A DNA stretch of 5,182 bases from an uncultured Solobacterium sp. (GTDB lineage: Bacteria; Bacillota_I; Bacilli_A; Erysipelotrichales; Erysipelotrichaceae), in the NCBI GenBank assembly GCA_937910655.1, contig CALEMV010000323.1, positions 1 through 5,182 on the forward strand, written 5' to 3'. Shown here one piece after another: positions 1-5,182 of the stretch (positions are counted from its first letter, which is position 1; each line of letters starts with the position of its first letter). Position numbers and translations under genes: made by a program. The notes beneath the pieces are model-generated. The model searched no databases. It saw only the letters and a program-made list of their open reading frames with translations, and had not been told where the DNA came from.

Positions 1-9
1 GAAATAACA

Positions 10-47
10 TTTGTATTGTTAATATATACAAAAACTAGTTTGTATAT
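10..47. promoter_or_regulatory. Triple TTTGTAT heptamer repeat, operator-like
   Basis: Three copies of one heptamer sit upstream of the first gene in alternating orientation: TTTGTAT at 10-16, its complement ATACAAA at 26-32, and TTTGTAT at 39-45. The second and third copies extend into a perfect 9-bp inverted repeat, ATATACAAA (24-32) and TTTGTATAT (39-47), separated by 6 bp. The right arm covers the place where the -35 element of the downstream promoter should be, so a dimeric repressor bound here would block transcription of the 73-aa gene. No regulator gene is visible in the window. The spacing is not the canonical TACAnnTGTA box of CopY/BlaI repressors. That this is an operator is inference; the repeat itself is seen directly. 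AT-rich DNA produces such repeats by chance more often than balanced DNA does. Confidence 0.45.
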
Positions 48-66
48 GCGATAAGAATGGTATAAT
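39..66 (+). promoter_or_regulatory. Extended -10 promoter of the small membrane protein gene
   Basis: A consensus -10 TATAAT lies at 61-66, preceded by TGG at 58-60, which is an extended -10 (TGn). The -35 is poor: TTTGTA at 39-44 with a 16-bp spacer is the best candidate. Transcription would start near 73, directly in front of the Shine-Dalgarno GGAGG at 74-78, giving a leader of only about 15 nt before the ATG at 88. Confidence 0.6.
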
Positions 67-87
67 TCTTTACGGAGGAACAAAATT

Positions 88-309
88 ATGGAGAAGAGAA
101 AAGATTGGGCTGGTATCATCTTCGGTACAATTTGGTTTCTATACGCAGCTGTACTTCTAGCTCTATATCTAACTGGAAATCTAAATGGCAGTTTTAAAGT
201 ACCACGTCTTCTACTTGTCATTTACGATACGCTTGGTGTATTACCAGGATCGATTGTGCAACTAGTAGTCAGCGCCATCATCGTAGTCTTCAGTTTCCGC
301 GGAAGATAA
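88..309 (+). CDS. Small two-helix membrane protein, unknown function
   Basis: A 73-residue protein with ATG at 88 and GGAGG at 74-78 (9-nt spacer), stopping with TAA at 307-309. The N-terminus is basic (MEKRK), followed by a hydrophobic helix at about residues 8-28 rich in W, I, F, L and Y. A polar and basic link follows (about 29-42, NLNGSFKVPR), then a mixed stretch, then a second helix at about 52-69 ending in a positively charged FRGR tail. By the positive-inside tendency, both ends would face the cytoplasm in a hairpin topology. I do not recognise the family, and there is no catalytic motif, cysteine pair or signal peptidase site. It is monocistronic, with its own promoter and a strong terminator 12 nt after the stop, and a repeat array over the promoter suggests regulated expression. 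The ATPase homologue follows about 100 bp downstream in the same direction. A functional link is possible but not shown. Confidence 0.75.
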   Translation: MEKRKDWAGIIFGTIWFLYAAVLLALYLTGNLNGSFKVPRLLLVIYDTLGVLPGSIVQLVVSAIIVVFSFRGR

Positions 310-320
310 TTTGTATCATG

Positions 321-347
321 AACACATGGATTCCATGTGTTTTCTTT
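321..347 (+). terminator. Intrinsic terminator after the 73-aa gene
   Basis: A perfect 9-bp stem, AACACATGG (321-329) and CCATGTGTT (333-341), with a 3-nt ATT loop, is followed by the T-rich run TTCTTTT (341-348). It lies 12 nt past the stop codon and separates the small gene from the ATPase homologue, although partial readthrough cannot be excluded. Confidence 0.8.
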
Positions 348-352
348 TATCT

Positions 353-383
353 ATCACAGAATTTACATTCCTATTCTGTTGAT
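353..383. repeat. Inverted repeat upstream of the ATPase homologue
   Basis: ACAGAAT (356-362) and ATTCTGT (373-379) form a perfect 7-bp inverted repeat around a 10-nt loop. With a one-base bulge the arms extend outward to ATC (353-355) and GAT (381-383). It lies between the terminator at 321-347 and the gene starting at 413. It could be an operator or a leader hairpin. No convincing promoter is visible here: the best -10-like string is TAAAAT at 391-396 with a weak -35. How the 710-aa gene is transcribed, from its own promoter or by readthrough, is therefore unclear. Confidence 0.4.
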
Positions 384-412
384 AATTTTGTAAAATATAA
401 CAGAGGATATCC

Positions 413-2545
413 ATGGAAACAATCAGACAAACATTTTCAGTCGCAAATCTGTATTTGAATGCAAGTGCTGATACCATCTATCAACACTTAATGAATACGC
501 AAGGAATCGTTGCAGTAACGGTTGCTTTAAGCGACCGCAATGTGACTGTCGAGTTTGATCCATCGATTATTACAGCAGATATCATTATTGCAAAAATCAA
601 AGCATGCGGATACCAAGCATATACACGTGAGATTCCAACTTCGGATATGCTGATACCACAGGATAATAAAGTTTCAATCAAACCCAATTACCGTATCTTG
701 TTTATTTTTGTGGTTGAAGTGATTCTACTAGCAATTCTATGGATCATGCATATAACGCCTTGGATTGGACTAATATTCTCTCTATATTCCCTATATGTTG
801 GTCGTTTCATATTCATGCATGCAAAAGAGGAAATTCAAAAGGGAAATCCATCTTCTGCTACGATTGGTAGTATTGCCGTTTTGATTACATTTTTATACGG
901 TATTTATCTAACAACTCAAAATACTGCAAATGCATATCCATTTATCATTTCAATGATTGCAATACTTGGTACAAACATCTATAAAACAAAATATCTAAAG
1001 TACATGCAACAATGTTCTTCTACTTCGTTGAATATAAAACAATATATTCCAGAAAATACAGCCGTATTCAATAAGACAGGTGAAGTCATTGAAGAAACAA
1101 GCCAGCTCAAAAAGAATCAGATTTTGATTATTAGACCTAATGAAAACATTCCTTGCGACGGTATCGTCGTAGAAGGATACGCATCTGTCGATGAATCTAC
1201 ACTGACAGGTGTACAATCAAACATCACAAAGTCCGAAGGTTCTTATGTTTATGCAGGTACACGTTGTTTACAAGGTTCTCTACAGATTAAGGTAGAGAAG
1301 ATTGGCGAAAAGACAACACTATTACAGTTTGCAAAACTTGCCAAAGAAACAGCGAACGATAAATCCTTTGATTCACCATTTAAGAACTTCTCAAAATACT
1401 TATTCTTATATTCGATTATTACAGCTATCATTTTATTCTTTGGTTGGATTTTAGTTGGTAAGTCATTCTCTATAGCAATCAGTATTTCTATTGCAGTACT
1501 AGCATCTGTTGCAATGAACGCACTAACAATTGCCTCAGAAAAAGAAGTATTAGAAAAGGCAATCCACGCTGCTAAGAACCATGTACTATTCCGTAATGTG
1601 GACGCATTAGAGACAGCAGGCAAAGCAGAAACATTATTCCTTGAACAAGATGATGTATTGATTGGTTCAAAACCAGAGGTAACTGATTTTATTCCTGTCG
1701 ATGATACAGATTTAAATACCATGCGCTATATTGCATATACACTATCCAACAAACGACATGACAGTTACTCTAGAGCGATTACACGTTACTTAAAATCACA
1801 AAAGATTTCTTCTGTAAACCTAAGTGTTCTAACAAATTTTCAAAAGGCACATCAAAGCGATACAATTCAAAATACCTATCAGTTATGTAATGTTCATGAT
1901 TTATCTTATACAGATATCATTAACCCAACCATAAGACAAAAGATTGATGAACTTGTAGAGCAAGGAAAGAAAGTTTTTATCCTAATTGGGGAAGAACAAG
2001 TACTAGGTTTAATCGCTATGCAAAAGCCAATTGTCCCAAATAGTATACAAGCCATCCATTCACTTAAAGAACTAACAGATGTACATTTATTTGCACGTGG
2101 AAATGATGAAGAAATTCAATATATTCAAAAAAATTGTGAGATTAAAAACATTCATGCAAACGTAGACATGAATGAAAAAGAAAATCTGATAAAATCATGC
2201 TCGCATGACTCTATCAGTATGTACGCAAATGTCGATGGCTCTATCTCTTCATCTACCGCTGATGTAAATGTTCAATTTGGTATTAGCCAGAATTTAGATT
2301 CTGAAGATAACGATATTATATTAACGCGTAAACGTTTAAGTGATTTAGTATTCGCAATTCAAACGTCCGCAAAACTAAATCAACAGATTCAATTTAAACA
2401 GATTGCAATCATTGCATACCATATACTAGCTGTCATAATATTTGGCTTTATTACCCCAATCTTCTTTGCCATTCCACTTCCAGTAGTCCTGCCATGTATC
2501 ACTTCCATCTATGTCATTCGATTCTTATTTCAATCGCATAAATAA
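413..2545 (+). CDS. Degenerate P1B-type (CopA-like) ATPase homologue; predicted catalytically dead pseudoenzyme
   Basis: A 710-aa membrane protein, ATG at 413 with AGAGGA at 402-407. Its layout matches single-HMA copper ATPases: HMA fold at 3-72, helices near 94-113, 115-133, 150-167 and 174-190, actuator domain about 200-320, helices near 329-348 and 352-375, P/N domain about 376-655, and helices near 663-680 and 682-706. Family landmarks remain (IPxDG 246-250, VDESxLTG 259-266, ALE 398-400, KPEVTD 420-425, TADV 615-618). The functional residues do not. The HMA CxxC is L15/S18, TGE is TGV (265-267), CPC aligns to AMN (367-369), DKTGTLT to EQDDVLI (411-417), HP to HD (449-450), TGDN to ARGN (561-564), and GDGxND to YANVDG (604-609). 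Known family chemistry requires these residues, so metal pumping by phosphoenzyme cycling is not expected. A 710-codon frame without stop or shift argues against a freshly decaying pseudogene. A scaffold, sensor or metallochaperone-like role is only inference. The alignments were made by eye. Confidence 0.85.
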   Translation: METIRQTFSVANLYLNASADTIYQHLMNTQGIVAVTVALSDRNVTVEFDPSIITADIIIAKIKACGYQAYTREIPTSDMLIPQDNKVSIKPNYRILFIFVVEVILLAILWIMHITPWIGLIFSLYSLYVGRFIFMHAKEEIQKGNPSSATIGSIAVLITFLYGIYLTTQNTANAYPFIISMIAILGTNIYKTKYLKYMQQCSSTSLNIKQYIPENTAVFNKTGEVIEETSQLKKNQILIIRPNENIPCDGIVVEGYASVDESTLTGVQSNITKSEGSYVYAGTRCLQGSLQIKVEKIGEKTTLLQFAKLAKETANDKSFDSPFKNFSKYLFLYSIITAIILFFGWILVGKSFSIAISISIAVLASVAMNALTIASEKEVLEKAIHAAKNHVLFRNVDALETAGKAETLFLEQDDVLIGSKPEVTDFIPVDDTDLNTMRYIAYTLSNKRHDSYSRAITRYLKSQKISSVNLSVLTNFQKAHQSDTIQNTYQLCNVHDLSYTDIINPTIRQKIDELVEQGKKVFILIGEEQVLGLIAMQKPIVPNSIQAIHSLKELTDVHLFARGNDEEIQYIQKNCEIKNIHANVDMNEKENLIKSCSHDSISMYANVDGSISSSTADVNVQFGISQNLDSEDNDIILTRKRLSDLVFAIQTSAKLNQQIQFKQIAIIAYHILAVIIFGFITPIFFAIPLPVVLPCITSIYVIRFLFQSHK

Positions 2546-2596
2546 GACAAACCTGTAAAGAATCAATGACATAAGTTTCTATACAGTCATAGCCCT

Positions 2597-2643
2597 TTAA
2601 AAGCAGCATATTCAACGATTCTGGTTTTATGTGCTGCTTTTAA
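2597..2643. terminator. Likely bidirectional terminator between convergent genes
   Basis: TTAAAAGCAGCA (2597-2608) pairs perfectly over 12 bp with TGCTGCTTTTAA (2632-2643), leaving a 23-nt loop. The GC-rich core (GCAGCA/TGCTGC) is flanked by A-tracts on the left and T-tracts on the right, so it can act in both directions. It would end the rightward ATPase-homologue transcript (stop at 2545) and the leftward antitoxin transcript (stop at 2749). The loop is longer than usual for an intrinsic terminator. Confidence 0.6.
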
Positions 2644-2748
2644 TACATATTTAAACAAATAAATACGCATATCATTTCTCATTCATGCATGTATTCCTTA
2701 CAATTTTTTAATACAGCCTCTTCTGATAGTTTATTTATATAAATCTAT

Positions 2749-3018
2749 TTAACTATCTAATGACTCCATCAGTTCTTCAACGCTATCGAAAGGACCATTT
2801 AAATCTCTTCTCTTTGTGGCATCTTCCATCGCTGCATATGTCTCTATATTTGGCTCTTCGATTCTCACATCAAATGGTAGTCCATGATGTTGTAATGCTT
2901 GTCGATAGAAAATTCCAGTAGCAGTACTCATATCAAGCCCTAAAGATTTGAATAACTTCGTTGCCTGTACTTTAATATCATGATCGATTCGCAGTGTCAT
3001 ATTTTCTTTATTTGCCAT
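2749..3018 (-). CDS. RelB/DinJ-family antitoxin, apparently without its toxin
   Basis: An 89-aa protein beginning MANKENMTLRID. I chose the ATG at 3018 because AAAGGAG lies at 3027-3033, 8 nt upstream; a second in-frame ATG at 3036 would overlap that site and has no ribosome binding site. The N-terminal half is a ribbon-helix-helix DNA-binding domain: a strand at about 5-12 (NMTLRID), a helix at about 14-26, the turn LGLDMS, and a helix at about 31-45 ending HHGLPFDVRI, typical of DinJ/RelB. The C-terminal half (about 53-89), with an acidic tail containing the family-typical FDSVEELME, would wrap the toxin. In this family the antitoxin represses its own operon and neutralises a RelE/YafQ-type mRNA endonuclease encoded just downstream. 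Here the 203 bp down to the next gene hold a terminator and no toxin-sized frame, and the space upstream holds none either. It is an orphan, or its partner is elsewhere. Confidence 0.85.
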   Translation of the reverse strand: MANKENMTLRIDHDIKVQATKLFKSLGLDMSTATGIFYRQALQHHGLPFDVRIEEPNIETYAAMEDATKRRDLNGPFDSVEELMESLDS

Positions 3019-3044
3019 TAATTTCACTCCTTTCATTTATATTT

Positions 3045-3072
3045 TTCATATATAATTCATATTGCAATGCAA
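3045..3072. repeat. Direct and inverted repeats in the antitoxin leader, possible autoregulatory operator
   Basis: TTCATAT occurs at 3045-3051 and again at 3056-3062, 11 bp apart, which is about one helical turn. It is followed by the palindrome TTGCA-A-TGCAA at 3062-3072. These lie between the predicted -10 (3079-3084) and the antitoxin Shine-Dalgarno. Ribbon-helix-helix antitoxins usually bind short repeats at their own promoter, so this is a reasonable operator candidate. The assignment is inference. Confidence 0.35.
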
Positions 3073-3078
3073 ATAAAT

Positions 3079-3107
3079 ATTATAAACCTTAAACGTACAT
3101 TGCTACA
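3079..3107 (-). promoter_or_regulatory. Candidate promoter of the antitoxin gene
   Basis: On the minus strand a consensus TATAAT lies at 3084-3079. The -35 with a 17-bp spacer would be TGTAGC at 3107-3102, a poor match. The start would be near 3072, inside the repeat cluster, leaving a leader of about 50 nt. Confidence 0.4.
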
Positions 3108-3118
3108 TAGACATAACA

Positions 3119-3176
3119 AAAGGTCTCGATTAAACCCTGCTGTTTCATTCTAACGGTTTATTTTGGCGAGACCTTT
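3119..3176. terminator. Long two-stem hairpin, terminator or structured RNA
   Basis: The outer stem is a perfect 10 bp, AAAGGTCTCG (3119-3128) with CGAGACCTTT (3167-3176). Inside it, TAAACC (3131-3136) pairs with GGTTTA (3155-3160) around an 18-nt loop. The two stems are separated by an asymmetric internal loop (2 nt versus 6 nt). On the minus strand the structure is followed by TTTTGTTAT and on the plus strand by TTTCTTG, so it could terminate leftward transcription coming from the 3447 promoter before the antitoxin promoter. The size and internal loop are also compatible with a small RNA or the 3' end of one. Confidence 0.55.
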
Positions 3177-3211
3177 CTTGATGCTATAGATTTGCTACAT
3201 TATCTTTTTTT

Positions 3212-3268
3212 GCGATACTTCGCTACTGAAATACGGATTTCAGAATAATTTGTTATTCACAAATTATT
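3212..3268. repeat. Three consecutive perfect hairpins
   Basis: Three stem-loops follow each other almost without gaps. The first is GCGA-TACT-TCGC at 3212-3223. The second is CTGAAAT-ACGG-ATTTCAG at 3226-3243. The third is AATAATTTGT-TATTC-ACAAATTATT at 3244-3268, followed by TTT. Loops are 4, 4 and 5 nt, and every stem is perfect. The last one resembles a weak AT-rich terminator in the plus direction. No coding potential accompanies them. This looks like an RNA fold or a remnant of a small non-coding element; its direction is unknown. Confidence 0.5.
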
Positions 3269-3308
3269 TTTATATTCTATTTTAATTTAAATTGTCCATT
3301 GGTCTGTC

Positions 3309-3357
3309 CTCAACTTTTCTTGAGAAACATTTCATTTAACGATCATTTTGTTAAATG
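3309..3357. repeat. Two hairpins next to the mini-ORF stop codon
   Basis: CTCAA (3309-3313) pairs with TTGAG (3320-3324) around a 6-nt loop. CATTTAAC (3333-3340) pairs with GTTAAATG (3350-3357) around GATCATTTT. The second stem contains the stop codon of the leftward mini-ORF (3351-3353), so a ribosome ending there would melt it. It could equally be an AT-rich chance structure. Confidence 0.4.
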
Positions 3358-3395
3358 TTGGAGCGTAAACTGTAATTGAGTAACACTTCCTTCAT
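3351..3395 (-). CDS. Possible 14-aa leader peptide ORF
   Basis: The minus strand reads ATG at 3395-3393, encodes MKEVLLNYSLRSNI and stops with TAA at 3353-3351. It has an excellent Shine-Dalgarno, AAGGAGG at 3411-3405, 9 nt before the ATG, and an extended -10 promoter about 50 nt upstream. The Shine-Dalgarno partly overlaps a potential GTACC/GGTAC pairing (3402-3406 with 3426-3430) that could hide it. The peptide has no membrane helix, signal or run of one amino acid that would point to a classic attenuator. Downstream on the same strand are the hairpins and, about 330 nt away, the antitoxin. The peptide is not recognised. The evidence is the initiation signals alone, so it may be fortuitous. 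Confidence 0.3.
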   Translation of the reverse strand: MKEVLLNYSLRSNI

Positions 3396-3446
3396 GAGCT
3401 CGTACCTCCTTATCCTTTCTTCTAGGGTACTTCTCTTCGCACCTTT

Positions 3447-3475
3447 ACTATAGCATCCGCTTTTAAATTTAATAG
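3447..3475 (-). promoter_or_regulatory. Leftward extended -10 promoter candidate
   Basis: On the minus strand TGC followed by TATAGT lies at 3455-3447, an extended -10 with one mismatch to TATAAT. The -35 region (3469-3475) is weak. It would start transcription near 3440, 30 nt before the mini-ORF Shine-Dalgarno. It is back-to-back with the nudC promoter, whose -35 begins at 3477. Confidence 0.4.
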
Positions 3476-3476
3476 T

Positions 3477-3506
3477 CTTACAATTAAAATTTTTTTGTTC
3501 TATAAT
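3477..3506 (+). promoter_or_regulatory. Promoter of nudC
   Basis: A perfect TATAAT is at 3501-3506, with CTTACA at 3477-3482 as a 4-of-6 match to the -35 and an 18-bp spacer. The start would be near 3513, giving a leader of about 44 nt that opens almost at once into the hairpin at 3515-3531. Confidence 0.6.
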
Positions 3507-3514
3507 ATTATTGT

Positions 3515-3531
3515 TGGTCCGATAAGGACCA
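3515..3531 (+). promoter_or_regulatory. 5'-end hairpin in the nudC leader
   Basis: TGGTCC (3515-3520) pairs with GGACCA (3526-3531) around GATAA. With a transcript start near 3513, this stem sits about 2 nt from the 5' end, a position known to protect mRNAs from 5'-end-dependent decay. The following sequence is T-rich (TTTCTTATTT, 3532-3541) and then AGGAGGT at 3544-3550, so a weak attenuator is an alternative reading. Confidence 0.45.
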
Positions 3532-3556
3532 TTTCTTATTTCCAGGAGGTCATAAG

Positions 3557-4366
3557 ATGATACAAGATATCTACCCACACGTTTATAAGAATGCGTTTCA
3601 AACAGGTGTTACGCCTGCCAATGATGATATTATCTTCTCTTTTGAAGAAGACCAAGTCTTAATGAAAGACGAACATCACTTTTATCGCTATCATGAAATT
3701 TCCCAGGAAAGTAGTTGTTATTATCTATTTTCTATCGACGATATAAAATTCTTTCTCGCTGACTTAACAAGTCTTGATCATATTAAGGTATCCTTCCGTG
3801 CGATGCGTACCTTTGAAAATCAAATGTTAGGTTTTGCGGCTATCACAGCTTGGCATCTTTATCGTTGGATTCAGGATAATAAGTATTGTGGTAAATGTGG
3901 TCATCCGATGGATTTCGACAAAAAAGAAAGAGCGATGCGTTGTCCACATTGCTCAAATATTGTATATCCTAAGATTTCACCTGCTGTTATCGTTGGTATC
4001 ACCAATGAAAAAGATCAGATTCTCGTAACGAAGTATGCGCATGGTCACTACCAAAGTTATGCACTCGTTGCCGGTTTCTGTGAAATTGGCGAAACAATCG
4101 AAGAAACCGTAAAGCGTGAAGTAAAAGAAGAAACTGGTCTAGATGTAACCGATATTCAATACTATAAATCACAACCATGGTCCTTCTCATCCACATTACT
4201 TTTTGGATTCTGGTGTAAAGCACATGGTGATTCTCCTATCCAGATGGATGAAAATGAGTTACGTGTTGCACGGTGGGCAGACCGTGAGGAAGAGATTAAC
4301 AGTCTAGATAATGCCTCACTTACAACTGAAATGATTCAATATTACAAACAAGGGAAAGTAGTCTAA
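3557..4366 (+). CDS. nudC: NudC: Nudix NAD(H) pyrophosphatase / RNA deNADding enzyme
   Basis: A 269-aa cytoplasmic enzyme (E. coli NudC is 257). ATG at 3557 with AGGAGGT at 3544-3550. The N-terminal domain, about 1-105, is poorly conserved as usual. A four-cysteine zinc ribbon follows (C111, C114, C129, C132), then the NudC-typical YPKISPAVIVGI at 137-148. The Nudix box is complete: G173, E179, R187-E188-V189, E191-E192, G194-L195, so divalent metal binding and pyrophosphate cleavage should be intact. The family-diagnostic SQPWPFPxS element appears as SQPWSFSST at 205-213; the first five residues and F210 are kept, while the second proline is serine. Known NudC enzymes cleave NAD(H) to NMN(H) and AMP and remove NAD caps from RNA 5' ends. 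It is transcribed alone from its own promoter and ends at the terminator shared with the convergent pseudouridine synthase. Confidence in the family is high; relative preference for NADH or capped RNA cannot be read from sequence. Confidence 0.95.
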   Translation: MIQDIYPHVYKNAFQTGVTPANDDIIFSFEEDQVLMKDEHHFYRYHEISQESSCYYLFSIDDIKFFLADLTSLDHIKVSFRAMRTFENQMLGFAAITAWHLYRWIQDNKYCGKCGHPMDFDKKERAMRCPHCSNIVYPKISPAVIVGITNEKDQILVTKYAHGHYQSYALVAGFCEIGETIEETVKREVKEETGLDVTDIQYYKSQPWSFSSTLLFGFWCKAHGDSPIQMDENELRVARWADREEEINSLDNASLTTEMIQYYKQGKVV

Positions 4367-4378
4367 CTACTTTCTTTT
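4354..4378. terminator. Shared bidirectional terminator made of both genes' last codons
   Basis: GAAAGTAG (4354-4361) pairs perfectly with CTACTTTC (4367-4374) around the loop TCTAA (4362-4366). The plus side continues TTTTCAT and the minus side CCCTTGT. The left arm encodes the last residues of NudC, and the loop contains its stop codon (4364-4366). The right arm is the stop codon (4369-4367) and final codons of the minus-strand gene. Confidence 0.75.
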
Positions 4379-5182
4379 CATATCTTCTGGTAATGGTGAT
4401 TCTAGAATAATCTTCGCTTTGGTAAAGGGTTGTATAAATTCAATTCTTGCACAATGTAATGCTGGTCGTTTGATCCATTGTGTACTACCACCATACAACG
4501 TATCCCCACAGAGTGGATGACCAATCCCCGCAAAACCAGCACGTATCTGGTGTGTTCTTCCCGTTTGTAAATGTACTTCTATCAGACACTCTGTTTGATA
4601 CCTTTTCATTACTTCATATTCTGTAATACATTGTTTTCCACCTTGATTGAAGGATTGTATCATTTGCCCATCTTCCTTCAACAAGGAAAAAATTAGTGTA
4701 GCTTTATCTTCTAGTTGTCCTTCAACAATCGCGTAGTAGTGCTTTTGAAGGATTCCATCTTTCCTTTGTGCTGTTAATCTTGCGGCAGAGAGTTGATTTT
4801 TCGCATAAATCATAATACCTGATACATCTTTATCTAATCGTCCAATTGGACGAATCACAAAGTGCTCATCTTGGTAATAATCTCTTAGAATTGTTCCCAT
4901 ATCATCCGTTAAATGAAGATGACTCGGATGAGATGGTATGCCTGCAGGTTTATCCACAATCACAATATCTTCATCTTCATACAAGATGTCTGGTCGCATG
5001 ACACTTGGATGAAGTGGATATGTTTCTAGATTCAATTCTTCAATCATTAGAACATCTGTTGTATGTACAACTTGGTTGACCATCACAGGTTCTCCATTTA
5101 AATACATCTGATATGCCGAGAATTTAAAGCGTGAAATTTCATGACGACTAAAACCCAAAGACGATAAAACGGCCTTTACTGT
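4367..5182 (-). CDS. RluA-family pseudouridine synthase, 5' end outside the window
   Basis: The gene reads leftwards to a TAG at 4369-4367. The frame could begin at a TTG (5158-5156), but it stays open to the window edge. The codons upstream (TVKAVLSS before LGFSRHEIS) continue what looks like an S4-type RNA-binding domain, so I treat it as 5'-partial. Counting from that TTG as residue 1, the S4-like part ends near 30 (LNGEPVMVNQ at 20-29). A short linker leads to the catalytic domain at about 55-258. KPAGIPSHPS is at 70-79; the signature GRLDKDVSG at 106-114 holds the presumed catalytic D109, with valine where the family usually has threonine; RTHQIR is at 201-206, GDTLYGG at 218-224 and a C-terminal LHCARIEF at 234-241. 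The enzyme isomerises uridine to pseudouridine in rRNA or tRNA. The RluC/RluD branch is likely, but the target base cannot be assigned. It converges with nudC with zero spacing. Confidence 0.92.
   Translation of the reverse strand, partial: TVKAVLSSLGFSRHEISRFKFSAYQMYLNGEPVMVNQVVHTTDVLMIEELNLETYPLHPSVMRPDILYEDEDIVIVDKPAGIPSHPSHLHLTDDMGTILRDYYQDEHFVIRPIGRLDKDVSGIMIYAKNQLSAARLTAQRKDGILQKHYYAIVEGQLEDKATLIFSLLKEDGQMIQSFNQGGKQCITEYEVMKRYQTECLIEVHLQTGRTHQIRAGFAGIGHPLCGDTLYGGSTQWIKRPALHCARIEFIQPFTKAKIILESPLPEDMKRK

Follow-up and report, generated by a model that had tools for sequence, protein, structure and literature searches.

A family of P1B-type ATPase-like proteins from Solobacterium-like Erysipelotrichaceae in which the catalytic motifs are replaced, and its possible role as a membrane-tethered regulatory headpiece

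P-type ATPases are the textbook pump family defined by a phosphorylated aspartate, which raises the question of what is encoded at a locus of an uncultured Solobacterium sp. where an apparently full-length P1B-type ATPase carries neither this residue nor the other signatures of the catalytic cycle. The window, i.e., the whole stretch of 5,182 nt that was analyzed, contains an uninterrupted open reading frame that starts with ATG and encodes 710 aa, free of stops and frameshifts as the preliminary description had stated. The gene and its parts are as follows (all on the forward strand):

402..407, + strand: likely ribosome-binding site AGAGGA, 5 nt before the ATG
413..2545, + strand: P1B-ATPase-like pseudoenzyme ORF, 710 aa
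413..628, + strand: HMA-like domain, residues 1-72, CxxC replaced (L15, S18); PF00403 at 24.6 bits, just below the cut-off of 24.8
692..1024, + strand: first four membrane helices, residues 94-204, the least conserved domain across the family (AlphaFold2, domain identities)
1028..1387, + strand: actuator (A) domain, residues 206-325, the most conserved domain (PF00122 at 108.7 bits, domain identities)
1205..1213, + strand: TGV replacing TGE, residues 265-267 (alignment)
1382..1576, + strand: helices M3-M4, residues 324-388 (AlphaFold2, alignment)
1511..1519, + strand: AMN replacing CPC (alignment)
1577..1687, + strand: first part of the P domain, residues 389-425, with the family-invariant H390 (AlphaFold2, alignment)
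1643..1657, + strand: EQDDV replacing DKTGT, with E411 at the phosphorylation site (alignment)
1688..2002, + strand: N domain, residues 426-530, with D450 in the column of the HP histidine (alignment)
2003..2335, + strand: second part of the P domain, residues 531-641 (alignment)
2093..2104, + strand: ARGN, inside the second part of the P domain (alignment)
2222..2239, + strand: degraded GDGxND site, inside the second part of the P domain (alignment)
2336..2530, + strand: helices M5-M6, residues 642-706, with Y669-H670 where most comparators have Tyr-Asn (AlphaFold2, alignment)

The best solved relative of the window protein is CopA of A. fulgidus (3j09; E 2e-39, residues 25-690 aligned), and in this alignment VIFDKTGTLTKGKPEVTD sits over TLFLEQDDVLIGSKPEVTD, which puts E411 in place of the phosphorylated aspartate. 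The general P-type model TIGR01494 is passed (67.7 bits against a cut-off of 62.3), whereas the subfamily models stay below their cut-offs (TIGR01525, 199.6 against 346.25 bits; TIGR01511, 152.4 against 397). AlphaFold2 predicts eight membrane helices together with HMA, A, P, and N domains, i.e., a retained P1B fold, and returns the same plan for the distant family member P0147 (mean pLDDT 82.1), so that the P1B domain order and eight-helix topology read earlier from the letters, for which a structure prediction had been proposed as a check, are borne out. The protein shows homology to P1B-type ATPases over the whole length and has their topology in the prediction (an HMA domain, two extra N-terminal helices, and eight helices in total). 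With the P1B-1 Cu+-ATPases, such as CopA and ATP7B, it shares the domain order HMA-TM4-A-TM2-P/N-TM2, the eight helices, and a match of sequence and predicted fold across nearly the full length, but it differs from them in that CxxC, TGE, CPC, DKTGT, the histidine of HP, TGD, and GDGxND are all replaced.

The motif registers were taken from an alignment of 41 relatives and 85 comparators (P0154-P0238), the latter being the next-best matches of the same search and not tested pumps; DKTGT and GDGxND are each found in 83/85 of them. In two comparators, P0198 and P0225, which cluster on the tree described below, the motif reads DKTAT. The alignment agrees with the replacements proposed for TGE (T265-G266-V267), CPC (A367-M368-N369), and TGDN (A561-R562-G563-N564, with A-R-G over the T-G-D of the comparators), and, like 3j09, it places E411 within EQDDV at the phosphorylation site. 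V267 occupies the column of the TGE glutamate, which is Glu in 85/85 comparators and in 0/32 of the listed distant relatives, and the CxxC of the HMA-like domain has given way to L15 and S18. For HP and GDGxND the losses stand, but the registers had to be revised: the histidine column (His in 85/85 comparators) falls on D450 and the proline column on S451, which rules out H449-D450 as an altered HP, and YANVDG corresponds only roughly to GDGxND, with N606-V607 and D608-G609 flanking a two-residue deletion and neither aspartate present. The AMN register may itself be off by two, because the distant relative P0145 has CPS two columns earlier; CPC is absent from the window protein under either register. 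None of the features of an active P1B pump that were looked for in the window protein, namely the DKTGT aspartate, TGE, GDGxND with TGD, HP, CPC or a variant of it, and CxxC, was found, and CPC, CxxC, and the methionine in its column of M6 are gone from the window protein and from nearly all listed distant relatives.

Among the best 120 of 520 matches to the window protein, all at 85-95% identity, 118 are exactly 710 aa long. One of these near relatives is named as an uncultured Solobacterium, and the host label "Solobacterium-type" rests on two names only (P0067 and P0146). DKTGT and GDGxND occur in 0/120 of the listed near relatives, neither GDGxND aspartate is present in the 118 of 710 aa, and the TGE site reads TG[VI] in 120/120; the close relatives with intact motifs that would have pointed to a recent pseudogene were thus not found among the matches listed. 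A literal "TGE" pattern does occur in 119/120, in all 119 as part of the stretch FNKTGE, and was rejected as the motif. E411, Q412, D413, D414, A367-M368-N369, C285, H390, Y669, and H670 are invariant in all 118 listed relatives of 710 aa, and the positions of ARGN and YANVDG drift, so that the question whether the altered motifs are themselves conserved has the answer yes for EQDD and AMN and no for these two. The near clade has 447 site variants, of which the 367 reachable in one step are far more conservative than random changes to the codons of the window gene (0.49 vs. -0.22, with 0/5000 simulations as high), counted once per site and residue and not along the tree, as a protein-level surrogate for dN/dS. 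Relative to expectation, variants are scarce in the A domain (0.36) and in excess in the first four helices (1.16), the second part of the P domain (1.36), the N domain (1.58), and the linker (1.78). As judged from these aligned sequences, the proteins of the near clade are under constraint.

When a longer query was used (best 120 of 301 matches), P0122 and P0123 came up at 32-33% identity, and a further search with these two (best 120 of 256) listed 32 distant relatives, followed by 3 members of the near clade and finally by the 85 comparators; the scores jump from 482 down to 258 bits. Of the 120 near relatives just three appear there, so this listing is incomplete, and further family members or intermediates may exist beyond the matches listed. 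The 32 distant relatives (P0122-P0153, alignment A5) are 29-34% identical to the window protein and include P0150 and P0153, which are partial near-copies of P0141. DKTGT, TGE[SAP], GDGxND, and CxxC are each found in 0/32, which brings intact DKTGT to 0/152 among the near and distant matches listed (120 and 32). At the phosphorylation site, Glu is fixed in the window clade, while elsewhere Glu, Asp, and once Arg are found; the dipeptides of the listed distant relatives are EQ (24), DQ (6), ES (1), and RQ (1), and four of the six with Asp have DxD, including one DQDGT. The last GDGxND column is Asp in 5/32, and P0137 has Asp in both aspartate columns but Arg at the phosphorylation site; CPS is kept in M4 by P0145 only (1/32). 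The HP proline and one glycine of GxG are retained in 31/32 each. An HP pattern in P0131 and P0152 was discarded, as it matches elsewhere and the aligned column is His in 0/32.

In a tree built by a quick method, with the phosphorylation-site columns left out, all 39 lookalikes fall on one side of a branch that separates them from 20 of the 85 comparators (SH-aLRT 100). The branch to the window clade is long (1.54 changes per column), and the site letter changed at least six times on the tree, so that loss of the aspartate may have come late or more than once; the quick method, the sampling of 20/85 comparators, and the meeting of long branches leave the branching among family members and the site letter of their ancestor unsure. 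The lookalikes have residues of their own, as C285 and H390 are invariant (39/39 rows each) and Q412 (in place of the DKTGT lysine), R639, and R641 are nearly fixed (38/39 each), at positions where most comparators carry other residues. In M5, H670 stands beside Y669 in 38/39 rows, in place of the Tyr-Asn of most comparators. Across the 85 comparators, the C285 column is Cys in 1/85 and the H390 and H670 columns are His in 0/85.

Mean pairwise identity is equal, 0.41 each, in 15 distinct lookalikes and in samples of 15 drawn from 28 distinct comparators, and the two sets differ in where this identity lies. The comparators are more alike in TM1-4 (0.34 vs. 0.19 in the lookalikes), TM5-6 (0.48 vs. 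0.39), P2 (0.47 vs. 0.39), and TM7-8 (0.51 vs. 0.39), the lookalikes in the HMA-like domain (0.49 vs. 0.35), the A domain (0.56 vs. 0.46), and the N domain (0.47 vs. 0.28), and P1 is nearly even (0.51 in the lookalikes, 0.50 in the comparators). This pattern persists without the window protein and when the two sets are aligned separately. Across the family, constraint has therefore moved to the HMA-like, actuator, and N domains and away from the membrane path and the second part of the P domain, which the comparators hold. Variation in the near clade follows this pattern in the A and HMA domains; in the N domain it does not, as the excess of variants there, like that in P2, does not fit strong constraint on the N domain of this clade.

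Several explanations of a pump-like protein without pump motifs were weighed against this evidence. That the gene is a decaying copper-ATPase pseudogene, open by chance, would account for the loss of every motif and for the long branch of the window clade, but it is extremely improbable and was rejected in favor of a deep, conserved family, as the near relatives have a uniform length, their variants are conservative and uneven across domains, and the family persists to ~30% identity with invariant residues of its own. About 19 stop variants would moreover be expected if stops were as likely as other changes, a figure to be read with the reservation that open-frame databases hide broken copies. 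A transporter or channel that operates without phosphoenzyme cycling, for example by passive or partner-driven movement of metal, would make use of the eight-helix fold that the prediction retains, and the conserved Tyr-His pair of M5 could mean a role in transport; this explanation is quite unlikely, since constraint is lost in the first four helices (0.19 vs. 0.34), M5-M6 also fall below the comparators (0.39 vs. 0.51), and the classic metal ligands of the HMA domain, M4, and M6 have gone.

It appears very unlikely that the active site has been altered to serve another reaction, be it that of a HAD-type phosphatase or some other nucleotide-dependent activity of the P and N domains. Such an enzyme would be consistent with the four distant relatives with DxD, of which DQDGT resembles the first motif of HAD phosphatases, with PF00702 matches in 33/39 rows, with an N domain more conserved across the family than in the comparators, and with a Lys in the motif III column of the window protein and of 118/118 listed near relatives of 710 aa. 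That Lys is found in only 14/32 listed distant relatives, however, and the nucleophile is Glu in 25/32 of these and in all 118. The two GDGxND aspartates, which correspond to HAD motif IV, are absent from the window protein and from 118/118 near relatives, and among the listed distant relatives the first is found in 1/32 and the second in 5/32. A HAD phosphatase was accordingly rejected: the window protein has E411-Q-D, DxD is limited to 4/32, and both GDGxND aspartates occur together in 1/32, without the nucleophile. A metal or redox sensor with new ligands is unlikely, although C285, H390, and H670, nearly invariant in the family and rare or absent in the comparators, would be candidates, as these residues sit in different domains of a protein that lacks the classic ligand motifs.

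The reading preferred here is that of a selected pseudo-ATPase. The predicted fold is kept, the catalytic residues are absent, and this state has been conserved over long divergence, so that the window protein is probably a pseudoenzyme; the earlier view of a selected protein and not a decaying pump is sustained by the constraint in the near clade and by the family-specific invariants of the distant one. On sequence grounds, these comparisons reveal an old, selected family that has the P-type plan and lacks its motifs. Since the window protein has other residues in place of the aspartate and its lysine, the glutamate of TGE, the histidine of HP, and both aspartates of GDGxND, it would, by the biochemistry of P-type ATPases, not pass through a phosphoenzyme (Post-Albers) cycle. 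On balance, and with moderate confidence, we predict that it does not pump and is likely a membrane-anchored binding protein, a regulator or scaffold, that acts via its HMA-like, actuator, and N domains; its specific role may be that of a regulatory partner, a scaffold, or a sensor. A plausible but more tentative proposal for the whole family in Solobacterium-like Erysipelotrichaceae is that it descends from a copper pump in which the metal route and the phosphoenzyme chemistry were lost, and whose mobile cytosolic headpiece became a membrane-tethered regulatory module that docks onto and controls a partner. The most plausible candidates for this partner would be an active copper ATPase and its chaperone, the parsimonious choice because these carry matching domains, and the conserved acidic residue and Gln at the old phosphorylation site might lock the P domain into a single state. 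Evidence that counts against the preferred reading includes the excess of N-domain and P2 variants in the near clade, the conserved Tyr-His pair of M5, the site aspartate, the GDGxND aspartate, and the CPS that some listed distant relatives keep, and the HP proline and GxG glycine that nearly all of them keep.

No bacterial P-type pseudo-ATPase was found among the papers listed from the open-licence PMC literature, subscription papers being outside its scope, and the nearest precedents found there are eukaryotic. Human TMEM94/ERMA has a P-type-like fold without TGES in its A-like domain; one study, which detected no ATPase activity, argued that it is no ATPase (PMC12134183), whereas a later report describes it as a pump of Mg2+ (PMC13322241). 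By this disputed case, the loss of motifs does not prove inactivity; compared by description, the animal protein is unlike the window protein in its ten helices and in keeping the proposed phosphorylation aspartate (D417), which the window clade has lost. The second precedent, a degenerate ATPase-like domain in the Plasmodium guanylate cyclase GC-beta (PMC6592433), differs in being P4-like, cyclase-fused, and eukaryotic. Pseudophosphatases and the pseudo-caspase FLIP likewise keep a fold and lack catalytic residues, and regulation or scaffolding is reported for them, but they have other folds. If the preferred reading is true, a P-type headpiece can serve without pumping, in a bacterial family that keeps the architecture and not the chemistry, and the family would offer a natural test of the roles of the A, N, and HMA domains apart from transport. 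It also sets a trap for annotation, as all four members scanned (the window protein, P0122, P0134, and P0147) pass TIGR01494 and public records list P0146 as 'HAD-IC family P-type ATPase'.

No active copper ATPase or chaperone is encoded within the window, where the neighbors are four other ORFs:

88..309, + strand: hydrophobic ORF, 73 aa, unmatched in Pfam and NCBIfam at E 0.001
320..342: terminator-like hairpin between the 73-aa ORF and the pseudo-ATPase gene (terminator list)
2597..2643: inverted repeat with 20-nt arms, 85% complementary, downstream of the pseudo-ATPase gene, possibly a terminator (outside the terminator list)
2749..3036, - strand: RelB/DinJ-type antitoxin (TIGR02384 at 74.4 bits; PF04221)
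3112..3183: intergenic inverted repeat with 17-nt arms, 82% complementary, 38 nt apart, no Rfam match
3557..4366, + strand: NudC-type NAD(+) diphosphatase (NF001299 at 176.3 bits, cut-off 158)
4367..5158, - strand: RluA-family pseudouridine synthase (PF00849; TIGR00005 at 187.5 against 192.7)

Given the hairpin upstream and the inverted repeat downstream, the pseudo-ATPase gene may well be transcribed alone; a promoter scan found 24 sites, where shuffling leads one to expect 24.2, and was thus uninformative on transcription, and the Rfam search gave no match. Searches of GTDB genome contigs with few patterns yielded 9 stretches for the window protein and 145 for A1, with 0 relatives confirmed, which does not imply absence from the species, and viral contigs gave 195 stretches for A1 and 70 for A4, again with 0 confirmed. 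No near matches were found in plasmids and phages; among the matches listed, plasmid tblastn gave 10 rows at 23-25% identity for the window protein and 8 rows at 25-26% for P0122, which are named metal or cation ATPases or unannotated. The RelB/DinJ antitoxin is possibly an orphan, with no ORF of at least 60 aa in the ~200 bases downstream of it. The NAD(+) diphosphatase and RluA-family genes converge, and at their junction each strand carries terminator-like hairpins.
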